Below are positions 1 to 55,340 of a stretch of DNA of 55,340 nucleotides, piece after piece. Origin of the DNA: a virus. The notes below the pieces were generated by a model. That model was not told where the DNA came from. It made no database searches and saw only the letters and a list, made by a program, of their open reading frames with translations. The stretch is taken from IMG/VR virus record IMGVR_UViG_3300036852_000116, positions 1-55,340 of that record. One strand, given 5' to 3'. The number at the start of each line of letters is the position of its first letter. Position 1 is the stretch's first letter. The position numbers and the translations under genes were made by a program.

Positions 1-2
1 AA

Positions 3-1112
3 GCTAAGGCAATCTCGCAGGCTCCTACTCTGTTTAATCCCAAGACCTTTCTAGAAGTTGAGTCACCTCTACTTTCCAATGCTCCGTCTCTCTTCAATCC
101 AACTACTGTTCCAGGTGCTGTTACGGTAGTAGTGCCACTTCTGGCTCATGGTCATGTAGTTTATAGTTCAGCGGTTGTACCTCCCGTCTCAACTGTGATT
201 GCTCAATTGATTGCAGAAGAGCATACTCTGTTCGATCCTAAGTTACTGCATCAGGTTGCCATACCTCTCTTAGATAATCCGACTAGCTTATTTGATCCAC
301 AGATCACTCAGAAAATAGTTGTAGATTTAGTAAATCAGTCTGGACAACTGTATGATCCTTCAGTAGCCCAGTTGATTACGGCTGAGCTTCTTTCACAGAC
401 TCCACAACTTTTTGATCCAATGGCTTCTCCGGGTGGAGTTACTGTCGTTGCTCAACTCCTCTCTAATGGGAATATTCTATTCGACTTCACTGTTGCTACT
501 GGTATTTCTCTAGTCCAACTGGAACTGCTATCAAATGGGAACAGCTTCTTTGATCCTATTGTCTCTCCCGGTGGAGTTAGTGTAGTAGCACAACTGATCA
601 CTCAAACACCGGTTTTGTTAGACCCACAAGTACTTCAGACCATTGTGGCCCAATTGATTGGTAGCTTGAACACTTTATATGATCCATCAATTTCTGCTGT
701 TGCTCGGGTGGTAACTCAGCTTATCTCACAAGATGGGGTACCATTTGACCCAGAGATCAGCACTACTTCATTCATTGGAGTTGACGACTTAGCTCAGTCA
801 CCAGCGCTCTTATCTCCAATGGTCTTAGCCGGCTCTGTGGTCGTCCAGGCTGGTTCTTTGCAGTCATTGACCAGTCTATATGACCCTACGGTGACCGAGG
901 AACAGTTTGTCCTAGTAGCGATTATAGAGAATCCTGCTTCGTTGGGCAGTCCAAGGGTATTCTTGGGAGTAGTTCCAAGTAACTTCCAGTGGGATTCTAC
1001 TTATGGATTAGCTTCCACAAAGGATGCTGGTCCACCCACTGGCACCTCAGACTTGAAGATTACTGACCAGGCAGAACAGACCGGTCGAGATGATCTGAAG
1101 AGAACTCGCTAG
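3..1112 (+). CDS. Repeat-rich structural protein (partial, 5' end outside window)
   Basis: The reading frame is open to the left edge, so the true start lies before the window and any start called inside it is artificial. About fifteen degenerate repeats of 20-25 residues are visible, each with a core like (S/T)LFDPxV followed by a hydrophobic stretch such as VVAQLIxxN. Similar N-T-L/F-x-P repeats are common in phage structural proteins and probably form a stacked beta structure. The charged C-terminal tail lacks repeats. The gene lies directly before the head-tail connector gene, and the major capsid gene runs off the other end of the window, so it probably sits just downstream of the capsid gene and may be a head fibre or decoration protein. 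That role is inferred from position only. Confidence 0.6.
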   Translation, partial: AKAISQAPTLFNPKTFLEVESPLLSNAPSLFNPTTVPGAVTVVVPLLAHGHVVYSSAVVPPVSTVIAQLIAEEHTLFDPKLLHQVAIPLLDNPTSLFDPQITQKIVVDLVNQSGQLYDPSVAQLITAELLSQTPQLFDPMASPGGVTVVAQLLSNGNILFDFTVATGISLVQLELLSNGNSFFDPIVSPGGVSVVAQLITQTPVLLDPQVLQTIVAQLIGSLNTLYDPSISAVARVVTQLISQDGVPFDPEISTTSFIGVDDLAQSPALLSPMVLAGSVVVQAGSLQSLTSLYDPTVTEEQFVLVAIIENPASLGSPRVFLGVVPSNFQWDSTYGLASTKDAGPPTGTSDLKITDQAEQTGRDDLKRTR

Positions 1113-1120
1113 GAGAACAT

Positions 1121-1723
1121 ATGGCACTCACTCAGATTCAGAGAGTTCGAAATGCGATCTCCGACCGGGCACAACTGCGTCGAGAGAGATTCGATGCAGA
1201 TGGAACGTCGGATAGGTTTAAACTCAAGTATGAACCTGTTAACACAACTCCAGCTCCACAGGTCTGGGCTAACGATGTCTTGCAGACCGAGGGAGTTGAT
1301 TATACAGTAGATTATGAGCACGGGATTATCTCCTTTACCAATGCACCTGCATTGAATGCAAAGCTCATCTTCCAGTACTACGCGGTGGTCTGGACCGATG
1401 TAGAGATTCAAGATTTCCTAGATCAGCATGGAGATGTGGTCAACATCGCGGCCGGACATCTACTCTTCGCATGGTCTGCCGATGTAGCTAAGGTTGCGAA
1501 ACGAGAAACTCTTAGTGGTGGAGGCGGGCTTGGAGCTGTCACTAGAGATACCTCTGTGGCTGCTCGTGAGCTGCGTAATAGCGCACAGGCTCTGCTGGAC
1601 TGGGAGAGAGAATACGGAGCAGAGTCGGGTACTGCGGTTCCAGCTGAGGGCCTGACAGAAGTTCCTTGGACTGAAGCTGCATTTGATGAGATTGAGGAAC
1701 AGCGATGGATTAGGGAGAATTAG
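1121..1723 (+). CDS. Head-tail connector (adaptor) protein
   Basis: A 200-residue protein preceded by an AGGAG ribosome site. The N-terminal half resembles a small beta domain (a DYTVDYEHGIISFTNAP stretch, as in phage proteins that describe a value followed by its span), and the C-terminal half is helical. Its place immediately downstream of the capsid region and upstream of neck and tail-tube genes matches the gp6/gp15-type adaptors that sit under the portal. It is followed without a gap by two more connector genes. The assignment rests on synteny and size more than on a diagnostic motif. Confidence 0.55.
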   Translation: MALTQIQRVRNAISDRAQLRRERFDADGTSDRFKLKYEPVNTTPAPQVWANDVLQTEGVDYTVDYEHGIISFTNAPALNAKLIFQYYAVVWTDVEIQDFLDQHGDVVNIAAGHLLFAWSADVAKVAKRETLSGGGGLGAVTRDTSVAARELRNSAQALLDWEREYGAESGTAVPAEGLTEVPWTEAAFDEIEEQRWIREN

Positions 1724-2251
1724 ATGTTCCAAGAATCTATTGCCAGAGAAACAACTGAGCATCTACGTTCTCACTTATCAGCTTATCTGATTGCTGAAGC
1801 CACTAAGTATACTGGATCAGACAGATTGACCTTGAAGGTTCCTACTATAAGCTCAGAAACTCTGGTAGGTGGAATAATGCAGGTTGATCACAAAGAGCTA
1901 CCTGCTATAGGCATTGACTGTGTTGATAAACAAGATATGCCATCTAACGAGAGTCTTTGTTATTATCAGTATTCTGGAGCAATAGTAGGATTGGTTTCAG
2001 CTAGTTCTTCTAATGAGGTTGACAGACTAGCGAAAAGATATGCTTCAGCGATTGAGCTTTTTATAAAAGATCATCAATACCTTCATCTACTAGAGAAGAC
2101 TGATTATACTCTGCGAGAGTTCTTCTTCACTAGTGTCAACTTCTCTGGTGCTATAGAGCTTACACTCGAAGAAGAAGAACCTCTATGGGTTGATGGGTTC
2201 ACTTACAATGTACTCTGGTTCGCTAGTGAAGATCAGTACAGGCAACACTGA
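1724..2251 (+). CDS. Neck / head closure-like protein
   Basis: A 175-residue protein starting one base after the previous stop and overlapping the next start by one base, so translation is probably coupled. No catalytic or binding motif is seen. In siphovirus gene order the second and third genes between adaptor and tail tube are head-closure and tail-terminator proteins, and this one has the right length. The ending, rich in aromatic residues, resembles the strand-rich end of minor capsid/terminator proteins. Assigned by position. Confidence 0.4.
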   Translation: MFQESIARETTEHLRSHLSAYLIAEATKYTGSDRLTLKVPTISSETLVGGIMQVDHKELPAIGIDCVDKQDMPSNESLCYYQYSGAIVGLVSASSSNEVDRLAKRYASAIELFIKDHQYLHLLEKTDYTLREFFFTSVNFSGAIELTLEEEEPLWVDGFTYNVLWFASEDQYRQH

Positions 2252-2805
2252 TGGCTAGAACAAGTATTGGTCTTACCATCCACGGGGCTCTGAATGCTAA
2301 AGAAAGTGTCATAAGATTCAGGGAAACTACTGGGCAGAGGATTACTCAGGTTCTTCAGGCAGAACTTCCCTTCGCTGAAGAGGGGATGCGCAATGCAATG
2401 CGCTTAGCATACACGGATGGGAGCGGACAGGCTGGAGAATCTATTCGAGGAGAAGTTACTGCCGAAGGAAACAATGCTCGTGTTTCAATCTCTATAGCTA
2501 ACTTCAGGGAAGTCAAATATCTCACTCGCTTAGTGCCTGATTCTGATTTCAGAGCAGAACCATATGTAATCACTGCTCATAAAGAGAGGATGGTATTTTA
2601 CTGGAAGAAACTAGGTAGAGTAGTTGCTCTTAAACAAGTTACTCACCCAGGATTTGGTAGGAAGGGTGATGTTCTTGCCGATAGTGGAGCAGCAGCGATG
2701 TCTAATTTAGGATGGGCTGTAGAGAGGGAAGTAAGATCAGCTGTGGCTGAGGTAACTGCTGGTGGTAGAACATTTAGAGTTAGTGGTCGTCGAGTTCGTG
2801 GATAG
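2251..2805 (+). CDS. HK97 gp10-like tail completion protein
   Basis: A 184-residue protein. The central part has the pattern of the HK97-gp10 family: a helical N-terminus, a block resembling Fyw...G..v..k.VtHPG (here MVFYWKKLGRVVALKQVTHP), then a helical C-terminus. This family caps the tail tube or completes the head-tail joint. It overlaps the upstream gene by one base and is followed by the tail tube gene, which is the usual location. Confidence 0.6.
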   Translation: MARTSIGLTIHGALNAKESVIRFRETTGQRITQVLQAELPFAEEGMRNAMRLAYTDGSGQAGESIRGEVTAEGNNARVSISIANFREVKYLTRLVPDSDFRAEPYVITAHKERMVFYWKKLGRVVALKQVTHPGFGRKGDVLADSGAAAMSNLGWAVEREVRSAVAEVTAGGRTFRVSGRRVRG

Positions 2806-2814
2806 GAGTTATAG

Positions 2815-3441
2815 ATGGCACAGAGAAATGTCCTAGAAAATAGCATCGATCTTTTCAAGACCTTGAGAGGTCCAGCTAAGATCCTTTATGCACCTGGAAC
2901 GTTACCCATGCCGATCATGGCGCACCAAGTGCTTGATCCAACCGGTGGTGCTGCTGCCACTGGGTGGAATACCTTCGGCCTAACCCGTGGTGGGATCAAC
3001 GTTGCTAAGAACCTCGACATTGCAGTTCGTGATGACGTAGACCAGATCATCGGTGCATACGATCAGGATGTCACCGACCGTTCTTACCAGCTCACGACTC
3101 AGCTGGCCGAGGTGCTTGATCGAGTACAGATGGGTATCGCCTTCGATATGGGCCTCCCAACTGTGGTTTCTACCGTGGCTCCGACTCAGGTTATGATCCC
3201 GCTTGATAGTGGATCTAACAAGACCACAGAACGGCGGATGGCAGTTGTTTATCCGAAGGCTGAAGCTGGAAAGGTTCTCGCTTTCGTCTTCCGTCGAGCA
3301 GCTATTTCTGGTGGTGAGAAGGTCTTCCGGTTCGACAAGAACGATCCGGCTAGCCCACCGCTTGAGTTCCGTGCATTCCCAGAGATCTCTACGGCCATTG
3401 ATCCAATGGATGCGTACGGTCGCTGGTACGAGATCATCTAG
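2815..3441 (+). CDS. Major tail (tube) protein
   Basis: A 208-residue protein that should polymerise into the tail tube. It lies directly before the tail assembly chaperone pair and the tape measure gene, the standard place. The sequence is beta-rich with a long central helix, lacks Cys, and contains the pattern D(x)IIGAYDQDVTDRSYQLTT typical of tube proteins in which an early strand carries the TERSYxLTxQ-like motif. Codon choice is visibly more G/C-ending than in the neighbouring genes, as expected for a very highly expressed protein. A GGAG site precedes the start. Confidence 0.75.
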   Translation: MAQRNVLENSIDLFKTLRGPAKILYAPGTLPMPIMAHQVLDPTGGAAATGWNTFGLTRGGINVAKNLDIAVRDDVDQIIGAYDQDVTDRSYQLTTQLAEVLDRVQMGIAFDMGLPTVVSTVAPTQVMIPLDSGSNKTTERRMAVVYPKAEAGKVLAFVFRRAAISGGEKVFRFDKNDPASPPLEFRAFPEISTAIDPMDAYGRWYEII

Positions 3442-3449
3442 GAGGAGAA

Positions 3450-3980
3450 ATGTCAGAGCGGCGGCAAGCTCATCGCAGAGAATCAATTGAAGTTGGAGTT
3501 CGGGAGAGGGTGGTAGAGGCACGCCCTCTTCCGTGGATGAAGCGTAATGATCTTGGTAATGAGATCATGAGGCAATACTCCGACATGTTGAACTCTACGC
3601 TAAGAGCATATGTGGATGATCGGACTGACCAGAAAGATTCTGAGTCACCTGTAGTACCACAGCTTGAGATTTATCTGAATGATAAGATCAGAGACCCAGG
3701 AACTGTAGTTCGTTTGGGTTATCCAGATTACCACAATACAGAAGAGGATACAAAGTTCTTTGAGGAGCTGGAATACCCGGAGATGCTAGAATTGATCTAT
3801 GCATCTTTAGATGTAAATCAGCTTGAATCTCTTCGGGAGCTTGTAGACCCAAACGCGACCGCCCCGGAGAAGAATGGTGGAGCAAATTCTCCGGGGGAGG
3901 ATCAGAACGATACTCCGAGTCAGCCGTCTACTCCAGGCTCATCCTCGCAGGGGTCAGAAGAAGCGACATCCTCGAGCTAA
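3450..3980 (+). CDS. Tail assembly chaperone, upstream frame (gpG-like)
   Basis: A 176-residue acidic protein between tail tube and tape measure genes. The C-terminus is a low-complexity tail rich in Ser, Pro and Glu, as in the first product of gpG/gpGT-type chaperone pairs that hold the tape measure protein during tail assembly. A run of five G at 3893-3897 is a possible -1 slip site. From there the -1 frame stays open into the downstream small ORF ending at 4168, so a longer fusion product is likely. A GGAGGAG site precedes the start. Confidence 0.65.
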   Translation: MSERRQAHRRESIEVGVRERVVEARPLPWMKRNDLGNEIMRQYSDMLNSTLRAYVDDRTDQKDSESPVVPQLEIYLNDKIRDPGTVVRLGYPDYHNTEEDTKFFEELEYPEMLELIYASLDVNQLESLRELVDPNATAPEKNGGANSPGEDQNDTPSQPSTPGSSSQGSEEATSSS

Positions 3981-3994
3981 CTTTCGGGGAGATT

Positions 3995-4168
3995 ATGGCG
4001 TTAGAGTCAGAATTCGATCGACAGATCTGGGATGAGAGATGGTGGCTCTTTGCTCAGAAATCAGATAAGGTGATGGAAACCTATCAAGAACTCGTGGCTG
4101 AGAAGGGTGAAGCCCCACCGAATCTAGATGAATTACCCGCGGATAGAAAAGCGTGGTATAGAGCATGA
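3995..4168 (+). CDS. Tail assembly chaperone, downstream frame (gpT-like)
   Basis: A 57-residue ORF (MALESEFDRQIWDERWW...) in the -1 frame relative to the upstream chaperone gene, ending four bases into the tape measure start (ATGA overlap). Its frame is open well upstream of the ATG, back past 3896, and that upstream translation (ILELTFGEIMALES) reads like natural protein. This suggests it is normally made as the C-terminal part of a frameshift fusion rather than from its own ATG. A weak GGGGAG is present before the ATG, so independent initiation is not excluded. Confidence 0.6.
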   Translation: MALESEFDRQIWDERWWLFAQKSDKVMETYQELVAEKGEAPPNLDELPADRKAWYRA

Positions 4169-6936
4169 CATTCAGATCACAATATCAGAGGAACGTAACT
4201 GGTCGTGGACCAGTAGATACTGGACCCCCCCGAACTAATACTGGGCTTACTGGCCTCGGTGCAGTTGGTGGTGCTACAGGTGTTGGTGCTGGAGCACTAC
4301 GAGTTATTGTAGAGTTCTTGACCCAGTACGATTCTAAAGAGCTCAAGAGACTAGAAGCTGAACTGGATAAACTCCAGCGACGCGAAGATCGTAATAATAC
4401 TCGGGCTGCTACATTTCGTAAGCAAGAAGCACAAGCTCAAGGTGCACTAACCCGTCTTCAGAACATCCAGGAGAGAGCTCGGTTAAGCTTTACTAGGGAT
4501 CAACAAAAAGAGATTAAAACAATTCGGGACTTAGAAAGATCTAGGGCCCAGAATAGTGTAAGAGATGCTAACATTCAGAAAGGTCTTCTTGCTCAGCAGA
4601 CGGGGTTTCGCAAGGCGGAGATTTCACAGTTAATCAATGCTGATCGTATAGAAGCTAGAGCTGCAGAACGCAAAGCCCGTTCTGGAGAACTCCTTGCACG
4701 AGTCGAATCCAGGATTACTCAGAATCAAAAGCAACAAACCGTATTCCAGCAACAGATTGCTAGGGCCCAAGCTCTTAGAGCAAATCTGGCCCCGAAACTA
4801 GGCGCTCTTGCGTTGGGAGCTGTGGGTGGTGTTTTCGGTGGAGCTGTTGTTGGGTTAGGATTCGTAGCTGCTCAGGCCCTGATCGATGCTATTGGTCAGG
4901 GTCTTAAGGATATGATTGATCCTGCCAACAAGGCTAGAGAAGCTCTGAAGGGTGTTGCTGATAGTATTGATAAGATTGCAGAGAAAGAGGGACTAACAAC
5001 TCTAGAGGCTACAAGGCAGTTCTTGGATGAACTAGGTCCAGCTGCCGCTGGTGTGAGTGATGATTTCCTAGCTCAGGCTCTGGCAACACAGCAACTCACA
5101 GAAGATACTGAGAAATTAGCCGCTGTTCTAGAGATTGTTAGGCAGCTTGAAAATCTACAAACTGGTGCAGTTAAGAAGCTAGTAGAGCAACTAGTAGCCG
5201 CTCAGGTTGCTGGTAGGGCAAGATTTGGCGTAGCAGCTAACATCATGCAAGCTTATGCAGATCCTTCAAGCATCAGGCTTAACGCTCAAGAACAAGCAAT
5301 CCTTGATACTGTACTTAAGCAACTGGGTGCATCTTCTGATCGTGCTGCCAATGCTCAAGCTCGTCTAGCCGCAGAGGAACGTGCAGCTGCAAGTGCTGCG
5401 GCTTTGAATGCCGTGATGCAAGATCGTCTGGTCAGTAAGCTTCAAAGTCTTAGTGGACTACGGGTTACTGGTTTACGAGATCAACTGGATGCTCTATCAA
5501 GTGCTGGACCGGGTCCTAGAACTCGAGCCCTCGAGTCTCAACTAGAGGGCATGGCCGAGGCTCAGGCTCAGATGGCCTATAGTTCTCAGCTCGCTCAAAT
5601 TCAAGAAGAGAGGTCTTTAGTTCTCCTCGAACAGAGAATTAGATTCCAGGGCCAGTCTGTGGCACTTGATCAGCTTTCTGCTCGTGGTCAGCTTGTAGCC
5701 ATTGATGCTCGTATTGAAGCTTTGAATAGGGCGGGAGAAGCTGAAAAAGAACAACTTGAGATTATCAACGGTCGTATAAGCGCTCTACGCAAAGAAGACC
5801 AGGTTCAGGATAAGAGGGATCAAGAAGCTCTATCAGTCTACGATAAGCAGATTGAAGCACTTCGTGAAAGAGCCGATGAACAAGATAGGTTCAATAGACT
5901 TCTTGATCTACAATACAGACTAAGCCAACCTATCAAACGACAAGAAGGTGAGTCAATTGGTGGATTCATCTCTCGTCGCGCGAATGAGACTCGGGCACTG
6001 CTCGCAGAACAAGCAGCTCTAGGTCGTACTAATCAGGTCGATGCAATCCAAGGAGCTAGAGACGAACTAGAGGCCCAGCAGGAAGTTGCTAACGCAACCA
6101 GGGAATCTGCCATCGAGGCAATGGAGCTTGAAGCTGAGCAACTTCAGGCCACTCTGGAGAGGATTGACAAGGCCCGACAAGCAGAGATTCGGGCTCTTAA
6201 TGATCACCGAGAACAGCTACAGCTAGAAGTTAGACTCCAAGAACTGGCCGAGCAAGAGAAGCAACTCGCTGCTCAAGAAACTGCTCGGGTACAAACTAAG
6301 GCTATTCAAACTGCTCTAGCAAAGGCTCAGGAAGCTGACCGGAAGGCTGTAGAGTCTAGACGAAGAGCTATCCAAGAGCAGATAGATGCTGAGGAGAGAA
6401 AACTCGAGCAGTTACTCAAGTGGACTGATGTTGAGAATATAGAAAGATTGAAGGCAGCCATTGCTGGAGCTCATAGTTATGGGGAAGTGCAAGCCATTAT
6501 TGGTGAAGTAGCTGGGGCTAAGAGAGTTCTTGGGGAACTAAGAGCCCTCGTGGCTGCTGGAGTTCTACCCTACAACTTCGTCAGCGATAGGATTGCTAAC
6601 CTTGTTCAACTAATTAGACTCGCCGAGAATCGAATGGCTAGTTTCGTTGGTAGAGGACCTAGAATTCCAACAGCTCCTAGACCTATGGCACAGGGTGGTG
6701 TGTTCATGTTGAGCAACGCAAATAACAATCCATTCAGTGCCAATATCAAAACTGGTGAAGAGGGTCATGAGTTGGGTGTAATCATCCCCAATAGGTTGAC
6801 TAACATGATCACTGGTATGTTGGGCAACAGACCGCCTCCTATGAGCTTTGTGGTTAATCGATCTGATGATCCTTTCAGAGACAAGAGTAGATTTGGACGA
6901 GTGGTTAGACAAGCTCTGAGTGAGGCTTTGGACTGA
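4165..6936 (+). CDS. Tape measure protein
   Basis: A 923-residue protein that sets tail length and is ejected at infection. It is dominated by long Gln/Glu/Arg/Ala-rich coiled coil (about residues 60-210 and 480-790). A Gly/Ala-rich hydrophobic segment near residues 213-240 could span a membrane. At roughly 1.5 angstrom per residue it predicts a tail near 140 nm, so a siphovirus. It follows the chaperone pair with an ATGA overlap and precedes tail tip genes. The C-terminal part (GEEGHELGVIIP motif) is the short globular end found in many tape measure proteins. Confidence 0.92.
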   Translation: MTFRSQYQRNVTGRGPVDTGPPRTNTGLTGLGAVGGATGVGAGALRVIVEFLTQYDSKELKRLEAELDKLQRREDRNNTRAATFRKQEAQAQGALTRLQNIQERARLSFTRDQQKEIKTIRDLERSRAQNSVRDANIQKGLLAQQTGFRKAEISQLINADRIEARAAERKARSGELLARVESRITQNQKQQTVFQQQIARAQALRANLAPKLGALALGAVGGVFGGAVVGLGFVAAQALIDAIGQGLKDMIDPANKAREALKGVADSIDKIAEKEGLTTLEATRQFLDELGPAAAGVSDDFLAQALATQQLTEDTEKLAAVLEIVRQLENLQTGAVKKLVEQLVAAQVAGRARFGVAANIMQAYADPSSIRLNAQEQAILDTVLKQLGASSDRAANAQARLAAEERAAASAAALNAVMQDRLVSKLQSLSGLRVTGLRDQLDALSSAGPGPRTRALESQLEGMAEAQAQMAYSSQLAQIQEERSLVLLEQRIRFQGQSVALDQLSARGQLVAIDARIEALNRAGEAEKEQLEIINGRISALRKEDQVQDKRDQEALSVYDKQIEALRERADEQDRFNRLLDLQYRLSQPIKRQEGESIGGFISRRANETRALLAEQAALGRTNQVDAIQGARDELEAQQEVANATRESAIEAMELEAEQLQATLERIDKARQAEIRALNDHREQLQLEVRLQELAEQEKQLAAQETARVQTKAIQTALAKAQEADRKAVESRRRAIQEQIDAEERKLEQLLKWTDVENIERLKAAIAGAHSYGEVQAIIGEVAGAKRVLGELRALVAAGVLPYNFVSDRIANLVQLIRLAENRMASFVGRGPRIPTAPRPMAQGGVFMLSNANNNPFSANIKTGEEGHELGVIIPNRLTNMITGMLGNRPPPMSFVVNRSDDPFRDKSRFGRVVRQALSEALD

Positions 6937-7382
6937 TGGCAGATCAGAATAAGCTTACACTTTCTCACGCTACATATCTTGGTCCATCTGGAGCTACTGC
7001 AGCTGCTACGTATCAGTTCATGACTAAGGGATATAAACCACCTGCGGAAACTCGTCATATAGACTCTGATATTGTTCACAACCAAAATGGTAGATTTAAG
7101 TACGTCTACGATAATGGTGGTGGGTTCCGCAGGTGGAATACATTCCAAGTGAGCTGTCAACAAGCATTCCAAGCTATCCTTGGAGCAAATGCGCAGCAGC
7201 AGTACGATAGACTCAGAGAGATGTGGGTCCACAAGGGCGTTCTAGGCATGACAATTTTGGGGGATACATATAGCGTCCACTGGGCTCAGGATCCTATGGA
7301 GCCAGCGTTTGTTCCACAATTCCCAGTAGAAGTGGGTGGCATAGTTGAGAGAGACATCAGTGTCCAGTTCGAGGAAGCCTGA
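6936..7382 (+). CDS. Distal tail / tail tip protein
   Basis: A 148-residue protein overlapping the tape measure stop by one base and the next start by one base. No recognised motif beyond a beta-rich pattern (RWNTFQVSC, VHWAQDPMEPAFVPQFP). In siphoviruses the gene after the tape measure encodes the distal tail ring (Dit) that joins the tube to the baseplate. This one is short for a complete Dit and may correspond to its ring domain only. Confidence 0.5.
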   Translation: MADQNKLTLSHATYLGPSGATAAATYQFMTKGYKPPAETRHIDSDIVHNQNGRFKYVYDNGGGFRRWNTFQVSCQQAFQAILGANAQQQYDRLREMWVHKGVLGMTILGDTYSVHWAQDPMEPAFVPQFPVEVGGIVERDISVQFEEA

Positions 7383-7999
7383 TGGCTGGTAATACAAACT
7401 TCCCAACTGCTTTAGATGATGACAGTTCACTCCTAGATGTAACTGATGGTGTTAGTAGCCTACAGGCTGTGCACCACAATAATCTGAAAGAAGCTGTCAA
7501 GGCTATTCAAGCTAAGCTAGGTATTCGTCTCACAGACGCACCCACTACGATAGACTTCCGACTTGGTAACGCCACAGCTGGTCATCGACATGATGGAGCT
7601 TCTGGTCAGGGTCCAGTAATCAATGCTACCGTAGTCTCGGGACTAGAACGTAGATTTACTCAAGACATCCAGATTCGTGGCACCTCCGTGGTGGGTAGCA
7701 ATCTTGCTAACCCCATCACCTTTGGTCGAACCATGCAGATTGAGAGTGTTTCTGGAGTTCTACGCCGCGGTCCATCTGGAGCTACAGCTGCATTCATTGC
7801 TAGAGTCGGACCAACTCATGTGTTTGGTGCCTCCGTGGGTTTAGGTATTCGCTTTGCTCCCGGTGCCACAAGATATGGTCAGCCTTCTCCAAACTTGGGA
7901 ACCTATCCGAGTGGTGCGATTATTACCCTGGATGCTGAAGCAGTGGGTAGCAGCGCACCAGGTGAGGATCTGTCAGTAGTCTTCGTTTTCAGGGATTGA
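7382..7999 (+). CDS. Tail fibre / tip protein with HRHDG motif
   Basis: A 205-residue protein. The N-terminal 45 residues (FPTALDDDSSLL, then AVHHNNLKEAVKAIQAKLG) match the start of many phage tail spike and fibre proteins: a disordered lead followed by a helix that trimerises the fibre. A short HRHDGASG-like motif follows, often found at the hinge before the distal domain. The C-terminal half is a beta-rich tip. It overlaps the upstream stop by one base and belongs to the tail tip operon. Confidence 0.6.
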   Translation: MAGNTNFPTALDDDSSLLDVTDGVSSLQAVHHNNLKEAVKAIQAKLGIRLTDAPTTIDFRLGNATAGHRHDGASGQGPVINATVVSGLERRFTQDIQIRGTSVVGSNLANPITFGRTMQIESVSGVLRRGPSGATAAFIARVGPTHVFGASVGLGIRFAPGATRYGQPSPNLGTYPSGAIITLDAEAVGSSAPGEDLSVVFVFRD

Positions 8000-8000
8000 T

Positions 8001-10577
8001 ATGCCAACTACGTACTACGGTGACGGAAGTTTATACGGAGATGCAGACGCGATCTACGGTCGCATCTCATCAGAACTCCTAGCAGCTCAGATTACTTCTG
8101 TTCGTGAGACTGGGCTCAAAGTACGTATTATTGATGAGCGTTCTAATCGATGGGAGTTCCTGGCAGGTGTAGACCAGAATCCTGTTGCATATCATGCAAA
8201 CGAAGAGTTTAGGAACCAGAAGAACCAGAAGTACTATTCTTATCGTGGTCAGTCAGACATCTGCGTCCTCGACAATGGAAACTTCTACCGAGTTAGAGTA
8301 GATGTAGACGACCAGCAGATCTATGATCAGACGATTACTGATCCCACAGTTACTGCTCAGTGGACTTCTTGGAGCTTACTATATTCGGGACTTCATTACT
8401 CAGTAGCAGTTGCAGCTAATGGAAATATTCCAGTCGTCTACACTGCGAAGTCTGATGGAATCTATCGTAACAACTCTCTGGAATGGTCTATTGCTAATGC
8501 GATGGGTATTCAGTGTCATAGGGGTTCTGATGGGCGCCAGGAAGTGGATAAGCTGTGGATTAAAGTAGTGGGAGATGGTGGATGGTCGCCACAGGGTGGG
8601 GGTCGTACACTTCGGAAATTTGACTTCTACTATACTAGTGATATTGAATCCATTACACCAGTAGAAGTTCCCTGGAATCTTGGTTGGTTCAGACATGATG
8701 TTGCTAGTATCGTCAGGGGAGACGGGAAGGCCGTTCGTCTAGTCACCTATCCTCTCTATGCTTCTGAGCTTGCTGGTAATGGTGGTGAGTCCATCACTGC
8801 CGAACTGGTTGCTGATCCAGCCAACATTGGAACCGAACTCAAGGGACCTCGATTGATTCGTGGACTGCCAGGAGAATATGGTCACAATACCGTTTCTGGA
8901 TCAGATATCTTTAAGTTGTCGGATGGATACTACTACATCTTCTACCATGAAGTACATGTCTCTGACGATTGGGAGTTTAGTTCTAACGTAGAGACTCCAC
9001 TGGTTTGGCAGCGTTCTAAGGATTTGCTTGCATGGTCCGAACCAGTTCACTCTGGACACAATGCCTGGGGATTTGCCGGGGTAGTTGAAAGAAATGGAAT
9101 AGTCTATCTCTGTGGAAACGGAGCTGTTCATCAGAGACCTGGTACCTCAGTTGAATATGATATCTCTGATCATGTTCCACAGGTAGGGTGGGAGAGCCCT
9201 CGGGAGAATCAATCTGGTACTGGTCAACTTCTAGTCGCTAATCCAGATGATGTCCATTCAGAAATTCTAGATCTGTCTGATCGTAGGATCATTATAGAGC
9301 CTGGTATCAAAACCGGAGCAGCTTATGAATATGCCAGACTTGATGATCATTGGGTTAAGCAGATTAAGAAGACCTTAGATGGTAATGCCAACCGTCTTAC
9401 TGTGGATTTTGGTAACATCTGGACCCGATTAGAAAACCCCATGAGGGATGTGATTAACTTCATCGGAAGAACAGATTATCATGATTGGGGTGACTCAGAA
9501 CCTAACGAACCATTTGCTTACTACTTCGATACTGGAGAAGGCGTAGCAGCTGGTAATGTTCTAAGTATCACAGAAGGTCTCGTTCTCTGGACTGGTTGGA
9601 AGGGTCACAATCCCAACTTCCAGATTAGTTTCAACACGGTTGCTATAGATCTTTATCTCAGATATAAGGATGAGAACAACTATCTCAAGTTAGCTTATGC
9701 TAGCAACACTGTTACTCTTACCGAGGTTAGGCTCGGAGTTTCTACGGTCATTGGAACAACTGCAGTTGGAGCTACTGGTAGACTTGGTGTCAGAGCTCGA
9801 TGGAAGTCTTTTGACATTTGGGTGAATGGAGCTGTTGCTGTTACCTATACTCATGCATCTCCAAAACTTCTATCACCCGGATATGTTGGTTGGTCCAATG
9901 TTGGAGCCTATGGTGTGTTCGACTTTGACTTCGAAGACCTAGAGTACAACTATACCTCTGAGGATCTAATCCGTCAAGCTTTGGCGATGGGTGACTACCA
10001 TGATGTGAAAGTTGGAAGTGCGTCCGCCAAGCAGTATGCTCTTACCTGGGGTCCACAAACTGACCTCCCAACCCCGGCTGATGGATTACGTCAGGTTTTA
10101 GAAGGTGAAAAGTTAGAACTCATCTGGAGAGATGGTTTCATCGAGGTTGGCCAGTTTAAGGATGTGGGAGTTGTCAAAACTATTGAAAATCGTATCATCA
10201 ATACTGAACTGGCCAATGCAGGTAATCGTCGTATCAACCTAGCCAATGTGGATGGCAACGAACATACTTGGTTTGAGGTTGACATTCCAGATGCTCTTGA
10301 AAGAGATCGTATGATCAATGCATACTTTGACTTGCCCGAGTTGTTGGACAAGGATAAAGTCAGGGAAAGAGCCCAAGAAGAGATTAGACGCAGTGGTCTA
10401 GCGGAGGCTCCTGGTGGACTAGTTCCTCTCTTCTTTGATCTATGGCGTATGGATGTTATAGAGTGGGTTGACAACTCTGGAGATTCTAAGACTGTTAGAA
10501 TCGAGGGTATCAGAGTAGAGATTAACCAGAGCAGTGAGCCATCTCAACGACAGCAGCTGGATACGAGTTTAGTATGA
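8001..10577 (+). CDS. Large tail protein with propeller-like and LamG-like domains, probable receptor-binding protein
   Basis: An 858-residue protein. Residues about 60-420 contain repeated strands with Trp/Tyr-rich turns like those of sialidase-type beta-propellers (SDGIYRNNSLEWS, WQRSKDLLAWSEPVHSG). Residues about 480-640 resemble a concanavalin/LamG-like carbohydrate-binding sandwich (LYLRYKDENNYLKLAY ... FDIWVNGAV). The C-terminal third (RERAQEEIRRSG and the strands after it) looks like the baseplate-anchoring part of tail-associated proteins. A protein of this build beside the other tip genes is the best candidate for binding, and perhaps degrading, a host glycan. No catalytic residue could be fixed by eye. 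Confidence 0.6.
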   Translation: MPTTYYGDGSLYGDADAIYGRISSELLAAQITSVRETGLKVRIIDERSNRWEFLAGVDQNPVAYHANEEFRNQKNQKYYSYRGQSDICVLDNGNFYRVRVDVDDQQIYDQTITDPTVTAQWTSWSLLYSGLHYSVAVAANGNIPVVYTAKSDGIYRNNSLEWSIANAMGIQCHRGSDGRQEVDKLWIKVVGDGGWSPQGGGRTLRKFDFYYTSDIESITPVEVPWNLGWFRHDVASIVRGDGKAVRLVTYPLYASELAGNGGESITAELVADPANIGTELKGPRLIRGLPGEYGHNTVSGSDIFKLSDGYYYIFYHEVHVSDDWEFSSNVETPLVWQRSKDLLAWSEPVHSGHNAWGFAGVVERNGIVYLCGNGAVHQRPGTSVEYDISDHVPQVGWESPRENQSGTGQLLVANPDDVHSEILDLSDRRIIIEPGIKTGAAYEYARLDDHWVKQIKKTLDGNANRLTVDFGNIWTRLENPMRDVINFIGRTDYHDWGDSEPNEPFAYYFDTGEGVAAGNVLSITEGLVLWTGWKGHNPNFQISFNTVAIDLYLRYKDENNYLKLAYASNTVTLTEVRLGVSTVIGTTAVGATGRLGVRARWKSFDIWVNGAVAVTYTHASPKLLSPGYVGWSNVGAYGVFDFDFEDLEYNYTSEDLIRQALAMGDYHDVKVGSASAKQYALTWGPQTDLPTPADGLRQVLEGEKLELIWRDGFIEVGQFKDVGVVKTIENRIINTELANAGNRRINLANVDGNEHTWFEVDIPDALERDRMINAYFDLPELLDKDKVRERAQEEIRRSGLAEAPGGLVPLFFDLWRMDVIEWVDNSGDSKTVRIEGIRVEINQSSEPSQRQQLDTSLV

Positions 10578-10849
10578 GTACTGTTCGTAGAACACCACGT
10601 CAAGCCATCAGAGATATCAGCAAGAGCACTGTACGACAGCGGATTCACCACGGTAGGCTTGCTGAAAACTACGATGGTATTGGACAACATGTTTTGGTTT
10701 CTCTATCACAATCTTCTACATCTGCAGCTTATAGAGCCAAGGTTGCTGCCGGGGATTTTGGAACCGGACAGGTCATCCCTGTGGGTACTAAGGTTTCTGT
10801 TATCTCTATTCGTGGGCAACTTGAGATAGTTTCTATGGGCGCAAAGTGA
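10574..10849 (+). CDS. Small tail-associated protein, first copy of a duplicated domain
   Basis: A 91-residue protein overlapping the end of the receptor-binding gene (ATGA). Residues 20-88 are clearly homologous to the N-terminus of the next gene: both have GRLAE(N/D)YDGIGQ, VSLSQSS, KVAAGDFG/RVAAGDFG and VISIRGQLE. The strand-rich pattern with a final VxVISIRGQLEI suggests a small OB- or SH3-like barrel. Function unknown. It may be an adaptor that holds the next protein on the tail tip. Confidence 0.6.
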   Translation: MSTVRRTPRQAIRDISKSTVRQRIHHGRLAENYDGIGQHVLVSLSQSSTSAAYRAKVAAGDFGTGQVIPVGTKVSVISIRGQLEIVSMGAK

Positions 10850-11706
10850 AGAGACTTCACGATCTAGTCAAGCAACCACACAGAGTACATATGGGACGAT
10901 TGGCCGAGGATTATGATGGTATCGGTCAATACGTGATGGTATCTCTATCACAATCCTCAGTTGCTGCTGCTTTCAAGGCGCGAGTAGCTGCTGGTGATTT
11001 TGGTGGTAGACGACGTATTCCTATGGGAACCAGAGTTCCTGTTATCAGTATTCGTGGTCAGTTAGAAGTACTACTAGGGAATAGACCACAACCTGTCGTA
11101 ATTCCTGCACCATTTGTTGTTCGAGATGACGGTAACTTGTCTGGTACCGTGGGAGGATTCACAGTTGTAGCTGGTGACGCTTTCTACGTATTCCTCTCTA
11201 CTCCAACAGAGTTCGCAGTTACATCAGTAGGTTGGTCTATAGGAGGTCAAGCACTTGCTCCAGTAGTTGGTAGTCCCAGAGTTAATGGAGATACCCGTCA
11301 AGAACTCTGGTGGTTGCAGAATCCAAATGCTGGGCTCGGACAGATAGCCGGAAGCAACGGAACTGGTAGCATTCCCCTTATTGTGTGGCAAGTACGGGGG
11401 CGTGGATCAGAAACAGTTGACGTTTATGATGAGTCGAGTGGGAATAGCGCTTCTTCAAGTATATCTTTAATTCCTGCTGCTGGGCAGTTGCGTCTTGACG
11501 CAGCATGTCATCATCATATGGGCGGTGGTGGAGCCCCAGGTTCAGCTCCTCCAACACCAGGAGCAGAGCAGATCCTTGGCACAGCTCTTAATACAGAGGC
11601 TGCTGATGTAGAGTTCGGTAGTACCCAAGGTGGTTCAGGTCCAGCTACATGGGCGTTCACTGGATCAATGACTTGGGTTGCACAGGCGATTCTTATCAAC
11701 GGTTAA
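10846..11706 (+). CDS. Tail tip protein with the duplicated barrel domain
   Basis: A 286-residue protein starting at a GTG that overlaps the upstream stop (GTGA). Residues 10-70 repeat the domain of the previous gene. The rest is Gly/Ser/Val-rich beta sequence. A DAACHHHMGGGGAPG stretch (around residues 215-230) could bind a metal, and the C-terminus resembles a phage fibre tip that ends in AWTFTG-like strands. It precedes the lysis genes and is probably a minor fibre component. Confidence 0.5.
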   Translation: MKRLHDLVKQPHRVHMGRLAEDYDGIGQYVMVSLSQSSVAAAFKARVAAGDFGGRRRIPMGTRVPVISIRGQLEVLLGNRPQPVVIPAPFVVRDDGNLSGTVGGFTVVAGDAFYVFLSTPTEFAVTSVGWSIGGQALAPVVGSPRVNGDTRQELWWLQNPNAGLGQIAGSNGTGSIPLIVWQVRGRGSETVDVYDESSGNSASSSISLIPAAGQLRLDAACHHHMGGGGAPGSAPPTPGAEQILGTALNTEAADVEFGSTQGGSGPATWAFTGSMTWVAQAILING

Positions 11707-11724
11707 ATGAGGAGGCGGCATATA

Positions 11725-12669
11725 GTGTTGATGACATTTAGGTCACCGGTCACTACTCCGTTGTATAGACGTGGAGAATCTGATGGGGTGGCTGATGATG
11801 ACTTCACAGTAACTCAACGATTTGCTGATCCAGATTTCTACTGGTCTAGCATTGATCCTGTCAAGGCAGCTCTTGGTCATCGAGCAACTGATATTGGTAA
11901 CTTCCGTTGTGGGTATCCCATAGTGGCAATGCATGATGGTGTTGCTAGACGAGTCCAAGATAACGCCACCCAGTACGGTGCTCCCAATAACGCTCTTGGC
12001 ATAGTGATCGATCATGGGTATGGAATCAGTACCGAGTACTGGCACCTAGCTTCATGGACAGCACAGAATGGCCCTGTAGTAGCAGGTCAAGAGATTGGTA
12101 AGCTAGGTAGCACCGGACTGGGACAGGTTTGTCATTGCCATATTGAAGCCAAACGAGATGGCAATAAGTTCGATCCAGAGCCACTAATGTTCGGTGGATC
12201 AATCACAGTAGGACAGGAGGCGGCTGAGACTATGCAGATCAAGGGAACGTGGATTCGTCACGTTCATAACAGAGTGGGGAAGGTAACTTCTGATGCTAAT
12301 ATCAGGGCTGGTGTTCTAGCTGGAGACGATGAAGCTCTATGGGTACTACCCAACGGTGCGCCATTCTATCCTAGTTTTGTGGTGAGTGGCAGGGAGATTG
12401 GAACTTCGGCTGACAAGGCCGAGTGGTATGGTGGAACTTGTAGACCCACTAGTCGATCAGGATGGGTCTTCGGCTATATCCACTCTTCTATTCTACCTAG
12501 GACACCTTCCAATCATGGAGTCAGTCTAGACCCTGTGGAAGTTAATACAGTAGAAGTTATCAAGGAGGTTCCTACTGGAATTACTCAACAGCAGTTGCTA
12601 GATGCTGCGGCGGCCGGGAGGCGAGAAGGCATTGAAGCAGCTCGTCGAGATTTGGACGATACCCAATAG
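11725..12669 (+). CDS. M23-family metallopeptidase endolysin
   Basis: A 314-residue lysin. The M23 (lysostaphin/LytM-like) peptidase cleaves peptide bridges in peptidoglycan. The zinc and catalytic pattern is visible: HRATDIG (first His and Asp), YWHLAS, and HCHIEAK (His-x-His). A C-terminal part with SH3-like strands (about residues 165-260) may bind the cell wall and is followed by a charged tail. The GTG at 11725 is chosen because AGGAGG lies nine bases upstream; an ATG at 11707 overlaps that site and one at 11731 is too far. It lies just upstream of a holin-like gene, which supports a lysis role rather than a virion-only role. Confidence 0.85.
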   Translation: MLMTFRSPVTTPLYRRGESDGVADDDFTVTQRFADPDFYWSSIDPVKAALGHRATDIGNFRCGYPIVAMHDGVARRVQDNATQYGAPNNALGIVIDHGYGISTEYWHLASWTAQNGPVVAGQEIGKLGSTGLGQVCHCHIEAKRDGNKFDPEPLMFGGSITVGQEAAETMQIKGTWIRHVHNRVGKVTSDANIRAGVLAGDDEALWVLPNGAPFYPSFVVSGREIGTSADKAEWYGGTCRPTSRSGWVFGYIHSSILPRTPSNHGVSLDPVEVNTVEVIKEVPTGITQQQLLDAAAAGRREGIEAARRDLDDTQ

Positions 12670-12678
12670 GAGAATCAA

Positions 12679-12912
12679 GTGGATTACAAGTTCGTTGTTA
12701 TTCGTGAGGCAGGATGGGCAGCATTCATTGCAGTTGCTCTTGTCGTTCTTCAGGCTCTAGTTGGAATTCAGCCAGAGCTTATTGAAGATTGGAAGACCTG
12801 GGCAATCGCTTTGGGTGGTGCTGGTCTTCGGGCTGGAGCGGCTGCATTGATTGCCGCCTTCACCAAGGGTTTTGCTGTGACTGAGCCCAGTGTAAGCAAC
12901 CCACAGGGTTGA
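12679..12912 (+). CDS. Holin-like small membrane protein
   Basis: A 77-residue protein starting at GTG with an AGGAG site. One clear transmembrane segment spans about residues 12-29 (GWAAFIAVALVVLQALVG) and a second, Ala/Gly-rich one spans about 42-65, with a short polar tail. Position directly after the endolysin and the two-segment topology fit a holin that releases the lysin. It is the last gene of the rightward late operon and meets the leftward operon head-on with no gap. Confidence 0.65.
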   Translation: MDYKFVVIREAGWAAFIAVALVVLQALVGIQPELIEDWKTWAIALGGAGLRAGAAALIAAFTKGFAVTEPSVSNPQG

Positions 12913-13236
12913 TTAATCCCGTTCTTCCGTGGCCTCCGCGGGAGGTGCGGGCACGGTGTCGAGGAAGGCTACGGCTTCTTCGAAAGAGTGGATAACGGTG
13001 GCGTAGCCGCCCGCCGTCCGGATCTGCTTCATCGTGAAAGCCTGGAGGTCCGTAGCTTTGCCTCCAGGCTTCTTAACCTCCATCGCTACGAAGTAGCCTT
13101 GGTACGTCCCTATTAGATCGGGGAGTCCTCTGATCTGATAGGGATTTCCGTGTATCTTACGCACCCACAGACGAGACGGTCCGTATTTCTCATCAAGCTT
13201 CTTCCTAATTTTCTTAGTTAGAGCAGATTCTTGCAT
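12913..13236 (-). CDS. VRR-NUC domain nuclease
   Basis: A 107-residue single-domain nuclease of the PD-(D/E)XK superfamily. The family pattern is complete: an N-terminal helix (ESALTKKIRKKL), GLPDLIG with the first acidic residue, then AMEVKKPGG with the E-x-K pair, and a Q-x5-I-x2-AGG C-terminal helix. VRR-NUC proteins act on branched DNA or serve as small phage endonucleases, sometimes as Holliday junction resolvases. It ends the leftward recombination operon and may resolve branched replication intermediates together with the phage RuvB. Confidence 0.85.
   Translation of the reverse strand: MQESALTKKIRKKLDEKYGPSRLWVRKIHGNPYQIRGLPDLIGTYQGYFVAMEVKKPGGKATDLQAFTMKQIRTAGGYATVIHSFEEAVAFLDTVPAPPAEATEERD
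13040..13069 (+). terminator. Hairpin inside the VRR-NUC gene, candidate terminator of the late operon
   Basis: A perfect 9-base stem (GCCTGGAGG / CCTCCAGGC) with a 12-base loop, followed by TTCTT on the plus strand and preceded by AAA. It lies about 130 bases after the holin stop, so it could end late plus-strand transcripts. The same bases encode part of the nuclease on the other strand. The T-run is short, so termination may be inefficient. Confidence 0.4.
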
Positions 13237-13297
13237 CAGTAATCATTCTCCTATTATGCCGGCCTAGTCCAGACAAGGGACGGCATACCAAAGATTA

Positions 13298-13435
13298 CTA
13301 GGCGGATGGCCCAGAGCCACAAGATGGTGGTCCAGATGCCTGGTCTGTGGTCGTCTGACCATCGGTATCCCAAGCTTCCCGATGGTGGTGGGTGGTGCCA
13401 TACAGATGCCGCGGGCAATACCTGCACTTGAGCAC
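13298..13435 (-). CDS. Possible small Cys-containing protein
   Basis: A 45-residue ORF starting at GTG (MLKCRYCPRHLYGTTHHH...), with a possible TTG start seven codons earlier. It fills most of the 234-base gap between the nuclease gene and the SSB-like gene on the same strand. A C-x2-C followed by several His and a later Cys could bind zinc. The Ser/Gly/Pro-rich C-terminus is uninformative and no good ribosome site precedes GTG, so it is only a candidate. Confidence 0.35.
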   Translation of the reverse strand: MLKCRYCPRHLYGTTHHHREAWDTDGQTTTDQASGPPSCGSGPSA

Positions 13436-13470
13436 CCGACGCTTAACTATCTCCAAGCGTCTTCATCACT

Positions 13471-14058
13471 TCAGATATCGTCGTCGTCCACCTCGATTTC
13501 CTCGTCTTCATCTTCGTCGGTTTCTTCGGTCAGGTCCGCGTCCTCGTCTTCTTCCTCTTCTTCGTCCTCATCTTCATCCTCGTCGTCATCTTCGTCGATG
13601 GTTCCTGCGGCTAGAGCTTCATACTCATCCTTGGGGAACCAATCTTGAATCTGAGACTTGGTCTTGTTATCGTAGGTGTGATCGGCGATGCTCGCTGCAT
13701 AGGACCGACCAACGATCTTTTCAAGTGGAACCTTGGTAACCGAAGATGGTACCTTCAGCCCGATGGCTTCAAAAAAGTTCCTCAGACGGAACAGAGCCTT
13801 CTGGCTTAGAGAATACATCTCCGAGTAGTCACCATCTGTCGGTCCCTTCTTGATGGTGTTCTCGATTCTGATCCACCCCGGATCATCGTCAGCCGGCGAG
13901 ACGGCGTAATCCTTCACCTTCAGAAGGTAGTCGCCCTCTGGAACTCGACGGCCCCGCTTTCCCTCAACTCCCGTGAAGTCGATTTGTAGGTTCTTTGGCT
14001 TGCGAGTAGTTTTCTCGCTGCTAGAGCCCTTCTTGGACTTCTTAATCTTCTTCGCCAT
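13471..14058 (-). CDS. DUF669-like putative single-stranded DNA-binding protein
   Basis: A 195-residue protein. The N-terminal 28 residues are Lys-rich. Residues 40-140 carry the DUF669-like pattern PEGDYLLKVKDY ... GWIRIENTIKKGP ... SLSQKALFRLRNFFEAIG. The C-terminal 45 residues are almost entirely Asp and Glu, as in T7 gp2.5 and bacterial SSB, where such a tail recruits partner proteins and gates DNA binding. It overlaps the Sak4-like ATPase gene by 17 bases, and DUF669 proteins often sit beside such recombinases. GGAGAAG precedes the chosen ATG. Function is inferred from family and context. Confidence 0.7.
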   Translation of the reverse strand: MAKKIKKSKKGSSSEKTTRKPKNLQIDFTGVEGKRGRRVPEGDYLLKVKDYAVSPADDDPGWIRIENTIKKGPTDGDYSEMYSLSQKALFRLRNFFEAIGLKVPSSVTKVPLEKIVGRSYAASIADHTYDNKTKSQIQDWFPKDEYEALAAGTIDEDDDEDEDEDEEEEEDEDADLTEETDEDEDEEIEVDDDDI

Positions 14059-14902
14059 TTGTCTTCTCCAACGTTGGTAGGATTGTGTCTATGAAGTATT
14101 GTAAGGTGGGATTTCTTACGACTCGAGGTACGAGAACATCTGACGTCGGATCCTGACGTAGCTTGGTAACGTACCTGTCATCATCCCCAACGAGTAGTCT
14201 CCATTCCCAGGTCTTCTTAGCTTTCCCGTCCTTTCCCTTCTTAGTGATGGGCTTCTTGTAGAGTCGTCCCACGATATGTACTAGGTTGATCAATGCGTCT
14301 CGCGGGGCGGGTGAGAGAGCCGGGTGGGTTTCTACAAGAGTTGTTCCCTCCTCTTCGTCATCATATTCTGTGTCCCGCTCGTGAGCATTGAAGATAACGT
14401 GCATATCCAAGTTGCGCCAGTTATCAAATGAGGTTGTTAGCAATTGTGCTAGCTTTCCCCAGCTACGCTTATCAGGCATAAGTGGATCACGATTGGCATC
14501 TCTCGTAGCATCGTCACCAAGTACCCACTTCATCCCGATCTTGGCCATGCTGGTTGTGGTATCTAGAACTGCTACCTTGAAGTCGTGTTTAGCATTCTTC
14601 AAATACCAATAGATGAGATCTAGCTCACTCCAATGAGTTACTCGATATACTTTTACGTTTTTACGCTTCTTGATTGAGATTGTACCCTTCTCATTGAAGT
14701 CAATTACGATTGTCTTCAAATTAGAAGAAGTAGATAAAGATGTCTTTCCCTTACCTCCTTTAGAATAGATCAACATATAAAGATAGTCTTTGACATCACC
14801 TACTGGAATGATTAGGTCTTTGGCTAAAACTACTTTTTCTTTACGCGATAGCTTCTTCCCCTTCATCTTCTTGATCTGATTCGGGGTCAAAGCCGATGCC
14901 AT
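14042..14902 (-). CDS. Sak4-like RecA-fold ATPase (recombinase)
   Basis: A 286-residue P-loop protein of the AAA_24/Sak4 type, a minimal RecA-like core that helps anneal or pair single strands during phage recombination. Walker A is IYSKGGKGKTSL (about residues 45-56), Walker B is KVAVLDTTTS, and a polar sensor (VIFNAHERD) follows. The surrounding genes encode an SSB-like protein and a Cas4/AddB-like nuclease, which supports a role in recombination-dependent replication. An AGGAAG site supports the ATG at 14902, which overlaps the upstream gene by 62 bases. Confidence 0.82.
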   Translation of the reverse strand: MASALTPNQIKKMKGKKLSRKEKVVLAKDLIIPVGDVKDYLYMLIYSKGGKGKTSLSTSSNLKTIVIDFNEKGTISIKKRKNVKVYRVTHWSELDLIYWYLKNAKHDFKVAVLDTTTSMAKIGMKWVLGDDATRDANRDPLMPDKRSWGKLAQLLTTSFDNWRNLDMHVIFNAHERDTEYDDEEEGTTLVETHPALSPAPRDALINLVHIVGRLYKKPITKKGKDGKAKKTWEWRLLVGDDDRYVTKLRQDPTSDVLVPRVVRNPTLQYFIDTILPTLEKTNGEED

Positions 14903-15884
14903 GTTTCTTCCTCGGTTCGAAGCGTGTCTTTCTTAGGTGGCTCATATCAAACCCATTCAATTCACCTCTACATAGATCATGGAAGTCACACATGGTCGCA
15001 CAGTCTTTCGTGATGTTTCTTACGTGTGACTTACGTTGACGAGATAGATGGATTTCTCGAGCGGTAGCAATGAAGTCCTTGAGGATCTGCTCGGTAACCT
15101 TTCGCTCGCGCGGGAGTCTATACCGTTTGAGAAGTCTGGATTCTCTTCTCAGTGGCCTGAGGAAATCGCTGTAGTCAGCAGGATCATATCCATTATCCTT
15201 CAAGAACTTGAGAGCGGTTGGGTAGTCTGTGACGATTTTACGCCTGGAGATTTGCCCGGTCTTCTTTGTGAGTTGTGGAATGGTAGGTGGACGAGACTTC
15301 ATGTAATTGTAGATGATACCAGCGATCCGTCCGAACTTTGGCTTAGCACCCACAGGATATAGCATGAGCTGTGGGTCCATCGCGTGAAAGGCATTCTGGT
15401 CAGGAATCTGACTCGTAGACTTGTGGTCAATAACCCAGCGGTTGCCTTCATCATCTTCGATTACTAGATCGATCTTGCCCTTAGCTTGGACGATTACCTT
15501 GACGCCGTTGACCTTGAAGAAGCCAATCTCAATTTCGAACTCATACTCAGCGGCGAGAACTTTCCACCCGTCGTGTTTCCAGTACCACAGGTAAGACTTG
15601 ATGATCCTTCTGACAGCCTGCGGGAGAGGACCATACTTCTTACTGAGTTCTTCTCGTTCTTCTTCGAATAGAGAGTTCCATTCCTTCAGGTATTCCTTGT
15701 GGCCAATCTTCCAGTCGCCCTGAGCATAGTGAGTTTCTAAGGCTCTGTGAAGCCAGTTTCCCAGATATGGAGCTCGCTTCTTGGCTTTGGGTTCCAAGCC
15801 TTCTAAATACTTGTAAGCCCATTGCTTCTCGCATCGTTGGCGAGTTTTAGCCTCACTCCAACTAACGCTGATCGTGTCCGTCAT
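14841..15884 (-). CDS. Cas4/AddB-like PD-(D/E)XK nuclease with iron-sulphur cysteines
   Basis: A 347-residue nuclease of the RecB/Cas4 group. Signature elements: WSEAKTRQRCEKQWAYKY near the N-terminus (first Cys), GNWLHRALE, GKIDLVI with the catalytic Asp, WVIDHKST with D-x-K, and the C-terminal trio DCATMCDFHDLC. One early and three late Cys match the four ligands of the 4Fe-4S cluster in Cas4 and AddB. It probably resects DNA ends to load the neighbouring SSB-like and Sak4-like proteins. The start ATG lies six bases after a perfect -10 hexamer, so the mRNA appears to be leaderless. Confidence 0.85.
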   Translation of the reverse strand: MTDTISVSWSEAKTRQRCEKQWAYKYLEGLEPKAKKRAPYLGNWLHRALETHYAQGDWKIGHKEYLKEWNSLFEEEREELSKKYGPLPQAVRRIIKSYLWYWKHDGWKVLAAEYEFEIEIGFFKVNGVKVIVQAKGKIDLVIEDDEGNRWVIDHKSTSQIPDQNAFHAMDPQLMLYPVGAKPKFGRIAGIIYNYMKSRPPTIPQLTKKTGQISRRKIVTDYPTALKFLKDNGYDPADYSDFLRPLRRESRLLKRYRLPRERKVTEQILKDFIATAREIHLSRQRKSHVRNITKDCATMCDFHDLCRGELNGFDMSHLRKTRFEPRKKHGIGFDPESDQEDEGEEAIA

Positions 15885-15890
15885 AGTACT

Positions 15891-15919
15891 ATTATATTAC
15901 ACATGATTTTCCTTGTCAA
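15891..15919 (-). promoter_or_regulatory. Promoter giving a probable leaderless mRNA
   Basis: Read on the minus strand: TTGACA (15919-15914), a 17-base spacer, TATAAT (15896-15891). Six bases separate TATAAT from the ATG of the nuclease gene at 15884, which places the expected +1 on the A of ATG. Confidence 0.85.
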
Positions 15920-15989
15920 GCCCAAGTTTTCTCCATATTCTACGAGGAAGTTATTTCTCTTCTTGAGTCATAGAGATCCAATCAATAGG

Positions 15990-16283
15990 CTAATAAGGGA
16001 TCATACTCTTTAACATCCAATCGGCATTATCTAATCCTAGCCTTATCTCACCACCTCTACCGTATAGAACTCCTGACCCACCACCTCTACCACCGTGACC
16101 TTGTACTTCATCTAATGAAACAAATTTCCAGGTTTCTAGATCTGGGTTTTCTCTGAGCAAGCGCATAGCTTCTTGTTGAGTTGCACTTACGCAAACTCTA
16201 TGTTCCCCATCAGGTGCGTTTCTCATCCACTCCAACATCTGAGTTGTTTTGCCGCCCCGTCTGGGAGCTGTGATGATTTTCAT
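15990..16283 (-). CDS. Small P-loop protein
   Basis: A 97-residue protein starting with MKIITAPRRGGKTTQMLEWM, a phosphate-binding loop (A-P-R-R-G-G-K-T-T) at the extreme N-terminus. The ATG at 16283 is preferred over longer versions because AAGGAAGAG precedes it. A Walker B-like VSLDEVQGHGGRGGG follows, then a LYGRGGEIRLGLDNADWML end. It is too short for a full ATPase domain. It may be a stripped NTP-binding protein. The 5' end overlaps the upstream zinc-ribbon gene by 74 bases. Confidence 0.6.
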   Translation of the reverse strand: MKIITAPRRGGKTTQMLEWMRNAPDGEHRVCVSATQQEAMRLLRENPDLETWKFVSLDEVQGHGGRGGGSGVLYGRGGEIRLGLDNADWMLKSMIPY

Positions 16284-16578
16284 CTCGACTCTTCCTTGTG
16301 ATTTGTAAGATTCTTTGTTTGGTAACTCCAAACACCTTACCAAGAGTATCACTACCAGTTCCAGCCCAATACAACATAATCACTATCTCATCCCTACTCA
16401 GGAGTTGTCCACAGTGAGGGCAAGATAGTTTAATCAACCCTTTCTTGGGCTTGTAGTGAGCACAAGATAAGCAGAACTGACTATAGCTCTGACCTTTCTT
16501 CTTACCACATCTGGAACAGTTAGGATAATAGTAGTTTCTAGTTCCCGGCTTACGTAGTTTTAGTGGCCTTCTCCCCAA
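16210..16578 (-). CDS. Zinc-ribbon and helix-turn-helix protein
   Basis: A 122-residue protein starting at TTG inside the end of the polymerase gene. Two Cys pairs (NCSRCGKKKGQ, FCLSC) form a ribbon, a third pair (CPHCG) follows, and SDTLGKVFGVTKQRILQI resembles the helix-turn-helix of sigma region 4. That combination suggests a DNA-binding regulator or a polymerase-associated factor. The last 25 residues overlap the next gene and may be only a by-product of that overlap. Confidence 0.55.
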   Translation of the reverse strand: MGRRPLKLRKPGTRNYYYPNCSRCGKKKGQSYSQFCLSCAHYKPKKGLIKLSCPHCGQLLSRDEIVIMLYWAGTGSDTLGKVFGVTKQRILQITRKSRDENHHSSQTGRQNNSDVGVDEKRT

Positions 16579-19019
16579 TGATCACCTACCGTTATATCTA
16601 CTTGAATCGGGATGGTTGGTGTGTATCCGAAGTAGCTCTTTAAGGGCAGATTCTCCATTGTGGATTTAATTATCTCTGTGGCCGTCTGGACATAATCATC
16701 ATCAATTTCAAACAGCACAGCATCATGGACGTTGCCGATTATGCTCGCGCGTGATGTATCCAATTTCTGATTGAGGAGTACCATCGAAAGAACCGTGAGG
16801 TCCGAAGCAAATCCCTGAACCGGTGCATTGATAGCTTCTCTTTCGGCTTGACCTTGGAGGAACTCGTCTCCAGAATTGATTGAAGGAAGGTGTCGAACCC
16901 TTCCGATGGGCGAAGAGACATGTTGAAGGTTACGGACGAGCCGCCTTTGACGATCGTGCCACGGAAGTAAGGCTTTGAACTGGTTAAAGAAAGCCTTTCG
17001 ATACTCTTTGGCTTCCTCTTCAGAAACTTTGGTTTGGAATTTTTCATCAGCATATACCCTAAACTTCTTTGGTCCCATCCCATACAGGAAACCGAAGTTG
17101 ACTGCCTTCGCTAGCTTGCGTTCTTCCTTGGTGATGTCCTTCGGATCCTTACCAGTTATCTTTACCGCCGTTTCCAGATGGGCGTCTCGTCCTGATCTAA
17201 ATATTTCTGTAAGTTCTCTATCTCGAGACACCATTGCGGCAATTCTAAGTTCGATTTGGCTAAAGTCAGCCTCGACAAACCTCCTCTCACGTTTCCCTTG
17301 TGCAACCCGAACAGCGTTGGTTTTTCGATTGATACCGATGATTCCTCGAATAAGAACGTTCCTGGGCACCTGTTGCATGTTAGAACTAAGTCTTCCAGTA
17401 ACAGTACCCGAGAGATTGTATGAGGTGAAAAGTCGTGGTTTACCAGCAGCTGCAGTGCGGGCCAGCCAAGAACGACTGTAGGTCGATTCATACTTCTGCC
17501 ATTTCCTGAGCTCCATGAGAAGTCCCACAGCTCTGTGCTTCGTCTTGAGTTTCAGTAAGACTGCTTCCTTAGTAGATGGTTTTCCACTCTTCGGAGTATA
17601 TTCGATAACTGGCAGCTCAAGAATTTCAAAGAAGAACTTGCCTAGGAAGTTACCTGAGAACTTAATTGCTGGTGATCTTATATCCTCGGGAACATATTGC
17701 AACATCTTCTGTCTGGTCCGCTCGATGCGTTCTAAAATCTTCTCGTGCCTCGCGCGTAAGCGCCTCATATCTACTGGGAAGCCATTCGCTTCTATCTCAA
17801 CAAACTCGTTGCACGCTGGCATTACCAAGAGTTTGAAGATTCTTAGAAGTCGTGGTCGTTCCTTAAGCTGAGACCTAAAGAGATGGTAGAGTCGGAGGGT
17901 ATAATCAGTATCTTTCCCGTTGTAAGTTGCCAGAGGACCGAGGGGGTGCGGTCTTCTGAAGTCAATATCATCTTCATATGCGTCGGCACCCAAGAAAGTA
18001 CGCGCAAGGGGTTTAAGCCCGTTTGGTCGGTTCTCATCAAGAAGATGTGCTGCGAGTAGTGTATCGAAGGAGGCACGTAGATTCACTCCCTTCCTGCGCA
18101 TTCCTGACATATCAAACTTAGCGTTATGACCGATCATCTTCTTGCCTTCTAGAGCGACATTCAGAGCTGAGTAGACTTCCTTGATAGGAATGTCCCACTT
18201 CACCTCTGGATGTTCTAGGGCCACAACATAACTAGTTCCGGGTTCCCACGTGAAGGAACAGGTGAGAATGATCCACTTGGGATGCCAGACATGAAGTCCA
18301 CCTTTCTTCGCTTCCTTCCCGGATGCTTGATATCCTGGTCCCCATGACTCGATGTCGAAGGAAATTGGAGTATCCACAGACTCGATCAATTTTAAGAACT
18401 TGGCAAGGCTCTTACTAGATCGGATGATATAACTCTTGGTCTGTGGTCGTGTTTCTTCTCCCGATACTATCCGCGCAAGCGTGCGTAGGTCAGATCTAAA
18501 CATCTCCTCCCATGCTGGTGTACGAATAACCGCAGCTGGGTGGATGGTGGGGAAGTAAGAGATGCCATTCTTCTTGACTAAGGCTCCTCTCCTCCTCATG
18601 ATTCCTTTTACGCCTAGCGTTGCCTGTAGCGCGGCATTTCCAAGTGGAACCACGAACTCAGGCTGAACGGCCCCAATTTCATCCAGTAGGTAATGATTGC
18701 ATGTTCTGATTTCAGTCCTGGTAGGTGTTCGATTGTCCGGAGGTCTACACCTACAAGCATTTGTAACGTAAACACTCTCGCGGGGTAAGCCCACTTCGGA
18801 TAGTACAGCATCCAGATACTTGCCCGCCTTCCCTGCAAACGGCTTGGCTTCATCATCTTCCCTGTACCCGGGAGCTTCACCCACGAGCATAACCCTGCTG
18901 GGAACAGGCCCATCTCCCATAACGCAGACCGACTGCGCGGATAGATGGAGAGGGCATTCCTCGCAATTGGGATTGCGGTATGGCTCCCAAACTTTAAGTC
19001 GCGCATCTTCAGTTACCAT
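16560..19019 (-). CDS. DNA polymerase I with N-terminal family-4 uracil-DNA glycosylase domain
   Basis: An 819-residue fusion. Residues about 1-190 match family-4 UDG: Cys pair CEEC, VGEAPGYREDDEAKPF, AGKAGKYLD, CRCRPPDNRTPT with two more Cys for a 4Fe-4S cluster, and HPAAVIR. Residues about 215-390 are a DEDDy 3'-5' exonuclease (SFDIES, IGHNAKFD, YNGKDTDY). The rest is a family A polymerase: motif A ADFSQIELR, motif B KLAKAVNFGFLYG with Phe at the ddNTP-selectivity position, and motif C VHDAVLFE, where Ala replaces the usual Glu. The same fusion is known from phage SPO1. It should be the replicative enzyme of the phage. The start overlaps the deaminase gene by 11 bases. Confidence 0.93.
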   Translation of the reverse strand: MVTEDARLKVWEPYRNPNCEECPLHLSAQSVCVMGDGPVPSRVMLVGEAPGYREDDEAKPFAGKAGKYLDAVLSEVGLPRESVYVTNACRCRPPDNRTPTRTEIRTCNHYLLDEIGAVQPEFVVPLGNAALQATLGVKGIMRRRGALVKKNGISYFPTIHPAAVIRTPAWEEMFRSDLRTLARIVSGEETRPQTKSYIIRSSKSLAKFLKLIESVDTPISFDIESWGPGYQASGKEAKKGGLHVWHPKWIILTCSFTWEPGTSYVVALEHPEVKWDIPIKEVYSALNVALEGKKMIGHNAKFDMSGMRRKGVNLRASFDTLLAAHLLDENRPNGLKPLARTFLGADAYEDDIDFRRPHPLGPLATYNGKDTDYTLRLYHLFRSQLKERPRLLRIFKLLVMPACNEFVEIEANGFPVDMRRLRARHEKILERIERTRQKMLQYVPEDIRSPAIKFSGNFLGKFFFEILELPVIEYTPKSGKPSTKEAVLLKLKTKHRAVGLLMELRKWQKYESTYSRSWLARTAAAGKPRLFTSYNLSGTVTGRLSSNMQQVPRNVLIRGIIGINRKTNAVRVAQGKRERRFVEADFSQIELRIAAMVSRDRELTEIFRSGRDAHLETAVKITGKDPKDITKEERKLAKAVNFGFLYGMGPKKFRVYADEKFQTKVSEEEAKEYRKAFFNQFKALLPWHDRQRRLVRNLQHVSSPIGRVRHLPSINSGDEFLQGQAEREAINAPVQGFASDLTVLSMVLLNQKLDTSRASIIGNVHDAVLFEIDDDYVQTATEIIKSTMENLPLKSYFGYTPTIPIQVDITVGDHWGEGH

Positions 19020-19458
19020 CTACGGTCCTGACATCACTAGGAAACTGGTGTACTATAATCCCGGCATCCACCATCAATCGCAGACCTCTAGGATCACGAT
19101 AAGAGTGATGATAAACTACTCGGGTGATACCTGCTTCGATGATAAGTGAAGCGCAATTTCCACAGGGAGCGATAGTTGTATAGAGAGTTGTCCCACAACT
19201 TCCTCCTGATATGCCCTGTGAATATCGAATAGCGTTGTCTTCAGCATGAATTGTTCGAGTGCATCCTCCGTGAGTTCCAATAATACACCCGGCCACGTCA
19301 CAGTGAGCTTCTCCGGGCCGTGAACCAACGTAGCCCGAACTAATGATCCGTGAGTCGAGACATAGAATTGCACCGACCTCAGCTCGTGGACATGTTCCTC
19401 GTTTGGCAACAACATGGGCAATCTCCATTAGCATATGATCACGGCTGATTCGAGCCAT
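19009..19458 (-). CDS. dCMP deaminase
   Basis: A 149-residue zinc deaminase that turns dCMP into dUMP. Visible motifs: GTCPRAEVGA, GYVGSRPG, HCD...GC, CTRTIHAEDNAI (zinc His and catalytic Glu) and APCGNCASLII (two zinc Cys). The ATG at 19458 begins one base after the stop of the upstream gene; earlier in-frame starts would overlap that gene by 35-134 bases. It lies between a TS/hydroxymethylase-like gene and the polymerase, so it feeds the phage pyrimidine pool and could also act on a hydroxymethylated dCMP if one is made. Confidence 0.9.
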   Translation of the reverse strand: MARISRDHMLMEIAHVVAKRGTCPRAEVGAILCLDSRIISSGYVGSRPGEAHCDVAGCIIGTHGGCTRTIHAEDNAIRYSQGISGGSCGTTLYTTIAPCGNCASLIIEAGITRVVYHHSYRDPRGLRLMVDAGIIVHQFPSDVRTVDGN

Positions 19459-19459
19459 A

Positions 19460-20128
19460 TCAGAATACTCCAGCCACGTCCTTCTGGTAAACATGGAGAG
19501 ATCCGATCCAGTGGGTAAATCGACCTGCTGGGATTCCAGTCTCTGCCGCCACGTATTCCTGAAGTTTCCGTGAGAGGTATTGGTCATTCTCAAAGTGTGT
19601 TGCGAAGTCTGCCGATCGTTGCATATATCTCATATGCAATTGCCCGCCACGATTGATGAAGAAGTATCCTAGTGAACATGGAACTCTCTTCTTTCCCAAT
19701 CTGAGTGGGTCCGTGAAACTCTCCCATACAGATAAGAAAAGCTGTCGACTTTCGGGATGAACTTTAAGTTCTTTAATGATGTAAGGTAATGTGTCTGAGT
19801 AGCGTTCTCCATAAGAATATCCAAACCCACGATCAGCAAATTCTTGCCATACTTCTGGTCTGAGTTTCCAAGCCTCAGCTGCACCTGGCCAGACGAAGTT
19901 TATCCTCTCTTTAAACTCAACATCTGCCCACGGTTGGTTGGGATTGAGATCTTCCAATCTTGGGGCCAGAATCATGTATTCATAGTCTAGAAGTTCACGA
20001 GTATCGTAATCTGGATCATTGGAGATATCCTTATCCTGCATAGTCTGTGGATGTACACTAACACCAAGCTCTGCCAGGTCCCGCTTGATCTCGTTGTTAG
20101 CCTGCTTGAAGTCCGAGAAGGATCTCAT
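19460..20128 (-). CDS. Thymidylate synthase superfamily protein, dCMP hydroxymethylase-like
   Basis: A 222-residue enzyme. Superfamily marks: FGYSYGERY (phosphate loop), SRQ after the HPE segment, catalytic Cys in RVPCSLGY, MQRSAD and GSLHVY. Two local features resemble T4 gp42 dCMP hydroxymethylase more than thymidylate synthase: the sequence F-x-N-D-x-Y after RSAD, where synthases have PFNI with Asn contacting the uracil ring, and GSLHVY, identical in gp42. By that comparison an Asp replaces the uracil-contacting Asn, so the substrate may be dCMP. It is shorter than most synthases and lacks their C-terminal region. Neighbours are dCMP deaminase and a second TS-like gene. Confidence 0.75.
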   Translation of the reverse strand: MRSFSDFKQANNEIKRDLAELGVSVHPQTMQDKDISNDPDYDTRELLDYEYMILAPRLEDLNPNQPWADVEFKERINFVWPGAAEAWKLRPEVWQEFADRGFGYSYGERYSDTLPYIIKELKVHPESRQLFLSVWESFTDPLRLGKKRVPCSLGYFFINRGGQLHMRYMQRSADFATHFENDQYLSRKLQEYVAAETGIPAGRFTHWIGSLHVYQKDVAGVF

Positions 20129-21011
20129 CTTCTTCGACGTCCTGTTCTGATTCAGTAACGATATCTAGTGATCGCTTGCCCTTACCCGTGAGAACAAGTT
20201 CGCTTGCCTCCCGAGAAGTCAGCCTACGGTTGATTTTCTTGCGTGCTTCCCATCCTTTCAATGTAAGATTGTCCACAGGGAGCGATCTGTAGATGCCCTG
20301 CTCTACTCGATCTAGTTTTTGCTTCCATCTCCTGGCTGCTCTCCACGGAATATCATCTGCCGGACGATTCATGTAGTCGATGTAGTATTGGATTGACTCT
20401 GCGATCCTGTCCTCGCGCGCGAGATATTTATCGACTAAGTTCCACCTGGTCAGTGGTACTAGAACCTCTACCATCTTAATGATGAAGTTAGCACAGTGTA
20501 CTTCTAAAGCTATCTCTTCTTGTGGGATTTTGAGTCTCTCAGCAATTCTTCGAGCAACGAAGTCCGAGAGAGCGTAGTCAGCAACTCCTGAGAAGCCAAG
20601 AGATTGGGCGCGAGTATATAGAGAGAGGACGGGTTTCGGCTTGCGACGGAAGCTAAAACCCATAAGGCAATTTCCCCACTGGTGTACGGCCTTCTTCCCA
20701 GTAAAATTAGGTGGGACGATCTTGAAGGTCCAGAGTGCATCATATGTTTTCACATTCCCAGCATTGTTGATCCACGCATGGAGACTCTCAACATCTACGT
20801 ACTGTCCGGTGAACTTCGACCACTTGGTGATTGTAAGGTCAATATCGCCCAGATCAAAATCGAATACAGCACTATCAGCACGCAGGAGATTACCAAACGA
20901 ATGGACGATGTTTCGCTGATAGAAATCGATAACACCAGGCTTGTCGTCAAGCATACTGAAGTAAGCAGATTTCCAAGCAGTTTTGATATCTGGATGTGTC
21001 TCAATGATCAC
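20097..21011 (-). CDS. Divergent thymidylate-synthase-like protein, possible base-modification enzyme
   Basis: A 304-residue protein. The GTG at 21011 is chosen because it overlaps the upstream stop (GTGA) and follows GGAG; the longer frame would begin inside the previous gene with a Ser-rich stretch that looks non-native. Residues about 130-210 can be read as a degenerate synthase core: NCLMGFSFR with a Cys in the active-site position, then LSLYTRAQSLGF and a helix DYALSDFVARRIAERLKIP, corresponding to QRSxD and the helix after it. The usual C-terminal motif is missing. The last 130 residues are helical and charged. Which base or nucleotide it handles is unknown. The TS relation is my reading and is tentative. 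Confidence 0.5.
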   Translation of the reverse strand: MIIETHPDIKTAWKSAYFSMLDDKPGVIDFYQRNIVHSFGNLLRADSAVFDFDLGDIDLTITKWSKFTGQYVDVESLHAWINNAGNVKTYDALWTFKIVPPNFTGKKAVHQWGNCLMGFSFRRKPKPVLSLYTRAQSLGFSGVADYALSDFVARRIAERLKIPQEEIALEVHCANFIIKMVEVLVPLTRWNLVDKYLAREDRIAESIQYYIDYMNRPADDIPWRAARRWKQKLDRVEQGIYRSLPVDNLTLKGWEARKKINRRLTSREASELVLTGKGKRSLDIVTESEQDVEEDEILLGLQAG

Positions 21012-21280
21012 CTGCCACTCTCCGCTTGACGCTGACGACGAAGATCGGCGGCTGCCAGAGCCTGAGTTACTAACTCTAAGAATTCGCTTTTCTTGAGGAT
21101 TCCTAGCTGAATCAGCACGGTAAGACAAACCGAGACTTCTGCATGCATCACGCTAGGTTCACCATACTGCCTGATCAGTCTATCCCTGAATGGCATCTTA
21201 TCATCAGCTGGTATTCCATACGCCATATCACTCTGTGGGAATGGGACATAGATGTGGGGTTTGGGTCGATTGGGTGCCAT
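21008..21280 (-). CDS. Hypothetical 90-residue protein of the pyrimidine operon
   Basis: Starts at an ATG overlapping the upstream stop by one base (TGATG) and ends with GTGA coupling to the TS-like gene. Two parts are visible: a Pro-rich N-terminus (PKPHIYVPFPQSD) and a C-terminal helix (LGILKKSEFLELVTQALAAA). Tight coupling on both sides suggests it works with the nucleotide enzymes, but no family is recognised. Confidence 0.6.
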   Translation of the reverse strand: MAPNRPKPHIYVPFPQSDMAYGIPADDKMPFRDRLIRQYGEPSVMHAEVSVCLTVLIQLGILKKSEFLELVTQALAAADLRRQRQAESGR

Positions 21281-21693
21281 CAGTAGTTGCTCTCCTGTCT
21301 AAAAAGATTTACTTCAGATTTCTTGAAATATAGCTTGTAGAGATCCTCTGCAGTCAACCCAGATTTGATAGCCCATCTGATGTAAAAGTGGAAACCATCA
21401 GCCATCTCTTCGAAGTAGTGATCCTCATCCGTGATCACTGGAGTTTGTTTCCATGGTTTATTCTTCAAGCAGTTGGTGGCTTCGGAGATTTCTTCAACAA
21501 TACGGTAAGCAGCGTCCTTGAGATACCGCTGGAATCCATAATCGTTGAGATCTCTACTAGGTGGGCTTGGGAACCCGTTGGCGGTTTCAATGGATTCGTA
21601 CTGATCCTCAAGCTCTTGTTGTCGGTTAAAAATGTTTTGGAGCCAGTCGCCATCTTCGGGCGCCTCTGTGTCAATATCTTTGATGTTAACCAT
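21280..21693 (-). CDS. All-alpha NTP pyrophosphohydrolase, dimeric dUTPase-like
   Basis: A 137-residue protein. The ATG at 21693 overlaps the kinase stop (TAATG); a longer in-frame start inside the kinase gene is unlikely. The metal-binding pattern of the MazG/dimeric dUTPase superfamily is present: YRIVEEISEATN (E-E-x2-E), then KNKPWKQ, then EEMADGFHFYIRWAI (E-x2-D), and the end YFKKSEVNLFRQ, as in dimeric dUTPases (KxxVNxxRQ). Such enzymes hydrolyse dUTP, or in some phages dTTP or modified dUTP, to keep a nucleotide out of DNA. That fits the neighbouring synthase-like, deaminase and kinase genes. Confidence 0.75.
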   Translation of the reverse strand: MVNIKDIDTEAPEDGDWLQNIFNRQQELEDQYESIETANGFPSPPSRDLNDYGFQRYLKDAAYRIVEEISEATNCLKNKPWKQTPVITDEDHYFEEMADGFHFYIRWAIKSGLTAEDLYKLYFKKSEVNLFRQESNY

Positions 21694-22232
21694 TATACGT
21701 AGATATACCTCATCACTCGCTTCAGGAGAGGTTGTATTCCTTCGGTCCAATCATACTTCATAAAGTTTCCATTGTAGTGAGGTGCTTCTTCTAACATAAG
21801 TTTGTCATAGGCAATCAATAGATCTTTAAACTTCTCATGTACTCCTATCATCTGGTCATTGGTCTTAGAATCTCTGTCGATAATTTGTGCGGGCGGGCGA
21901 CAGTAGATCAAGAAGGCATATTTCCTCAAGAACTCTTGCACATACTTTCGAACTGCTACTGGCATATCCATCTTGTTACGAAGCACAGGACCGTAAACAA
22001 ACTCAGGGTAGAAGAACCTATCGTGAACCACCACCTTTTCCATAGGGTTCTCAGCTAGTTTCTCCATCCACCATGTGGGCATGGGTGATTTACCTGGAGT
22101 GTGATCTCGGTTGTACCCAACTATTAGATGTCCATTATCTCCCAGGAATTCCATCAGTTGGTCAGCGAGAGTTGTCTTCCCAGAACCATCCATCCCATCG
22201 ATCAAGATTCTAGCATAAGGTCTAAATTTCAT
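21693..22232 (-). CDS. Thymidylate/deoxynucleotide monophosphate kinase
   Basis: A 179-residue P-loop kinase: IDGMDGSGKTTLADQL (Walker A), HDRFFYPEFVYGP (substrate-binding D-R-F/Y), and a lid region DRDSKTNDQMIG. The ATG at 22232 has AGGAGG four bases upstream; the upstream in-frame ATG lies in the -10 box. The enzyme would phosphorylate dTMP or a modified dNMP such as hydroxymethyl-dUMP or -dCMP. It is the first gene after a strong promoter and heads the leftward pyrimidine and replication operon. Confidence 0.85.
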   Translation of the reverse strand: MKFRPYARILIDGMDGSGKTTLADQLMEFLGDNGHLIVGYNRDHTPGKSPMPTWWMEKLAENPMEKVVVHDRFFYPEFVYGPVLRNKMDMPVAVRKYVQEFLRKYAFLIYCRPPAQIIDRDSKTNDQMIGVHEKFKDLLIAYDKLMLEEAPHYNGNFMKYDWTEGIQPLLKRVMRYIYV

Positions 22233-22250
22233 GGCGCCTCCTGTGGTTCC

Positions 22251-22279
22251 ATTATAATACATCTAAGATCATTTGTCAA
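22251..22279 (-). promoter_or_regulatory. Promoter of the pyrimidine-replication operon
   Basis: Minus strand: TTGACA (22279-22274), 17-base spacer, TATAAT (22256-22251). The -35 box contains the TGA stop codon of the upstream helicase gene. The mRNA leader is about 12 bases and holds AGGAGG. Confidence 0.85.
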
Positions 22280-23709
22280 TGTCCATTGGGACGGAGAATC
22301 CTTGGATCATGAACGATAGCGTGAGCTAAATCACCTTTATCTTTCAGGATGGTAAGTGTAAGTGCATCGATAGTTCTGGGTACGACCAAGTGATAGTAAG
22401 TAACCTTATTCCTCTGACCGTGACGATGGAGTCTATCCTGTGCCTGAACGTAATTGGCGTAGGCATAGTCCAAGCTGTAAAAGATAGCCACAGAAGACGC
22501 AGTGAGATCAATCCCAAGGCTGCCCGCCTGAATCTGCGCAATGAACACTTTAGTTCTATCATCATTCTGGAACCTCTCAATTAAACTGTCGCGTTGGTTG
22601 TGCGGGACACTTCCGGACAGTATTAAGGGCTCAATCTTGAACTTCTTCTTGATCGCCTCTTCTATCCGTTCAATATCCTTGCGAAACCTAACGAAGATGA
22701 CAACTTTCTTCTGCTGTGCGATAATATCATCTAACAGGTCCATGCAAACGTTAAGCTTGCTGTTATCAAATACGCGGATCTGATCGTTAACGTCTTTGAT
22801 GAAGCCCGAGGTGATCTGTGAGAGGCGGAGAATCTTGACCAGTACGATAGCTGCTGTGGCATGAGTCTCCTCGATCTCAATGATCATCTCTTTCGCCATC
22901 TTCCGGTAATAGTCCATAGCTTTCTGTCCAAGTTCGACCGGGACAGTTACGAACACTTTCTCTGGGAGGTCGATGGCCTGCTCTTTCTTGATGCGGAAAG
23001 TATTGCCCCGTACCTTCCCCACAAGTTCGTCTAGGTGTTTGTATCCTTTGAGCTGGTACCTTCCCCACCCGCCCCAAATCCCAAACCGGTTCTTGAAGCG
23101 ATACCAGTTACTCCCAAAGATCGCTGAGTCTATGAACCGAAATTGCCCAAATATGTCGAGAGGGCTCTTTGTAATTGGAGTACCAGTGAGAACAAGACGT
23201 TGTTCGGCGAATCCTCCAATTCTAGCAGCCGCTTTAGACTGCTTCGCTGTTGAAGACTTAATTCGATGTCCTTCGTCACAGATAACGAGGTCTGGTCCCC
23301 ACTTCTCCAAGAGATCTTCAATTCTATTTCTACCGTCTCCACGCCATATGCCTTCATAGTTAATGATCAACCAATCTTGTGTAGGCTGTGGGCTCCTGAT
23401 CATGCGTCTTATAGAGGCAGCACGTTCAGGAGTTGAACCTGTCAGGACTCTCACTCGTGCGAAGAATGGAAGGTGTTGCTTGATCTGTCTCTGCCACACT
23501 CCGATCACAGATAATGGGCAGATTACTAGCACCCGCTTGACTTCGTAGTTGTGATAACCTATGCCAGCCCAGTCGATCGCTACCTTCGTCTTGCCCGTGC
23601 CCATCTCCATGAAGAGCCCGGCCTTACCATCTAGTGTCTGGATCTTGTTGAGTGCCCTGAGTTGATATCTGTATGGCTTAGTCTTGAACTTATACTTAAC
23701 TTTCGACAC
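22276..23709 (-). CDS. SNF2-family DNA helicase/translocase
   Basis: A 477-residue superfamily 2 ATPase. N-terminal Q-motif-like YRYQLRALNKI, Walker A LFMEMGTGKTKVA, DEGH box, LVLTGTPITKSPLDIF, and in the second lobe LILSGSVPHNQR, QAGSLGIDLTASS and AQDRLHRHGQ (motif VI). The LTGTPI and RLHRHGQ forms are typical of SNF2-type translocases, which many phages encode near the replication genes to move along or remodel DNA. It starts at GTG and overlaps the upstream gene by 14 bases. Confidence 0.92.
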   Translation of the reverse strand: MSKVKYKFKTKPYRYQLRALNKIQTLDGKAGLFMEMGTGKTKVAIDWAGIGYHNYEVKRVLVICPLSVIGVWQRQIKQHLPFFARVRVLTGSTPERAASIRRMIRSPQPTQDWLIINYEGIWRGDGRNRIEDLLEKWGPDLVICDEGHRIKSSTAKQSKAAARIGGFAEQRLVLTGTPITKSPLDIFGQFRFIDSAIFGSNWYRFKNRFGIWGGWGRYQLKGYKHLDELVGKVRGNTFRIKKEQAIDLPEKVFVTVPVELGQKAMDYYRKMAKEMIIEIEETHATAAIVLVKILRLSQITSGFIKDVNDQIRVFDNSKLNVCMDLLDDIIAQQKKVVIFVRFRKDIERIEEAIKKKFKIEPLILSGSVPHNQRDSLIERFQNDDRTKVFIAQIQAGSLGIDLTASSVAIFYSLDYAYANYVQAQDRLHRHGQRNKVTYYHLVVPRTIDALTLTILKDKGDLAHAIVHDPRILRPNGH

Positions 23710-24133
23710 GTGGGAATACCTTAACTCTCACTCCTGCATATCTAGATATCTTGATCATATCAACTGTACCACGAGAGACAGACAAGTCACGATGGAAAGC
23801 AAGAACCATGCCATCTTCACCTGTCTTCTCCATCCATTTCAGCATTAGTCTCAGTTGTTTACGGTTGCGTCTTGGACCGGCAGGCTTTCCATACTTTTCC
23901 CATTCTGCGGGAGTAGACTTCATTGGTGTACTACTAATCCATGCCCAATATCTACTACACTGATCAGCACCTGGTGCTTCACCTTGATAAAGTTTGGTGA
24001 TTCCATATTTCTGATCTACTTTGGCAAGTATTGCCATCATATAGTTGAAGTCACGTTTACCCTCTCGAGTAGGACCAACTTCAAATAAGAAATCATTAGC
24101 CCAATGACGATCACCACAGACTAAGACAATCAA
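23696..24133 (-). CDS. SLOG-family (DUF2493/YspA-like) protein
   Basis: A 145-residue protein with the Rossmann-like SLOG pattern: VCGDRHWANDF at the N-terminus, LYQGEAPGADQCSRYWA (the G-x-A-x-G-A-D motif), PAEWEKYGKPAGPRRNRKQL and a C-terminal SRGTVDMIKISRYAG. SLOG domains bind nucleotides or nucleotide-sugar ligands and are linked to signalling and nucleotide processing in phages and defence systems. The start is TTG, overlapping the previous stop (TTGA). Confidence 0.8.
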   Translation of the reverse strand: MIVLVCGDRHWANDFLFEVGPTREGKRDFNYMMAILAKVDQKYGITKLYQGEAPGADQCSRYWAWISSTPMKSTPAEWEKYGKPAGPRRNRKQLRLMLKWMEKTGEDGMVLAFHRDLSVSRGTVDMIKISRYAGVRVKVFPRVES

Positions 24134-24324
24134 GTTGCTTCCTCGTCTACGACCTCAACATCCTCATCCATAATAGGATTAACTGAGCAAACTGGATATG
24201 GACGTGGATATCCATGACGGAAGACGTTCTCCACAGCTCCCGCTCTTGTCGCTGTTTGTTGTTTGCCATAGTTGATCCTCACCACGGGATTCTTGCAATG
24301 AGTACAGATCTCTTTCTCAGACAT
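24130..24324 (-). CDS. Small zinc-binding protein
   Basis: A 64-residue protein. The ATG at 24324 is preferred to the preceding in-frame TTG. CTHCKNPVVR near the N-terminus gives one C-x2-C pair, followed by a single later Cys (PVCSVNP) and an acidic tail. No family is recognised. The ORF is coupled to the SLOG gene downstream (TTGA) and overlaps the upstream gene by eight bases. Confidence 0.6.
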   Translation of the reverse strand: MSEKEICTHCKNPVVRINYGKQQTATRAGAVENVFRHGYPRPYPVCSVNPIMDEDVEVVDEEAT

Positions 24325-24721
24325 CAATTCCCTCGTACTTCATGAGTTTTTTCAAGATATCCATCTCCGTCATATGATCTAAGAACCCATTGTACTTCTT
24401 AACCCAGAATTCGTTAGTAGAGATAAGGCAGACTGGACACCTCATGAATGCTTCGCTAGTGTAGGTGGGGTGCTTGATAGCAATCAATCTGAAGTGACGG
24501 AATTTAACACAGTAGGGACACCACAACATTCCAGGTCTTCGTTTAAGTTCTTGCTTGGCACCCGGAGGAAAAGCGTGACCAGTACTGATGATGTTTGGCT
24601 TCAGACCATCCCGCTTCAGGTCTTTAGCATATAAGATAGCCTCTGTGGGTTTTGGTCCGTTGAAGAGTTTGCGGAATTTCTTCCCTTCCTGGTTTCTCCA
24701 TAGTACCATCCACTTCTGCAT
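24317..24721 (-). CDS. Zinc-ribbon protein, first gene of the leftward early operon
   Basis: A 134-residue protein. The second half has the pattern WCPYCVKFRHF ... MRCPVCLIST, two C-x2-C pairs about 30 residues apart, as in small phage zinc ribbons. The N-terminal 50 residues (MQKWMVLWRNQEGKKFRKLF) form strands with a helix that handles positional arguments similar to AP2-like DNA-binding folds in phages, but that resemblance is weak. It is the first gene after the minus-strand promoter of the divergent pair. Confidence 0.65.
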   Translation of the reverse strand: MQKWMVLWRNQEGKKFRKLFNGPKPTEAILYAKDLKRDGLKPNIISTGHAFPPGAKQELKRRPGMLWCPYCVKFRHFRLIAIKHPTYTSEAFMRCPVCLISTNEFWVKKYNGFLDHMTEMDILKKLMKYEGIDV

Positions 24722-24756
24722 TGGGCTAATCTGTCCCCTGTCTATATGGCCCTGTC

Positions 24757-24785
24757 ATAATATACCATCACAGTTCCTTTGTCAA
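24757..24785 (-). promoter_or_regulatory. Leftward early promoter of the divergent pair
   Basis: Minus strand: TTGACA (24785-24780), 17-base spacer, TATTAT (24762-24757), one mismatch from consensus. The expected start point near 24750 gives a leader of about 29 bases before the zinc-ribbon gene. Confidence 0.8.
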
Positions 24786-24814
24786 GGACCAAGTTTAACT
24801 AGTTCACCTTAGGT

Positions 24815-24843
24815 TTGACAAAGTGTCTCAAGAATATTATAAT
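24815..24843 (+). promoter_or_regulatory. Rightward early promoter of the divergent pair
   Basis: TTGACA (24815-24820), 17-base spacer, TATAAT (24838-24843). Perfect sigma-70-type consensus. It lies about 30 bases from the -35 box of the leftward promoter, so one regulator bound here could control both operons. Confidence 0.88.
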
Positions 24844-24850
24844 GACCAGA

Positions 24851-24902
24851 CCGTCGGGGTGGTGATCGCTGGGCACGCGATCTGGGCAATCCGCCCCGAC
24901 GG
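24851..24902 (+). promoter_or_regulatory. Stem-loop at the 5' end of the rightward early transcript
   Basis: A nested inverted repeat: CCGTCGGGG (24851-24859) pairs with CCCCGACGG (24894-24902), and inside it GATCGC (24864-24869) pairs with GCGATC (24877-24882). It starts at the predicted +1, so the mRNA would begin with a folded hairpin. As DNA it could also be an operator for the HTH protein encoded 25 bases downstream. Confidence 0.7.
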
Positions 24903-24926
24903 AAACCAACAGCGAGGAGAACATGA

Positions 24927-25127
24927 ATGTCAAAACTCTTATCACCACGCCAGGCAGGCGAGCGAATGAACCTCCCCCACCGGGAAGTCATTCGTCGCAT
25001 TAGAAAGGGGGATCTTAAAGCAACTAAGATTGGCGACGATGGTTGGAATTGGATTCTTAAAGAAGAATGGGTGAAAGAAGCCATGCAATCCGACTGGTAC
25101 AAAAAGATTCAAATCAATCATAAGTAA
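24927..25127 (+). CDS. Helix-turn-helix DNA-binding protein (MerR/excisionase-like)
   Basis: A 66-residue protein. LSPRQAGERMNLPHREVIRRIRKGDL followed by KIGDDGWNWILKEEWV is the winged helix-turn-helix of the HTH_17/excisionase type (a residue segment like L(s)xxxAAxxLgvsxxtVxrxIrxGxL). GAGGAG lies eight bases upstream of this ATG; an ATG four bases earlier is in another frame. It is the first gene of the rightward early operon and may regulate the divergent promoters through the hairpin site just upstream, or help to start replication at that place. Confidence 0.75.
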   Translation: MSKLLSPRQAGERMNLPHREVIRRIRKGDLKATKIGDDGWNWILKEEWVKEAMQSDWYKKIQINHK

Positions 25128-27058
25128 TGGCAGAGAGCAGCACAAACAGGCTGCTTGAAGCTGTATGGGGTGACCGCAAGGGTTTCGTTTTCCTACCTCA
25201 TAAAGATGCTAACCGGCGATGGCATGAAACCCCGGGTATTCCATTCGATGGAGAGTTGCCTGATTTACACGTTCCTGAACGTAGTGATGTGTATTTCTGT
25301 CCCGTGGTATTTTCAAAACCAAAGAGGAAGAAGGAGAATGCGCTTCCTACGAATCTGTTATGGGCTGACCTTGATCCCGTCCATCCTAACGACTGCCGAG
25401 TTCGTCCATCAATTGCGTGGGAGTCAAGCCCTGGAAGATTCCAAGCTCTTTGGTTTCTTAATAGAGAAATCCCACCTGATGAGGCTGCATCCCTATCAAA
25501 GAGAATTGCTTATGCGGATGGGGCAGACAAAGGCGGATGGGACCTTACCCAAGTTCTACGTTTACCAGGGACGAAGAACTACAAGTATAAGAGAGCACCT
25601 GAAGTAAAGCTACTGTGGGCTAAGCGTTCTGCTTATAGTCCTGAGGAAATTAAGAAGACATACCCACCTGTCAACGGTGCTGAGAAGGTAGCAGTTGCTG
25701 ATTGGCCTACTGTTGATGAAGGGCGGATTCAGGCTGCGATCCAGGGACTCTCCATTGGTCTACGCTCGCGCGTAAAGCGTGAGAAGGTCACTGACCGCTC
25801 TGCTGAGATGCAGAAGCTGGCTCGTGACCTCTTGAAGGCTAATGTTCAACCTGAAGTTGTAGTTCACATTCTTCAACGAGTACCATATAACAAGTTCGCT
25901 GGTCGATCAGACGAACATCGCCAACTCCTCTTGCAAGTATCCAGTGCTCAGGAAGCTGTGGTAGTACAGAAAACACAAAAAGAGAAGAAGGTAACAACCA
26001 CAGAAGACACTGGCGATTTCGAGGAGATGGAAGTTCATAAGTGGAATGACTTCCTTGCTCATCCGGTCAAACTCCAGTGGGTGGTAGAAGATAGTTGGGT
26101 AGATGGCAGCGTAGGTTTCATATCAGGACCATCGAAATCATACAAGACTTGGATTGCATTTGATCTTGCTCTGTCACTTGTATCTGGTAAGTCATTTCTG
26201 GGCGTATTCAACGTTATGCGGACAGGTCCGGTAATCATTGTTCAAGAAGAGGATCCTAAAGCTGTCCTGCAGGAACGCTTAAAGCTGATTGGTGATTCTA
26301 AGGATATGCTTCCATCTGCCAAGATCATGGATGATGGGAAGTCTATCGTACTCAACTTTCCAGACTGGCCTCTGTACATCATTAACTTGCAAGGATTCAA
26401 TCTACAGGGTGAGTCTAAGGTTGATCAGCTCAGGAAACTCATAGCCCAGATCAACCCGGTTATGGTTATCCTTGATCCACTGGTAGTTATGTTAGGCAGT
26501 GTTGATGAGTATAGAGCCTCGGAGGTGTCCAGTCTGCTTCAGACGATTAAGTTCTGGAGAGAAGAGTTTGGCTGTTCTATTGCTGTCGTTCATCACTGGA
26601 ACAAATCTGGAGGGGGAGGAGATAACGGTGAACGCGGTGGTGCACATATGTATGGATCCTTTGCATTTCACGCGTGGTTGGAATCAGCCCTCCACGTGGC
26701 GCCAATTATTGAAGATACCGGAGATAGGATTGACACTGTACTCATCGAACGAGAATTCAAAGCTGCTCCATCTGGACGTCCCCTCAAGATTAGATTCAAT
26801 ATCGACTCCGTAGACAAGTATATCTACGAGCCCATAATTGAGGAAGGTAAGGCCACAGCAGGTCATGCCGGAACCCTACTCGATCTCATCATCAGTCATC
26901 CAGAGGGGATGTCAACCAAGGATCTCATCGAAGAGACTGGCTTCTCTCGTTCTAACGTCATCGAGAATATGGGTAAGTTGATCAAGTCTAAGAAGGCACG
27001 CCGGCAGAAGGGCGGAGGAAGAGGGATCCCAACCATGTACTTCCCAATTAGTACCTAA
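25127..27058 (+). CDS. Primase-helicase (RepB-like primase plus RepA-type ATPase)
   Basis: A 643-residue replication protein. The N-terminal part (to about 180) has features of archaeo-eukaryotic-type primases: LWADLDPVHPND with the D-x-D metal pair, then SSPGRFQALWFLN and LRLPGTKNYKYK. A linker follows, then a RepA/AAA_25-type hexameric helicase: Walker A FISGPSKSYKTWIA (about residues 330-343) and Walker B VMVILDPLVVML, with a VVHHWNKSGGG sensor. A winged-helix end follows (GMSTKDLIEETGFSRSNV). It overlaps the HTH gene by one base and should be the main initiator of DNA unwinding and priming. Confidence 0.82.
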   Translation: MAESSTNRLLEAVWGDRKGFVFLPHKDANRRWHETPGIPFDGELPDLHVPERSDVYFCPVVFSKPKRKKENALPTNLLWADLDPVHPNDCRVRPSIAWESSPGRFQALWFLNREIPPDEAASLSKRIAYADGADKGGWDLTQVLRLPGTKNYKYKRAPEVKLLWAKRSAYSPEEIKKTYPPVNGAEKVAVADWPTVDEGRIQAAIQGLSIGLRSRVKREKVTDRSAEMQKLARDLLKANVQPEVVVHILQRVPYNKFAGRSDEHRQLLLQVSSAQEAVVVQKTQKEKKVTTTEDTGDFEEMEVHKWNDFLAHPVKLQWVVEDSWVDGSVGFISGPSKSYKTWIAFDLALSLVSGKSFLGVFNVMRTGPVIIVQEEDPKAVLQERLKLIGDSKDMLPSAKIMDDGKSIVLNFPDWPLYIINLQGFNLQGESKVDQLRKLIAQINPVMVILDPLVVMLGSVDEYRASEVSSLLQTIKFWREEFGCSIAVVHHWNKSGGGGDNGERGGAHMYGSFAFHAWLESALHVAPIIEDTGDRIDTVLIEREFKAAPSGRPLKIRFNIDSVDKYIYEPIIEEGKATAGHAGTLLDLIISHPEGMSTKDLIEETGFSRSNVIENMGKLIKSKKARRQKGGGRGIPTMYFPIST

Positions 27059-27076
27059 TGGAGATTTACGGGATTA

Positions 27077-27105
27077 TTGACTGTAAGATTATAATGGTCT
27101 ATAAT
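27077..27105 (+). promoter_or_regulatory. Promoter upstream of the ligase operon
   Basis: TTGACT (27077-27082), 17-base spacer, TATAAT (27100-27105). A second TATAAT at 27090-27095 is too close to the -35 box to be used with it. Confidence 0.75.
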
Positions 27106-27112
27106 AATCTCA

Positions 27113-27131
27113 TATATGGACGGACCATATA
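27113..27131 (+). promoter_or_regulatory. Stem-loop at the start of the ligase operon mRNA
   Basis: TATATGG (27113-27119), five-base loop, CCATATA (27125-27131). It begins one or two bases after the predicted transcription start, just as at the primase promoter. An in-frame ATG at 27116 lies inside the stem and is unlikely to be a start codon. Confidence 0.65.
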
Positions 27132-27157
27132 GACAGGACAGAGAAAGGGAAAAGTTT

Positions 27158-27430
27158 ATGGCGAACCTGAACCAGGTCGGGATAGTCCGAGAGGAATATC
27201 GCGACCTTCTTCGTAGTGAAGTCGGTACTGGTGGACCGACTCTGGATGAAGAGACACTACAGGGAGCTCCTAAACGTTATAGAGAAGATGTAATCATTAA
27301 TGTTTGTATGTCATTACACGAGAGGCTCTATGGAGGTATTGGCATGCAACCATCTGAGGTATTGATTACGTCTGTTGAGATCCTTGATCATTTGGACACA
27401 CTCGGCATGGAGGTTCGTCACAAGCAATGA
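27158..27430 (+). CDS. Hypothetical 90-residue protein upstream of ligase
   Basis: The ATG at 27158 is preferred because a purine-rich AAAGGG lies upstream, while the earlier in-frame ATG falls in the leader hairpin. The protein is helical (REEYRDLLRSEV, RYREDVIINVCMSLHERL) with no metal site or catalytic motif. It is coupled (ATGA) to the small gene that follows. Family not recognised. Confidence 0.6.
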   Translation: MANLNQVGIVREEYRDLLRSEVGTGGPTLDEETLQGAPKRYREDVIINVCMSLHERLYGGIGMQPSEVLITSVEILDHLDTLGMEVRHKQ

Positions 27431-27576
27431 GAACTAGAACTATTAGAGTGGATCTAGAAGTTAGGAAAGTCATTGAGCTGAGACAAGATGAACTTCAATT
27501 GGATTCCAAGAAGAAAGTTACGGTGAATGCAGCTCTGAAGGATTTACTTCACGCTCCAGAGAGATATGAAAGCTAA
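27427..27576 (+). CDS. Ribbon-helix-helix-like small DNA-binding protein
   Basis: A 49-residue protein: a short strand (TRTIRVDLEV), a helix (RKVIELRQDELQL) and a second helix (TVNAALKDLLHA), the order seen in Arc/MetJ-type repressors that bind DNA as dimers through the strand. It overlaps the upstream stop (ATGA) and the ligase start by 11 bases. Probably a small transcription regulator. The length and strand-helix-helix order are the only evidence. Confidence 0.6.
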   Translation: MRTRTIRVDLEVRKVIELRQDELQLDSKKKVTVNAALKDLLHAPERYES

Positions 27577-28483
27577 GGTCGTTACCCGGCTCCGTCCACA
27601 GCTCGCGCACCGCGGGACGTGGGAAGACAAGATCGGTAACCCTCTGTGGGTAGGAGAAGAGAAATTTGATGGAACTCGATACCTGGCAGCGTTCACCAGA
27701 TCAGGCGTTCGTATCTTATCTCGAAGAGGCATTGAGAAAACAGATCGTCTGCCCAAATTGGTCGCTGAGCTTTCAGGGTGGTGGGATAGGGGTGACATCC
27801 TTACTGGAACGGTTCTTGACGGAGAGGTCGTCGCTGGGTCGTTCTCTGAAACGATTAGCCTTGTCAACTCACTCGGATCACGGGGAGTGGACACCCGCTC
27901 ACGTTATCGTTACATGGTTTTCGACATCCTTAGAGATGGAAGGGATTGGTGTACCGAACAAGAATTTAGAGTTCGAAGACTTCGGCTTGACAGATTATTT
28001 GATGTACTACAATTTAGCGAAGGAGACGGAATTGCCCAGTTGACTCCCCAGTTCAATAGTGATGATTTTGACGAAACTCTAGGTACCATCTGGGAAGCAG
28101 GTGGTGAGGGGATGATCATCAAAGACCTAGACGGGAGGTATGAACAGGGCAAACGTTCACGATCATGGATCAAAGTCAAGGCTGTACAGACTGCGGATGG
28201 CGTCATCACCGGGTTCACTCCTGGAGAAGGGAAGTACTCTGGTACGATCGGTGCTATCGTCATAGGGCAGTATCGCAACGGAGAGTTCGTCAAGAGGATG
28301 TGTCACGCCAGCGGTATGACCGACCAGCTCCGCTACGAACTCGGCTCGAATCAGGAAAAGTACGTTGGCCGCGTAATCGAGTTCGCCTTTCAGAACAAGA
28401 CCGACGAGTCCTACAGGCATCCGCGGTTCAAACGCTTCAGAGACGATAAGAGCGGTAAGGAATGCACATGGGAGGATAGCTGA
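27566..28483 (+). CDS. ATP-dependent DNA ligase
   Basis: A 305-residue ligase that seals nicks with ATP. The adenylated lysine motif is EEKFDGTRY (Lys 33); further motifs are VLDGEVV (III), EGMIIKDLDGRY (IV) and SWIKVKA (V), followed by an OB-fold domain (GAIVIGQYRNGEF ... VIEFAF). No extra DNA-binding or BRCT domain is present, so it is a minimal phage ligase. It belongs with the replication genes and would join Okazaki fragments made by the phage primase and polymerase. Confidence 0.95.
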   Translation: MKAKVVTRLRPQLAHRGTWEDKIGNPLWVGEEKFDGTRYLAAFTRSGVRILSRRGIEKTDRLPKLVAELSGWWDRGDILTGTVLDGEVVAGSFSETISLVNSLGSRGVDTRSRYRYMVFDILRDGRDWCTEQEFRVRRLRLDRLFDVLQFSEGDGIAQLTPQFNSDDFDETLGTIWEAGGEGMIIKDLDGRYEQGKRSRSWIKVKAVQTADGVITGFTPGEGKYSGTIGAIVIGQYRNGEFVKRMCHASGMTDQLRYELGSNQEKYVGRVIEFAFQNKTDESYRHPRFKRFRDDKSGKECTWEDS

Positions 28484-28662
28484 TGGAGAGCCTAGCTCAT
28501 AAGATGATCCCAGGTATGGTACCTGACGATGACAGAACACTACAGTGTGAAGCATGTGGTTCTGTCCGCTCGGTCAGGAGAATCTCAATCATTGATGGTG
28601 TTCGCTGTGTTAATCGAGAATCCTGCCAGTCTAGGATAAGGAAGCAACGTGCGGGTCAGTAA
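28483..28662 (+). CDS. Small zinc-binding protein
   Basis: A 59-residue ORF whose ATG overlaps the ligase stop (TGATG). CEACGSVRSVRRI ... VNRESCQSRIRK gives two Cys close together and a later pair of Cys, a treble-clef or ribbon-like arrangement of four ligands (C-x2-C ... C ... C). A GGAGGATAGC site precedes it. No known family. It opens the long run of tiny zinc proteins. Confidence 0.65.
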   Translation: MESLAHKMIPGMVPDDDRTLQCEACGSVRSVRRISIIDGVRCVNRESCQSRIRKQRAGQ

Positions 28663-28837
28663 GTTCATCCGTTTGATGCTGGGCTCCGAACGACCAGAAG
28701 AACCGGATGGACAAGACCACAGGGCTATCAAGATCGAGGGACTGTCTAACTACGTGGTGAAAGGGATCAAAGAGTACAATAACGCAGTTGTCATCCGAGT
28801 TAAGAAGAAGGAGAAGTACGACAATGACCGTCGCTGA
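28649..28837 (+). CDS. Hypothetical 62-residue basic protein
   Basis: Starts at GTG within the end of the zinc-protein gene, with AAGGAAG upstream, and ends in a Lys/Arg-rich tail (VKKKEKYDNDRR). The middle (VVKGIKEYNNAVVIRV) is strand-like. No motif recognised. Confidence 0.55.
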   Translation: MRVSKFIRLMLGSERPEEPDGQDHRAIKIEGLSNYVVKGIKEYNNAVVIRVKKKEKYDNDRR

Positions 28838-29018
28838 GCTGGTTGAGAAGCTTGAGAGTATTGCTGGGTGGAGAGATAATGCTGTGGTTGTGATAGAGGG
28901 GCGCCTCTCAGATCCGAACGATGTCATCCAAATCCATGATGTGCAGATGGCAATCGGTGTGAATGGTGCTGAAGAGATTCATCTCCTCGCCGCAGATGGT
29001 ATTCGTGATCGTGTCTAA
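28824..29018 (+). CDS. Hypothetical 64-residue protein
   Basis: The ATG at 28824 has AAGGAG nine bases upstream and overlaps the previous gene by 14 bases. An N-terminal helix (TVAELVEKLESIAG) is followed by strands (AVVVIEGRL ... IHLLAADG). This helix-strand layout is common in small phage proteins of unknown function. No catalytic residues are evident. Confidence 0.6.
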   Translation: MTVAELVEKLESIAGWRDNAVVVIEGRLSDPNDVIQIHDVQMAIGVNGAEEIHLLAADGIRDRV

Positions 29019-29355
29019 TTTCATCCGAGGTTTCGGATTACAATCCAAAGATTCGTTTACCATGCACGTAATCCATGGATCATTCGGCAGCTTTGGTTTC
29101 GCCCTCTGTGGTACTACTAATGCACCAGCAAATGGTTGGATCAAACCTAAGCAAGAAGTTGAAAATCAACACCTTTACTGCTCTACATGCATGCTTCGAA
29201 TCCGTCTCATGTATGAAGATAAAGATCCTCGACTAACTCCATCAGATCGGGAGAAGTTTTCAAAGATTTTGAGGATAGTTAATGCTCGTACTCCGATTAA
29301 GTCTAGTTCTACTTTTACTCGCACTACCGACGACGACAGTGGAGGCAACTCATGA
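28996..29355 (+). CDS. Putative zinc-binding protein
   Basis: Up to 119 residues; the start is unsure (ATG 28996, or GTG 29005 or 29011). [16 protein letters not shown] and [12 protein letters not shown] place His and Cys residues as in small zinc-binding phage proteins (H...C...C-x2-C). The last 25 residues are encoded in the overlap with the secreted-protein gene that starts at 29282 and may not be under selection. A stop overlaps the next ATG (ATGA). Confidence 0.5.
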
Positions 29356-29707
29356 GCGAGAAGCTTTCGAAGTCAGTGGAACAGCAAGCAACTATCCCTG
29401 TACCGCAGGATGGTGTGACGGTACAGCAACTGTCGCATTACCTCTCGATCTTGGCGGAAGATATAATGGTTCCGTCCATGGATATGTTGAAGTCTGCGCC
29501 GACCGATGTGCAACACTTGCGGTTGTCGATTACTGTGAGTGCTATTGGGGAACACCAGATCAGAGAGTCGTTGATCTTAGCCACGCCGCGTGGTATCTGG
29601 TCACAGATCAGCCCCTTAGCACGGGACTCATCCAGGTTCGCGTACAAAGCGCCGACGGAAACGAAATCATCCAACTCCCCAACACAGCGGTCCCGAGCGG
29701 GAGGTGA
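29282..29707 (+). CDS. Secreted RlpA/expansin-like double-psi beta-barrel protein
   Basis: A 141-residue protein with a signal peptide ([22 protein letters not shown]) and a DPBB domain: [45 protein letters not shown] and LIQVRVQ. The pattern V-x-D-(Y/R)-C ... (R)xxDLSxxA matches RlpA and expansin-like barrels, which bind or cut glycan chains. GAGG lies seven bases before ATG. A secreted, probably cell-wall-directed protein is unusual among early phage genes. It shares 356 bases with the gene starting at 29352, in another frame. Confidence 0.7.
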
Positions 29708-29807
29708 GTATCACGAATTCGTACCGGGATACCACAGACAAGACGGTAATTGCCTTGTTTGTGATATGCCTCGTACTGCATTCCAGCACCAGAGGGCAAG
29801 TGATTGA
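29352..29807 (+). CDS. Overlapping gene with C-terminal zinc-binding peptide
   Basis: A 151-residue ORF with an excellent GGAGG site six bases before ATG and ATGA coupling to the upstream gene. Its first 118 residues share DNA with the secreted RlpA-like gene in another frame and look less structured. The last 33 residues, outside the overlap, form a recognisable small zinc motif: [26 protein letters not shown]. Either both frames are translated, or the zinc peptide starts at an internal codon not identified by eye. Confidence 0.45.
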
Positions 29808-30199
29808 CACAGAAGGGTAGCAACTCGAGGGCTCAACATAGGAGGAACCTGAAGAGTTATCAACGTAAGAATAATCCGTGGCGTCGCGTGTCTATTGACG
29901 TGGACGAGAATGCCCCACGTCGAGCCAGGCTGATCAATAAGGCCCTTCAACGGTCTGCCCGGCGTTGGGACCTGTATGGTCAGGTGGTGAAGGAGAATGA
30001 GATGCCTTGGGAGGAGTCGAAGAGGACACAGGAATGGAGGTTGGTTATTCAGAATGGTAGATTAGTCCGTGGTCTGAGGAAACTAGAATTCGTAGAAGAA
30101 AGGAAGGACAGGCTTGATAGAAGAAACACTCACTCAGAGCAGATGCCCGAGGTGTGGGTACATAGTGACGCGCAAAGAAGCGACACTTTCGGAGAGTAA
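29804..30199 (+). CDS. Hypothetical 131-residue basic protein
   Basis: Starts at TTG overlapping the previous stop (TTGA). Rich in Arg and Lys (RRNLKSYQRKNNPWRR, LINKALQRSARRWD), so probably nucleic-acid binding, though no fold is recognised. The C-terminal 29 residues are encoded in the overlap with the zinc-ribbon gene at 30114. Confidence 0.5.
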   Translation: MTQKGSNSRAQHRRNLKSYQRKNNPWRRVSIDVDENAPRRARLINKALQRSARRWDLYGQVVKENEMPWEESKRTQEWRLVIQNGRLVRGLRKLEFVEERKDRLDRRNTHSEQMPEVWVHSDAQRSDTFGE

Positions 30200-30293
30200 G
30201 GATTTGAAGTGCCCAGCCTGTGGTTATCCTGATCCACCTCACCAAGGCTGGACTACTAGCCAAGAAGATGTAGTAGACCCGGAGATGGAATGA
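30114..30293 (+). CDS. Zinc-ribbon protein, two CxxC pairs
   Basis: A 59-residue ORF starting at TTG, with AAGGA nine bases upstream, in a different frame from the gene it overlaps by 86 bases. RCPRCGYIV and KCPACGYPDPP form two C-x2-C-G-Y knuckles 20 residues apart, a complete zinc ribbon. Coupled by ATGA to the next gene. Confidence 0.65.
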   Translation: MIEETLTQSRCPRCGYIVTRKEATLSESKDLKCPACGYPDPPHQGWTTSQEDVVDPEME

Positions 30294-30385
30294 GGATTCG
30301 CTACACCACAGCTGGTTATCTAGTGATCGCTGCTTGGTCGTTCTTCTGGGCAGCAGTTGGGTTCTTTATCGGGAGGTTAACATGA
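30290..30385 (+). CDS. 31-residue membrane peptide
   Basis: MRIRYTTAGYLVIAAWSF continues into WAAVGFFIGRLT: one hydrophobic helix with a short charged N-terminus. ATGA overlaps at both ends show it is translated within the operon. Possible small effector of membrane or host function; nothing more can be said. Confidence 0.55.
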   Translation: MRIRYTTAGYLVIAAWSFFWAAVGFFIGRLT

Positions 30386-30618
30386 GCAACATCGGTAGCT
30401 GGTTTAGGCGAGCCTATCGGCGAAGTCAGTATGAAACCACGAAGTGGCACTTCATCGAGTCGGAGATTGATACTCGGCTGATCACTCGCTGTGGTCGTCA
30501 GATGGAAAGAGACACAGGGAATGCTGGTGGACAGCAGTTAGAGTTCTTGCCATATGTAGAGGATCAAGTAGATACTGGTGAGATTTGTGAAGTCTGTTAC
30601 CGAAGGAGTCATACTTAG
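30382..30618 (+). CDS. Hypothetical 78-residue protein with CxxC
   Basis: The ATG at 30382 has GGGAGG upstream and overlaps the membrane-peptide stop. The C-terminus has GEICEVCYRR, and an ITRCGRQM earlier supplies another Cys, so a zinc site is possible. The Trp/Arg/Tyr-rich N-terminus (SWFRRAYRRSQYETTKWHF) looks nucleic-acid binding. Confidence 0.6.
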   Translation: MSNIGSWFRRAYRRSQYETTKWHFIESEIDTRLITRCGRQMERDTGNAGGQQLEFLPYVEDQVDTGEICEVCYRRSHT

Positions 30619-30978
30619 ATGCACGGTACGGGTTTTCTCGGGCTTGATGCAATTATTAGAGAAAGAGAACGTCAGTGGTATGAAGAAAGATTCAACGACG
30701 AACATGATGATCTGTGGAAGGAGAATGAATTAGTTAGGGCTGCTTACTGTTATATGTTGGCTGCAGTTGCTCCGGGTGTACTGAGAGAGGGAGAAACCCT
30801 TCCATCTCAAGCACCAGAACTTTGGCCTTGGGATGAGAGATGGTGGAAGCCGACCTATGAGAATCCACAAAGGATGCTAGTGAAGGCTGGTGCTCTGATT
30901 GCTGCAGAAATAGATCGTCTAGGAAGGATAGAAAATTTTTCTGGTAATTCCGAAAATCCGGCAGATGCTCCAATTTAG
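30619..30978 (+). CDS. Conserved phage protein, KAGALIAAEIDRL family
   Basis: A 119-residue protein starting directly after the previous stop. Pattern known from many phages: IIRERERQ..YEERF..EHDD at the start, ELVRAAYCYMLAA, a WPWDERWWKP centre and VKAGALIAAEIDRLGR at the end. The family is helical, and its function in phages is unknown. It is usually annotated only as a hypothetical protein near DNA metabolism genes. Confidence 0.7.
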   Translation: MHGTGFLGLDAIIRERERQWYEERFNDEHDDLWKENELVRAAYCYMLAAVAPGVLREGETLPSQAPELWPWDERWWKPTYENPQRMLVKAGALIAAEIDRLGRIENFSGNSENPADAPI

Positions 30979-31015
30979 TTTGCAGAAGATGTAGTACGGA
31001 AATGGTGAAGCTTAC

Positions 31016-31285
31016 ATGATTCCTGTCAAGACAGTATCAAGCAATTTCGTTTATGGAGGTCCTACCGGAGATATCTCAGATGCTTGGGTTGAGCGTAGAC
31101 CGCAAGAACGAGTTGTGTATCTTGTCTGGGAGCTGGATGATGAAGACAGACGAGCTATAGCCGCCGGAGCGCAACTTAAGATGGGAATCCACCATATGGA
31201 ACCCATTCCCCCTGTTTCTCTATTTACTGTGATAGAGGAGAAGATTGTGGACCACGATCCCGGTCATAGGATTAGAAATGGATAA
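31016..31285 (+). CDS. Hypothetical 89-residue protein
   Basis: An ATG with a weak GGTGAAG upstream. Strand-rich (QERVVYLVWELDDEDRRAI, LKMGIHHMEPIPPVSL). No motif recognised. It is coupled by an eight-base overlap to the next gene. Confidence 0.5.
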   Translation: MIPVKTVSSNFVYGGPTGDISDAWVERRPQERVVYLVWELDDEDRRAIAAGAQLKMGIHHMEPIPPVSLFTVIEEKIVDHDPGHRIRNG

Positions 31286-31586
31286 TCGCGGTCACCATCC
31301 AGATAGGGATGCCGGAGTACATGATAGAGCTTATTGGAGGAAGAGAGCATTAGATGTGCTTCACGAAGTAGCAGCTCTCCAGGCTGGTGAACAGATCCCG
31401 CCGGGTTTCTGGAACATCTCAGATGATGTGTGGCAGGATCTAAATACCACAGCAGCATTCGATTCTATGGAGCGCCAGACAGTTCCACTTCTGCACGGTC
31501 GACCAATGATCCGCTGTGGGAATGGACCAACGTGTTGTATTGATCTAATGATCTTTCAAGCACGTGTAGGAGGCAGATACGCATGA
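31278..31586 (+). CDS. Hypothetical 102-residue protein
   Basis: The ATG at 31278 removes eleven unlikely N-terminal residues of the longer frame. The protein starts MDNRGHHPDRDAGVHDRAYWRKR, with many His, Asp and Arg, and ends with MIRCGNGPTCCIDLM, three Cys close together that could bind metal. No family recognised. Confidence 0.55.
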   Translation: MDNRGHHPDRDAGVHDRAYWRKRALDVLHEVAALQAGEQIPPGFWNISDDVWQDLNTTAAFDSMERQTVPLLHGRPMIRCGNGPTCCIDLMIFQARVGGRYA

Positions 31587-31675
31587 TTGAAGATGTAGCT
31601 GTTTGGGTTTTAATGTTCCTTTCTGGAGTGGGAGCTGGATTCGGATTACGCGCTTGGCAGGAAAGAAATGACTAA
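31583..31675 (+). CDS. 30-residue membrane peptide
   Basis: MIEDVAVWVLMFLSGVGAGF followed by GLRAWQERND: one transmembrane helix and a charged tail. ATGA overlap with the upstream gene and an eight-base overlap with the exonuclease gene support translation. Confidence 0.5.
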   Translation: MIEDVAVWVLMFLSGVGAGFGLRAWQERND

Positions 31676-32678
31676 GGTGAGACACGATCGCATGTTGTGG
31701 TTCGATATCGAAACGTCGGACTCGGACGAGAATGCACCACACGCCGCGCTGCTTGAAGTCGGTATCACTATCACGGATGACTCTGGTAAGATCATTAGCG
31801 AGAAGAACTTCGTTAACCAGCTCAACAGTGCACAACTTGAAAAAGTGAGTCAATGGCCCTATGAAGTATTGAATATGCATATGCAGAACGGACTTTATAG
31901 GGAGGTTATGGAGAAGAGATACTTTTCGAGAAGTTTTCAAGATGAGATCCTTTTCTGGCTGCATCAAAAGAACTCATTAGATGGTCCACCACTTCGAGAA
32001 GGCGAACTCTTGCTTCTAGCTGGTTCTGGCGTCTCGCATTTTGATCGTCGGTGGGTTAAGAAATTACTACCAAGACTAGATCAATATCTGACCCATTATG
32101 CGATCGACGTCGGCGTCATGCGACGAATGCTGGAAATGCACGCGCCGCAGCTTGCGGCTCGCGCCCGCCACGTCGCGTCGCGCGGGATTTCCGCGGGTAC
32201 GCCTGCGCACCGCGCGCTCACGTGTAATCGTCAGTCTATTCAAGCATACCAGTACTATGTCAACTTGATACGGGATCTCAGTAATCAGGAAGCTGATAAG
32301 CGAGCGATGGGGCGTGAGATGAATATGATGTTAGCAGCTGCTAATCATTCAACGACGTCGCCATTCGCCGAAGCTTCACCGTTCGGGCCGTGGGTGCATA
32401 GACTCGATGATCGTGGACAGTGGGAGCACATTCATCCGGATGGATATAATTATTCACATGCAGAAAGATATTGTGATTTACAAGTGGATATGTTCGCGTA
32501 TGATGATTCAACAGCAGAAACAGCAACACCAACCGCCGACGTTCGACCCCGAGCGCAGCACCAGCCTGGTGCGCGCGCCTTCTCTGGCGTAGCCGCGGGC
32601 TTGTGCGGTCTTATCGGGCCGCGCGACACTTGCACTTACGAGCCGCATCCGGAAGGGACAGCACACTCATGGGAATAG
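31668..32678 (+). CDS. Oligoribonuclease-like DEDDh exonuclease with long C-terminal extension
   Basis: A 336-residue protein. Residues 9-180 match oligoribonuclease: WFDIETSD (Asp13, Glu15), LLAGSGVSHFDRRWVKKLLP, then THYAIDVGVMRRM (His and Asp of the active site). Bacterial Orn is about 180 residues, so the C-terminal 150 residues are an extra region of unknown role. Phage Orn-like enzymes recycle short RNA or DNA pieces to nucleotides. Two inner patches (about 32100-32220 and 32535-32650) are much richer in G and C than the flanks, perhaps from insertion or recombination. Confidence 0.78.
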   Translation: MTKVRHDRMLWFDIETSDSDENAPHAALLEVGITITDDSGKIISEKNFVNQLNSAQLEKVSQWPYEVLNMHMQNGLYREVMEKRYFSRSFQDEILFWLHQKNSLDGPPLREGELLLLAGSGVSHFDRRWVKKLLPRLDQYLTHYAIDVGVMRRMLEMHAPQLAARARHVASRGISAGTPAHRALTCNRQSIQAYQYYVNLIRDLSNQEADKRAMGREMNMMLAAANHSTTSPFAEASPFGPWVHRLDDRGQWEHIHPDGYNYSHAERYCDLQVDMFAYDDSTAETATPTADVRPRAQHQPGARAFSGVAAGLCGLIGPRDTCTYEPHPEGTAHSWE

Positions 32679-32935
32679 AGAAGTACACATCACGCGGATT
32701 CCGTATCTTCGCCACCCGAGAGCGACCAGACAATGAGGTGATCTTTGGAGCACGAGGCAACGTCCAGGTTCTTGAATCCAGCCTGGCCGGGCATGGTCCG
32801 CACGTACGCATATATGAACCATCCGGAGAGTGCGCTCACATCAACGTAGAGGAAGCACGTATCGTAGCAGCTGCATTAGATCGCTTCATCCAGGAAGCAG
32901 AGGCTGGAGAATTGACCGAGAAGATCAATGGCTGA
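32669..32935 (+). CDS. Hypothetical 88-residue protein
   Basis: The ATG at 32669 lies within the end of the exonuclease gene and cuts off a shadow-like Arg-rich lead. A strand-rich pattern (GFRIFATRERP, HVRIYEPSGECAHINVEEARIVAAALDRFI) ends in a long helix, as in small single-domain proteins that contain a four-strand sheet and one helix. Followed by MazG-like gene with eight-base overlap. Confidence 0.6.
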   Translation: MGIEKYTSRGFRIFATRERPDNEVIFGARGNVQVLESSLAGHGPHVRIYEPSGECAHINVEEARIVAAALDRFIQEAEAGELTEKING

Positions 32936-33329
32936 TCATCGACCTAATTGGCAAGAAGATCGTCGTGGACCACGTGACTTCCCTGATCTACCAGATGAGA
33001 TGCCACCAGATCGTGTAGCTCCTGGACCTTATCCAGACCGCACCAAGCTTCCACGCAGAGCGCCAGGTAGAAGTCCAGAAGCTGCCGAACTAGATCGAAT
33101 GGATATAGTTATCAGGGATGTATATGACGAACTCCGACACGCCGTGGGCAAGTTTGAACCATTCAATTCACCACACGAGGGCTATGCCGTGATCAAGGAA
33201 GAACTAGACGAGTTGTGGGACGACGTTAGGAAGAAGAATCGAGGACGTTCAACAGCAGCCAGAGGCGAGGCCATTCAGGTCGCCGCGATGGCGGTGCGGT
33301 ATGTTGTGGATCTTTGTGATGAAGCTTAA
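32928..33329 (+). CDS. MazG-like nucleotide pyrophosphohydrolase
   Basis: A 133-residue protein with a disordered Pro/Arg-rich first half and a helical core: VYDELRHAVGKFEPFNSPHEG, then AVIKEELDELWDDVRKKN and EAIQVAAMAVRYVVDLC. The E-E-x2-E and E-x6-A spacing fits the all-alpha NTP pyrophosphohydrolase fold, and many phages carry a similar gene. It could remove modified or unwanted nucleotides, or reset host alarmones. Catalytic activity is not proven by sequence. Confidence 0.7.
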   Translation: MADHRPNWQEDRRGPRDFPDLPDEMPPDRVAPGPYPDRTKLPRRAPGRSPEAAELDRMDIVIRDVYDELRHAVGKFEPFNSPHEGYAVIKEELDELWDDVRKKNRGRSTAARGEAIQVAAMAVRYVVDLCDEA

Positions 33330-33498
33330 GTCTCTTCCACCAAAACCCTACGTGTGCATCTTAGACGGTCAGCGGTTCGTATCTCTTGGAGACTTGGATT
33401 ACCATCTCAAGGAGGATCACAATACAACATTGAGTGAGATGAAAAATATGGCACCATCTACTACCGGCCCACAGGGTCCAGAGCAGAGGAAGAGATGA
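33319..33498 (+). CDS. Hypothetical 59-residue protein with zinc-finger-like pattern
   Basis: The ATG at 33319 is preferred to 33301 because it overlaps the upstream gene less. YVCILDGQRFVSLGDLDYHLKEDH resembles the last half of a C2H2 finger (single Cys, F, L, H-x3-4-H) but lacks the second Cys. The tail is Gln/Pro-rich. Confidence 0.45.
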   Translation: MKLKSLPPKPYVCILDGQRFVSLGDLDYHLKEDHNTTLSEMKNMAPSTTGPQGPEQRKR

Positions 33499-34178
33499 AT
33501 AGACACGGCGTGAGCATGGTAGATCGTATAGGCATTACCTGTCTCTGTGAGTGGACGACAACGTTCGACGCTGGTGGTTGGATTCGATTTAACGAGCACC
33601 TGAGACACTTTCAACTTGATGAGCCAAAGTTAACTAGCATCCTCAGTCGATTAGCACCGATGATCGGCGGCGACCTCCTTCAACTCCCCTATCGCGTGGG
33701 GTTGGCATCCGCCATCCTCGATGCTCTCTCATCCGAGTCGGACCGACCCACGACCTGCCTTGAAGGAGCATGGCCTTGTCTGGCCCACGACCGACACGTT
33801 CTCAAGATGGGGCGCTTCTATCCGGGCGCCACTCCCGAGGAATACGGAGCGGGAGACTGGGAGCCGGACCCTACTCTCAATGAAGGTTCGGTCGCATCCG
33901 AGTCGGAGCCACAGCCCATGACTGAGAAGAAAAGCAGATGTCTATGCCCGGCACCACATGATAGCAAGACAGGGAGATGTTACAAGTTCAATAGGTATGG
34001 AGATTACTGTGATCCTTGTCGTGTTCGTGGGTTTGAGTGGGCCGTTCGACTGAAGCCCATGAACGAACGCAATAGATTTGACTGGCCCAAGTGGGTGAGG
34101 AAGTCGGCGAGACACTTGCTAAACACCCCCCCTAGTACTATTAGCGCATACGAAGAGCATTTGATGGATATACCATGA
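33495..34178 (+). CDS. Hypothetical 227-residue Cys-rich protein
   Basis: An ATG overlapping the previous stop (ATGA). Two halves are visible. Residues 1-90 hold a CLCEWTT motif with His (HLRHFQL). Residues about 150-180 hold RCLCPAPHDSKTGRCYKF and YCDPCRVRG, three Cys pairs like a zinc module. The middle is a Pro/Glu-rich linker. Base composition is richer in G and C around 33660-33860. No family recognised. Confidence 0.55.
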   Translation: MNRHGVSMVDRIGITCLCEWTTTFDAGGWIRFNEHLRHFQLDEPKLTSILSRLAPMIGGDLLQLPYRVGLASAILDALSSESDRPTTCLEGAWPCLAHDRHVLKMGRFYPGATPEEYGAGDWEPDPTLNEGSVASESEPQPMTEKKSRCLCPAPHDSKTGRCYKFNRYGDYCDPCRVRGFEWAVRLKPMNERNRFDWPKWVRKSARHLLNTPPSTISAYEEHLMDIP

Positions 34179-34450
34179 TGCCGAGCAAACGAACGGCTCA
34201 ACGCAAACCCAAGCGCGAGAAGAAGTACCAGGACCGTCCAGACAGGACCAGTCGGGGACCACAAGAAGACCATCACGAGGCTACTCAGAGGTCATCCCGG
34301 GCAATCTCGAGTCCGGGTGACAGTCCTGACCAGTCTAGTATAGTTGGAGATGATGAGTGGTATAAACATGATAAAGATATGTACACTCATTTACCGTGTG
34401 GAGCACTTGTTTATTCATCAAACTTAAGGTATCATTTGTGTGATTTATAA
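34175..34450 (+). CDS. Hypothetical 91-residue basic protein
   Basis: Starts at ATG in an ATGA overlap. The N-terminal 60 residues are Lys/Arg/Asp/Ser-rich and probably disordered (KRTAQRKPKREKKYQDRP). The C-terminus (LPCGALVYSSNLRYHLC) has two Cys and a His and may be a degenerate finger. It is the last gene before a long non-coding block. Confidence 0.5.
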   Translation: MMPSKRTAQRKPKREKKYQDRPDRTSRGPQEDHHEATQRSSRAISSPGDSPDQSSIVGDDEWYKHDKDMYTHLPCGALVYSSNLRYHLCDL

Positions 34451-34589
34451 AGTGTCCTGTCATGAGGAGACAGTAAGTCCACAGAGGAGACAGAAAGTGT
34501 CTTCCGTCACAATCACTGTAATGATTATAAAGTGTCTTCCCACCCCCATACATACCCCTAAAGGGGGTATGGGGTGGAAGGACACTTTT
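34449..34589. repeat. AAAGTGTC octamer cluster with long inverted repeat
   Basis: AAAGTGTC occurs at 34449, 34494 and 34529 and inverted at 34581-34588. GAGGAGACAG is repeated at 34464 and 34484, twenty bases apart. The last octamer pair bounds an imperfect inverted repeat (34529-34589) with a stem of more than 20 pairs, including CCACCCC/GGGGTGG and ATACCCC/GGGGTAT around a TAAA loop. Candidate origin, terminator or regulator-binding site. Confidence 0.7.
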
Positions 34590-35055
34590 AATCTTACTAT
34601 GTGATAAGCGTGGAACGGTTAAAGCAGGTCAAGGCTACAGTAAGTCGGAGCACAGTTAATTAGAAAGCTCCTTAAGGGATGTTTGGTGGACTTCGCAAAT
34701 TTATGGTCCCCACAAACCTTGGCAGTTCGATGATGGAGCCCTGTGGTACCCCCGGATAGTTCCCAGGATCTTCAAATCTGGAAACTACCCTCATTTCTGC
34801 AAATCGAGCGGTGATCAAGGAAATCTCGCAGCTTACTAGGGATCCACTGGAACTTAGTTTGGGGGGGTGCCTTCGGTACCGGAGTTTATCCGTCCCCTAT
34901 TAGTCTTGTCCGCGAGACGGCCAGACCGGACCAGACGGTCAACCTAGGATCCACTGGAAGATTCAAGAACCGATTTGACACGGTTGACAGGATGATATAT
35001 AATAGACTGGACCGTCGGACTGGACGGACGGACCAAAGTAGAGGAGGTGACCAAT
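34451..35055. other. Non-coding block between early operons
   Basis: No convincing gene is seen in this block of about 600 bases. It holds the octamer/hairpin cluster at its left end, two copies of GATCCACTGGAA (34841 and 34948), a TCCTTAAGGGA palindrome-like site (34669), a small CGGTACCG palindrome (34873-34880) and, at its right end, the promoter of the next operon. Short ORFs in it have no ribosome sites. Confidence 0.7.
34975..35003 (+). promoter_or_regulatory. Promoter of the small-gene operon at 35 kb
   Basis: TTGACA (34975-34980), 17-base spacer, TATAAT (34998-35003). A second TTGACA nine bases downstream is too close to be a -35 box. The leader contains CCGTC (35012) pairing with GACGG (35023), again a hairpin just after the predicted start. 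Confidence 0.8.
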
Positions 35056-35241
35056 ATGGACAACGAGAAATATTGGGAACGCCAGATTGACCCGAAGCAC
35101 GTGAAGGTGGTCAATTGGTCAAGGAAGAGGAAGAGATCGAAGAAGATATGGAGTCCCTTCCCGAACCGGCGGTATGGGGCTGGGGCCGGGAAAGCAGCGG
35201 CGGTAAATAGGGCCAACGAGTTGAGGGAGAGGGCCAGCTGA
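35056..35241 (+). CDS. Hypothetical 61-residue basic protein
   Basis: The ATG at 35056 has GAGGAGG eight bases upstream. Lys/Arg-rich (WSRKRKRSKKIWSPFPNRR), with a short helix at the end. First gene of the operon; likely DNA binding, but without a known fold. Confidence 0.6.
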   Translation: MDNEKYWERQIDPKHVKVVNWSRKRKRSKKIWSPFPNRRYGAGAGKAAAVNRANELRERAS

Positions 35242-35558
35242 TGAGGTGCCGATGCCGATGCGGGTGCCCGATCTGGGTATCGAAGAAGTCTGGGAGACTA
35301 CTCTGCAGTGGGTGTGATCCGGATACAACTGTCTTCGGGAGGCCGGCAAAGGAAAAGCACGCGAACGATCCTGTAGAAGACAAGAAGCCGTGGATCCAAG
35401 CTTGGAAGGAGCAGAAGGTCGAAGAGGAAATGGCGGGGGAAGAGAAGCCGTTGAGAAGGTGGAACACAGATCCTGAACGAGGATGGATGAACGAGAGGCA
35501 GCGGGAGAAGGTAGCAGACGCTAAGAACGCGGATGAACTCCGAGGAAGGGCGAGATAG
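35241..35558 (+). CDS. Zinc-ribbon protein with helical tail
   Basis: A 105-residue protein: MRCRCRCGCPIWVSK ... LLCSGC gives a Cys-rich ribbon at the N-terminus, followed by a charged helical tail with Trp (WIQAWKEQKVEEEM). Overlaps the previous stop by one base. Small ribbons of this kind with a GCDP end are frequent in phages of Gram-positive hosts; function unknown. Confidence 0.65.
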   Translation: MRCRCRCGCPIWVSKKSGRLLCSGCDPDTTVFGRPAKEKHANDPVEDKKPWIQAWKEQKVEEEMAGEEKPLRRWNTDPERGWMNERQREKVADAKNADELRGRAR

Positions 35559-35645
35559 ATGGAACTACCCTGTATTGGGTTGGATACTTGTCTCGGAAGT
35601 GGGTGTCTAAATTGCCGAGATGATGAGGAAGCCTGTTTATTGTGA
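35559..35645 (+). CDS. 28-residue Cys-rich peptide
   Basis: A short ORF immediately after the ribbon gene stop, encoding M-ELPCIGLDTCLGSGC followed by LNCRDDEEACLL. Five Cys in 28 residues suggest a metal-binding mini-protein. It overlaps the next ORF by 26 bases. Confidence 0.45.
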   Translation: MELPCIGLDTCLGSGCLNCRDDEEACLL

Positions 35646-35724
35646 AGAACTGAAGAGGCAACATCTCGAAGAGGTCCGCGAGGAGGAGAGGGCGAAGTCG
35701 TATGGAGAGGACGTAGATGGATGA
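35620..35724 (+). CDS. 34-residue charged peptide
   Basis: MMRKPVYCEELKRQHLEE continues as a helix rich in Glu, Arg and Lys. It fills the gap between the Cys-rich peptide and the DnaJ-like gene and overlaps both. Coding is likely because of this packing, but nothing is known about its function. Confidence 0.4.
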   Translation: MMRKPVYCEELKRQHLEEVREEERAKSYGEDVDG

Positions 35725-35920
35725 TCAAGGATGGATCGAGGCGCTGAAGGACACTGAGGAATGTCCAACCTGTTTCGGGAATGGACAGGTCTTCGGATTT
35801 ACCTGTGGTGGATGTGATGGGAATGGGTTCATAGATATAGGAGGTCGTGGAAATGGCGAAGCGACGGTACGCAATCGGACGATTCAGCACGTACGAAGAA
35901 GCGGCTCGGTTCAAGGATAA
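35717..35920 (+). CDS. DnaJ-type zinc-finger protein
   Basis: A 67-residue protein with CPTCFGNGQV and CGGCDGNGFIDI: two C-x2-C-x-G-x-G repeats, half of the DnaJ cysteine-rich domain. Such half-domains are common in small phage proteins and might bind partner proteins or nucleic acid. The C-terminal 23 residues lie in the overlap with the next gene. Confidence 0.6.
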   Translation: MDDQGWIEALKDTEECPTCFGNGQVFGFTCGGCDGNGFIDIGGRGNGEATVRNRTIQHVRRSGSVQG

Positions 35921-36026
35921 TGAGCTGTCGATGAGGCATGCGTTTGATCCGAATGATGAGACGGAGATCCAGATCCGGAAGATGGCGAATGGGTTCAACG
36001 TGGTGCGACGAGTAGAGGTGAAGTGA
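35853..36026 (+). CDS. Hypothetical 57-residue protein
   Basis: A well-formed small ORF with GGAGGTCGTGGAA upstream of ATG. Residues: MAKRRYAIGRFSTYEEAARF, then a helix-strand end (QIRKMANGFNVVRRVEVK). The YEEAxRFKDxxL pattern recalls small alpha-beta proteins that contain a sheet and two helices. Coupled to the next gene (TGATG). Confidence 0.6.
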   Translation: MAKRRYAIGRFSTYEEAARFKDNELSMRHAFDPNDETEIQIRKMANGFNVVRRVEVK

Positions 36027-36226
36027 TGCCAGCATTCGATGGAAGGCTTACCGATCCTGTGGAGGTGCCAGAACCAATTGTCTTGGTCTTGACGCAGATT
36101 GAGGCGCATGCTTCTCAGATCATGGAATTGGTTGGGGATGAAGATTCCGAGATCTACCGAGAAGCTAATGAGATAGAGTCGAAGGCGGGTTACATCAACA
36201 TGGTTTTGGCAGGAGAGGAGATCTGA
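36026..36226 (+). CDS. Hypothetical 66-residue helical protein
   Basis: ATG overlapping the previous stop by one base. Acidic, helical (LTQIEAHASQIMELVG, IYREANEIESKAGYINMVL). No motif. One-base coupling at both ends. Confidence 0.6.
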   Translation: MPAFDGRLTDPVEVPEPIVLVLTQIEAHASQIMELVGDEDSEIYREANEIESKAGYINMVLAGEEI

Positions 36227-36402
36227 TGGAGCGGTGGGTGGATGCTGAGATTTTGGCTTACAACGATCCGCGTAATTGCGAGTGTGGAAACCGGTGTTAT
36301 AAGATCGTAGGAGGTTGGCCAGGAAACTTCATGGTGGAGTGGGCACACGATCCGAAGGAATGCCCACACGGTTGCGAAGACTGCGAACAGGAGGCACAGT
36401 AA
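36226..36402 (+). CDS. Cys-rich zinc-binding protein
   Basis: A 58-residue ORF (TGATG coupling). NCECGNRCYKIV and KECPHGCEDCEQ supply six Cys and a His, enough for one or two zinc sites. The middle has two Trp. Not recognised beyond that. Confidence 0.6.
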   Translation: MERWVDAEILAYNDPRNCECGNRCYKIVGGWPGNFMVEWAHDPKECPHGCEDCEQEAQ

Positions 36403-36662
36403 TGGAACTTACTGAAGCGGCTATTGATGCGATTCAAGATAATCACGCAGTTAGTCTTGAGAATGGTAATCTTGTGGTTAGCTCAGAATGGTTCGAGGTG
36501 GATGCATATGGTGCAGCCGTGGCCGGAATTCTGGGCGCGATTAAGCTGGGATTGGCTTCTGGGTCGCTGGGGCAAGGAGCGGAGGAGGATACACTGAGGC
36601 GAGTACTTGCTGTCCTGCGGATAGAAGATCCTGCGATCATGGAAGAAGGATGGATGGGATGA
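36402..36662 (+). CDS. Hypothetical 86-residue protein
   Basis: The ATG at 36402 overlaps the previous TAA by one base and follows GGAGGCACAGTA; longer frames would begin inside the previous gene. Helix (TEAAIDAIQDN), strands, then an Ala/Gly-rich helix (GAAVAGILGAIKLGLASG). No motif. Confidence 0.6.
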   Translation: MELTEAAIDAIQDNHAVSLENGNLVVSSEWFEVDAYGAAVAGILGAIKLGLASGSLGQGAEEDTLRRVLAVLRIEDPAIMEEGWMG

Positions 36663-36934
36663 TCAATTTTGGGGAACGAGATCCAGAAGAAGTCGGTCCA
36701 GAACATCCAGATGACACTGAGCTTAGGATGGATGTGGCAGCGTCCACTCACGAGTTCGATCCAGGTCCAGACGGTCGGTGTCGAGGATACCTGATCAGGC
36801 ACGGAGTACAAGGTGCTGTCTGTGGTAGTACTCAGTCGTACAGCGTACTGCACTACGATGAGGAGGCTGACTTCCGGGAACGACATGATCATGGTGGTGG
36901 CGACTGCATGTGCTTTGAAGGAGAGGGCTACTGA
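36659..36934 (+). CDS. Zinc-binding protein of the HEFDPGPDG type
   Basis: A 91-residue protein. THEFDPGPDGRCRGYLIRHG and AVCGSTQSYSVLH, then DCMCFEGEGY, give the pattern H...C...C...H seen in many small phage proteins, with extra Cys at the C-terminus. Coupled by four bases to the next gene. GAAGGATGGG precedes ATG. Confidence 0.6.
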   Translation: MINFGERDPEEVGPEHPDDTELRMDVAASTHEFDPGPDGRCRGYLIRHGVQGAVCGSTQSYSVLHYDEEADFRERHDHGGGDCMCFEGEGY

Positions 36935-37449
36935 TGACTGAGTGGTGGCAGGTTCCGCATGGTCAGTTCCAGCAGGCAAAGGTTGAACAGACTGAGAGGA
37001 TGAGGCAAGTTTTCGAATCTAATCAAGCTGCTAAGTTAGTGCTGGAAAAGGTCTTGGAATGGTATGGGGGGTTCGAGGATGATAATCTGGAATGGGAAAT
37101 CAGGCTAGAAGATTATCTTCCCTTCTCCGGGATTGAACTCGATCAGGTAATCAATGGTCGGAGGATTCTCGCTCTTAGTGTGAGTAGTGGGGATGAGGGT
37201 GGTCCAGCTTCGGTGTATTCGTTCTTCGATGGGGATGAAGATGGACAATGGTGGTTGGAGTTGATACTTCAAGAGTTTGATACCGGCTGGAGTTTGATTT
37301 GGGGTGGTGAATATGCAAGTGGAAAGGTTGGGTTTATTCACCAGGATATCCAAGTTGATAGGCAGGAGGCACAGACTACCAAGCTTGGTTTACAGGAATA
37401 CTCTGAGGAAGAGCAGAAGCTCATGGAGAAGCGGCCGGTGGTAGTCTGA
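36934..37449 (+). CDS. Hypothetical 171-residue protein
   Basis: ATG overlapping the previous stop by one base. The N-terminus is helical (QFQQAKVEQTERMRQVF), the middle strand-rich with Asp and Trp (DDNLEWEIRLEDYLPFSG, DGQWWLELILQEFDTG), and the C-terminus helical. Lengths and composition are like single-domain adaptor proteins. No family recognised. Confidence 0.6.
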   Translation: MTEWWQVPHGQFQQAKVEQTERMRQVFESNQAAKLVLEKVLEWYGGFEDDNLEWEIRLEDYLPFSGIELDQVINGRRILALSVSSGDEGGPASVYSFFDGDEDGQWWLELILQEFDTGWSLIWGGEYASGKVGFIHQDIQVDRQEAQTTKLGLQEYSEEEQKLMEKRPVVV

Positions 37450-37658
37450 TGTGCAGTAGGCATCAATCAGCTGAAGGTGCTGACTCGATTCAGGTGAGAT
37501 ACTGTTCGCACCCGGATGGTCATGCTCCGAAGGATTGTCCAGATTTCTGTATCCAGTGCCAGAAGTGGATGAATCCAGTAGAGCGGATGATGGGACGAGC
37601 CTGTGGTGACTGCGTGCGGAAGAACCACAGGGAGGTGACCGGTGGAAAAGGTTCCTGA
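37449..37658 (+). CDS. Small zinc-binding protein
   Basis: A 69-residue protein: RYCSHPDGHAPKDCPDFC, IQCQKWMNPVERM and ACGDCVRKNH carry seven Cys/His ligands in a ribbon-like order. Coupled to the previous gene (TGATG). Overlaps the next by 17 bases. Confidence 0.6.
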   Translation: MCSRHQSAEGADSIQVRYCSHPDGHAPKDCPDFCIQCQKWMNPVERMMGRACGDCVRKNHREVTGGKGS

Positions 37659-37827
37659 ATCTCTACGAGTGATGGTACCTTATCAGGAAGTTCCGACGAT
37701 GGAGCAGATCCAAGAATGGAATGACGAAGATGGAGGGTGCGAAGCGACAGACGGATGCTGGGTAGAGGTGGATGGAACATGTGAACACGGTAAGCGAAGT
37801 TGGTTACTAGTTCTGGGATTAGCGTAA
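37642..37827 (+). CDS. Conserved phage protein with EATDGCxVEPDGxCxHG-type motif
   Basis: A 61-residue protein: PTMEQIQEWNDEDGGCEATDG, CWVEVDGTCEHGKRSW and LLVLGLA. This short conserved pattern is shared by many phage and bacterial proteins of unknown function. Three Cys and a His suggest a metal site. GTG start with GGAGG upstream. Confidence 0.65.
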   Translation: MEKVPESLRVMVPYQEVPTMEQIQEWNDEDGGCEATDGCWVEVDGTCEHGKRSWLLVLGLA

Positions 37828-37837
37828 GAGGTGCGAA

Positions 37838-38104
37838 ATGGCAACTCCAGTGAAGTCGAAGACTACGGCAACTTCTCCTCCGATGGAAGGATTTGATGTC
37901 ACGGCCACGATCGGGCATGTGTCCTTCAGTGAGATGGGGAACATGAGTGGAATGGAAGCGGCAATGCTTCTGATTGCTCAGCATGGTAAGGAATCAGTAT
38001 ATCACTTCCCACATGAGGATGGTGGGTTCGTTACAGTTCACGTGGAATTCGAACGGCCAATTACGGAAAGTAGTGGGAATGGGCGAGATGAGCCGGAGTG
38101 GTAG
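37838..38104 (+). CDS. Hypothetical 88-residue protein
   Basis: ATG preceded by GAGGTGCGAA, the same ribosome site as before the RuvB gene. The protein is strand-rich (FDVTATIGHVSFSEMG, FVTVHVEFERPI). No motif recognised. It overlaps the next gene by 17 bases. Confidence 0.55.
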   Translation: MATPVKSKTTATSPPMEGFDVTATIGHVSFSEMGNMSGMEAAMLLIAQHGKESVYHFPHEDGGFVTVHVEFERPITESSGNGRDEPEW

Positions 38105-38267
38105 AGGCGGGTACTACCGAGGTGAGAATATCCCTCCTGTGTCAGATTATGCTCACTGGAACGAAGATGCACAGAGGATTTGGTACGAAGAGAATAAGTA
38201 TGACATGGAACACGCGGACGAGTGGATAGACGATCCAGATGACTATGAGTACTACGAGGATGAATAA
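38088..38267 (+). CDS. Hypothetical 59-residue acidic protein
   Basis: The ATG at 38088 begins within the end of the previous gene. MSRSGRGGYYRGENIPP followed by a long acidic run (HADEWIDDPDDYEYYEDE). Probably partly disordered. No family. Confidence 0.5.
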   Translation: MSRSGRGGYYRGENIPPVSDYAHWNEDAQRIWYEENKYDMEHADEWIDDPDDYEYYEDE

Positions 38268-38562
38268 GGTAGACAAGGAGCTGATTGAAAGGGTAGTTAA
38301 CAGCCAGGAGGCTGTAGACATAGTTGGTGGTGAGAACCCGTTTCATGACAATTGGCCAAGATTGAGTGGGTTGATCCAAGAAAAATTGGGTCGGCAATTG
38401 ACTGAAGATGAAGATGATAACTTGTACTCAGATTTACGAGATTGGTGGAAGAATGGAAATTTCCAGGTCTGGGAAGAAGGCCAGGATCATGGATTGGGGT
38501 TTGTCTTTGGTCCTTGGGAACTAGGTGATCTAGATTTTTGGGAGGCAGAGAATGAGAAATAG
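38260..38562 (+). CDS. Hypothetical 100-residue protein
   Basis: The ATG at 38260 removes seven unlikely residues. N-terminal helix (VDKELIERVVNSQEAVDIVG), then a Trp-rich acidic end (DWWKNGNFQVWEEGQD). No motif. Overlaps the next gene by 11 bases. Confidence 0.55.
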   Translation: MNKVDKELIERVVNSQEAVDIVGGENPFHDNWPRLSGLIQEKLGRQLTEDEDDNLYSDLRDWWKNGNFQVWEEGQDHGLGFVFGPWELGDLDFWEAENEK

Positions 38563-38764
38563 AAGTTTTGCTCCCGAGGTATTCCTGGAAGGCAAGTGGT
38601 CAGGGAATGGCGTGAGGTTTGAAACCGAGGAAGAAGCATTCCTTTGGGGTTCAGATCTCTTGACCAGGTGGTTTGTTCCCACTGACCACAGGGCAGTTCC
38701 TTCAGAGGATCCTGTCAATTATCGGAGGCTGGAGGGTGGACAGATTATCCCGGCAGATGACTAG
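38552..38764 (+). CDS. Hypothetical 70-residue protein
   Basis: ATG overlapping the previous end. Strand and helix with a GVRFETEEEAFLWGSDLL segment typical of small alpha-beta proteins that carry a turn 'TEEEA'. No motif recognised. Confidence 0.55.
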   Translation: MRNRSFAPEVFLEGKWSGNGVRFETEEEAFLWGSDLLTRWFVPTDHRAVPSEDPVNYRRLEGGQIIPADD

Positions 38765-38933
38765 AGAACGAGAAGAGTATGGTAATAACTGGCAAGCGTA
38801 CGTAGATAATGAACTGGATGAGATTGGCGATGCGATATCAGAAGAGTGGCCAGAAGTCAGTGCCGAGGCTTATACTGAGTATCTCAAGCGAGTTGTTGGT
38901 TATACTCAACCTGAGGCCGTGGAAGGAGTATAA
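38757..38933 (+). CDS. Hypothetical 58-residue acidic protein
   Basis: The ATG at 38757 is inside the end of the previous gene, eight bases of overlap. Acidic helices (YVDNELDEIGDAISEEW, EAYTEYLKRVVG). No motif recognised. Confidence 0.5.
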   Translation: MTREREEYGNNWQAYVDNELDEIGDAISEEWPEVSAEAYTEYLKRVVGYTQPEAVEGV

Positions 38934-38938
38934 GGCTT

Positions 38939-39202
38939 ATGTTCCCACCGAATGCAACTGATCAGGATGAATGGGACTACCATGATTCCGAGGCAGATTA
39001 TCATATTTCTGCGAGCAAAGTGTGTACTGAGAGGTCTGAAGAACTGATAGTCAAAGCCTCGTACGGGATCAACGTATTTGGGGGTTGGAGAGCTTTGGTA
39101 GATAGGGCAAGTCGATCAACTGAATTGGCTAGGCATCACAACACGATGGCTAAGTTTCACATCACACGCATGAATGCTATTGGAGAGGTGATGGACCAGT
39201 GA
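38939..39202 (+). CDS. Hypothetical 87-residue protein
   Basis: ATG with a weak GGAGTATAAGG upstream. Polar N-terminus (DEWDYHDSEADYHIS), then helices (GWRALVDRASRSTELARHH). Several His but no clear metal pattern. Coupled by GTGA to the next gene. Confidence 0.5.
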   Translation: MFPPNATDQDEWDYHDSEADYHISASKVCTERSEELIVKASYGINVFGGWRALVDRASRSTELARHHNTMAKFHITRMNAIGEVMDQ

Positions 39203-39729
39203 CCATGGAATGGGGTTCAGTTCAGTACGATGCTAGCAAGCGGATCTATGACCAGTACTTTGAGGCTCGAGGAAATGGCAAGAGCCGAGAAGAGGCACTG
39301 ACAGAGTTGGGTGTGAAGGTTACTTGGAAGAGGGTTAGGTCTTTAGAGGAGGCCAAGGAGAGCTTAGTAAACTGGTTATCTCACCGAGAAAGTGATCCAG
39401 CTTACAAGATCTCTGAAGAGGATTTAGAGGATGATAGACAATTCGCTGAAGAGTTGAACCAGGCAGACTCTGGGGATGAACTCTTGGGAGCGATGTCAGA
39501 GGCGGCATGGGATTTATGGTCAGCAGCTCCAGCACTATGTGAAGAATTCCTAGAGGGAGTGGAATTCGAACAGTTGGAAGAGAGGCCAGTGCCAGAAGCT
39601 GAGGGATGGCCGATTATTAACCAGATGATTATCGGTGGTGAAAGTACAAGTACGGGAGTAGCCTGTGCTTTATTGAAGGAGTTGGGTATTGTGCAGAATG
39701 AGGAGTCTTTCAGTGGATTCTCAACTTGA
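39199..39729 (+). CDS. Hypothetical 176-residue acidic helical protein
   Basis: GTG start overlapping the previous TGA. Largely helical and acidic (EEDLEDDRQFAEELNQAD, EFLEGVEFEQLEERP). No motif recognised; resembles no family I can name. Confidence 0.55.
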   Translation: MTMEWGSVQYDASKRIYDQYFEARGNGKSREEALTELGVKVTWKRVRSLEEAKESLVNWLSHRESDPAYKISEEDLEDDRQFAEELNQADSGDELLGAMSEAAWDLWSAAPALCEEFLEGVEFEQLEERPVPEAEGWPIINQMIIGGESTSTGVACALLKELGIVQNEESFSGFST

Positions 39730-40006
39730 TGGAATTCAAGAAGCAGCAGATGCAATTAGAAGAGGCAGAGAACGAGAAGAGTCTGGTGAGGAGATCGTGG
39801 TTACTCCGTATTGGCCCAACATGATCAGGTGGCATGCGAATGCGCTGATGACACACAGTTTTGATTTCGGAGCTAGAGGTCCACTTGGTTCTTTCATGCA
39901 GATGGTGGGGCATCTTGCACAGACAGATGCAGCTGAGTTGAATAGGATTATTGCTGAGTTCGAAGAGCTGAGGGTGGAAGATGACTCTGCTGGCGATCCG
40001 AGTTAA
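39713..40006 (+). CDS. Hypothetical 97-residue protein
   Basis: The GTG at 39713 has GAGGAG upstream, while longer frames start in the previous gene. Helical (GIQEAADAIRRGREREE, FMQMVGHLAQTDAAELNRI), with a central WPNMIRWHANALMTH. Not recognised. Confidence 0.5.
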   Translation: MDSQLDGIQEAADAIRRGREREESGEEIVVTPYWPNMIRWHANALMTHSFDFGARGPLGSFMQMVGHLAQTDAAELNRIIAEFEELRVEDDSAGDPS

Positions 40007-40181
40007 CCGAGTAAGTGGTGATCCTTTTACCGAAGATGGTGATATTAAGGATGATGGTTGGGAGATAGAAGATGGAGAGGAATCAATCACGTTCTGCGAT
40101 GCTAATGACATCTGGGATGTAGAGAACGCTATAGCAGATGTGAAGGATACTCTCAAGAGTTGGTTTAAGTACCATGCATGA
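39981..40181 (+). CDS. Hypothetical 66-residue acidic protein
   Basis: ATG within the end of the previous gene. Strand then Asp/Glu-rich (GDIKDDGWEIEDGEESI) and a C-terminal helix (AIADVKDTLKSWFKYH). Overlaps the next gene by eight bases. Confidence 0.5.
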   Translation: MTLLAIRVNRVSGDPFTEDGDIKDDGWEIEDGEESITFCDANDIWDVENAIADVKDTLKSWFKYHA

Positions 40182-40350
40182 GGTAGTCTTCAGGCTTAGG
40201 GTTCAAGGCTCAGACAATGAGCAGGAAGCAGTGGATATGGCGACAGATTACTTCTGTGGAGGTGACTACTATAGACAAGTGACTCAGATGGAAACAGAAG
40301 TCATTGAGGTGCGAAGTGTCCAAGAATCTGAGGCCACAGAGGCTCGATGA
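40174..40350 (+). CDS. Hypothetical 58-residue protein
   Basis: A small ORF (MHEVVFRLRVQGSDNEQ, then EAVDMATDYFCGGDYY and TEVIEVRSVQE) linking the previous gene to RuvB by overlaps at both ends. The beta-alpha-beta layout resembles small ferredoxin-like folds. No motif. Confidence 0.5.
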   Translation: MHEVVFRLRVQGSDNEQEAVDMATDYFCGGDYYRQVTQMETEVIEVRSVQESEATEAR

Positions 40351-41248
40351 TTTTATTGGGCAGGAGCATATCAAGGATGTTCTCCGAGTCTCCATCGAGG
40401 CGGCAAGGAAACAGAATCGGGTTCTGGATCATGTTCTGCTCAATGGCCCACCGGGATTGGGTAAGACAACTTTAGCGAGGATTATTGCTCGGGAGATGCA
40501 GTGGCGGATGCGGACCACAATCGGTTCGTCACTGAAGACGGCGAAAGATATAAAGTTCTTGGCATTGACTATATTGTCAGTGAAGAAGTCTATTATCTTC
40601 ATTGATGAAGTCCACAGGGTGGGCAAGCCAGCACAGGAGGTACTCTATCCGATACTGGAAGATGGAATCTGGTACTACAAGGTGGGCCAGTCAGTGACGG
40701 AAGCTGATCTAGGCCCATTAACTGTGGTTGGGGCTACTACTAACGCGGGTAGATTGGAACAGCCATTTGTGGATAGATTTGGTCTCCAGTTCCAGATGGA
40801 GTATTACACAGATGAGGAGATGTGCCGGGTAGTTCAGACTTCAGTGAGTAAGATAGGGATGGACATCGGGATGGAAGGTATGATGGAGGTGGTCAAGAGA
40901 TGCAGGGCTACTCCCAGAATAGCGAACCATCTGCTGATGAGGCTTAGAGATTACAATGTGGTCAGAGGTATGGAGCTCAACCGTGAGAATGTAGCAGGGA
41001 TACTGTGGAAGCGGTTCCATATTGACAGTATGGGATTGAATAGCCTCGATAGGCGGGTTCTTCGGGTATTGGACCAGGCTGTGGGTCCAGTCGGTGTCCA
41101 TACGATTGCCGACTTGGTGAATGAGGAAGCAGATTCTATCGAGTCTAGGGTTGAGCCATATCTCATGAGAATGGGAATGGTAGTAAGAGAGAGTAGAGGA
41201 AGGATGATTACTGATACCGGAAGGGCACACTTGGAGGCAGTAACTTGA
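40316..41248 (+). CDS. ruvB: Holliday junction branch-migration helicase RuvB
   Basis: A 310-residue AAA+ protein close to bacterial RuvB over its whole length: LRPQRLDDFIGQEHIK, Walker A NGPPGLGKTTLA, Walker B IIFIDEVHR, sensor VGATTNAGRL, arginine-finger region EQPFVDRFGLQ, CRATPRIANHLL (sensor 2), and a winged-helix end (VGVHTIADLVNEE). The GTG at 40316 follows GAGGTGCGAA. In bacteria RuvB is driven with RuvA and works with RuvC. Neither is evident here, so it may use host RuvA or act with the VRR-NUC nuclease. It fits recombination-dependent replication. Confidence 0.93.
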   Translation: MSKNLRPQRLDDFIGQEHIKDVLRVSIEAARKQNRVLDHVLLNGPPGLGKTTLARIIAREMQWRMRTTIGSSLKTAKDIKFLALTILSVKKSIIFIDEVHRVGKPAQEVLYPILEDGIWYYKVGQSVTEADLGPLTVVGATTNAGRLEQPFVDRFGLQFQMEYYTDEEMCRVVQTSVSKIGMDIGMEGMMEVVKRCRATPRIANHLLMRLRDYNVVRGMELNRENVAGILWKRFHIDSMGLNSLDRRVLRVLDQAVGPVGVHTIADLVNEEADSIESRVEPYLMRMGMVVRESRGRMITDTGRAHLEAVT

Positions 41249-41251
41249 GCC

Positions 41252-41280
41252 TTGACAAGGTTGGTGAGATGTAATATAAT
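41252..41280 (+). promoter_or_regulatory. Promoter after ruvB
   Basis: TTGACA (41252-41257), 17-base spacer, TATAAT (41275-41280). The last 16 bases (GAGATGTAATATAATG) are identical to those of the late promoter at 44963. Confidence 0.85.
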
Positions 41281-41307
41281 GGGTATATCACATTCCTTGG
41301 AGGTACG

Positions 41308-41532
41308 ATGGCGGATGAACTCCCAAGGCGGTTACTCCGAACAGAGACCTGGATGGCTCCGAAGATTGCCAGTCTCTACGAGGTTCAACTCCCAGATGGT
41401 AGGATAAAGTACAACGTGCAAGTTCGGGATGCTGGAAGGATAAAACCGTTTATTGATCAGATCTTCGGTAAGTTGAGCCAGGCCGAGGATTTTCTGGATA
41501 ATAAACTATTGAAGAAGGAGGTACGAACTTAG
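41308..41532 (+). CDS. Hypothetical 74-residue protein with own promoter
   Basis: ATG with TTGGAGG upstream and a 21-base leader from the promoter. Residues LYEVQLPDGRIKYNVQVRD and a basic C-terminal helix (IFGKLSQAEDFLDNKLLKK) are visible. Function unknown. It is a single-gene unit between two promoters, which suggests a separate high expression level. Confidence 0.6.
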   Translation: MADELPRRLLRTETWMAPKIASLYEVQLPDGRIKYNVQVRDAGRIKPFIDQIFGKLSQAEDFLDNKLLKKEVRT

Positions 41533-41556
41533 ATTACCGAGCCCGAAGGCAACTCC

Positions 41557-41585
41557 TTGACAATATCGTGTGGATGTAATATAAT
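41557..41585 (+). promoter_or_regulatory. Promoter of the histone-like gene
   Basis: TTGACA (41557-41562), 17-base spacer, TATAAT (41580-41585). The leader holds TGGTC/GACCA, a small hairpin, and TAGGAGG before the start. Confidence 0.85.
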
Positions 41586-41638
41586 GTCTGTAATGGTCAA
41601 GATGGACCACAATCATTCAGTAGGAGGCAATCTCTATC

Positions 41639-42121
41639 ATGGCTAAGAAGGCGGCTACCAAAACCAAGAAGACTCGGAAGGCAGCGGCAGCTCCGGCTCC
41701 AGCAGCTTCTACGAAGAAGGCAGCGAAGGCTGAACGACCGGCTCGCAAGTACCAGTCCACCGCGGAAGTAGCTGCCGAGCTGAACGTGACTCCGGTTAGA
41801 CTTCGCCGAATCCTGCGGACGGATGATTTTGTCAACGATGGTGGCTATACTCGGTATGACATTGATCCGGCTACCAAAGCTCGGCTAGCTCAGGCTGTGG
41901 CTGCAGGAGCTGACGGTCGAACCGCGAAGAAGGGTAAGAAGGCTAAGGCCAAGAAGGCCAAGGTCGAAGAGGCCGAGTCTGAAGAGGTCCAGGAGGAGCT
42001 CGAAGACCTAGAGTCTGACGAGGACGAAGAGGAGGAACTGGAATTGGACGACGAAGAGGACGAGGACGAGGAAGAGGAGGAAGAGGAGGAAGAGGACGAG
42101 GATGAGGACGAGGAGGAGTAA
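41639..42121 (+). CDS. Histone-like DNA-binding protein with acidic tail
   Basis: A 160-residue protein in three parts. The first 40 residues are Lys/Ala-rich like histone H1 tails (KKAATKTKKTRKAAAA). Residues 40-90 form a helix-turn-helix-like core (TAEVAAELNVTPVRLRRIL). A second Lys-rich stretch (GKKAKAKKAKVEEA) follows, and then about 60 residues of almost only Glu and Asp. Such a basic-core-acidic order suggests a protein that binds DNA and is regulated by its acidic tail, or one that condenses DNA. It has its own promoter and a terminator, so it is made as a separate unit. Confidence 0.75.
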   Translation: MAKKAATKTKKTRKAAAAPAPAASTKKAAKAERPARKYQSTAEVAAELNVTPVRLRRILRTDDFVNDGGYTRYDIDPATKARLAQAVAAGADGRTAKKGKKAKAKKAKVEEAESEEVQEELEDLESDEDEEEELELDDEEDEDEEEEEEEEEDEDEDEEE

Positions 42122-42133
42122 CTCCTAGTTCTC

Positions 42134-42176
42134 TGCCCGGTAGGTAGTCGAAGTGATTGCCTGCCGGGCATCTTTG
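42134..42176 (+). terminator. Terminator after the histone-like gene
   Basis: TGCCCGGTAGGT (42134-42145) pairs with GCCTGCCGGGCA (42159-42170), with two G-U pairs, followed by TCTTTG. It starts 12 bases after the stop codon. Confidence 0.75.
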
Positions 42177-42189
42177 TATGAGGTGCGAA

Positions 42190-42438
42190 GTGGATAGCCA
42201 GTGTTCGTACTGTGCTGAGAATGGGCTGACAGAAGATCAGTGTGTCAGAGGTGACTGCCACGATGGATGTGGTGATTGTCGGGAGACGGCTATCTCTGTG
42301 ACGGGCAGTATTCTTGCTGGGCATGTGAAGTGTAAGATCTGTAATAGGCAAATGAACATGGATGAGATCAGGCGCGGAGAGGGTGATTGTGATAGGTGTG
42401 CTGATGAGGGCGATATGATCGCATTGGGAAATGCCTAG
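42190..42438 (+). CDS. Cys-rich zinc-binding protein
   Basis: An 82-residue protein. The GTG at 42190 follows GAGGTGCGAA. Cys pairs QCSYCAENG, GDCHDGCGDC, KCKICNRQM and DCDRCADEG give four or more zinc knuckles. Coupled by eight bases to the next gene. Confidence 0.65.
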   Translation: MDSQCSYCAENGLTEDQCVRGDCHDGCGDCRETAISVTGSILAGHVKCKICNRQMNMDEIRRGEGDCDRCADEGDMIALGNA

Positions 42439-42703
42439 AAGGCGTAGTGAGATCGGGCTTCCCCCAGATATGAGCAGAGATGATGCTTACGTGGCTGGAG
42501 TAGCCGATGGTGAGAAGTCTAAGCAGAATAGGATGAGCCTCTCTGATGATGAATTGGGGCAAATCTCGAGGCTGATCTCTCAAGAGGCGGATCGAGTTAC
42601 TAACCTTGCGTTCATGGAACCGGTTACTCCCGAGAGGATTGAGGCTGCTAGATGGTGGAGAACATTGGCGAATAGGTTTCGGGCTAGGTTAGATACCCGG
42701 TAG
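42431..42703 (+). CDS. Hypothetical 90-residue protein
   Basis: ATG overlapping the previous end. Basic N-terminus (MPRRRSEIGLPPDMSRDD), AYVAGVADGEK, and a helical C-terminus (RIEAARWWRTLANRFRARL). Not recognised. Confidence 0.55.
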   Translation: MPRRRSEIGLPPDMSRDDAYVAGVADGEKSKQNRMSLSDDELGQISRLISQEADRVTNLAFMEPVTPERIEAARWWRTLANRFRARLDTR

Positions 42704-42728
42704 ATGTTTTAGTTTGGGAGATTCAGAA

Positions 42729-43028
42729 ATGGCGAATTTAGATCCGCACCTGCTCGATGCATTGGCCGAGATGATCACTCTAGCTCTTGATAGAGATGAT
42801 ATCATTGATACGATCGATAATGCATTTGGTGAGATGTATATGAATGCTGAGCAGGAAGCATTAGGTTCTGAGGGAATGATTCGTATCCAGCATCAGTGGT
42901 TGGGTAGGGCTTTACTTCGAGTAGCTGAGCAGCAGTTCATCCTGTCCTATGGTGGGGCAGATGATATACAGACCCCTAGTAGTGATCAGCCAGAAGGAGA
43001 GGTTCTAGCAAACGCTATGGGGGGCTAA
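42729..43028 (+). CDS. Hypothetical 99-residue helical protein
   Basis: The ATG at 42729 is chosen over a weak GTG/ATG upstream. Helical acidic protein (LLDALAEMITLALDRDD). Last gene before a terminator and the non-coding block. Confidence 0.55.
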   Translation: MANLDPHLLDALAEMITLALDRDDIIDTIDNAFGEMYMNAEQEALGSEGMIRIQHQWLGRALLRVAEQQFILSYGGADDIQTPSSDQPEGEVLANAMGG

Positions 43029-43057
43029 TAGGTGGATCAGGCTTAGTTCCAGGCTTA

Positions 43058-43096
43058 GGCAGGTAGGCTTAGTACCAAGAGCTTGCCTGCCTTTTC
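43058..43096 (+). terminator. Terminator of the small-gene operon
   Basis: GGCAGGTAGGC (43058-43068) pairs with GCTTGCCTGCC (43081-43091) with two wobble pairs, followed by TTTTCTT. It begins 30 bases after the last stop. Confidence 0.8.
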
Positions 43097-43750
43097 TTGT
43101 AACTTACTAAAACTTCTCATACCCGGAATCACATCCTACATCATCTCTAGAGCCACGTTCCAGCGGTACAGCGGGCGCCAAACTAAATCCGCCGAATACG
43201 AGCTTACCTAACCTACTGGCTTAATATACCAAAGCTTCCTTAAGGGAACCGGCGGATCAACCTGAACTATAGCCAAGTTGTTTGGGTTCTGATGGGCTAG
43301 ATTGGGATGTGATTGGTGAGGCTCCCACTGTGGTTCTGCTGGTTTCGTGTTCCTGTAGAACCACTGGAACCTTCAGGTTATAGGTCGGTGGGATAATGAT
43401 CCACTGGAACCACTGGAACCGGAGTACTATCATGTGGATCCAGTGGAACCGTACATCATCATTACATCCGCGCAAACAGTTCATCATCTACTACATCATC
43501 AACATCTTAAAATCATCCTTAAGGGAACCTCCCAAACTTCTCAAAAATGTCGTCATGGTCGGTCAGGGTCGCCAAAGTCGCGGACGTAGGGTCGCCTGAC
43601 GTGCAATGTTGCGCCTGGTTGAACGGCGGACGTTAGGCGGACCATAGACATTGGCCCTTGACGGTCGGTCGCTGGCATGAGACAGTCCGCGTACGTCGAG
43701 TGTCCGGCACACGTCCGGATGGCGACGGTACGAACGGGAGGTCACGCGAA
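43097..43750. other. Non-coding block with repeated GATCCACTGGAACC elements
   Basis: No gene with a ribosome site is seen. The block contains CCACTGGAACC at 43361, the doubled element GATCCACTGGAACC plus CACTGGAACC at 43398-43420, a variant at 43434-43450 in partial palindrome (GTGGATCCAGTGGAACC), and two TTCCTTAAGGGAACC-like sites (43236 and about 43516). From about 43560 the sequence becomes strongly GC-rich and joins the cassette downstream. Confidence 0.65.
43398..43450. repeat. Cluster of GATCCACTGGAACC repeats
   Basis: Three copies within 53 bases, two direct (43398 and 43410) and one variant that reads GTGGATCCAGTGGAACC (43434). Further single copies are at 34841, 34948, 43361 and, inverted, 44646. 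All lie in intergenic blocks. Confidence 0.75.
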
Positions 43751-44149
43751 GTGACTGCACAGGACGCGACTCCGGTCGCGAGCGGCCCCACGGCCGCACA
43801 GGACGGCCCACAGGCGGCCCCGGCGCGCAAGCGCAAGGCATCGGCCCCCACGGTCAAGCGCATTGTGCTGGCGGCCGGAGAGACGGTCAACGCGGGCACG
43901 CTCGCTGCGCTGATCGGCGACAAGGCGGGAGCGCACCAGTGGGCGCTCGGGCGCAAGGTGAATGACAAGCGCGTCCGGAGCGTAGCGCGCGAGTCGATTG
44001 AGCGGCTCATGGCCGAAAACCGGACGGGTTACACCGCGCACGCTTACTCGGCCGCTGAGGCCGATGCCATCGTCGCGGTCATGCGGAGCGCCGGACGCGG
44101 AGCGCCGACCGTGAACGCGAACGCGCTGCGAGAGCGGGCGTCGAAGTGA
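43751..44149 (+). CDS. GC-rich cassette gene 1, hypothetical 132-residue protein
   Basis: GTG start with GGGAGG about 11 bases upstream. Ala/Arg-rich; the first 40 residues are low complexity with a basic patch (PARKRKASAPTVKR). A helical core follows (AGTLAALIGDKAGAHQWALG, SIERLMAENRTG, AADAIVAVMRSAG). The AETVNAGTLAALIG and RVRSVARESIERLM stretch may be a helix-turn-helix-like DNA-binding fold. Base composition is far richer in G and C than anywhere else in the window, which suggests recent acquisition. Confidence 0.6.
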   Translation: MTAQDATPVASGPTAAQDGPQAAPARKRKASAPTVKRIVLAAGETVNAGTLAALIGDKAGAHQWALGRKVNDKRVRSVARESIERLMAENRTGYTAHAYSAAEADAIVAVMRSAGRGAPTVNANALRERASK

Positions 44150-44322
44150 CCGCGGTCTGCATTGTGTGGGCATGCCCACGGTCCGCCGTTGATGGTCAGT
44201 GGTGCGAGCGCCACCAGCCACACGCGGACCCCATGAACGCGCCAGCGCTGGAGTTGGCGCAGGACACCGCGTACTTGCTCGCTGAGGGCATGACACTCGC
44301 GGAGATCGCGGCGCTCACGTGA
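44146..44322 (+). CDS. GC-rich cassette gene 2, Cys/His protein
   Basis: A 58-residue ORF starting at a GTG that overlaps the previous TGA. CIVWACPRSAVDGQWCERHQ gives C...C...C-x2-H like the first half of small zinc-binding phage proteins. The C-terminal half (TAYLLAEGMTLAEIAALT) reads like a helix-turn-helix fragment. Same GC-rich composition and coupled on both sides (GTGA). Confidence 0.55.
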   Translation: MTAVCIVWACPRSAVDGQWCERHQPHADPMNAPALELAQDTAYLLAEGMTLAEIAALT

Positions 44323-44522
44323 GCACGCTCACGCTCGTTATGCGGTCATTCGTGCGGCACGGTGCGCGCGGCGGACTCGCCCGCGTGCTGTTCGCCTTGC
44401 GAGCGTGGGCCGAACACGAAGCGGCGCACGTGCCAACGGGCGAGCACGGAGACACCGCGTTCGCGTGCTGGCCGCCAGACTGCGCAGCGCTCGACCGGGC
44501 GTACGATTGGTTGGACGCCTGA
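44319..44522 (+). CDS. GC-rich cassette gene 3, hypothetical 67-residue protein
   Basis: GTG overlapping the previous TGA. Ala/Arg/His-rich, helical (LARVLFALRAWAEHEAAH), ending in ACWPPDCAALDRAYDWLDA. No family. It closes the cassette and is followed by a strong terminator. Confidence 0.5.
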   Translation: MSTLTLVMRSFVRHGARGGLARVLFALRAWAEHEAAHVPTGEHGDTAFACWPPDCAALDRAYDWLDA

Positions 44523-44541
44523 CGGCGGCCTAGCAGACTCG

Positions 44542-44573
44542 GGGCGGGACTTGGCCTAGCGCTAGTCCCGCCC
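44542..44573 (+). terminator. Terminator of the GC-rich cassette
   Basis: GGGCGGGACT (44542-44551) pairs perfectly with AGTCCCGCCC (44564-44573). The loop itself contains a CTAGCGCTAG palindrome overlapping the second arm. No long T-run follows, so it may act as a general RNA stem or a weak terminator. Confidence 0.6.
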
Positions 44574-44876
44574 ACACTTGCCAGACAAGGGGATGTTTCG
44601 AACTCGGCAGTAGTAAGAAGTTTCCCGGTTGATCTGATCATTTCGGGTTCCAGTGGATCACCTAGGTGCCGTCTGGCCTGTCTGGACAGGTACTAATGGC
44701 ATCACGAGGCTCTAGATCGGGCCTTAAAGGAGCCCAGTGGTGCCCGCCGGTGTCTGGACCCACTATGACTAAGTTCTGATTATACAGGGCGTCCTGGAGC
44801 CTCGTAGATGTATATACGATGAAGTGTATCAGAAATAGTGAAGCTTACTGCCTAAACATCAGTCAAACAGCGCTGA

Positions 44877-45117
44877 GGGTAATTTCAGTTTTGTAAACTG
44901 AATCTTGATCGACCCACAAAGGGTTAGCGGTGATGAGTTTAGAGGCAGTAAGTTCTGGAACCTTGACAGGGATTCTGAGATGTAATATAATGCAACCAGA
45001 TCAACTTCACAATTCCATACCAAACTGGATCCACCCACGAGGGTGAGAATCGGCGAGTTTCTGGGTATAGCTTGCCTAACTTCTGGTTTCCAGGCCAGTA
45101 CAGGGTAATTCCAGTTT
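44877..45117. repeat. Two imperfect repeat pairs around the late promoter
   Basis: Element X: 34 bases at 44907-44940 and 33 bases at 45028-45060, sharing GATCSACCCAC, GGGT and GAGTTT. Element Y: AGGGTAATTYCAGTTT at 44877-44892 and 45102-45117. The pairs lie on either side of the promoter, as operators or RNA elements would. Confidence 0.6.
44963..44991 (+). promoter_or_regulatory. Late promoter of the packaging and head operon
   Basis: TTGACA (44963-44968), 17-base spacer, TATAAT (44986-44991). It shares GAGATGTAATATAATG with the promoter at 41252. It has the longest leader of all promoters here (about 150 bases). Confidence 0.85.
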
Positions 45118-45151
45118 GCTGGGATAAGCTTAGGAAGAGTTTGGAGGCAAA

Positions 45152-45652
45152 ATGGACCCGAGCTTAAGACGTAAGCTTTATCTCGATCAACCGAGCTGCT
45201 TACACTTGGAAGGATACCGCATCCGCAACAAGTTCAGCTCGGTTGTCCTCTGTGGTCCATGCTACTTCCGCGATGGGTTTGAGGCCGAATATCCTACCCG
45301 TTTAAATACGCGTACGCGCGAGGGCATACTTGGTGGTCCATCACTGGATCCACAACTTTTAAACCATATCGGCGTTTCGGTGGGGCTGGTTCCACCTGAA
45401 CCTGGGCAATCGCTCAGAGAGTTCAGGACGCAGCGTTCCGTCCGCTCCCAGCCTTCACCGAAACGATTTCCATTCTCATCCGCACTCTGGCTTCTCATGG
45501 GAGTTCAACCTCCACTTGCTACGGTGTTAGTTCAGTTCTGTGAGGGTTACAACGAAGTGGAGATAGGGATGAAGATGGACCTCTCGCTCTACAACGTCAG
45601 TGATCGTCTGGGGAAAGCGGTTCGTACCGGGCAGAAGTTTCTGAAGGTGTAA
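45152..45652 (+). CDS. Hypothetical protein with sigma-region-4-like helix-turn-helix
   Basis: A 166-residue protein starting after GGAGGCAAA. The N-terminal half has Cys/His residues (PSCLHLEGYRIR, VVLCGPCYF) arranged like a zinc-binding site (C...H...C-x2-C). The C-terminal 45 residues (LATVLVQFCEGYNEVEIG, MKMDLSLYNVSDRLGKAV) resemble the HTH of sigma region 4 or LuxR-type proteins. First gene of the late operon. It could regulate late transcription or assist the terminase; the former is speculation. Confidence 0.55.
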   Translation: MDPSLRRKLYLDQPSCLHLEGYRIRNKFSSVVLCGPCYFRDGFEAEYPTRLNTRTREGILGGPSLDPQLLNHIGVSVGLVPPEPGQSLREFRTQRSVRSQPSPKRFPFSSALWLLMGVQPPLATVLVQFCEGYNEVEIGMKMDLSLYNVSDRLGKAVRTGQKFLKV

Positions 45653-45654
45653 GA

Positions 45655-46368
45655 ATGGTTCTATCAGCCGAACAGAGAAAGAAGAAGCAAGACAGGGCTT
45701 TTGCTCGTCGAGAGCGAGCGAAGCTGAACGGATCTGCAGTTGATGTAGACACTGGAGAACGATACGAGGTCGCAATTCTCGATAGCGATTCAAAGCGTAC
45801 GAAGCGCCTCGCTCCTGTGGTCAGTCAAAACCTGAAGACTCTTCGAGCACCCGTTCCTAGTAAGGTGCGTGAGAAGCTGGTTGTCAAGCGCGCTCGCTAT
45901 GCTGCGATGAAGACGCATATGGAGATAGCGGCTATTGCGATCGCTGCTGGAGCAACTCCTCGCATGGCCGCGCGGAAGGCTGGAGTCAACAAGCGACAGA
46001 TCAGCAAGTATATGCAGAACGCAGATTTTCGTGAGCGTGTGCATGAGTTTCAGGAACTACTGGGTAATCGCATCCTTGGGCGAGTGCTTAAGGAAGTTAA
46101 TCGACGGACGGAACCAGAAGTCATCAAGAAGATGGAGCTTCTCGACCTCCTACGCGTTGGAGATCGTGTGGGGCTAGGGAGAGGCAGTGGTAGTACAATC
46201 ATCAACAATGAGGGAACCATTAACAACTACGAGGCGAACTTCAACGCGCTCTTCCATGAGGGTGCCGAGGACTCGGAGCAGCTTTCTGACCCCTCGGAGG
46301 AAGGCGCTGATTTTCCGGAATTCAAACCTACGAGTCTTGCACTATCAGGCGGCGATTCACAAGAGTAG
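45655..46368 (+). CDS. terS: Small terminase subunit
   Basis: A 237-residue protein immediately upstream of the large terminase gene. A Lys/Arg-rich N-terminus, a helix-turn-helix-like core (THMEIAAIAIAAGATPRMAARKAG, KRQISKYM), a helical oligomerisation segment (FRERVHEFQELLGNRILG) and an acidic C-terminal tail are all typical of terminase small subunits, which recognise the packaging site and present DNA to the large subunit. The overlap with the large subunit start is expected. Confidence 0.75.
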   Translation: MVLSAEQRKKKQDRAFARRERAKLNGSAVDVDTGERYEVAILDSDSKRTKRLAPVVSQNLKTLRAPVPSKVREKLVVKRARYAAMKTHMEIAAIAIAAGATPRMAARKAGVNKRQISKYMQNADFRERVHEFQELLGNRILGRVLKEVNRRTEPEVIKKMELLDLLRVGDRVGLGRGSGSTIINNEGTINNYEANFNALFHEGAEDSEQLSDPSEEGADFPEFKPTSLALSGGDSQE

Positions 46369-47689
46369 AGCTCGCTTTCGGATCGTAGATGGTGGACGGA
46401 GAATTGGTAAATCTGTCATAGGTGGACGAGAAGCCTATGCACAGATGGTTGTTCCTGGTTCATACGTATGGATCGTCGGACCAACGATGGACCTTGCCGA
46501 GAAGGAGTTTCGTGTTGCTTGGAAGCTTATCGTTGATAAGGGCCTCATCCCTGTTAGACGCAAGTCTGAACGAGAACTATTTATCCAGTGTGAAAATGGT
46601 TCATTCCTCGAGTGCCGTTCTGAGGAAAATCCAGATCAGCTCGTTGGGGAAGGTTTGGATCTGGTTGTTCTTGCGGAAGCGGCCCGCCTCAAGCTACGCA
46701 CATTTGATCAGTACATCCGCCCAGCCATAGCCGACCGCAAGGGGAAGATCCTAGCGACTAGCACTCCTCGTGGGTTCAACTGGTTCTACGACTTCTACGA
46801 GCGTGGTCAGTCGGAAGAGGGAACATATCACGACTGGGAATCGTGGATGATCCCAACGTCGGAGAATCCTATCATTGGAGCTGAAGAAATTGCTGCTGCG
46901 AAAGCTACTTCGTCTCCTGAGGCGTTTGCACAAGAATGGGAAGCGAAATTCATCGCTTATGGTGGTCTTGTATTCCCCGAATTCTCGTACGAAACCCACG
47001 TCCGTGCAATCTCTTACGTCGGTGGGCTCGATACGGAACTATGGATCGACCCCGGTCACACAGCGCCATACTGCGTCCTGCTTGTCCAGATTACACCTGA
47101 CGAACAGGTGCTCGTGCTAGATGAGATCTACAAGACTGGTTTGACCAGTGATCGTATCATCTCTATTGCTGAAAAGAAGTGGAAGTCATTCATCCTCGAC
47201 GACTATGATCATCCCAAGGTGAAGGTCACAATCGACAGAGCAGCAGCGGAAGCTGCCGCCACCTGGCGCCTGCGCGGGTATGATGCTGGCGGAGACAAGC
47301 CGAAGATTGAACAGGGCATCGAAGTCTACCATATGTTCCTGAGAGATCCGATGCAGAGTCAGGAAGCCATCATCCTTCCGAACGGTGAAGTTGTTAGAGA
47401 TGCTTTGATTGTACCGAGGGTCTTCTACGATCCTAAGTGCAAGAACGTCATTAAGGAACACGGACTCTATCATTATCCTGATGAGACTCGTAAGAGAATT
47501 GATACTAATCCTACCAATAAGCCTGTGGACGTAGATAACCACGGGATGGATGCTGTTAGGTACGGGTTGAGAAATAGGTTCCCGACTCTGTTTAATGAAA
47601 GCCCCGAGAGTGAGAACGTCGTTTACTTAACTCCAGATGAGATGGGCATGGATATGGATTCCATCATAATCGAATCGAGTGAATACTAA
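46256..47689 (+). CDS. terL: Large terminase subunit (ATPase and nuclease)
   Basis: The packaging motor. Walker A is RFRIVDGGRRIGKSVIGG, Walker B is LDLVVLAEAARL, and ILATSTPRGFNWFY is the coupling motif C. The nuclease part shows ELWIDPGHTAPYCVLLVQ (first Asp), VKVTIDRAAAEAA (second Asp) and DVDNHGMDAVRYGLRN (final Asp), as in RNase H-like terminase nucleases. The exact start is unclear: ATG 46256, CTG 46307 (GGAGG upstream) and TTG 46337 are all in frame and overlap the small subunit gene. Length fits the family (about 450-480 residues). Confidence 0.93.
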   Translation: MRVPRTRSSFLTPRRKALIFRNSNLRVLHYQAAIHKSRARFRIVDGGRRIGKSVIGGREAYAQMVVPGSYVWIVGPTMDLAEKEFRVAWKLIVDKGLIPVRRKSERELFIQCENGSFLECRSEENPDQLVGEGLDLVVLAEAARLKLRTFDQYIRPAIADRKGKILATSTPRGFNWFYDFYERGQSEEGTYHDWESWMIPTSENPIIGAEEIAAAKATSSPEAFAQEWEAKFIAYGGLVFPEFSYETHVRAISYVGGLDTELWIDPGHTAPYCVLLVQITPDEQVLVLDEIYKTGLTSDRIISIAEKKWKSFILDDYDHPKVKVTIDRAAAEAAATWRLRGYDAGGDKPKIEQGIEVYHMFLRDPMQSQEAIILPNGEVVRDALIVPRVFYDPKCKNVIKEHGLYHYPDETRKRIDTNPTNKPVDVDNHGMDAVRYGLRNRFPTLFNESPESENVVYLTPDEMGMDMDSIIIESSEY

Positions 47690-49602
47690 TGAACAGAGTT
47701 CAAGAAGCTGTTGCAGAGTTCTTAGGGATCGATCAAGTTATCGAGAACGAACGCCAGAGCTTTGCAACAGAAAGAACTGAGATCCAAACTGAGTTAGCGG
47801 AGACTCAGCGAGGTTATGAGGCCGTCGTAAATGAACAGCGCATGCTTCAGCGTGCTCTTGAGGATTTGGATTACCTCAATCTGTTCGATACGACGAAGAT
47901 GCACGAAATCCTACCTAATGCGAATAACAAGAACACAATTCTTCGACTTCGTAGGTTGCGGCATGATAATCCTCTCGCCAAGCAGGGTATCAGGCTTATT
48001 GTTAGATTCACTCTGGGTAAAGGCATCACCTGGATCTGTAAGAATGATCAGATCCGTGAAACCCTGATGGATTTCTGGACTGATGAAGATAATAAGGTGA
48101 TCCTTACCAGTCCTGAAGCTATGAAGGAGTTTGTAGATGAGGCGGCGACAGACGGCGAGAAGTTCCTTGCATGTTTCGAGGCGCCTCAAGCAAAGCCTTA
48201 TCTCAAACTGGCCGAAGTGCCGATGGAGGAGATTGCTGACATCGTCTACGATCCCGACAATCGACGAGTTCCCGTCTGGTACAAGCGGAAGTTCAAAGAA
48301 CTCGTCTACAACGGAAAAGATGAGCGATATGAACCCAAGCAAAGTAAGGGTAGGAAAGATAAGGTTCTATTCTATCAGGATTACCGAGTCACAGAAGAGC
48401 GGTTAAAGGAAGTCTCAGATCGAGTAAAGATTCCAGAAGAGAAGATTGCCAAGTCCGAAGGCAAGGTCATCAAGATGATGCACGTTTACGTGAATCCTCT
48501 GTGGACTAAGAACGGACGACGAGGCATTAGCGAACTTTTCGCGTCGCGCGAATGGTTCCGCGTCTTCAAGGAGTTCATGCAAGACAGGGCCATCATCAAC
48601 CGTGCGGCGACTTCTATCGCCTACCGACGGAAGGTGAAGGGTGGACCTGCTGCTGTAGCCCAGCTCACTGGCAAGCTCGGTGGGATTCCCGTAGGACAGA
48701 CCGATCGGGAGCTTGGTGATATTGGAACTCTGACACGTCCTGTAGCTGGTGGGATTTATGATTCCAATGATCCAGTAGACCTCGACTGGATGAAGACTGA
48801 TACCGGAGCTGCCAACGCCAAGGAAGATGGTCGTATGCTTCTGATGGTGGGTGGTGCTGGTATCGGAACCAATATCCACTACTTTGGAGAGGGTGGAGAT
48901 GCTAACCTCGCAACTGCTCAGGCCATGGAACTCCCGATGGTCAAGAACTACGAAGACTGGCAGATCTGGCTTGCAGCTTTCCTCATGGCTGTCATGGAGT
49001 ACGTTCTACGTCTGGCATACGGGGATAGCATTCCATTCGAGGAAAGAACCACAGAAGCTGTTGGAGATACGCTCTCCCAAGTCGCTCCGGGCACGGCTGA
49101 CATCAAGCTCCGACCCGGAGATAAGAACGGGAAACCAGCTAAACTCGAGATCAAGGAACCGCGGAAGACCACAATCGAAGACGTAGTGAGTTGGGACTTC
49201 CCGCCAATCATCACCAAGGACGTTGTGAAGCACATGACGGCCTGGGCACAGCTCACTAACCAAGTTGCTCCTGGCGACATCATCGTCAAGGAAGAGGCAA
49301 TTAAGGGAGCTCTTACTGTTCTGGGTGTTCCTAATGTTGATCAGCTTATGGATCGTATTAAGTTCGAGGAAGAGAGACTTCAAATCGAACGAGATGCCAT
49401 GCGGCAAGCAACAATGGACAATCTTGCTAATGGCGGGCCGGGTCCAGACATAGGTAGCAACGGTAAAGATAAGGCCAATGTTCCGGGTTGGGTGAATGCC
49501 GGCTCTGGTGCTGATGCTAATACCAAAAGATTGGCGAAGGGGAAGCCAGAGGGGGCGAAGGTAGGGAGAGTATCTGCGGATAAGCGACCTGGGAGGAGTT
49601 AA
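47689..49602 (+). CDS. Portal protein
   Basis: A 637-residue protein coupled to the large terminase (TAATG). Pattern of siphovirus portals: IRLIVRFTLGKGITW, DFWTDEDNKVI, a helical stem with EFMQDRAIINRAATSIAYRR, and the DANLATAQAMELPMVKNYED stretch that lies in the clip and wing region. A long Gly/Lys-rich C-terminal tail follows. It forms the dodecameric vertex through which DNA enters and leaves. Position between terminase and head genes agrees. Confidence 0.9.
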   Translation: MNRVQEAVAEFLGIDQVIENERQSFATERTEIQTELAETQRGYEAVVNEQRMLQRALEDLDYLNLFDTTKMHEILPNANNKNTILRLRRLRHDNPLAKQGIRLIVRFTLGKGITWICKNDQIRETLMDFWTDEDNKVILTSPEAMKEFVDEAATDGEKFLACFEAPQAKPYLKLAEVPMEEIADIVYDPDNRRVPVWYKRKFKELVYNGKDERYEPKQSKGRKDKVLFYQDYRVTEERLKEVSDRVKIPEEKIAKSEGKVIKMMHVYVNPLWTKNGRRGISELFASREWFRVFKEFMQDRAIINRAATSIAYRRKVKGGPAAVAQLTGKLGGIPVGQTDRELGDIGTLTRPVAGGIYDSNDPVDLDWMKTDTGAANAKEDGRMLLMVGGAGIGTNIHYFGEGGDANLATAQAMELPMVKNYEDWQIWLAAFLMAVMEYVLRLAYGDSIPFEERTTEAVGDTLSQVAPGTADIKLRPGDKNGKPAKLEIKEPRKTTIEDVVSWDFPPIITKDVVKHMTAWAQLTNQVAPGDIIVKEEAIKGALTVLGVPNVDQLMDRIKFEEERLQIERDAMRQATMDNLANGGPGPDIGSNGKDKANVPGWVNAGSGADANTKRLAKGKPEGAKVGRVSADKRPGRS

Positions 49603-49627
49603 TGGAGCTTGAGGGAGCTCTGGGCTA

Positions 49628-49909
49628 ATGGACTTCAAGACGATCGTCGAGGCCGTTTCAGCTCTCGGCGTACTCGGCTTCGCTCTAGTGGCGGTGTACG
49701 CTCTCGGTACTCGCAAGCTAGTCACTATTGGTGAACTCCGGGAAGCTCAGGAGGTCATCGTCTACGAACGTGCGCAGAAGGAAAAAGCTCAGGATCTAGC
49801 TCGTGACTCGATTGCCGAAGGCAAGAGGCTGGCGGACGCGGCCGAGGAGAACAACCGACTCCATGAAGCGTTGCTGCAGATAGAGCGCGAGAGGAAGGCG
49901 ATGCCATGA
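49628..49909 (+). CDS. Single-span membrane protein with coiled coil
   Basis: A 93-residue protein: a transmembrane helix (about residues 9-27, VSALGVLGFALVAVYALG), then a charged coiled coil. It begins at an ATG inside a TAATG junction with an 8-codon mini-ORF (49602-49628) that carries the strong GGAGGAG site, so its translation may be coupled to that mini-ORF. The topology resembles some spanins and holin partners, but its place between portal and MuF is atypical for lysis genes. Confidence 0.55.
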   Translation: MDFKTIVEAVSALGVLGFALVAVYALGTRKLVTIGELREAQEVIVYERAQKEKAQDLARDSIAEGKRLADAAEENNRLHEALLQIERERKAMP

Positions 49910-50121
49910 AGTGGATCGAGAACCTTTTGTTCCCCGGTCGACGGCATGGCTTCAACGGAGAGGATCGAGCTAAGGACGCGCGGGCGCTCAACGAGTTGAG
50001 GGTTGCAGCCGGTGAACTACGCACCGCCCAGAAGAACGTCCGGCGTCGAACGAAGCGGCTCTTCGAGGAGTACGACGAGGCGGCTAAGCAACTGCGAATG
50101 ATGCGCGGAGGGAAGCCCTGA
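49906..50121 (+). CDS. Hypothetical 71-residue coiled-coil protein
   Basis: ATGA overlap with the previous gene. Charged helix with Arg/Lys and Glu alternation (NVRRRTKRLFEEYDEAAKQL), N-terminal aromatic start (MKWIENLLFPGRRHG). Not recognised. Coupled to the next gene. Confidence 0.5.
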   Translation: MKWIENLLFPGRRHGFNGEDRAKDARALNELRVAAGELRTAQKNVRRRTKRLFEEYDEAAKQLRMMRGGKP

Positions 50122-50438
50122 TGCCATTTCCTAATCTCTTGGCATGGGTTGTTCTGGTGGCAGTGCCGCTCAATCTAGTTTCTGTGCTGATACTAGTGCT
50201 TGGTACTCGGCAGAATCCTAAGAACAGGGTCCTGCGCCACGATGCGATTACTGCGGTGGTGGTGCTTCTGCAAGTGATCGTATTTGGGCTGATCTTCGTA
50301 AACAACGATACTGTGCCACCGCCACTCCCAACCGAGTGGACCAAACTCATCACTCGGCTGACCCTAGCCGTCCTAGCCTATGTACCAGCTCTGCTGTTCA
50401 TCGGGTGGTATCTGTTCAACGGCCATGATGAACCATGA
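50121..50438 (+). CDS. Three-span membrane protein
   Basis: A 105-residue protein with transmembrane segments about residues 6-28, 41-63 and 74-98 (AWVVLVAVPLNLVSVLILVL, AVVVLLQVIVFGLIFV, LAVLAYVPALLFIGWYLF). The topology would fit a holin, but a holin-like gene already follows the lysin at 12.7 kb. Coupled by one base to the previous gene and ATGA to the next. Confidence 0.6.
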   Translation: MPFPNLLAWVVLVAVPLNLVSVLILVLGTRQNPKNRVLRHDAITAVVVLLQVIVFGLIFVNNDTVPPPLPTEWTKLITRLTLAVLAYVPALLFIGWYLFNGHDEP

Positions 50439-50893
50439 GCGAGGTGCTAGTAGTCCGCGCTCTGGTAGGGCTGGCCGCGTTGATTATCGTCTCGACCGCT
50501 GTCTCATTGACCATCCCCGAGGAGGTACCGCCATCTCACGTTCCACAAACGCAAGTTCCAACAGTGGTAGAACCCTCGCAGAGGCCACCATCACCACTAC
50601 CAGTGCCAAGTCCAAGCCCAGGCCCAAGCCCATCAAGCTCACTGATGCCGAGTGGAACTCCTTCGCCCGAGCCGTCCAGGGTGATCTTTACAACTCCCAT
50701 CGACCCCACTGCATCACCTGTGCCTGTTTTGCCGCTCCCAACTCTACTGATCCCGACACCCGTTCCAACACTAACGCCGACAATTCTGCCCATTCCTAGC
50801 CTCGCTCCACTGCCAACTCTCTTACCCTGTCCACTGCCCTGTGGGGTAGCCGTTCCAAAACAGTGTTTACCAATTCAGCCGCCATGCCCGTGA
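50435..50893 (+). CDS. Membrane-anchored Pro/Ser-rich protein
   Basis: A 152-residue protein: N-terminal signal-anchor (about residues 8-27, RALVGLAALIIVSTAVSL) and then more than 100 residues of Pro/Ser/Thr-rich sequence with PSPSP and PTPVP-like repeats, ending in four Cys (PCPLPCGV, KQCLPIQPPCP). Such stalks span the cell wall or periplasm. An overlapping ORF in another frame is less plausible. Unusual for a head operon. Confidence 0.6.
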   Translation: MSEVLVVRALVGLAALIIVSTAVSLTIPEEVPPSHVPQTQVPTVVEPSQRPPSPLPVPSPSPGPSPSSSLMPSGTPSPEPSRVIFTTPIDPTASPVPVLPLPTLLIPTPVPTLTPTILPIPSLAPLPTLLPCPLPCGVAVPKQCLPIQPPCP

Positions 50894-50899
50894 GAATCG

Positions 50900-51109
50900 A
50901 TGAAGAACCGCAGGCATATGCCCGAATCAGTTAATCGAACATGTGCTGATCTAATTAGCAACAACGGAACTGGTACTAGGAGCTCTAAAACTCGTATTGA
51001 GCAACCTTGTGGAATGGATGCATCTGGTTATTGTATGGATTGCTCTCAGTACGTATGTTCTACTCATGAAGTAGCTAATCATAGTCTACATCGAGTGGCT
51101 CGACGATAG
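50900..51109 (+). CDS. Small zinc-binding protein, B-box-like
   Basis: A 69-residue protein: QPCGMDASGYCMDCSQYVC, then STHEVANHSLHR. The order C...C-x2-C...C-x2-H...H-x3-H looks like the B-box/AN1-like zinc pattern found in tiny phage proteins. Function unknown. Confidence 0.6.
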   Translation: MKNRRHMPESVNRTCADLISNNGTGTRSSKTRIEQPCGMDASGYCMDCSQYVCSTHEVANHSLHRVARR

Positions 51110-51117
51110 GAGAGTAG

Positions 51118-51219
51118 ATGCCTTACAAAAGTAAGAAACAAAGAGCTTGGATGCACAAGAACAAACCTAAGCTAGCTAAGAAATGGGATAAGAAATATGG
51201 AGGAAAGATTAAGAAGTGA
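51118..51219 (+). CDS. 33-residue basic phage peptide
   Basis: MPYKSKKQRAWMHKNKPK followed by LAKKWDKKYGGKIKK. This MPYKSxxQRxWMHxxxPxxAxxWDxxYGG pattern is common in phages of many hosts. It is entirely basic; function unknown. AGGAGAGTAG precedes ATG. It overlaps the next start (GTGA). Confidence 0.75.
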   Translation: MPYKSKKQRAWMHKNKPKLAKKWDKKYGGKIKK

Positions 51220-51353
51220 ATGTTAGAACACTTCTAGTAGTGCTTGCTTTGCTCTTGGCAGTAGCTTCATTCGTAGTAACGGGTTATCCACTTATTGCTG
51301 TGGCTGTGATTCTTCTTTGTATTGCGGCTCTTGTGGGTGCTGGTGATCTATGA
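51216..51353 (+). CDS. 45-residue membrane peptide
   Basis: Starts at GTG overlapping the previous stop (GTGA). MNVRTLLVVLALLLAVASF begins the first transmembrane segment, and PLIAVAVILLCIAALVGAG forms the second. The stop overlaps the MuF ATG (ATGA). Unknown role. Confidence 0.55.
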   Translation: MNVRTLLVVLALLLAVASFVVTGYPLIAVAVILLCIAALVGAGDL

Positions 51354-52063
51354 CCTTCCGCCCTCCTATCATCGAGGTAGAGGGAGAGATTTTCCTAACT
51401 CCTGTATCTGATCACTTCGGAATAGTGGACGATAACTTCATTCGTACCACATTCCGGAATAGAGCACGGATGCTCGCTGGAAATCTTGCTCACCTCATTA
51501 GTTCATTGCAAGATGGGAATATCCAACAGAGAGCATTCGTTCGTCAATCGATGAGGGCACTTCAGCAAGCGTACTATGTTGTATTCTCGCTGGGTGCCCT
51601 CTCGGTTGACTCTTTCCACGTAATCACCGTTCGAGATACAGAGGTACTAGATGCAGAACTCTTCGGAGAACGACGATTCTTACAGAGCTTTGCACGGGAC
51701 ATCCGAAGAGATTCACTTGAGCTGGCTCCAGAATCTAGAGCTCGTCTCTACCTCGCAGCGCTTCGCGGTGTCTTTGAACTGGGTCGTGTATCAGCTCTCC
51801 CCGCTGGCCCTTACGATTGGATTCTCGGTGATACTGATCATTGTATTGATTGCTCTTTCGCCGAACTAGGCGGTCCATACAAACGAGATGCTCTGTCACG
51901 AATGTCACTTCCTGTGGTTCCAGGAATTCCAGGGAGTGGGGAGGTTTGCCAAGGATTAACGAGATGTGGTTGTACCTTAAGGTTACGTAACTTCCCACGG
52001 AATGAAGAATTACAGCTTGATCTACGAGATATCTTGAACCAAATCACACTGGAGATTGCATGA
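51350..52063 (+). CDS. MuF-like minor head protein
   Basis: A 237-residue protein. The C-terminal pattern LGDTDHCIDCSFAELGGPYK, VVPGIPGSGEVCQG and CGCTLRL is the Cys/Gly-rich core of the Mu gpF / SPP1 gp7 family, minor capsid proteins that ride on the portal and may be delivered with DNA. The long helical N-terminal half also fits. Placed after portal, as usual. Confidence 0.78.
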   Translation: MTFRPPIIEVEGEIFLTPVSDHFGIVDDNFIRTTFRNRARMLAGNLAHLISSLQDGNIQQRAFVRQSMRALQQAYYVVFSLGALSVDSFHVITVRDTEVLDAELFGERRFLQSFARDIRRDSLELAPESRARLYLAALRGVFELGRVSALPAGPYDWILGDTDHCIDCSFAELGGPYKRDALSRMSLPVVPGIPGSGEVCQGLTRCGCTLRLRNFPRNEELQLDLRDILNQITLEIA

Positions 52064-52272
52064 CTTACAGCGTTAGTATTCAGGGTCACGGAGATGAACC
52101 TTACGAAGAGAGAGCAGCTGCTGAACGGCGTTTACTTGGTGCTCTAGTGGGAGCATTGGACGAACATGGTGGGAATGTTACAACGTTTAGTTTTAGTGGT
52201 AATGAAGTAAATGCTAGTAGCCTAGATGAGGCACGATCAGCTGCGGAGGCTGCGAATGACGATAGCGGTTGA
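52060..52272 (+). CDS. Hypothetical 70-residue protein
   Basis: ATGA overlap with the MuF gene. Helix (EERAAAERRLLGALVGALDE) and strands. Not recognised. Overlaps the next gene by 17 bases. Confidence 0.55.
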   Translation: MTYSVSIQGHGDEPYEERAAAERRLLGALVGALDEHGGNVTTFSFSGNEVNASSLDEARSAAEAANDDSG

Positions 52273-52453
52273 GCGGCGAAGCAAGTTGCTAGATTTCCTC
52301 GAGGAAACCGGATACTCTGAGAGTGATGTTCTAGCATACAATCCTATTACGGGGAAGGTTCAGACTAAGAACGGTGGGCTCTATGAATTCACTGCCGATG
52401 GTGAGATAGAGCACTATTCTGGTCCGTCGCCCGATCCCACAGAACGAGACTAG
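52256..52453 (+). CDS. Small protein homologous to the following head gene
   Basis: A 65-residue protein; the ATG at 52256 lies in the previous gene's end. LDFLEETGYSESDVLAYNPI, KVQTKNGGLYEFTADG and EHYSGPSPDP correspond to LTKALHLKSSDILSYNERTR, VYSNGAKYQVSRNG and HHSGPLPP of the next protein. It is thus a free-standing copy of that domain. Function unknown. Confidence 0.65.
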   Translation: MTIAVERRSKLLDFLEETGYSESDVLAYNPITGKVQTKNGGLYEFTADGEIEHYSGPSPDPTERD

Positions 52454-52462
52454 GAGAACCAA

Positions 52463-53005
52463 ATGGCTGAGAATGAGTCTGCAACCGCAACTGAGGCACG
52501 TCCTCGTCGAGGAGCAACTGCTCCATCGACTAGTGATACAGCCGCTAGCTCTGATGATGGTGGGGGTTTCGATCGAGCGATTACTCGAACGGACAATCTG
52601 GGTGTTGCCGAGCCCACTAGAGTTCGTAGGGAAGGCAAGTCTGGTGGAGAGATTCCGGACATCTTCACTAAGCTTACTAAGGCACTTCACCTTAAGTCTA
52701 GCGATATCCTTTCTTACAACGAGCGCACTCGGGTTATTGTTTATTCGAATGGAGCGAAGTATCAGGTTAGCCGGAATGGTAAAGGACTTCGTCATCACTC
52801 GGGTCCACTTCCACCGTCCGACTTGAACCTGGACGTTGAGGATGCTCGACAGCGCTCACCGTCGGTTGGAACGGCCGCACAGATTAACGGCCCTTCTGTG
52901 GTTACGGAAACTGATCCCAATAGCCTCCGCGATGAGAGGGCTGCTCTTCGAGCTCGGATCAAGGAGATCAATTCCGAGCTTAAGGGTGATGAAGACGAGG
53001 AGTAG
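52463..53005 (+). CDS. Head-operon protein with disordered N-terminus and shared domain
   Basis: A 180-residue protein: residues 1-70 are Ala/Ser/Thr/Asp-rich and look disordered, residues 75-115 hold the domain shared with the previous gene, and the C-terminus is a charged helix (REERAALRARIKEINSEL). Possibly a scaffolding or minor capsid component. AGGAG precedes ATG. Confidence 0.5.
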   Translation: MAENESATATEARPRRGATAPSTSDTAASSDDGGGFDRAITRTDNLGVAEPTRVRREGKSGGEIPDIFTKLTKALHLKSSDILSYNERTRVIVYSNGAKYQVSRNGKGLRHHSGPLPPSDLNLDVEDARQRSPSVGTAAQINGPSVVTETDPNSLRDERAALRARIKEINSELKGDEDEE

Positions 53006-53008
53006 TCC

Positions 53009-54154
53009 ATGACTGAACGCCTCGCAGGTCGAGATATCATTCGAGCTACAGAAGCGGCTACGGATGATAATGGAACACAATGGATCACAATTATCAAGGA
53101 GGGTGTTTCAGAGAACAATCGTAGGTACCATAAATCTACTTTGCAGAAGGCTGTTGACGAACGCGTGTATGAGAATATGCGTATGTTCGTAGATCATAGT
53201 GATGGACCTCCTCTCAAGCGTTCGATGCGAGATCTCGTCTCCGCGATTACTACTACCAAGCTCGACACTTCTTTCCCGGATAAGAAGGCGCGCGTGCGTG
53301 GGGCGGTAGAGTGGATTGACGATGACTGGCAAAAGAAGATTGAGAAGGGGAAGGACCACGTTGGTGTTTCTCACGACGCTCTTCTTCGTGGTACTCGTTC
53401 CATGAAGAATGGACGTCGATACGAGGACATCGACGAGATTCCCAGGGTCAATTCTGTGGACTGGGTGATTTATCCTTCCGCAGGTGGAGGTTTTGAGAAC
53501 AGTTTTCTAGCTCAAGAAGGAGTCGACATGAAGGATGCCATCGATTGGGATGCCATCGATGAGGATATGCTGAAGGAGCACAAGCCAGATCTCTATAAGT
53601 CTCTCACTGCTCGTGGTTCAGAAGCCGAAGAGGGCGATGAAGACGAGGAAGAGACTGAGGAAGACGAGGAAGAGACTCCAGCTCAGGAATCCAAGAAGTC
53701 GAAGGGTTCCAAGAAGGTTGTGAAGATCAAGAAGAGCAAGGTTCAGCGACAGGTGGAAGACATTGTCCGACGTTCCTTTGAAGCTGTGGAGCAGGAACGA
53801 CAGACCAAGCAGGAAGTTCACTCCAAGGTCGAGGAACTTGTCAACAAGTCTACTCTTCCCGATCTGACGAAGAAGCGAGTTATTGCTTCATTCGATGGGA
53901 AGGAATCATTCGAAGAGGACCGAGTCAAGGAAGCAATCACTGCTGCTAAGGCAGAAGTTGCTGCTATTGCTGGTCCACGCATCCGCGGCATGGGTCCGTC
54001 GGGTGGAACTACCAAAAGCACCAAGAGCTTCGGTCGAGCCCATGAGGCTGTGGAAAAGGCTTTCGGTCGCGGTCTTCGACCTAAGAAGACTATTGCTGTG
54101 AAGCCCACAGGCAAGAAGGGTGAGGACGAAGACGAAGATGAGGAGGACGACTAG
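53009..54154 (+). CDS. Capsid maturation protease fused to scaffold
   Basis: A 381-residue fusion. Residues 25-170 match phage head proteases of the T4 gp21/HK97-like herpesvirus fold: VSENNRRYHKSTLQKAV, MFVDHSDGP (His 63) and HVGVSHDALLRG (Ser 121) are the likely His and Ser of the active site, and a PRVNSVDWVIYPS strand completes the fold. The rest (about 195-381) is a Glu/Asp- and Lys-rich coiled coil with an acidic end, typical of scaffold. The protease would cut the scaffold and free the shell. Placed just before decoration and capsid genes. Confidence 0.78.
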   Translation: MTERLAGRDIIRATEAATDDNGTQWITIIKEGVSENNRRYHKSTLQKAVDERVYENMRMFVDHSDGPPLKRSMRDLVSAITTTKLDTSFPDKKARVRGAVEWIDDDWQKKIEKGKDHVGVSHDALLRGTRSMKNGRRYEDIDEIPRVNSVDWVIYPSAGGGFENSFLAQEGVDMKDAIDWDAIDEDMLKEHKPDLYKSLTARGSEAEEGDEDEEETEEDEEETPAQESKKSKGSKKVVKIKKSKVQRQVEDIVRRSFEAVEQERQTKQEVHSKVEELVNKSTLPDLTKKRVIASFDGKESFEEDRVKEAITAAKAEVAAIAGPRIRGMGPSGGTTKSTKSFGRAHEAVEKAFGRGLRPKKTIAVKPTGKKGEDEDEDEEDD

Positions 54155-54529
54155 ATGGCGCGAAATCTGGTCATCAAGGCTCCTGATGCCTATCGTCTAC
54201 GACTCCAGTTCTCAGTAGATCACCTTGCTGGTGATTTCGTTTGGGAACGCGGATTCTATGGTTGGGTTCAGGACGACATTGATGTTAGCGAGAATGCTTG
54301 GGGCGTTCTCTTCATGGAAGGAGTTTATGAGCTGGCTCGGACTCCGGCTACCATTGCTCAGGGTCTGAAGGTTCATGCTCCAGCAACTGCACAGGCGACC
54401 ACGCTGCCACTGATTGCAGCAGCTACCAATGGACAGGCAACTGCTGGTTGGAATGCTGTCGGGCGCACTACTGCAACTGGTAATGCTACGGTTGGCCGAG
54501 TTCGCCTCTTTGGCGATCAGAACTACTAG
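54155..54529 (+). CDS. DUF2190-like head decoration protein
   Basis: A 124-residue beta-rich protein (YGWVQDDIDVSENAWGVLFM, GVYELARTPATIAQG, AVGRTTATGNATVGRVRL) with the strand arrangement of small capsid-stabilising proteins such as lambda gpD-like or DUF2190 members. Located between protease-scaffold and major capsid genes, the standard place for a decoration protein. Confidence 0.65.
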   Translation: MARNLVIKAPDAYRLRLQFSVDHLAGDFVWERGFYGWVQDDIDVSENAWGVLFMEGVYELARTPATIAQGLKVHAPATAQATTLPLIAAATNGQATAGWNAVGRTTATGNATVGRVRLFGDQNY

Positions 54530-54539
54530 GAGAAGATAG

Positions 54540-55340
54540 ATGGAACATGCTCTCCTTGACAATCCGATGGGCTTCGCGCCCGGTAAGCGCAATCGTCTAT
54601 ACGATGCGTATATCGATGCGAGGGAAGCAGTCGAGAGTGGAGACTTCGAGGAAGATAGCCAGGAAGCGATGTCTGTGTCGGATTTCCCGACATACATCGG
54701 GGTTTTCCTCCGACATCGATTTATTGAGAAGTTTGAAGAGATCCAGGGTGCTTGGCCTCAGTATTCTTTCGAGTTCGACGTTGAGGACTTTGAGGATTAC
54801 GAGTGGAGCACTTGGGGCCGGTTCCCGGACATCCCCGAGCGATCTCCTAACGGTCCATACGAGCAGCTTGCAGTTAAGGAGCTGCCTGGTGGGCTAGTCA
54901 ACATCCGCGAGTTCGGTGCTGGGTTCGCACTTACCCGGCGTCTGATCCTCTCGGATCGTCTGAACAAGATCTCTCAGCTCCCGGATGACTTCGCAGACGC
55001 CCTCGCGCGTACGATGTCGAAGGAAGCGGCGATCAACAAGTTCCAGGCGAATCCGACGATGTGGGACGGCAATGCGCTGTTCTCAGCCGCACACGGTAAT
55101 ATCGGTTCTACAGCTCTGACTGCGAATGAGGCTGGAATGAACGCCCTCATCGCAGCTGAGCAGGCTTTGGATGATCAGGAGGATGACGAGGGTTATCCGA
55201 TTACGATTCCTGGTCGTGAACGAACTCTGATCTACCCGGTCGAGCTGAAATGGATCGTTGGAGTTCTGAACGAGCATGAGCAGATTCCCAATACGGGAAA
55301 TACTCTCATGATCCCCAACCAGGTCCGTGGTCGTTATCAG
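54540..55340 (+). CDS. Major capsid protein (partial, 3' end outside window)
   Basis: 267 codons to the window edge, no stop. AGGAGAAG precedes ATG. Pattern of an HK97-fold capsid of the Mu gpT-like group: N-terminal helices, REFGAGFALTRRLILSDRLN, ALARTMSKEAAINKFQ, ALFSAAHGNIGS and EGYPITIPGRERTLIYPVEL, where the LFSAAHGN...LTxxxL and P..L..P motifs stand out. It should be followed by the repeat-rich gene at the left end of the window if the genome is permuted. Confidence 0.88.
   Translation, partial: MEHALLDNPMGFAPGKRNRLYDAYIDAREAVESGDFEEDSQEAMSVSDFPTYIGVFLRHRFIEKFEEIQGAWPQYSFEFDVEDFEDYEWSTWGRFPDIPERSPNGPYEQLAVKELPGGLVNIREFGAGFALTRRLILSDRLNKISQLPDDFADALARTMSKEAAINKFQANPTMWDGNALFSAAHGNIGSTALTANEAGMNALIAAEQALDDQEDDEGYPITIPGRERTLIYPVELKWIVGVLNEHEQIPNTGNTLMIPNQVRGRYQ

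Follow-up and report, generated by a model that had tools for sequence, protein, structure and literature searches.

The window, the whole 55,340-nucleotide stretch of virus record IMGVR_UViG_3300036852_000116 that we analysed, carries on its minus strand, at 19009–22262, a cassette of six overlapping genes encoding a kinase, a pyrophosphatase, a 90-residue open reading frame (ORF), P4, P3 and a dCMP deaminase, adjoined by a DNA polymerase I (PolI) fused to a UDG domain. The overlaps between adjacent genes range from a few bases to tens of bases, an arrangement that resembles a translationally coupled operon. The features of the locus, including the syntenic neighbours, are as follows.

14042–14902, minus strand: AAA_24 ATPase, syntenic downstream neighbour (PF13479, E = 7e-20; order kept in relatives)
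14841–15884, minus strand: PD-(D/E)XK (Cas4-like) nuclease, syntenic downstream neighbour (PF12705, E = 2e-24; order kept in relatives)
16560–19019, minus strand: PolI (PF00476, E = 6.6e-81) with an N-terminal UDG-superfamily domain (PF03167, E = 1.4e-30), syntenic
19009–19593, minus strand: dCMP deaminase ORF, ATG start likely near 19494 (PF00383, E = 1.7e-19; phrog_174 dCMP deaminase, E = 6e-43)
19460–20128, minus strand: P3, 222-residue thymidylate synthase (TS)-family protein, cytosine type by its residues (PF00303 Thymidylat_synt, E = 1.4e-14)
20097–21011, minus strand: P4, 304-residue divergent protein placed in the TS superfamily by its AlphaFold (AF2) model and Foldseek, GTG start at 21011 (phrog_13667, function unknown, E = 1.4e-19)
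21008–21280, minus strand: P5, 90-residue ORF of no known function, between P4 and the dUTPase-like gene
21280–21750, minus strand: P6, all-alpha dNTP pyrophosphatase of the dUTPase_2/T4 gp56 family, in-frame ATG at 21693 (PF08761, E = 7.9e-11)
21693–22262, minus strand: dNMP kinase, thymidylate-like (PF02223 Thymidylate_kin, E = 1.6e-6; phrog_761, E = 6.8e-15)
22276–23709, minus strand: SNF2-type helicase, syntenic upstream neighbour (PF00176, E = 8e-29; order kept in relatives)

Using the ORF list and translations, we located all genes named in an original prediction made by eye, and Pfam confirmed their families, including the UDG domain at the PolI N terminus. That prediction had counted five consecutive overlapping genes; there are six, the 90-residue ORF having been overlooked. 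P5 has no match in Pfam, and its 16 homologous ORFs, all in the same slot, occur only in the nearer relatives. Both zinc motifs of the dCMP deaminase, HAE and PCxxC, are intact. We found no glycosyltransferase or other hypermodifying enzyme among the scanned window proteins.

Dozens of phages in which P4 is just 17–25% identical keep the gene order SNF2 helicase, kinase, pyrophosphatase, P4, P3, dCMP deaminase, PolI, Cas4-like nuclease and AAA ATPase, which argues that the gene set is not a chance assembly. Beyond the window, the cassette occurs in no fewer than 130 phage genomes, among them those of Gordonia and Mycobacterium phages in wide use. The isolate records first found to carry P4 number 82–85 and comprise phages of Gordonia (65–68), Mycobacterium (including Muddy), Streptomyces, Microbacterium and Curtobacterium; distant P4 copies adjoin P3 in a Serratia phage (Serbin), a Brevundimonas phage (Polewnik) and contigs of gut phages.

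P3 is, by its conserved residues, a TS homologue of the cytosine type, with dCMP as its predicted substrate. An alignment with E. coli TS and T4 gp42 shows that P3 retains Tyr94, Arg126, Cys146, Arg166, Asp169 and His207, its own key residues being Cys151, Arg171, Asp174, Asp182 and His212, and a residue table shows counterparts of Cys148, Asp171 and Asp179 of gp42. The cytosine determinant is Asp177, equivalent to Asp179 of T4 gp42 (PMC6400193), and positions 177 and 147 are the best discriminators between TS proteins encoded on contigs with modified cytosine and other TS proteins (PMC8670742). An aspartate occupies E. coli TS position 177 in 125 of 130 aligned P3 homologues; the five sequences with asparagine are other TS genes pulled into the set, including the canonical TS of Triscuit. 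Position 147 holds serine or threonine in the homologues and serine in the window. Most P3 proteins have an Arg-Gln phosphate pair, in contrast to the Arg-Arg of gp42, and Glu74 is kept in 132 of 138, its match to the catalytic Glu60 of gp42 hinging on the alignment.

The closest characterised relative of P3 is AfhB (PDB: 9iqu, 9iqc), the dCMP hydroxylase of phage HY126, described in its entry as riboflavin dependent. The two AfhB entries are the best solved folds for the P3 AF2 model (pLDDT 92; E = 2e-17) and rank first by sequence, with 28% identity over the full length, and direct profile comparison gives E = 2.6e-28 for AfhB versus 3e-14 for T4 gp42. All P3 proteins have Asp169 and most have His173, whereas the four AfhB-like proteins compared share Asn169 and Val173. 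Because P3 departs from AfhB at these two positions, both hydroxymethylation and hydroxylation are possible reactions.

In the Gordonia CT cluster the same cassette (phage Azira) has been called “thymine synthesis”, with P4 left out (PMC10353413). A kinase, a dUTPase, a TS and a dCMP deaminase are indeed names from the dTMP pathway, and an ordinary thymidylate-supply cassette would match that annotation. Position 177 of P3, being aspartate rather than asparagine, contradicts the label, and such a pathway has no role for P4. Moreover, several relatives encode a separate canonical TS alongside P3 (Triscuit and loci L106, L084 and L068) or a separate ThyX (L145), so that P3 would not be needed for dTMP in these phages. 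We therefore consider thymidylate supply quite improbable.

P4 is far more divergent. Pfam and PDB sequence searches returned no match to it, no family match supported an assignment as aGPT-PPlase or another known hypermodification enzyme, and hhalign with close P4 relatives alone gave no link to TS (probability 1.5%). These results are what one would expect if P4 were not a TS homologue and its motif match were coincidental. The AF2 model of P4 (pLDDT 85.6) points the other way. Its top Foldseek matches in the PDB are AfhB (9iqu, E = 1.5e-6; 9iqc), MilA and T4 gp42, and all 16 fold matches at E ≤ 0.001 are TS, dCMP/CMP hydroxymethylases or AfhB, with modest TM-scores of 0.44–0.59; the model also resembles viral TS/dCMP hydroxymethylases. 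We further built a profile from 139 distinct P4 proteins from which P3 was barred; an iterative profile lacking that control recruits P3. This P4-only profile reaches AfhB at E = 8e-6, compared with 0.06 for the best of 9384 decoy ORFs. With the broadened profile, hhalign links P4 to P3 (probability 79%) and to AfhB (88%), and gives no direct match to E. coli TS or gp42. In a tree, all P4 sequences group in one deep clade that is separate from TS, P3 and AfhB (SH-aLRT 100), the only split that we use given the few alignment columns.

Together with the invariance of P4 at exactly the TS catalytic positions, described below, the fold and broadened-profile searches make a coincidental match highly improbable, and we assign P4 to the TS superfamily on its predicted fold and profile relationships. 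The P4 family is a second, previously unannotated family of TS-fold enzymes in the cassette. The original by-eye reading of the 304-residue protein as TS-like is thus upheld by the predicted fold and the profile search. Its description of the pair as one T4 gp42-like protein and one very divergent one holds in that P3 is of the cytosine type and P4 is extremely divergent; the nearest characterised protein to both, however, is AfhB and not gp42.

Exactly four residues, Tyr71, Cys115, Arg134 and Asp145, are invariant in 54 diverse P4 proteins, most of them 11–30% identical to that of the window. In the full alignment the cysteine is found in 138 of 138 ungapped sequences and the arginine and aspartate each in 139 of 139, with TS-like spacing. 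Cys115, Arg134 and Asp145 occupy the positions of the TS nucleophile, the phosphate-binding arginine and the pyrimidine-selecting aspartate (here of the cytosine type), and hhalign pairs them with Cys151, Arg171 and Asp182 of P3; Tyr71 corresponds to TS Tyr94 by its place in the model, not by direct alignment. P4 lacks the conserved folate-contacting Asp169, His207 and the cross-subunit Arg126, these positions being variable. As the four residues are the sole invariants across such diverse sequences, P4 looks catalytic. Conversely, the lack of folate- and 3′-OH-contacting residues means that P4 could be a binding subunit.

We compared the distribution of P3 and P4 across genomes and found that the two occur together in every sufficiently complete genome checked. 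For the 129 distinct P4 loci whose flanks are long enough, P3 always lies within 2.5 kb of P4, and P4 lies beside P3 in 129 of 135 P3 loci. These counts are partly shaped by selection, since about 57 loci were retrieved through P4 and about 80 through P3. Two of the six P3 loci without an adjacent P4 belong to jumbo phages (243–248 kb) whose P4 genes, one or two in number, lie some 85–90 kb from P3, which indicates that the pair is kept even when unlinked. The other four are fragments, L088 (55 kb) and L092, L138 and L103 (17–40 kb), and no P4 was found in the latter three. Accordingly, the P3-only loci do not serve as proof that P3 works alone. In the P4 slot, L138 has a C-5 DNA methylase and L103 a second TS with Asp177. 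About a dozen phages have more than one P4 beside P3.

No solved structure is closer to P4 in fold or in sequence than AfhB, and both proteins lack the folate-contacting Asp169. P4 could on these grounds be an independent, AfhB-like flavin-dependent dCMP 5-hydroxylase that makes a second modified cytosine. An enzyme of this kind would be expected to occur at times without P3, which was never seen in the 129 loci; in addition, AfhB keeps His207, Arg126 and Arg127, all three of which are missing from P4, and P3 is closer to AfhB than P4 is. We regard an independent hydroxylase as improbable.

The constant pairing of P3 and P4 could instead reflect a physical complex. TS enzymes are dimers in which active-site arginines are contributed across the interface, and in some other enzymes dead paralogues act as subunits. 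P3 and P4 might form one heteromeric dCMP-modifying enzyme with P4 as a co-catalytic or regulatory subunit, a reading consistent with their obligate co-occurrence and adjacency and with the retention of Arg126 in P3 and its absence from P4. The pattern of divergence in one clade close to the window argues against it. Here P4 and PolI are 57–67% and 56–69% identical to those of the window, whereas P3 is 56–76% identical in four relatives and only 29–32% in nine others. In these nine, P3 is 39–56% identical to the actinophage type, while the P4 of the clade is only about 20% identical to actinophage P4; the window P4 is 17–24% identical to these actinophage P4 proteins. P3 has thus been swapped beside a retained P4, and the pyrophosphatase was swapped in the same genomes. 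Across 75 loci, P4 distances track those of PolI (partial r = 0.59) and not those of P3 (0.07), with the caveat of distance saturation. A mere subunit, furthermore, would not need the complete catalytic core that P4 keeps. We consider the heteromer rather unlikely; the swapping and the distance correlations favour metabolic coupling of P3 and P4 over a dedicated complex.

Given the gene content, the modelled TS fold of P4, the conserved residues and the co-occurrence of the pair, we hypothesized that the cassette is a T4-like module which modifies cytosine before replication and contains two TS-fold enzymes, a scheme to which we give about an even chance. T4 gp56 is a dCTPase that clears dCTP. 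P6 belongs to the same Pfam family (PF08761), and the T4 scheme is suggested by the presence of P6 together with a dCMP deaminase, a kinase and PolI; a dCTPase family, dCMP deaminase, cytosine-type TS and dNMP kinase (here of the thymidylate-kinase type) are the parts of a T4-type module. The original prediction of a module that modifies pyrimidines at the nucleotide level, and in which two TS-superfamily proteins lie side by side, is supported, and the cytosine-type aspartate in P3 (125 of 130) and P4 (139 of 139) narrows the base to cytosine, rather than thymine or uracil. The cassette probably replaces cytosine in the phage DNA with a modified base.

In the proposed pathway, the gp56-family pyrophosphatase would convert dCTP to dCMP, which P3 would bind through its aspartate and cysteine and functionalise at C5 with a hydroxymethyl group, like T4 gp42, or a hydroxyl group, like AfhB. 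P4 would activate a cytosine mononucleotide by adding its cysteine to C6 and catalyse another step, for which the P3 product is the likeliest substrate. The resulting nucleotide would be phosphorylated by the kinase to its diphosphate, the modified triphosphate would be inserted by PolI, and the dCMP deaminase would supply dUMP/dTMP synthesis. P3 and P4 could also both act on the same dCMP, not in series. We know of no precedent onto which the P4 reaction could be mapped. We tentatively suggest, as a possibility short of an even chance, that P4 is the first TS-fold enzyme to elaborate C5-modified dCMP, re-forming a reactive C5-methylene or related adduct and coupling a new group to it, which would yield a hypermodified cytosine at the level of the free nucleotide, ahead of replication. 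Phages with two P4 genes near P3 would then perform two such steps.

If these predictions are true, the TS superfamily gains a further enzyme family in P4, and modified cytosine is to be expected in over 80 records of sequenced actinophages. Among these are relatives of Muddy that infect Mycobacteroides abscessus; the current annotation of the cassette in such records is thymine synthesis and hypothetical protein. Cytosine modification would bear on how these phages meet restriction and CRISPR defences. In the papers covered by our literature search, we found no virion-DNA experiment or nucleoside data for any P4 phage and, for Muddy, GTE2 and Gordonia phages, no mention of modified DNA.

Among the closest known systems are phage HY126 and the RB69-like Mosigvirus phages; in the latter, a TS-superfamily enzyme makes 5-hydroxy-dCMP (PMC13390438). 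AfhB of HY126 is a TS-superfamily enzyme acting on dCMP. Among characterised proteins it is the closest to P3 and P4 alike, in fold as in sequence, and it shares with P3 Asp177 and a short C terminus. It differs from P3 at positions 169 and 173, as noted above. AfhB is a single TS-fold gene with no P4 partner found nearby, and its neighbours include sugar genes and a U32 protein, which are absent from the window cassette; the adjoining 299-residue protein of HY126 is not a P4. MilA, the CMP hydroxymethylase of mildiomycin biosynthesis, is likewise a cytidylate enzyme with the TS fold and ranks high in the fold matches of both P3 and P4, but belongs to a cellular antibiotic pathway and uses CMP. 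In MW202455, a distant P4 homologue adjoining P3 is labelled “pyrimidine hmase synthase”, apparently automatically, a label that amounts to an earlier guess at a pyrimidine hydroxymethylase, whereas all other annotated P4 proteins that we saw are “hypothetical protein”. T4, with gp42 and its dCTPase, dCMP deaminase and dNMP kinase, follows the same logic as the cassette and uses the same gp56 pyrophosphatase family, and the cysteine, Asp169 and Asp177 of gp42 recur in P3. No glucosyltransferase was found among the scanned window proteins, and T4 relies on one TS-fold cytosine enzyme, whereas the window cassette encodes two.

The genomes in which P3, the 222-residue cytosine-type TS-family protein, has been replaced also carry a replaced PF08761 pyrophosphatase (window 21280-21750 and relatives). 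The two replacements flank the conserved P4, the divergent 304-residue TS-superfamily protein, on both sides, and this joint exchange around a retained gene hints at matched specificities. In another phage record, a C-5 cytosine-specific DNA methylase (L138:4893-6014; PF00145, E = 2.3e-15) overlaps the P3 start and occupies the usual P4 slot.

Further genes in the window are:
10574-10849 and 10846-11706, plus strand: neighbouring ORFs with a common N-terminal stretch
16560-19019, minus strand: DNA polymerase I with an N-terminal UDG-superfamily domain
23696-24133, minus strand: YspA/YAcAr SLOG-family protein (PF10686, E = 6.7e-7), adjoining the SNF2 helicase gene

The stretch duplicated in both ORFs, GRLAE.YDGIGQ.V.VSLSQSS, likely marks a tail or structural gene duplication.

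Proteins of Acinetobacter phage Acj9 (L152:1399-2103) and Edwardsiella phage PEi26 (L154:764-1462) are annotated as gp42 dCMP hydroxymethylase, yet both group with AfhB, the TS-superfamily dCMP 5-hydroxylase of phage HY126. Given this grouping (Asn169 and Val173, E. coli TS numbering), they are probably misnamed. Immediately upstream of AfhB, HY126 encodes a U32-peptidase-family protein (L142:6525-7685). Since this family includes base hydroxylation enzymes, a link to 5-hydroxycytosine merits consideration.

Follow-up and report, generated by a model that had tools for sequence, protein, structure and literature searches.

The GC-rich block at positions 43557–44575 of the analysed DNA (the whole 55,340-base IMG/VR virus record, hereafter the window) appears to be a long-standing trait that a phage family has passed on vertically. 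It occupies a fixed place, descends with the large terminase, has been turned around in place within the family, and has remained GC-rich while its silent sites came close to saturation. The reading that we tentatively favour, with a probability of about 0.47, is that of an old self-contained regulator cassette lying between the early and packaging operons, the composition of which is kept by selection.

The block, the limits of which were set by GC change-point analysis, has a GC content of 69.3% versus 48.7% elsewhere in the window, and the richest other stretch of the same size reaches 57.4% (mean 48.7%, sd 2.8%). The GC-rich three-gene cassette described in the earlier note is thus confirmed, and all three of its ORFs exist. 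Third-position GC is 0.83 in P1 and 0.81 in both P2 and P3, compared with 0.35–0.56 in 15 long ORFs elsewhere in this phage, some of which may be structural, judging by size and place. The block has a ribosome-binding site, and both gene joins (P1/P2 and P2/P3) read GTGA, as had been noted. The closing hairpin is indeed perfect, its 10-bp arms matching without mismatch, and a 75-base piece containing it folds at −29.4 kcal/mol; no T-run follows it, and the terminator scan does not report it. The search for structured RNA gave a single weak Rfam match, outside the block and below the gathering score. The features of the region are as follows.

43057–43092, + strand: terminator-like stem with a T-rich tail, behind the upstream genes (terminator scan)
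43358–43450, + strand: left-flank GATCCACTGGAACC-like repeats (site search)
43557–44575, + strand: GC-rich cassette, or island (GC change-point; same place in 26 of 35 relatives)
43557–43750, + strand: non-coding, GC-rich leader in which the short direct repeats AGGGTCGCC and GCGGACGT occur (sequence)
43658–43686, + strand: weak promoter-like TTGACG-N17-GACAGT, 5' of P1 (pattern search, no chance control)
43751–44149, + strand: P1, 132 aa, predicted winged-helix-like domain at about residues 40–115
44146–44322, + strand: P2, 58 aa, accessory protein with a Cys/His motif, 39–40% identical to the second ORF of L002
44319–44522, + strand: P3, 67-aa ORF without a credible relative in the searched loci
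44542–44573, + strand: hairpin closing the cassette (arms 44542–44551 and 44564–44573; a similar one in L002)
44646–44659, − strand: right-flank inverted copy of GATCCACTGGAACC (site search)
44963–44991, + strand: perfect sigma-70-type promoter sequence TTGACA-17-TATAAT (12/12), toward the packaging genes
45152–45652, + strand: orfW, conserved ORF and fixed anchor 3' of the cassette (comparison with relatives)
45655–46368, + strand: small-terminase-like ORF, by position (no family match)
46187–47689, + strand: large terminase ORF (phrog_2, E 2.4e-37), its start probably further in, since its first part overlaps the preceding ORF

The terminator-like stem upstream and the promoter sequence downstream, of which L002 shows a similar version, place the block between two gene groups, although the number of terminator-like stems (1 found, 1.9 expected in shuffles) is not above chance. 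Gene content suggests that these groups are the early and late operons. The promoter-like pattern before P1 was matched in 8 of 20 leaders of the island family, in a pattern search with no chance control. Elsewhere in the window, a family A DNA polymerase with a uracil-DNA glycosylase-like domain at its N-terminus is encoded at 16560–19019 (− strand), and a RuvB-like AAA protein (Pfam RuvB_N, lid and RuvB_C; best PHROGs matches to clamp loaders) at 40304–41248. Shortly 5' of the cassette region, positions 41639–42121 encode a 160-aa protein that begins with a Lys/Ala-rich stretch and ends in a long Glu/Asp tail; its kinship with P1 is unsupported (hhalign probability 0.6%).

Eight GATCCACTGGAACC-like sites occur in the window at up to two mismatches, versus 0.55 expected. 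Six of them adjoin the block, two of the six being both strands of one site (43436–43450), and the right-hand copy (44646) is inverted relative to four of the five left-hand matches. Two more lie far from the cassette, at 34841 and 34948 (34841–34961). The earlier description of the block as lying between GATCCACTGGAACC copies therefore stands as far as copies on both sides are concerned. They do not resemble the duplications of a target site, since they are several and mostly inverted between the two sides, and since by eye similar sites are present in the close relatives of the window. The suggested search for target-site repeats likewise yielded no flanking repeat common to the family, and no empty site for comparison turned up.

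Relatives were taken as 34 viral contigs found by their large terminase, together with L045. A GC-rich island is present at the same place, 5' of orfW, in 26 of these 35. In eight, the DNA stops short of the place and presence cannot be judged; among the 27 that reach it, the only exception is the distant L035 (46% terminase identity, 63% GC across the 13 kb compared). Two of the eight, L005 and L020, start with 50 bp at 70–72% GC that then falls, like an island edge, and at least four of the 26 (L003, L008, L018 and L032) start in or beside the island and offer a partial view only. Recurrence in 26 other contigs rules out an assembly chimera. Leaving out seven near-copies with identical or nearly identical match values (L003, L014, L015, L017, L029, L033 and L034) and adding the window gave 20 distinct islands; for charge and residue counts the limits of L016, L018, L032 and L009 were reset by hand, and those of L045 were set by eye. 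In the right-hand 13 kb of the cultured phages Wollypog and Yikes, no comparable island was found, the richest 600-bp window having 0.637 GC in both.

A P1-like ORF was picked in all 20 distinct islands, with the backing of searches in 17 and by pattern alone in three. The window P1 finds 13 of the other 19 islands by tblastn (E ≤ 0.002). Further P1 genes were recovered by search in L045 (E 4.6e-7) and by profile in L008 (6.5e-9), and that of L025, found by scan, was confirmed with the L011 P1 (49%, 1e-16). The pattern-only cases are L027 (tblastn E 0.16), L007 (E 0.35, no profile match) and L028 (no tblastn match, and no profile match via its near-copy L029). Scans of the viral collection blind to the terminase, using two P1 sub-alignments, returned 12 and 5 loci, all on contigs of the terminase set. 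A host or prophage source was rejected, since neither the window P1 nor the terminase alignment finds a relative in genome contigs.

The distances between P1 proteins agree with those between terminases across 17 genomes (Mantel r 0.763, with none of 5000 permutations as high; r 0.796 once the window clade is removed), and P1 has therefore been inherited with the genome. Both this test and the analysis of silent sites used 17 of the 20 islands, L007, L008 and L028 being left out as too divergent. At fourfold sites of conserved amino acids, pair identity in P1 was 0.381 versus 0.345 at random, with a GC content of 0.795 (0.67–0.92 by genome), while the terminase of the same genomes gave 0.330 versus 0.251 and a GC content of 0.480 (0.36–0.63); the pooled figure drops P1 pairs with fewer than five fourfold sites, and pairs are not independent. 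The silent sites have thus turned over while GC was retained, so the composition has its own equilibrium. To the earlier note the block looked recently gained, a view that the same block with the same composition in related phages was to refute; the block is found in 26 of the 35, its P1 follows the terminase, and its silent sites have turned over yet are GC-rich, which refutes recency.

At the left edge the mean GC content rises within 50 bp from 0.45 to 0.72, and at the right edge it falls from 0.71 to 0.45 (16 of 20 islands); these steps are partly given by construction, since change-point analysis had set the edges. Of 13 longer loci, 12 have their richest 500-bp window in the island, while in L023 another patch is as rich or richer. 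This second patch (L023:9681–10553, up to 73% GC) lies after the terminase and comprises an ORF of 290 aa, matching Peptidase_C39_2 below threshold (E 0.0028), and then a small ORF; it may be a true lineage-specific gain.

A local bias of mutation or repair, such as GC-biased gene conversion where the DNA recombines or is packaged, could also maintain a composition of this kind. The fixed place beside the terminase genes would suit it, as would the fact that coding and, in plus cassettes (those with P1 directed toward the terminase), also non-coding DNA is affected. However, it fits poorly with the steepness of the edges, even allowing for the way in which these were chosen, and with the AT-richness of the adjoining non-coding flanks at the same site, and we consider it unlikely.

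Direct repeats are abundant in the leaders: 273 were counted in 19 of them versus 66.9 expected, with nearly all of the excess in the plus group. They are significant (p < 0.01) in 9 of 11 plus leaders, one of which, L032, is inflated by a poly-C run near the contig start, and in none of the eight minus leaders, and they are lineage-specific. The leader of the window has 8 repeats of 7-mers versus 3.5 expected (p~0.06), and for L016 p~0.16. By eye, a CTAG-containing stretch (e.g., GCTAGTCCTAGGAGG) is seen before the ribosome-binding site in many islands of both orientations.

Such repeats, and the place beside the terminase genes, are what one would look for if the GC-rich DNA itself were functional, as a packaging, partition or origin site, with P1 and P2 being secondary. 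The longest contig, G001 (62.3 kb), stops inside P1, as a genome end might; nevertheless, six of the seven contigs of at least 55 kb (the window and G002–G006) run through the island, and the repeats are lineage-specific and missing from minus leaders. We regard this explanation, too, as unlikely. Contigs ending in or near the island are L003 (the longest, 62.3 kb), L005, L008, L018, L020, L022 and L032; they may end there because GC-rich DNA is poorly covered or because the genome itself ends.

P1 is directed toward the terminase (plus) in 12 of the 20 islands and away from it (minus) in 8. Three changes of orientation are needed on the terminase tree, at least two of them forced by well-supported branches; the cassette has therefore been turned around in place within the family. 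The sequences outside it recur on both sides of this divide: the right motif GGTGTTR..TAGAARATG, with up to two substitutions, is present at 12 of 20 loci (6 plus and 6 minus; 1 of 798 controls), and the left palindrome ATAAA-N-TTTAT at 9 of 20 (4 plus and 5 minus; 1 of 347 controls), while the clade of the window has neither in these forms. A looser right motif, with up to three errors, is present at 18 of 20 loci; because 52 of the 347 control windows match it too, the stricter form was used. A search for inverted and direct repeats between the flanks of the 20 distinct loci found exact matches of up to 15 bp, in single loci or clades only. Insertion or inversion by flanking repeats was thus rejected as a general explanation, as no family-wide repeat and no general inversion mechanism emerged.

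Both the flips and the kept GC would be explained if recombination with GC-rich homologues of a common pool had replaced an old cassette again and again, and the variability of the second gene agrees with this; by eye, P1 is followed in 14 of 20 islands by a further small ORF that has a CxxC-like or Cys/His motif. On the other hand, P1 distances mirror those of the terminase, and no source of P1 was found in genome contigs (searched with the window P1) or among viral contigs beyond the family, nor in cultured phages apart from a single match of the L032 P1 at E 0.8. Replacement from a pool is thus rather unlikely.

The P1 protein is probably a small DNA-binding protein, as the earlier note had suspected for the cassette, judging by its mostly basic character and the winged-helix-like model. 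Lysines and arginines outnumber aspartates and glutamates in the window P1 (20 versus 11) and in 19 of 20 P1 proteins, the exception being L031, and Arg76, Arg80, His97 and Tyr99 are invariant across all 19 sequences of the P1 alignment A1. AlphaFold models for two clades had mean pLDDT values of 68.5 and 75.6, and for both the top VIA-align match was the RacA DNA-binding domain (Z 6.3 each; 66 residues at 3.1 Å for the first model and 58 at 2.7 Å for the second). Next came, for the first model, the 4r24 chain of a Bacillus subtilis nitrogen regulator (Z 6.2), which we take to be GlnR or TnrA, followed by CarH and CarA and, for the second, GlnR, BmrR and CarH. These fold matches are weak, all with Z under 8 and the other chains lower than RacA or level with it, and unrelated chains score nearly as high (the Rv1264 cyclase regulatory domain, Z 5.1–5.6; calmodulin, 5.0). 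Foldseek gave nothing under E 0.001 for either model, with RacA missing from the list of the second, and the BFVD structure search with P1 returned nothing significant. A MerR-type winged helix is therefore a plausible prediction for P1.

Sequence searches bear out the earlier remark that no family is recognised: the three window proteins have no significant match in Pfam or PHROGs (best E 0.21 and 0.031, respectively). A PDB sequence search with P1 gave chance-like matches only. For 16 P1 members, the Pfam matches listed at E 0.5 include none of MerR type, and no Lsr2 or H-NS profile is among the Pfam and PHROGs matches listed. Four of 16 P1 proteins match phrog_908 (best E 1.9e-4), a family of function not known and thus uninformative. 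The proposed protein comparison recovered relatives of P1 at the island place and of P2 in L002, and none that is credible for P3, the best other tblastn match of which covers 21 residues elsewhere in L003 (E 0.011).

One could hypothesise that the phage sets one transcription unit apart by base composition: P1 would itself be a phage nucleoid protein or silencer, coating the AT-richer phage DNA or rivalling an AT-seeking host silencer, and its own gene would be kept GC-rich so as to be the only one exempt from silencing and the first read on entry. AT-richer DNA precedes P1 in several minus cassettes, which disfavours a strict rule of promoter exemption; we consider this role improbable.

To avoid the partial circularity of the GC content of leaders within called islands (mean 0.69 in 14 of 20), which were chosen for GC, a fixed measure of 100 bp 5' of P1 was used in its place. 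It gives a mean GC content of 0.677 in 11 plus cassettes (0.65 in the window) versus 0.574 in 8 minus cassettes; the lowest values, 0.44 in L009 and 0.46 in L008, are both from minus cassettes, and L018 offers only 64 bp. Since the upstream DNA is AT-richer in minus cassettes, a GC-rich promoter is not a family-wide rule, and the GC-richness goes beyond codons, yet not always into the DNA before P1. Adaptation of codons alone, with GC-rich codons serving strong translation in a GC-rich host, would account for third-position GC of 0.81–0.83 and for minus cassettes in which the upstream DNA is poorer in GC than the genes. It is nonetheless very unlikely, because the non-coding DNA upstream in plus cassettes is nearly as GC-rich as the gene and the other long ORFs of the phage stay at 0.35–0.56. 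AT runs of four or more are rarer than under synonymous shuffling in P1 genes (12 versus 23.6) and in the terminase (428 versus 549), while runs of five or more in P1 genes (2 versus 2.6) do not differ from the shuffle; this avoidance weakly supports an escape from silencing, the terminase showing the same less strongly.

Phage morons are autonomous accessory gene units of deviant composition, and the cassette resembles them in its promoter-like site, its closing hairpin, its place between operons and a composition unlike that of its neighbours. In contrast to morons, it is not sporadic, descends with the terminase, has held its composition near saturation and has been turned in place. What survives of the moron suggested in the earlier note is a self-contained unit that deviates in composition, has a promoter-like site and is closed by a hairpin; the recent gain does not. 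A recent moron from a GC-rich source, not yet ameliorated, is scarcely credible: deviant composition, promoter-like site, closing hairpin and missing family match are what it would show, but the shared place in relatives, the agreement of P1 with the terminase and the near-saturated silent sites contradict it.

Several known systems offer partial parallels, cited here from excerpts of the respective reports. Streptomyces phages of the BE cluster carry lsr2 in a GC-richer terminal repeat (54.4% versus 47.0%), and thus likewise have a gene for a DNA-binding protein in a GC-richer part of a lower-GC phage genome (PMC8612146). That region is about 12 kb long and is ascribed to block transfer by its authors (PMC8612146), whereas the cassette measures about 0.5–1 kb, lies some 20 points above its surroundings, encodes an unrelated protein, is family-wide and is inverted in place. 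The Lsr2-like CgpS, according to the excerpted account, acts where the GC content of the DNA drops (PMC7002338). The small MerR-like protein BldC is described as binding direct repeats head to tail (PMC5859096). P1 would share with BldC and the RacA domain a small winged-helix-like domain and, in plus cassettes, direct repeats upstream (PMC5859096), but it shows no sequence kinship to them in Pfam or PDB searches, and many P1 proteins have an Ala/Pro/Lys-rich tail, unlike BldC and RacA. The repeats of BldC, as excerpted, are AT-rich with a C-G, unlike those of the cassette (PMC5859096). Mycobacteriophage Alexphander gp94 is reported as a phage protein with a MerR-type winged helix, which for P1 is predicted; lytic growth depends on this protein, a binder of double-stranded DNA (PMC11242194). 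In contrast to P1, it has 228 aa, an N-terminal DinB-like domain and a C-terminal helix-turn-helix, and the excerpt of that report mentions no composition island (PMC11242194).

Under the favoured reading of a regulator cassette with selected composition, the cassette would form its own transcription unit in the non-coding stretch between the upstream gene group and the packaging genes. P1 would be made early and would act as a regulator of the early-to-late switch or as an organiser of the phage DNA, its targets being most likely the repeats of its own leader and, probably, also the control region in the flanks; head-to-tail binding of direct repeats in the manner of BldC is, by analogy, our favoured candidate model. 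The GC-richness would be held by selection, the likeliest aim being to keep the unit readable while AT-seeking nucleoid proteins of the host silence the phage DNA; that the host of this phage has such a silencer is a guess. The weakness of the fold matches, the AT-richer upstream DNA of minus cassettes, the missing repeats in minus leaders and the three pattern-only P1 genes weigh against this reading. Among 1166 cultured phage records with terminase relatives, the best 20 are Arthrobacter, Gordonia, Microbacterium and Mycobacterium phages at 31–33% identity, while Vibrio and Salmonella phages are commonest overall, so that terminase similarity gives only a hint of an actinobacterial host. It is because of this hint, together with the CgpS and BE-phage precedents, that selection for a silencing-proof unit is favoured.

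Among the titles and abstract openings listed by searches of one open-access library, no family-wide, composition-held, invertible GC-rich phage cassette was found described. A step in composition is usually taken as a mark of recent transfer; here it appears to be old and inherited within a phage family, and that usual inference calls for caution. With one unit at one site, in both orientations and with near-saturated silent sites, the family provides a natural case for asking why a composition is kept apart from that of its surroundings. Escape from silencing, if true, would be a simple counter-strategy of phages, to be sought in low-GC phages of GC-rich hosts.
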